Assembly: GCA_031263335.1 (NCBI GenBank)
Contig: JAISGB010000135.1
Span: forward strand, 1 to 11,849
Reading direction: 5' to 3'
Length of the DNA stretch: 11,849 bases
Source of the DNA: Eubacteriales Family XIII. Incertae Sedis bacterium
GTDB lineage: Bacteria > Bacillota > Clostridia > Peptostreptococcales > Anaerovoracaceae
The notes under the pieces: model-generated
Databases searched by the model: none
Seen by the model: only the letters and a program-made list of their open reading frames with translations
Told to the model about the DNA's origin: nothing
Translations under genes and position numbers: made by a program
Shown: piece after piece, positions 1-11,849 of the stretch
How the letters are laid out: every line of letters starts with the position of its first letter
Position numbering within the stretch: position 1 is the first letter of the stretch

Positions 1-1155
1 TTGGGCATCGCACAGGGCTCCTATGAGAGCGCGTTGGAATATTCCAAGGAGCGCGTTCAGTTCGGAAAGCCCATCTGCTACCAACAGGCCATCTCGTTCA
101 AGTTGGCGGATATGGCGACGAAGCTCCGCGCGGGCCGTCTGCTGATCTACAGCGCCGCGGAACTCAAGGACGCGCACGCGCCCTACGGCATGGAATCCGC
201 GATGGCGAAGCAATACGTGTCGGACATGGGACTCGAGATCGTGAACGACGCGCTCCAGATATTCGGCGGGAACGGATACCTGAAAGGCATGGAGGTGGAA
301 CGCGCGTACCGCGACGCGAAGATATGCACCATCTATGAGGGGACGAACGAGATACAGCGTATCGTCATCGCGTCCCACATCATCGGCAAAGCGCCCAAGG
401 AGGAGACCGCGGCCAAGAAGAAGGGCGGCGCCATCACGGGCGATCGCAAGAAGATGATCCTGAAGAACGGGACGGCCGAGGAGCGCGTCGCGGCCTTGGT
501 CGCGGCCTTGGTCAAGGATGGCTACGATTTCACGGTGGGCATCGACATCAATACGCCCATCACGCAGGCCGAGCGCGTCGTCAGCGCGGGCAAGGGCATC
601 GGCGAGCGGGAAAACATGAAGCTCGTCGAGGCATTGGCGATCCAAGCGGGCGCCGCCATAGGATCGTCCCGCCCCGTGGCCGAAACGCTGAAGTACCTCC
701 CGATCAACCGCTATGTGGGCATGTCCGGACAGAAGTTCAACGGCAATCTCTACATCGCCTGCGGCGTCTCCGGCGCCGGCCAACACCTCAAGGGCATCAA
801 GAACGCGTCGACCATCGTCGCCGTCAACAACAACGCGAACGCGCCGATCTTCAAAAATTGCGACTACGGGATCGTGGGGGACGTATCGGAGATCCTGCCC
901 CTGCTCACGGCCGCCTTGGACAACGGCGAACCCAAGAAGGCAGCGCCGCCCATGAAGAAGATCAAGCGCTCTGCGCCGAAGAAGCTGCCGCCCGTTTGGA
1001 AGCAACACATATGCAACGGTTGCGGGTATGAATACATCCCGGACATCGGCGACGTCGAGAACGGCGTCTTGGCGGGAACCCTGTTCGACAATCTGCCCGA
1101 CGGTTGGATCTGCCCGGAATGCGGCGAAGAAAAAGACCAATTCATCGAGGTATGA
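1..1155 (+). CDS. Acyl-CoA dehydrogenase / EtfA C-terminal domain / rubredoxin fusion (5'-truncated)
   Basis: Partial gene: the frame is open at the window edge, and the TTG at position 1 reads as an internal Leu of the usual LGIAQG motif, not as a start. Three domains are visible in the 384-residue fragment. Residues 1-130 are the C-terminal helical domain of a short-chain acyl-CoA dehydrogenase, with ERVQFGKPI, the FGGNGY loop and IYEGTNEIQR, in which E113 is the expected catalytic base. Residues about 175-310 are the FAD-binding C-terminal domain of electron transfer flavoprotein alpha (VSAGKGIG; GSSRP with R224; SGAGQH with H262; NAPIF). Residues 334-384 are a rubredoxin with CNGC (C338, C341) and CPEC (C371, C374) as iron ligands. 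Lys/Pro/Ala-rich linkers lie at 131-151 and 311-333. The fragment shows no EtfA N-terminal domain and no EtfB. It probably oxidises an acyl-CoA and passes electrons to its own rubredoxin; the acyl chain length is unknown. A flavodiiron gene follows 138 bp downstream. Confidence 0.93.
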   Translation: MGIAQGSYESALEYSKERVQFGKPICYQQAISFKLADMATKLRAGRLLIYSAAELKDAHAPYGMESAMAKQYVSDMGLEIVNDALQIFGGNGYLKGMEVERAYRDAKICTIYEGTNEIQRIVIASHIIGKAPKEETAAKKKGGAITGDRKKMILKNGTAEERVAALVAALVKDGYDFTVGIDINTPITQAERVVSAGKGIGERENMKLVEALAIQAGAAIGSSRPVAETLKYLPINRYVGMSGQKFNGNLYIACGVSGAGQHLKGIKNASTIVAVNNNANAPIFKNCDYGIVGDVSEILPLLTAALDNGEPKKAAPPMKKIKRSAPKKLPPVWKQHICNGCGYEYIPDIGDVENGVLAGTLFDNLPDGWICPECGEEKDQFIEV

Positions 1156-1293
1156 TCGAGAAGGAACCCGGAGATGATGAAGAAGAAGGACAAACGAAAA
1201 CCACCGGGGATATTTTCCTCGGGACGCGCGCCGGAGACAGGCACTCAAGTCGAAGACGCGGAATTCACACGAGCGGGAAAGGAAGGTAAAGCA
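1156..1293 (+). other. Spacer between the fusion gene and the flavodiiron gene
   Basis: These 138 bp hold no convincing terminator or promoter, so the two redox genes are probably co-transcribed. The flavodiiron frame is open back to an ATG at 1174, which has an AAGGAA at 1161-1166. That would add 40 mostly charged residues unlike the family N-terminus. I therefore treat it as spacer, but a longer start is possible. Confidence 0.5.
1281..1286 (+). promoter_or_regulatory. Ribosome binding site of the flavodiiron gene
   Basis: GGAAGG lies 7 nt before the ATG at 1294. It supports this start over the upstream in-frame ATG at 1174, because the protein then begins right at the family-typical VTDDLYWVG segment. 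Confidence 0.65.
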
Positions 1294-2508
1294 ATGTATT
1301 GTGTAAGAAAAGTGACCGACGATCTGTATTGGGTGGGCGCCAATGAACACAGGCTCCGGCTCTTTGAAAATATCCATCCGTTGGACGGCGTCGGCGTGTC
1401 CTACAACGCGTATCTGCTGATGGACGAGCAGACCGTACTCTTTGATACGGTGGATTGGGCCGTATGCCGCCAATTCTTGGACAACATCGCCCATGTATTG
1501 GACGGGCGTCCGTTGAACTACTTGATCATCAACCATCTGGAGCCGGATCACGCCGCGTCCATCGACGAGGTGCTGTTGCGCTATCCGGAATGCACGCTGA
1601 TCAGCAACGAGAAGGCATTCATGCAGATGCGCCAATTCGGCTTCAACATCGACGGGCGCTATGAGGAGATTGTCGAGGGCGACACGCGCACCTTCGGCAA
1701 GCACACGATCGCCTTCGTATACGCGCCGATGGTCCACTGGCCGGAGGCCATGGTGAGCTTTGACGTGACGAACGGCGTCCTCTTTTCGGCGGACGGCTTC
1801 GGCTCCTTCATCGCGTTGGACGGCGTCCTCTTCGCGGACGAAGTGGATTTTGACCGCGACTGGATCGACGAGGCGAGAAGGTATCTCACGAACATCGTGG
1901 GCAAATACGGCCCCCACATCCAAGCCTTGCTCAAGAAGGCGACGCCGCTCCTGCCCGACATCAAGTTCATCTGCCCCCTCCACGGGCCGGTCCGGAGAAA
2001 GGATTTCGGCTATATCCTCGAGAAATACGACAAGTGGAGCCGCTACGAGCCGGAGGTGAACGGCGTGTTGATCATCTACGCGTCCATGTACGGAAACACG
2101 GAGAGCGCCGCCATGTGCCTCGCGACGAAGTTGCGCGAGAAAGGCGTTCGCGACGTCAAGGTCCGCGACGTGTCCAACACCCATGTGTCTTGGCTGATCT
2201 CCGAGACCTTCAAGTACAGCCACGTCGCACTCATGTCCGTGACCTACAACTTGGGCATCTATCCGCCCATCCACAACTATCTCATGGACATGAAGGCCCT
2301 GAATCTGCAAAAGCGCACCTTCGCCGTGGTACAGAACGGCACTTGGGCGCCCAAGGCCGGCGATCTCATCCGCGAATTCTTGGATAAAGAATTGAAGGAA
2401 ATAACCGTCCTCAGCGACGAACTCACCATCAATTCCTCCATGACCGAGGACGACCTGCAGGAGTTGGACGGCTTGGCGTCCGGCCTCGTCGATTCCATGA
2501 AGGAATGA
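1294..2508 (+). CDS. Flavodiiron protein (FprA-type, rubredoxin:oxygen/NO reductase)
   Basis: 404-residue class A flavodiiron protein, a cytoplasmic enzyme that reduces O2 to water (or NO to N2O) with electrons from rubredoxin. The N-terminal metallo-beta-lactamase domain (about 1-250) carries the whole di-iron ligand set: H81-x-E83-x-D85-H86 in HLEPDHA, H148 in VHWPEA, D167 in SADGFG and H230 in PLHGP. The C-terminal flavodoxin domain (about 256-400) has the FMN phosphate loop ASMYGNTE (263-270) and further FMN-contact regions near VTYNLGIYPP and QNGTWAPKAG. The length is normal, and no fused rubredoxin or flavin reductase domain is present. The rubredoxin domain at the end of the preceding gene is an obvious candidate electron donor. 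The choice between O2 and NO as the main substrate cannot be made from sequence. The start at 1294 is chosen on RBS position and family N-terminus. Confidence 0.97.
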   Translation: MYCVRKVTDDLYWVGANEHRLRLFENIHPLDGVGVSYNAYLLMDEQTVLFDTVDWAVCRQFLDNIAHVLDGRPLNYLIINHLEPDHAASIDEVLLRYPECTLISNEKAFMQMRQFGFNIDGRYEEIVEGDTRTFGKHTIAFVYAPMVHWPEAMVSFDVTNGVLFSADGFGSFIALDGVLFADEVDFDRDWIDEARRYLTNIVGKYGPHIQALLKKATPLLPDIKFICPLHGPVRRKDFGYILEKYDKWSRYEPEVNGVLIIYASMYGNTESAAMCLATKLREKGVRDVKVRDVSNTHVSWLISETFKYSHVALMSVTYNLGIYPPIHNYLMDMKALNLQKRTFAVVQNGTWAPKAGDLIREFLDKELKEITVLSDELTINSSMTEDDLQELDGLASGLVDSMKE

Positions 2509-2538
2509 CGCGACCGAAACAATAGAACCAAATCACAA

Positions 2539-2615
2539 AGAGGCCGACCTCCGAACCGGTTCCGCAGGGAATACGTTCCCGCGACGGACAGGCGGGAGTC
2601 GGCCTTTCTTTTTTG
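2539..2615 (+). terminator. Intrinsic terminator after the flavodiiron gene, branched
   Basis: AGGCCGAC at 2541-2548 pairs with GTCGGCCT at 2598-2605. The stem extends inward by TCC/GGA across a bulged C and is followed by a T-rich tract (2605-2614, one C inside). The large loop contains a second perfect hairpin, GGGAA-TACG-TTCCC (2567-2580), so the structure is branched. Position 31 nt after the stop codon fits termination of the redox operon. Confidence 0.75.
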
Positions 2616-2781
2616 CTTCCTCCCATCTCTTCCCTCCGCAAACATGCGGTTCCGGGCGCCGGCACAGGAAAAAAAACCTTGACCGGCACTATGTTATTGA
2701 CTCCTGTAAAGCATATGATACCTGTATGATGATTCCCGCAGATCCCTTCGGGACAGCGGCAGGGATATTGCTTTGGATTTT
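2616..2781 (+). promoter_or_regulatory. Upstream region of the permease with candidate promoter elements
   Basis: A locally AT-rich stretch contains TTGACC (2679-2684), TTGACT (2697-2702) and two TATGAT boxes (2714-2719 and 2725-2730). No pair has ideal spacing: TTGACT to the first box is 11 bp, to the second 22 bp. The -10 elements are plausible but the exact promoter is undecided. The TATGAT boxes lie 11 bp apart, about one helical turn. CCTGTA also occurs twice, at 2703-2708 and 2721-2726. A small stem (CCGC 2736-2739 with GCGG 2756-2759, inner TCCC/GGGA) would lie in the 5' leader. Confidence 0.35.
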
Positions 2782-2787
2782 AGGAGG
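2782..2787 (+). promoter_or_regulatory. Ribosome binding site of the permease
   Basis: Perfect AGGAGG, 8 nt before the ATG at 2796. It fixes the start of the permease and predicts strong translation. Confidence 0.85.
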
Positions 2788-2795
2788 AATGAGCT

Positions 2796-4271
2796 ATGAA
2801 TAAAGAAGGGACAAGCCGCTTGCATCGAGGCATCGGGCAACGGCAATTGAGCATGATCGCCATCGGCGGCGCGATCGGCACCGGACTATTTTTGGCCAGC
2901 GGGAGCGCGATACACGACGCCGGACCCGGCGGCGCTCTTTGGGCCTATGGACGTATGGGTATGGTGGTCTATTTTATGATGACCTCCCTCGGGGAGATGG
3001 CGACGCAGTTGCACATCCCGGGCGGATTTCAAGCATTTGCGTCCAGATTCATCGATCCGGCGTTGGGCGCGGCCTTCGGATGGAACTATTGGTTTTCTTG
3101 GGCGATCACATTGGCCGCGGAGTTCGTGGCGGCGGCCATCATCATGCAATATTGGTTTCCCGGTCTGCCGGGTTCCCTGTGGGCGGCTATATTTTTCGTT
3201 TTTCTGATGGTATTGAATCTCCTGTCGGCCAAGGCTTTCTCCGAAGCGGAGTTTTGGTTCGCGGGCATCAAGGTGATCGCCGTGTTGGTATTCCTGTTTG
3301 TCGGCGTCCTGCTGATCCTCGGCGTCGCGGGCGATCATAAGGTAGGCTTCGGGAATTGGGTGATTGAAAGCGGAGGCGCGCGCGCGCCCTTCGTGGGCGG
3401 TTTCGGCGCCATCCTCGGCGTCTTTCTCGTCGCGGGCTTTTCGTTCCAAGGGACGGAGGGCGTCGGTCTGGCGGCGGCCGAAGCGAGGAACCCGGGCAAG
3501 TCGATCCCCAAGGCGATCCGTTCGGTCTTTTGGCGCATCCTGATCTTCTACATCGGCGCGATCTTCGTCATCGGGACCTTGGTGCCGTTTACGGATCCGA
3601 ATCTTCTGGGCGGCAGCGTGGAGGACGTATCCATGTCGCCCTTCACCATCGTTTTTATGAACGCGGGTTTCAAGTCCGCCGCGACCATTGTGAACGCCAT
3701 CATCCTCACGGCAGTGCTGTCCTGCGGGAATTCATCCCTCTATATGGCCTCGCGGATGATCTACGCGATGTCGCTGAACAGACAGGCGCCGAAATTCTTC
3801 GAAAAGGTGAATCGACGCGGCGTCCCCTACTTGGCCGTCTGGGCGACGGGCGCGGTCGGCGCGTTGGCCTGCCTGACGACCTTCATCGGCGTCGATCGGA
3901 TCTACGAGATATTCTATAACGCGTCGGGACAGACCGGCTTCATCATCTGGCTCGGCATCGCCATGGCGCACTATCGATTCAGACGCGCGTGGACGGCGCA
4001 GGGACGGACATTGAACGAGCTGAAATACCGGTCAAAATTCTACCCCGTGGGACCGATCCTCGCGATGGCGTTGAGCCTCTTGGTCATATTCGGCGCGAAT
4101 TACTTCGTCTTTCCGGATTTCAACTGGCCGGATCTGTTCATCTATTACGGATTCTTCCCGGCGTTTATGGCCATCTACCTCGGATTCAAGTTTGTCCACA
4201 AGACGAAGGTCGTCCCGCTGTCCGAATGCGATTTTGAAATGCCGAAAGAGGATCCTTCGGACGCGACATAA
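2796..4271 (+). CDS. Amino acid permease, APC superfamily (LysP/AAT type)
   Basis: 491-residue inner-membrane proton-coupled amino acid importer of the APC superfamily, AAT family (LysP, GabP, AroP relatives). About 12 hydrophobic segments are visible, near residues 18-39, 46-66, 90-118, 127-147, 155-178, 200-218, 245-265, 283-310, 345-366, 376-394, 416-436 and 446-468. Family signatures are IGGAIGTGLF in TM1 (23-32), the MTSLGEMAT and GWNYWFSW blocks, and the loop after TM6 with FQGTEGVGLAAAEARNPGKSIPKAIR (read in two parts, 217-242). The length is usual for the family. The substrate is not readable from sequence. The nearby ornithine carbamoyltransferase and arginine deiminase genes suggest a cationic amino acid such as arginine, ornithine or lysine (inference). 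It is not the ArcD-type antiporter that commonly serves arginine deiminase pathways. It has its own upstream region, and no clear terminator separates it from the next gene. Confidence 0.93.
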   Translation: MNKEGTSRLHRGIGQRQLSMIAIGGAIGTGLFLASGSAIHDAGPGGALWAYGRMGMVVYFMMTSLGEMATQLHIPGGFQAFASRFIDPALGAAFGWNYWFSWAITLAAEFVAAAIIMQYWFPGLPGSLWAAIFFVFLMVLNLLSAKAFSEAEFWFAGIKVIAVLVFLFVGVLLILGVAGDHKVGFGNWVIESGGARAPFVGGFGAILGVFLVAGFSFQGTEGVGLAAAEARNPGKSIPKAIRSVFWRILIFYIGAIFVIGTLVPFTDPNLLGGSVEDVSMSPFTIVFMNAGFKSAATIVNAIILTAVLSCGNSSLYMASRMIYAMSLNRQAPKFFEKVNRRGVPYLAVWATGAVGALACLTTFIGVDRIYEIFYNASGQTGFIIWLGIAMAHYRFRRAWTAQGRTLNELKYRSKFYPVGPILAMALSLLVIFGANYFVFPDFNWPDLFIYYGFFPAFMAIYLGFKFVHKTKVVPLSECDFEMPKEDPSDAT

Positions 4272-4277
4272 ATCATC

Positions 4278-4308
4278 TTGTTCGCACCGGTCGTTTATAT
4301 GATATAAT
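4278..4308 (+). promoter_or_regulatory. Extended -10 promoter of the MocR-type regulator
   Basis: Perfect TATAAT at 4303-4308 is preceded by TG at 4300-4301 (extended -10). A weak -35, TTGTTC, lies at 4278-4283 with a 19-bp spacer. Transcription would begin near 4315, giving a leader of roughly 117 nt. The element starts just after the permease stop codon, so the regulator can be expressed apart from the permease. Confidence 0.75.
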
Positions 4309-4314
4309 GTAGAA

Positions 4315-4432
4315 AAATTACCGCCTGTTTCGGCCGGCGTTGATTGATATAAATAACGGAACCGCGACCCGCCTGCGGGCGCGCGGGCATGAGGATATAG
4401 GTACCGGCGGCAACGGCCGCCTTACGATATAG
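4315..4432 (+). promoter_or_regulatory. Structured 5' leader of the regulator gene
   Basis: This GC-rich leader contains three possible hairpins: CGCC/GGCG (4322-4325 with 4336-4339), a strong one with CGCG-A-CCCGC (4363-4372) pairing with GCGGGCGCG (4375-4383), and a perfect GGCGGC-AACG-GCCGCC (4406-4421) ending 11 nt before the start codon. No good Shine-Dalgarno is seen. The nearest GAGG, at 4391-4394, is 38 nt away. Translational control by structure or a protein-binding operator is possible, but I recognise no known riboswitch. Confidence 0.4.
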
Positions 4433-5953
4433 ATGACGACCATGAATATTGAGATTACCAAGGGCAATCAAACGCCCGTATTCAGACAGGCCGCAAACCA
4501 GATCAAGGCGGCGATATTGAGCGGGGAATTGAAGGAAGGGCTGTTCCTGCCATCCGAACGGGAGATGGCGGGGATGATGGGCGTCCACCGAAATACCGTG
4601 ACCCGCGTCTATCAGGAGTTGGGTTGCGAGGGCTATCTGGAACCCGTACGCGGCCGGGGGCATCGCGTCAGCTTCCGCGAAGGGAACGAAACCTCCGATT
4701 TTTTGCCCGCATTCGCGCGAAGCGGGGCGACGTCGGGCGGTACACACGCGGGGCGCTATCCCGGCGTCCCGTGGTTCGCCTTGATGCGAGACGGATTGGC
4801 GGATCGCAACGCCGCCTTCGACGATCCGGTTTCCGATTCCTGTACCGCGCGCGATATTCCCTTTGCGGCCGGCGTCGCGCCTCCCGAGGCCCGTTTCGAA
4901 GAGGACATCAGGCGAATCTTCCTCGACTTGCTGACATCCGGGGACGAAGGCATCTTCGCCCGATCCCATTATCAAGGACTCTACGCGCTGAGGGCGGGTC
5001 TCTGCGCCATGCTCCGCATGAAGGGCGTCGACGCGGCCCCGAGCGAGATACAGATCGTCAGTGAGACGAACCAAGCCCTGAGTTGCCTCGCGGAACTCTT
5101 TACCGAACGCGGGGATACGATCATCGTGGAGGAACCCACCTCACCGGATATCTACAGGACCTTCCTGTTGCGCGGCGCTTCTGTACTGTCCGTTCCCTCG
5201 GAACGGGACGGCATGGATCTCAACATGCTGGAAACCCTGCTCAAGCGCCGGCGTCCGAAGTTCATCTGCGTGAGTTCCGCCTTCCACGATCCCACGGGCG
5301 TCAGCATGAGCGTCGAAAAGCGCCGGCGCCTCCTCGAACTCTCCTACCGATACGTGATCCCCATCATCGAGGAGGACAGTTCCTCCGAACTGTTCTTCAC
5401 GGAGGATCGGGCGCCGTGCATCAAATCCATGGACGAGAACGGCAACGTGATCTATATCCGATCCTTCGCGCTCACCTTCGCCCCGGGGCTGAAGATGGCC
5501 TTTGTCTTGGGCAATCGGCAGGTCGTAAGGAAATTGGGCCGACTGCAATCCATCCACGCCACGAACCCGGACAGCATCAACCAGAGCGTTATCGACCAAT
5601 GTATCAAAAAAGGACTGTATATGAAACATGCGGGGGATATTCGCCGCTGTTGCAAGGCGAAACGGGATCTGTTCTGCGATTGCTTGGCGGAAGCGCGGAG
5701 GTTGGGGTTGCGGTTTGACGTGCCTCGGGGCGGCGTCTATCTGTGGTGCCGATTGCCGGAGGGCTTGGATCACAGGAAATTCCGGGGCGCGCTCGCGCGG
5801 CGGGGCGTACGCGTCACGCCCGGCGCCCTGTTCTTCCCGAACGGCACGACGGGGGAGGATTATATTCGCCTGAACTATTCCCTTCCCAGCAAGGAGCAGA
5901 TCGAGACGGGCGCGGGCATCCTGACGGAGACCCTGCGCGCCTTGATGCGATAG
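4433..5953 (+). CDS. MocR-type transcriptional regulator (GntR HTH + aminotransferase-like domain) with a degenerate PLP site
   Basis: 506 residues. The N-terminal winged helix of the GntR family spans about 10-80 (LPSEREMAGMMGVHRNTVTRVYQEL, residues 39-63 read in parts, then a GRGHRV wing). From about 140 onward there is a fold-type I aminotransferase domain. In MocR proteins this domain binds PLP and senses an amino acid or amine. Here the segment normally reading SFSKTLAPGLR reads SFALTFAPGLK (344-354), so the Schiff-base lysine is L347. The segment normally IIEDDYDSEF reads IIEEDSSSEL, so the Asp that contacts the PLP ring nitrogen is E314 and the Tyr contact is Ser. The arginine of the C-terminal RLNYS (R479), which holds the ligand carboxylate in relatives, is kept. 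A TAG stop directly precedes ATG 4433, so the start cannot be upstream; ATG 4442 is an alternative. Its position before the two arginine-pathway genes suggests it controls them, possibly the permease too, and itself. Confidence 0.92.
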   Translation: MTTMNIEITKGNQTPVFRQAANQIKAAILSGELKEGLFLPSEREMAGMMGVHRNTVTRVYQELGCEGYLEPVRGRGHRVSFREGNETSDFLPAFARSGATSGGTHAGRYPGVPWFALMRDGLADRNAAFDDPVSDSCTARDIPFAAGVAPPEARFEEDIRRIFLDLLTSGDEGIFARSHYQGLYALRAGLCAMLRMKGVDAAPSEIQIVSETNQALSCLAELFTERGDTIIVEEPTSPDIYRTFLLRGASVLSVPSERDGMDLNMLETLLKRRRPKFICVSSAFHDPTGVSMSVEKRRRLLELSYRYVIPIIEEDSSSELFFTEDRAPCIKSMDENGNVIYIRSFALTFAPGLKMAFVLGNRQVVRKLGRLQSIHATNPDSINQSVIDQCIKKGLYMKHAGDIRRCCKAKRDLFCDCLAEARRLGLRFDVPRGGVYLWCRLPEGLDHRKFRGALARRGVRVTPGALFFPNGTTGEDYIRLNYSLPSKEQIETGAGILTETLRALMR

Positions 5954-6014
5954 CGTCGCCGACGGCGCCGTTGTCGCGCACGCGCGCGACGGATGAAAGG
6001 AACGAGGTGTGGAC
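5954..6014 (+). other. Spacer with a perfect hairpin before the carbamoyltransferase gene
   Basis: GTCGCGC (5973-5979) and GCGCGAC (5984-5990) form a 7-bp stem around ACGC. CGTCGC (5954-5959) can pair with GCGACG (5986-5991) as an alternative. No T tract follows, so it is not a typical terminator. I see no promoter here, which suggests co-transcription with the regulator. GAGG at 6004-6007, 7 nt before ATG 6015, serves as the ribosome binding site. Confidence 0.5.
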
Positions 6015-7001
6015 ATGGCTGTGAATTTAAAGGGCAGAAGTTTTTTGACGTTGACGGATTTTTCGCCGGAAGAGATCCGCTATCTGCTTGATCTGGCGAA
6101 GGACCTGAAAGCCCAAAGACGGGCGGGCGTCCCCTGCGAACGCCTGAAGGGCAAGAACATCCTGTTGATCTTCGAGAAGGCGTCGACGCGGACCCGCTGC
6201 GCCTTTGAGACGGGCGCGACGCAGGAAGGCGCAAGCGTCACCTTCTTGGACAAGGGCAGTTCCCAATTCGGCAAGAAGGAATCCTTGGAGGACAGCGCGA
6301 AGGTATTCGGACGCTTCTACGACGGCATCGAATACAGGGGGCGCGATCAGGCCGTCGCGGAGGAACTGGCGCGGCACAGCGGCGTCCCCGTCTGGAACGG
6401 CTTGACCGATACGGACCATCCCACGCAGATCCTCGCCGACCTGATGACCATAGAGGAACACGCGGACAAACCGTTGCGAAGGGTGAAGGTCGTCTTTTGC
6501 GGCGATACGCGGAACAATATGTCCTACGCGTGGATGTACGGTTGCGCGAAGATGGGCATGGAGTTCGTGGCCTACGGACCCGACGCCTTGGCGCCCGACG
6601 CCGATTCGTTCAATCGGGCCCTCGCCATAGCGAGCGATACGGGCGCGAAGATCGTCTTTTCGAGCAAGGCGGAAGCCCTGTGGGGCGCCGATGTCGTCTA
6701 TACGGACGTCTGGGCGTCCATGGGCGAGGAGGATCTCATCCCCGAACGCGCGGAACAGCTCACGCCCTACCGCGTGACCCGGGCGCTCATGGACAAGACG
6801 GGGAACCCGGAGGCGCTCTTCATGCACTGCCTGCCCGCCTTCCATGATTTCGAGACGGACATGGCAAGCGAATGGAAGGAACGGGGGATCGACATCCGCG
6901 AGGTCACGGACGAGGTATTCCGAAGCAGACGTTCCGTCGTCTTCGATGAGGCGGAGAACCGTATGCACACGATCAAAGCGGTCATGATCGCCACGCTGTA
7001 G
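6015..7001 (+). CDS. Ornithine carbamoyltransferase
   Basis: 328-residue cytosolic enzyme that interconverts ornithine + carbamoyl phosphate and citrulline + phosphate. It works in arginine synthesis (ArgF) or, in reverse, in the arginine deiminase pathway (ArcB). The carbamoyl-phosphate loop STRTR is at 57-61, HPTQ at 135-138, the ornithine-binding D231 and SMGE (235-238), and the HCLP loop with C272 at 271-274. The motif set and length are complete. The downstream arginine deiminase gene, 77 bp away, points to the catabolic role, but sequence alone does not separate ArcB from ArgF, so no symbol is given. ATG 6015 is preferred over the in-frame GTG at 6009 because GAGG (6004-6007) is correctly spaced for it. 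Confidence 0.96.
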   Translation: MAVNLKGRSFLTLTDFSPEEIRYLLDLAKDLKAQRRAGVPCERLKGKNILLIFEKASTRTRCAFETGATQEGASVTFLDKGSSQFGKKESLEDSAKVFGRFYDGIEYRGRDQAVAEELARHSGVPVWNGLTDTDHPTQILADLMTIEEHADKPLRRVKVVFCGDTRNNMSYAWMYGCAKMGMEFVAYGPDALAPDADSFNRALAIASDTGAKIVFSSKAEALWGADVVYTDVWASMGEEDLIPERAEQLTPYRVTRALMDKTGNPEALFMHCLPAFHDFETDMASEWKERGIDIREVTDEVFRSRRSVVFDEAENRMHTIKAVMIATL

Positions 7002-7078
7002 ACACCGCGCGAAGCGGCAAACCCCGACCCCGCGCGGAATCGGGGACGGATCGCTCCACAGAAAGGACAGATACGGAT
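7002..7078 (+). other. Spacer between carbamoyltransferase and deiminase genes
   Basis: Two small hairpins are visible: CCGC/GCGG (7005-7008 with 7014-7017) and CCCCGA/TCGGGG (7022-7027 with 7040-7045). Neither is followed by a T tract, so I read them as intercistronic structures that may affect mRNA stability. AAAGGA at 7062-7067 is the likely ribosome binding site of the deiminase gene, with a rather long 11-nt spacing. Confidence 0.4.
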
Positions 7079-8365
7079 ATGGAACCGTTAAGAAGCACGC
7101 CGTTGCAAGAGGATTTCACGGACATAGGGAAGCACACGGGGCGGAAGATCAAACTGAATGTCAACTCCGAAATAGGGAAACTTCAAGCCGTCCTCCTGCA
7201 CCGGCCCGGGCGGGAATTGGAGAAGCTCACGCCCGATCTGTTGAAGACGCTGTTGTTTGACGATATCCCGTGGCTGAAACAGATGCGGGAGGAGCACGAC
7301 AAGTTCGCCGATCTGTTGCGCCAACGCGGCGCGGAGGTATTGTATGTGGATCAAATGCTCTCGGAAATATTGGAGGACGACGCGGTCAAGGATCGCTTCG
7401 TTTCGGAACTGCTCGCGGACGCCCTCATCGAGAACGAGGAACTGCGCGAGGTGCTTTTCGACGATATCCGAAGCCGCCCGCCGCGGGAGGTGACGGAGAT
7501 CGCCATCGCCGGACTGCTGAAAAAGGACATCCGGCTACCCTTCGTCGAGAAGAACCTATGGGATTATATACGCAAGGACTACCCCCTGTACATCGACCCG
7601 ATCCCGAACATCTACTTCATGCGGGACCCGGCCGCCGTCGTCGGGGACGGACTCAGCGTCAGCCGCATGTACACGAGGGCAAGAAGCAGGGAGCCGAAGA
7701 TCGTACACTATATCTACAACTACCATCCCGTCTTCGAATCGACGGAAAAGACCCTGTGGTACAATGAAAACATGCCGAACAGCATCGAGGGCGGGGACAT
7801 GTTGATGTTGTCCAAGCGGACGATCGCCATCGGCTGCAGCCAAAGGACCTCGCCCGGCGCCATCGAACGCATCGCGCGCAACCTGTTCAAGGGGCGGGAA
7901 GAGCTGAAGGAGATCCTCGCCATACGCATCCCGGCCACGCGCGCCTTTATGCACCTCGATACGGTATTCACGATGATCGATTACGACAAATTCGCGATCT
8001 ATCCCGGCATCTCCGATCAGGTGGAAGTATACAAACTGACGCGCGGGAAAGGCGGCGGCGTCCACGTATCCTCGGAGGCGGATCTGTCGTCCGCGCTGAA
8101 AAGGAGCCTGCGCCTGTCCGCCGTCGATCTGATCCCGAGCGGCGGCGGAGACGCCGTCACGGCGGCGCGGGAACAATGGAATGACAGCACAAACATCCTC
8201 GCCATCGCGCCGAGCGTCGTAGTCACCTATTGCAGGAACGAGCGTTCCAACGAGGCCCTGCGCAGACACGGCGTCTACGTCTTGGAGATCGGCGGCTCCG
8301 AATTGGTACGAGGAAGGGGCGGCCCCCGCTGTATGAGCTGCCCCTTGTCTCGAGAAGATGATTGA
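7079..8365 (+). CDS. arcA: Arginine deiminase
   Basis: 428-residue cytosolic enzyme that hydrolyses arginine to citrulline and ammonia, the first step of the arginine deiminase pathway. The full catalytic set of the guanidino-modifying superfamily is present: D183 in FMRDP, E237 and D240 in EGGD, H292 and D294 in MHLDT, and the nucleophile C418 in GGPRCMSCPL. The family N-terminal block NVNSEIGKLQAVLLHRPG begins near residue 27, so about 20 residues precede the usual start. ATG 7079 is kept because no ATG lies in frame between it and that block. The citrulline made here is the substrate of the carbamoyltransferase encoded just upstream. Carbamate kinase, needed to gain ATP, is not in the window. 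The 3' end faces the minus-strand hydrolase gene with only 15 bp between them and no visible terminator. Confidence 0.97.
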   Translation: MEPLRSTPLQEDFTDIGKHTGRKIKLNVNSEIGKLQAVLLHRPGRELEKLTPDLLKTLLFDDIPWLKQMREEHDKFADLLRQRGAEVLYVDQMLSEILEDDAVKDRFVSELLADALIENEELREVLFDDIRSRPPREVTEIAIAGLLKKDIRLPFVEKNLWDYIRKDYPLYIDPIPNIYFMRDPAAVVGDGLSVSRMYTRARSREPKIVHYIYNYHPVFESTEKTLWYNENMPNSIEGGDMLMLSKRTIAIGCSQRTSPGAIERIARNLFKGREELKEILAIRIPATRAFMHLDTVFTMIDYDKFAIYPGISDQVEVYKLTRGKGGGVHVSSEADLSSALKRSLRLSAVDLIPSGGGDAVTAAREQWNDSTNILAIAPSVVVTYCRNERSNEALRRHGVYVLEIGGSELVRGRGGPRCMSCPLSREDD

Positions 8366-8380
8366 CAAATCCAACGATGA

Positions 8381-9607
8381 TTAAAGTCTCGCGTCCGCCT
8401 CAACGAGCGCGTTGAGCAGGACGTTCGCCCCGCGCCACGTCTCCTCGGGCGACGAATATTCGACGACGGTATGGCTCAGCCCATCCTTGCTCGGGATGAA
8501 GATCATGACGGCGGGCAACAGTTCCGACACGTACTGCGCGTCGTGCCCCGCCCCGGAATACATGCGCCTTGAGGTATAGCCCAAACCGTTTACCGCCTTT
8601 TCCACGCAGTCGAGCAAGCCCGCGTCGAACTTGACGGTCTTTCGTCCCCAATGCTCCTCATAGCTGAGCCGGCAACCGCAGACCTCCGAAGGCAACTGTT
8701 CGATGACCTCCACGACCTGCTTGATCACCTGCGGATCCTTGTGCCTACTGTCTAAGGAGAATTTTACATAATTGGGGACTACCGTATGGATGTTCGGCTT
8801 GCAGACGATCTCCCCGGTCGTGAACACCAATTCCTTGTCCAAGGCGCCCAACTTGTCCCAGAGATCGAGGATGATCTTGGCGGCCGCCCGCAACGCGTCC
8901 TTCCTGTAATGCTGCGGCGTCGTTCCCGCGTGGCTCGAGACGCCCTCGAGAATGATATCGTAATTGACCATACCCACGACGCCTTCCACGACGCCGATCT
9001 CCAAACCGCCCTCTTCCAGGACGGGACCCTGCTCGATATGGGGTTCGAAATACGCGCAATAATCCTTGTCGTTGAGCCGGTTGGACTCGTCGCCGACCCA
9101 CCCGCTAGCCTCAAGCGCCTCGCCGAAGGTGACGGCGCCGCCCGTCTCCGTGACCGCCAACATGGATTCCTTGGTCCATTTCTTCATGACGATGCCGGAG
9201 GACATCATGGCCGGCTCGAAGCGCGCGCCCTCTTCGTTCGTCCACACCATGACGGTGATGGGATGACGCAACTTGATCCCTTCCTTGATGATCGTTTCGG
9301 CGACCTCGAGGCCCGCAAGCACGCCGTATATCCCGTCGTAATTGCCGCCGCTCCGCACGGAATCCATGTGCGAACCCATGACGATGCGCGGCAGATCCTC
9401 CGTACCCGGATAGGTCGCGTAGAGGTTGCCGATGTCGTCGGATTCCAAGGACATCCCCAACGCCTCCGTTCGCCGCTTGAATTCAGCCCGCGCCGACAAC
9501 GCCGCCTCCGACAGGGACAGCCGCGTAATGCCGCCCCCCTCGAGCGCGCCGAACTTGCTGAACGCTTGGATCTTTTCATTCATCCTGTCTTTATCGGTCG
9601 TCAACAT
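8381..9607 (-). CDS. M20-family Zn-dependent amidohydrolase (N-carbamoyl-L-amino acid hydrolase / allantoate amidohydrolase type)
   Basis: 408-residue cytosolic dinuclear-metal hydrolase of peptidase family M20, in the subgroup with N-carbamoyl-L-amino acid hydrolases, allantoate amidohydrolases and beta-ureidopropionases. The expected metal ligands are H80 (MGSHMDSV), D91 (GGNYDG), E125/E126 (TNEEGARF), H190 (EPHIEQG) and H379 (LSHTVVE). The dimerisation-domain substrate motifs VSSHAGTTP (H226) and LDSRH (R288) are kept, so the enzyme should be active. It releases CO2 and NH3 from a carbamoyl or ureido group. Which substrate cannot be told from sequence: carbamoyl amino acid, ureidoglycine/allantoate and others are open. 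The start at 9607 has AGGAGGA (9622-9616) 8 nt upstream; the frame extends to 9658 but without family similarity. It lies 61 bp downstream of the FAD dehydrogenase gene and is probably in its operon. Confidence 0.92.
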   Translation of the reverse strand: MLTTDKDRMNEKIQAFSKFGALEGGGITRLSLSEAALSARAEFKRRTEALGMSLESDDIGNLYATYPGTEDLPRIVMGSHMDSVRSGGNYDGIYGVLAGLEVAETIIKEGIKLRHPITVMVWTNEEGARFEPAMMSSGIVMKKWTKESMLAVTETGGAVTFGEALEASGWVGDESNRLNDKDYCAYFEPHIEQGPVLEEGGLEIGVVEGVVGMVNYDIILEGVSSHAGTTPQHYRKDALRAAAKIILDLWDKLGALDKELVFTTGEIVCKPNIHTVVPNYVKFSLDSRHKDPQVIKQVVEVIEQLPSEVCGCRLSYEEHWGRKTVKFDAGLLDCVEKAVNGLGYTSRRMYSGAGHDAQYVSELLPAVMIFIPSKDGLSHTVVEYSSPEETWRGANVLLNALVEADARL

Positions 9608-9615
9608 ATCATTTC

Positions 9616-9622
9616 TCCTCCT
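9616..9622 (-). promoter_or_regulatory. Ribosome binding site deciding the hydrolase start
   Basis: AGGAGGA on the minus strand lies 8 nt before ATG 9607. An out-of-frame ATG at 9612-9610 is too close to be used. This selects a 408-residue protein over the longer frame from 9658. Confidence 0.8.
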
Positions 9623-9668
9623 TTTCCCGCGCGAAGCGCCATCGGCCCGACCGCTCAAGAAACCGCGA

Positions 9669-11060
9669 TCAGGTCAGGCGCTTCTTATATTTTTCCGCCA
9701 ACCGCTCGGCCACATACACGCCGCTCGCGGACGCCTGTGAGAGGCTGTGGGTCACGCCTGACGCGTCGCCCAAGGCGTACATCCCGGGTATCTTCGTCTC
9801 CAAGTTTCCGTCCACTTCCACCTCGGAATTGTAGAACTTCACCTCCACGCCGTAGAGGAGGGTATCCTCGTTGGCGGTCCCCGGAGCGATCTTATCCAAG
9901 GCGTAGATCATCTCGATGATGTTGTCCAACTGCCGCTTGGGGATGACCAAGCTCAGATCCCCGGGCGTCGCCTTGAGCGTCGGGACGGTGAAACACTTCT
10001 CCATGCGTTTTTCACTGCTTCTCCTGCCCTTGACCAAGTCGCCGAAGCGTTGCATGAGTACGCCGCCGCCCAAAAGGTTGGACAGCTTCGCGATGGATTC
10101 GCCGTATTCGTTGCTGTCCTTGAAGGGTTCCGTGAACTTATTGCTCACAAGCAGGGCGAAGTTTGTGTTCGCGGTATGCAACGACGGATCGGCGTAGCTG
10201 TGTCCGTTGACGGTGATGATGCCGTTCGTGTTCTCGGTTACGACCTCCCCATACGGATTCATGCAGAATGTCCGGACCGGATCGTTGTATTTGTCCGTCT
10301 TGTATACGATCTTGCTCTCGTAGACCTGATCGGTGATGTGCTTGAATATCTCGGCGGGCAGTTCGACGCGCACGCCGATGTCCACGCGGTTGCTCTTTCG
10401 GGCGACGCCGAACTTGCCCGTGATCATCGACATCCATTTGGAACCGGATCGGCCCGACGCCAGAAGCAGATCCGCGCATTCGCAGACCGCCCCGTCGTCC
10501 GTGACCACGCGAAACCCCTTGTCCGTCCTGTCCACATCGACGACGGCGGTCTCAAACTTCATGTCGATCCGATCCTTCGTGTATTCGTATATTCGGCCGA
10601 GTATCTTCACGTTGCGATCGGTCCCCAGATGCCGGACCTTCGCGTCCAAGAGGTGCAGATCGTTCTGCAGGGCGACGGTCTTCAGATCGGAACTCGCCGT
10701 GGAATAGAGCTTCGCTTCACCGCCGCCCATGCCCATAAGCGCCTCGTCCACATATTCCATCAGCCGCACGGCGTTCCGCGTCCCCACATAGAGATGAAGG
10801 TCGCCGCCGAACTCGGTCGTAATATTGTACTTGCCGTCGGACAGACTGCCCGCGCCGCCGTAACCGTTCATGATCCGGCACGGTTCGCACTTGACGCAAC
10901 GCTCCGTCCGACCCTCGGTGATGGGGCAACGCCGACCCGCAAGCGGCTTGCCCCGATCGATCATGAGGACCGAGGCGCCGTTCTCCCGTTTCGTCAGTTC
11001 ATAGGACGCAAATACGCCGGCCGCGCCGGCGCCCACGATGATGATGTCGTAATATTTCAT
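9669..11060 (-). CDS. FAD-dependent dehydrogenase of the COG2509 type, function unknown
   Basis: 463 residues, predicted cytosolic flavoprotein. The N-terminal dinucleotide-binding fold has IIIVGAGAAG (6-15, GxGxxG), and the C-terminal second FAD motif is YALGDASGVTHSLSQASASG (428-447). Between them, C45, C55, C58 and C61 (C-x9-C-x2-C-x2-C) precede GYGGAGSLSDGK (67-77). From memory this Cys cluster and the following Gly-rich block are typical of uncharacterised FAD-dependent dehydrogenases in COG2509. The spacing would suit an iron-sulfur cluster or zinc, which is inference. The electron donor, acceptor and substrate are unknown. The start codon overlaps the stop of the DUF1292 gene in an ATGA, so translation is probably coupled. 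The amidohydrolase gene follows 61 bp downstream. Confidence 0.87.
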   Translation of the reverse strand: MKYYDIIIVGAGAAGVFASYELTKRENGASVLMIDRGKPLAGRRCPITEGRTERCVKCEPCRIMNGYGGAGSLSDGKYNITTEFGGDLHLYVGTRNAVRLMEYVDEALMGMGGGEAKLYSTASSDLKTVALQNDLHLLDAKVRHLGTDRNVKILGRIYEYTKDRIDMKFETAVVDVDRTDKGFRVVTDDGAVCECADLLLASGRSGSKWMSMITGKFGVARKSNRVDIGVRVELPAEIFKHITDQVYESKIVYKTDKYNDPVRTFCMNPYGEVVTENTNGIITVNGHSYADPSLHTANTNFALLVSNKFTEPFKDSNEYGESIAKLSNLLGGGVLMQRFGDLVKGRRSSEKRMEKCFTVPTLKATPGDLSLVIPKRQLDNIIEMIYALDKIAPGTANEDTLLYGVEVKFYNSEVEVDGNLETKIPGMYALGDASGVTHSLSQASASGVYVAERLAEKYKKRLT

Positions 11061-11365
11061 TCCTGCTCGGCCATGATGGCGTCGAACGCATTGACGGCAG
11101 CCTCAAACTCCGCGTCGTCCTCAATGTCCAAGAGCTCGAAATCATCCTCGCCCACATCCTTGTAGCCGTAGAGATAGACGTCGTCGCTCCCGTCGTCGGG
11201 GATCAGCGCGATGTATTCCTTGCCGCCCATGTCGAAGATGCCCATCACCTCGGACTCGACGACCGTGCCGTCGTCATACTCCAACGTCACGTACATCGGC
11301 TCCCCGTCTTCGCCCGCCTCTATCTCTTCCTTCGTCCTGCCGCCCTTATTCTTGTCGCCGGCCAT
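11057..11365 (-). CDS. DUF1292 family protein
   Basis: 102-residue, strongly acidic small protein. The core reads VTLEYDDGTVVESEVMGIFDMGGKEYIALIP followed by VYLYGYKD and a C-terminal FELLDIEDDAEFEAAVNAF (segments near 26-56, 63-70 and 76-94), which is the pattern of the DUF1292 domain. A basic/polar N-terminus (1-14) precedes it. Members of this family are small cytosolic proteins of unknown role that I associate with Firmicutes, often near ruvX-type genes. Here it is first in an operon with a COG2509 dehydrogenase, overlapping it by 4 bp. GGGAGG (11377-11372) sits 6 nt before the start. Confidence 0.88.
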   Translation of the reverse strand: MAGDKNKGGRTKEEIEAGEDGEPMYVTLEYDDGTVVESEVMGIFDMGGKEYIALIPDDGSDDVYLYGYKDVGEDDFELLDIEDDAEFEAAVNAFDAIMAEQE

Positions 11366-11415
11366 CTCGTACCTCCCTTTATCCTATGATCGTTACCGCA
11401 TCAGTGTATAACCCT

Positions 11416-11444
11416 AATATACCACCAACGGGCGTCCGAATCAA
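11416..11444 (-). promoter_or_regulatory. Sigma70/SigA-type promoter of the DUF1292 operon
   Basis: Read on the minus strand: TTGATT (11444-11439), a 17-bp spacer, then TATATT (11421-11416). Transcription would start near 11409, giving a leader of about 44 nt before the DUF1292 ATG at 11365. It sits between the gene and the palindromic repeat cluster. Confidence 0.75.
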
Positions 11445-11464
11445 TTCCCGTCCGAGAAAACAGA

Positions 11465-11513
11465 GTGACCGTTGCATAGTTACGTTTATAGATCAAGACT
11501 ATGCAACGGTCGC
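11465..11513. repeat. Near-perfect 16-bp inverted repeat (long hairpin)
   Basis: GACCGTTGCATAGT (11467-11480) and its exact reverse complement (11498-11511) form a 14-bp stem around a 17-nt loop. A G-T and a G-C pair outside make 16 bp. Read on the minus strand it is followed by TCTGTTTTCT, so it might act as a terminator for the membrane protein gene further upstream on that strand. It could also be a dimer operator or one end of a repetitive element. Confidence 0.8.
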
Positions 11514-11642
11514 GATAGTTTTGATGGAGTCCGGGTTCCAATGCGGATTTGACTCCCGGAGCGTACACGAACGTACGTGAGGAAGGCAAATTCGCATTGG
11601 GTTCCGGAATACACAAAAATAGCGTGACCGTTGCATAGTTAC
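11465..11642. repeat. Palindromic repeat cluster bounded by 19-bp direct repeats
   Basis: GTGACCGTTGCATAGTTAC occurs identically at 11465-11483 and 11624-11642 (spacing 159 bp). An inverted 14-nt core copy lies at 11498-11511. Inside lies a second imperfect inverted pair, 11530-11550 against 11588-11608 (17 of 21 positions match), and GGAGTC/GACTCC at 11526-11531 and 11551-11556. The right-hand direct repeat contains the TAA stop of the membrane protein gene. No protein-coding content is evident. The whole resembles a repetitive intergenic element or small palindromic mobile element, but copy number elsewhere is unknown. Confidence 0.7.
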
Positions 11643-11849
11643 CTTAACAGTCCTGTTGCTTGCCAATATGGGATAGAGATCATAATCGCGACCAACGCCG
11701 CAACGCAATAGATCAGTCCGTACAACCGCAGTACGCGCGTCTCCCATCCCGCATCGCCCAGATTCTTTTCGCCGATCAGTGCAAAGAGGTTCGTGTAGGA
11801 GAGGAGGAAGGTATTCTGCGCGATGCAGAACACGGGGATCCACACATAG
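11639..11849 (-). CDS. C-terminal part of a polytopic membrane protein (truncated at the window edge)
   Basis: The frame is open to the window end on the minus strand, and the visible part is about 69 residues. Two hydrophobic segments stand out: WIPVFCIAQNTFLLSYTNLF and LYGLIYCVAALVAIMISIPYW, separated by a charged loop (GEKNLGDAGWETRVLR). A short tail (QATGLLR) ends at a TAA lying inside the right-hand copy of the 19-bp repeat. The pattern fits the last two transmembrane helices of a transporter, such as an MFS- or GPH-like carrier. I do not recognise the family, and the upstream part is needed to name it. A GTG at 11845 is in frame but is unlikely to be the start, since the frame continues beyond it. 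Confidence 0.6.
   Translation of the reverse strand, partial: YVWIPVFCIAQNTFLLSYTNLFALIGEKNLGDAGWETRVLRLYGLIYCVAALVAIMISIPYWQATGLLR

Follow-up and report, generated by a model that had tools for sequence, protein, structure and literature searches.

The window analyzed here, a stretch of 11,849 nucleotides, carries on its forward strand a run of genes in the order permease-mocR-arcB-arcA. They encode an amino-acid permease (AA_permease, 2796..4271; PF00324, E 3.8e-133), a MocR-type regulator of 506 amino acids without the PLP lysine (4433..5953), an arcB-type ornithine carbamoyltransferase (6009..7001; TIGR00658, 370 bits, above the cut-off) and an arginine deiminase, arcA (7079..8365; 479 bits to NF002381, above the cut-off, and 471.5 bits to TIGR01078, below its cut-off of 489.1). 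The regulator has an N-terminal GntR winged-helix DNA-binding domain (residues 19 to 79, 4487..4669; PF00392, E 3.3e-12, 46.3 bits against a cut-off of 27), followed by a C-terminal fold-type-I aminotransferase domain that was recognized both by Pfam (Aminotran_1_2, residues 178 to 493) and in an AlphaFold2 model with a mean pLDDT of 91.5. The same combination of domains characterizes the PLP-dependent MocR proteins GabR of B. subtilis, PdxR, EnuR, PtsJ and YczR. Three specific identities were rejected on their NCBIfam scores, namely PdxR (NF052282; 263.4 bits, equivalog cut-off 320), GabR (NF052285; 136.4 bits, cut-off 600) and EhuR (NF052286; 134.4 bits, cut-off 480).

Elsewhere in the window, a gene for an M20 hydantoinase/carbamoylase-type (allantoate amidohydrolase-like) enzyme at 8381-9658 is convergent with arcA and possibly linked to the use of carbamoyl compounds. 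At the opposite end, a single frame at 1-1155 combines the final part of an acyl-CoA dehydrogenase with an electron-transfer flavoprotein alpha domain and a rubredoxin, and it is followed by a flavodiiron-type protein at 1174-2508.

An earlier note on this DNA had placed L347 (codon CTC, 5471..5473) at the position of the Schiff-base lysine, and both phmmer and family alignments bear this out. L347 aligns, gap-free nearby, to the Schiff-base lysine of LysN and PH0207. LysN and the archaeal kynurenine aminotransferase-like fold-type-I enzymes have a catalytic lysine and a PLP site, both of which are absent from the window protein, which unlike these enzymes is fused to a DNA-binding domain. We compared, within a single alignment, 120 Lys-less proteins (P0001 plus 119 of the best 120 of 367 hits, with the window duplicate P0002 excluded and one fragment included) with 120 Lys-type controls, the best 120 of 4532 hits to a single Lys-type query and thus one part of MocR diversity. 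Residue 347 is L in 116, F in 2, M in 1 and a gap in 1 of the Lys-less proteins, versus K in 120/120 controls. Lysine was found in 0/119 readable members of this best-matching family set, with the window protein counted, and so none of the set shows a conserved lysine at the Schiff-base position when aligned with MocR proteins and homologues. A sequencing error or lone pseudogene was rejected, given the clade-wide conservation and the open reading frames of the close relatives listed. We also rejected an alignment error masking a lysine, the old loop being without any conserved lysine.

The roles of the corresponding residues in GabR are given in the available part of PMC6917764: Asp279 contacts the ring nitrogen, Lys312 forms the aldimine, Tyr205 and Tyr281 stack, Arg319 binds the phosphate, and Arg207 and Arg430 bind the carboxylate. 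Asp279 and Lys312 are described as conserved in every cluster defined in PMC6677901 (available section), and YczR retains both (PMC4944035, likewise in part). The window protein has neither, with L347 in place of Lys312 and E314 in place of Asp279. Its former phosphate loop reads E211-T212-N213-Q214 (5063..5074; family alignment and codon check) instead of the Lys-type G-S-Q-Q. Residue 211 is E in 119 and D in 1 of 120 Lys-less proteins, versus G in 120/120 controls, and residue 213 is N in 120/120 versus Q in 119/120. The earlier note does not mention the Gly-to-Glu change at residue 211. In place of the aromatic PLP-stacking segment, the family alignment shows S237-P238-D239-I240-Y241-R242 (5141..5158). 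Here the stacking residue 238 is P in 118/120 (F in 96/120 controls), residue 239 is D in 118/120 (G, S, P or C in controls), and residue 242 is R in 119/120 (Q in 98/120 controls). By spacing rather than by alignment, D239 would correspond to GabR Arg207. D286 (5288..5290) occupies a position that is D in 72 and N in 48 of the 120 Lys-less proteins, versus N in 120/120 controls.

The former ring-nitrogen Asp and Tyr contacts are represented by E314-D315-S316-S317 (5372..5383), for which the alignment was complemented by a codon check (E314, GAG at 5372-5374; S316, AGT at 5378-5380; S317, TCC at 5381-5383). The replacement of the Asp by E314, as read in the earlier note, is true of the window protein, but Glu is common in the clade rather than fixed (E 92, D 25, A 2, T 1 of 120, versus D in 120/120 controls). 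That note had also taken the Tyr contact to be Ser. S316 is indeed present, but residue 316 (GabR Tyr281) means little alone; it is Pro or Ala in the Lys-type controls, and according to the accessible part of PMC6677901 other MocR clusters often have Ala, Val or Ile there. What is telling is residue 317, which is A in 81 and S in 30 of the 120 Lys-less proteins, versus Y in 120/120 controls. Residue 346 is A in 70 and S in 45 of 120, versus S in 120/120. K354 (5492..5494), which by spacing from Lys312 equals GabR Arg319, the phosphate Arg, is still basic in the window protein, at a position that is R in 46, S in 40, G in 19 and K in 6 of 120, versus R in 120/120 controls. The ligand-carboxylate arginine, R479 (CGC, 5867..5869), has been kept, as had been claimed: it is R in 119 of the 120 Lys-less proteins, with one gap, and in 120/120 controls, and by role it equals GabR Arg430 (PMC6917764, in part).

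Six to seven of the seven canonical PLP contacts are kept in the controls and zero to three in the Lys-less clade; the window protein keeps 0/7, residue 354 being basic nonetheless. The per-residue counts thus indicate that the phosphate, stacking, ring and aldimine contacts were altered together, while the carboxylate arginine was kept. From these changes we infer that the window protein is without PLP. It appears quite unlikely that PLP is still used, bound noncovalently or as a ready-made PLP-amino-acid adduct, with sensing that would remain B6-dependent. Such use could accommodate the fold, which is predicted to be kept, the residues that remain acidic (D315 and E/D314), and the N286 or R354 of some members, the K354 of the window protein and the N286 plus K354 of a sister subfamily described below. 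It is difficult to reconcile with a phosphate-loop Gly that has become a near-invariant Glu (E211, 119/120), a stacking aromatic that has become Pro in 118/120, the absence of Tyr317 and the loss of R354 in 73/119. Moreover, EnuR with its lysine changed to His is colorless, without PLP, and a constitutive repressor (PMC8739950, available part).

In a tree of 98 proteins, computed with the pocket columns left out (IQ-TREE quick mode without bootstrap, midpoint root only for drawing), a single branch (SH-aLRT 100) separates all 44 non-Lys rows from the Lys-type rows, corresponding to one change. One of these rows, L023, ends before position 347. The 54 Lys-type rows are a wider MocR sample than the 120 single-query controls, and in this quick tree the Lys-less proteins form one branch among them, as expected for descent from other MocR proteins. 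Residue 211 is Gly in 54/54 Lys-type rows and Glu or Asp in every non-Lys row. Independent losses of the lysine are superfluous, since the tree needs one change. Judged from sequence, L347 marks a lineage, not a single odd gene, and the Lys-less branch of MocR-type regulators that the earlier note had envisaged does exist, with one change on the tree and a largely dismantled PLP site. A single loss of PLP binding would have taken place in the ancestor of Clostridiales Family XIII/Anaerovoracaceae or earlier. The few named proteins of the arc subfamily belong to this family (Sinanaerobacter, Anaerovorax, Emergencia, Ihubacter), and G096, from a different family within the same order, has one arc-type member. 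Among the 30 best-scoring loci of a class-wide search in 391 genomes, 3 are Lys-less, from the window genome and two genomes of its family (L062-L064), and the remaining 27 (L065-L091) are Lys-type. A related-locus search in genome contigs confirmed no relative.

The sister Lys-less subfamily (P0242-P0361) was retrieved with a paralogue from G030. In its best 120 of 548 proteins, residue 347 is L in 107, M in 8, I in 3, V in 1 and R in 1, with Lys in 0/120. The same set has E211 in 119, D239 in 120, R479 in 116, N286 in 120/120 and K354 in 116/120, and residue 242 is mostly Ser. We examined four of its loci (L044 7041-8525, L046 7546-9000, L047 6632-8140 and L048 6553-7719), in which the regulator adjoins an M20 amidohydrolase in two (L044, L046) and an MFS transporter in L048. 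The ligand of this subfamily probably differs.

Since the EnuR lysine mutant is a constitutive repressor, a Lys-less branch maintained across this much divergence should either have found another mode of sensing or have given sensing up. In the latter case the aminotransferase domain would be a mere dimerization scaffold, and the protein a repressor or activator that senses no ligand and sets arc expression by its dose. We regard this as very unlikely: while the EnuR mutant (PMC8739950, in part) and the variability of the pocket, for instance at residues 286, 316 and 354, are in line with it, E211, N213, D239, R242 and R479 are strongly conserved without an obvious structural role, among relatives that are mostly about 40% identical to the window protein. 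Another mode of sensing is favored because Arg479 is conserved and new conserved acidic residues are present.

We fetched the loci of 20 relatives, of which 18 were readable; L023 and L036 are truncated by contig ends. The next same-strand gene after mocR is arcB in 15/18 loci (including L029, where arcB is overlapped by a longer antisense frame), and arcA follows arcB in 13 of these 15, with L004 and L031 ending within arcB. Carbamate kinase, for which one representative was identified by name, is clustered in 11 loci, and upstream of mocR lie an MreB-like gene in 13 loci and an RlmL-like gene in 14, both named through representatives. L028, L039 and L041 have no arc neighborhood. An 89% identical permease precedes mocR in the same-genus genome G001 (L023), and the 748 bp upstream of mocR in the same-genus G002 (L004) contain no permease. 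The window's own genome, which is 58.8% complete, yields a weak match to arcC (22 bits).

Across 89 family genomes, arcA was found in 17/19 with arc-clade MocR (E below 1e-100) versus 15/70 without it (p 8e-8, uncorrected for relatedness). Genomes with arcA fragments (G001, G002, G011) were scored as having the gene, those with weak partial hits (G019, G029, G039, G055) as lacking it. Given the 15/70 genomes with arcA and without the regulator, other control of arc genes is possible. Established regulators of arginine deiminase operons are ArgR-type proteins and Crp/Fnr-type ArcR, as in S. aureus. These would have control of arcA, arcB and arcC in common with the window MocR, for which such control is proposed here, whereas the folds are unrelated. 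ArgR is an established arginine sensor, acting through a small hexameric domain, and the presence of an ArgR match in 81/89 family genomes weakens the need for a second arginine sensor. The three genomes of the window's genus (G000-G002), each incomplete, gave no ArgR match.

A predicted operator, CCGGCAC-N17-CCGGCAC, lies 106 bp upstream of the start codon of the permease gene (2659..2689, forward strand), and it is the only 14/14 match in the window (0.01 expected) to the tandem consensus CYGGYAC-N17-CYGGYAC, scored over 14 positions. In the gaps between mocR and arcB, CTGGTAC or CTGGCAC half-sites occur in 13/13 cases, with 19 half-sites versus 0.4 in dinucleotide shuffles and 3 on the opposite strand. 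A second copy lies 24 bp upstream, in several loci within the end of mocR. The consensus was derived from 13 of the loci scored, and L004, L029, L039 and L041 were also inspected prior to scoring; the window permease site, L023, L106, L109 and the controls were unseen. Of 22 mocR loci, 14 have a 14/14 match and 4 more a 13/14 match. These 18 matches precede arcB in 14 cases, the permease in 2 (window, L023) and other genes in 2 (L039, L041). The best match in L004 is 12/14. G086 carries its regulator and its arc genes on separate contigs, yet a 14/14 match is found upstream of arcB (L106). G045 (L109) has 12/14 at its arc genes, with the regulator on a separate contig and truncated by the contig end.

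No 14/14 tandem was found in 16 control arcA loci; in one of them, L093, arcA itself contains a 13/14 match. Matches of 12/14 or better occur in 7/16 of these controls, so that 12/14 carries little weight. The controls include L105, whose genome (G088) encodes a Lys-less MocR of the sister subfamily, and L107, an additional arcA locus in a genome with an arc-clade regulator (G074); the other 14 come from 13 genomes, some incomplete, whose best match is too weak for an arc-clade member. The paralogue at L049 has no tandem operator nearby. Both the linkage to arc genes and the operator shared by their promoters are what one would expect of a regulator of the arginine deiminase operon.

Operators of MocR proteins frequently consist of two direct boxes with a TGT or TGG group, a description from the available part of PMC5320631 that also fits the CYGGYAC tandem. 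Since TGG-core GntR-type boxes are common among them, the motif says nothing on the type of ligand. Two winged-helix residues separate the sets: residue 52 is H in 120/120 Lys-less proteins versus N in 118/120 controls, and residue 54 is N in 120/120 versus S in 93 and T in 25 of 120. TATGAT at 2714..2719, read by eye 31 bp past the start of the second half-site, is a possible -10 element; in L027 the corresponding distance is 29 bp. A sigma-70 consensus scan gave matches at chance level, and this TATGAT was not among them.

Three further tandems were observed. G061 has a second copy, a divergent Lys-less paralogue with Phe347 (L041 1685-3214), and L041 has a 13/14 arc operator before an MFS transporter gene at 204-1529; the regulon may extend past the arc genes. 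In G051, a divergent regulator with Met347 and Asp211 is followed by a 14/14 tandem (L039 9154-9184), the next gene encodes an ion-channel protein, and arcA was not found in this 96% complete genome. In G020, a 13/14 tandem at L031 11370-11400 lies immediately upstream of the RlmL-like gene in front of mocR, which would fit autoregulation.

On balance, we consider it probable, from sequence comparison, that this MocR branch is without PLP and acts as a cofactor-free amino-acid sensor, likely for arginine, that controls arginine deiminase genes. A head-to-tail MocR dimer would bind the two half-sites 24 bp apart, of which the promoter-proximal one would lie close to the -35 region. The dimer would control the arginine deiminase genes, represented in the window by the permease-mocR-arcB-arcA run. 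The aminotransferase domain would still be folded and offer Arg479 to the carboxylate of an amino acid, while the emptied cofactor space, lined by E211, E314/D315 and D239, would take the remainder of the ligand directly. This remainder would most likely be the guanidinium of L-arginine, which would switch DNA binding without Schiff-base chemistry. The neighboring genes favor arginine, citrulline or ornithine as the ligand, in agreement with the earlier note, and the conserved acidic residues of the emptied pocket favor a cationic one. Sensing of another pathway compound, such as carbamoyl phosphate, citrulline, ornithine or an N-carbamoyl amino acid, we hold to be unlikely. The neighboring genes make and use such compounds, the M20 enzyme adjoins arcA in the window, and such an enzyme stands beside the regulator in 2/4 sister-subfamily loci (L044, L046), but the acidic lining suits a cationic side chain and R479 an alpha-carboxylate.

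In a broader form, whose chances we judge to be about even, the whole branch (at least two subfamilies, hundreds of proteins) lost PLP once and became a cofactor-free receptor of free amino acids, the arc subfamily reading arginine in the vacated space through E211, E314 and D239 for the guanidinium and R479 for the carboxylate. Several findings speak against cofactor-free arginine sensing at this operator. Parts of the PLP site persist (D314 in 25, R354 in 46 and N286 in 48 of 120, K354 in the window, and N286 in 120/120 and K354 in 116/120 of the best 120 of 548 sister-subfamily proteins), and the 24-bp spacing of the half-sites is a non-integer number of helix turns. Furthermore, in G051 the regulator and a 14/14 operator occur without arcA, the second copy in G061 goes with a 13/14 match before an MFS transporter, and L049 is without an operator.

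The LCB1 subunit of serine palmitoyltransferase is a fold-type-I pseudoenzyme that has lost its Schiff-base lysine and, like the window MocR, has kept the enzyme fold. Unlike the window MocR, it is a partner subunit of an enzyme, neither a sensor nor a DNA-binding protein. MocR regulators are described as PLP-dependent, and the window protein differs from the GabR, PdxR and EnuR kind in lacking the Schiff-base lysine and in its altered Asp, Tyr, stacking and phosphate sites. Among the open-access matches listed, no Lys-less MocR or MocR regulator of arginine deiminase genes was found, and an earlier mention is possible. A single loss of the PLP site, if true, would be a natural experiment, since cofactor-free and PLP-using sensors on one scaffold would show what the cofactor contributes to signaling. 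For this family of Clostridia, a regulator, an operator and a regulon of arginine breakdown are proposed. Several family members, among the minority that are named, carry the database name "PLP-dependent aminotransferase family protein," which is probably wrong for the Lys-less MocR proteins.
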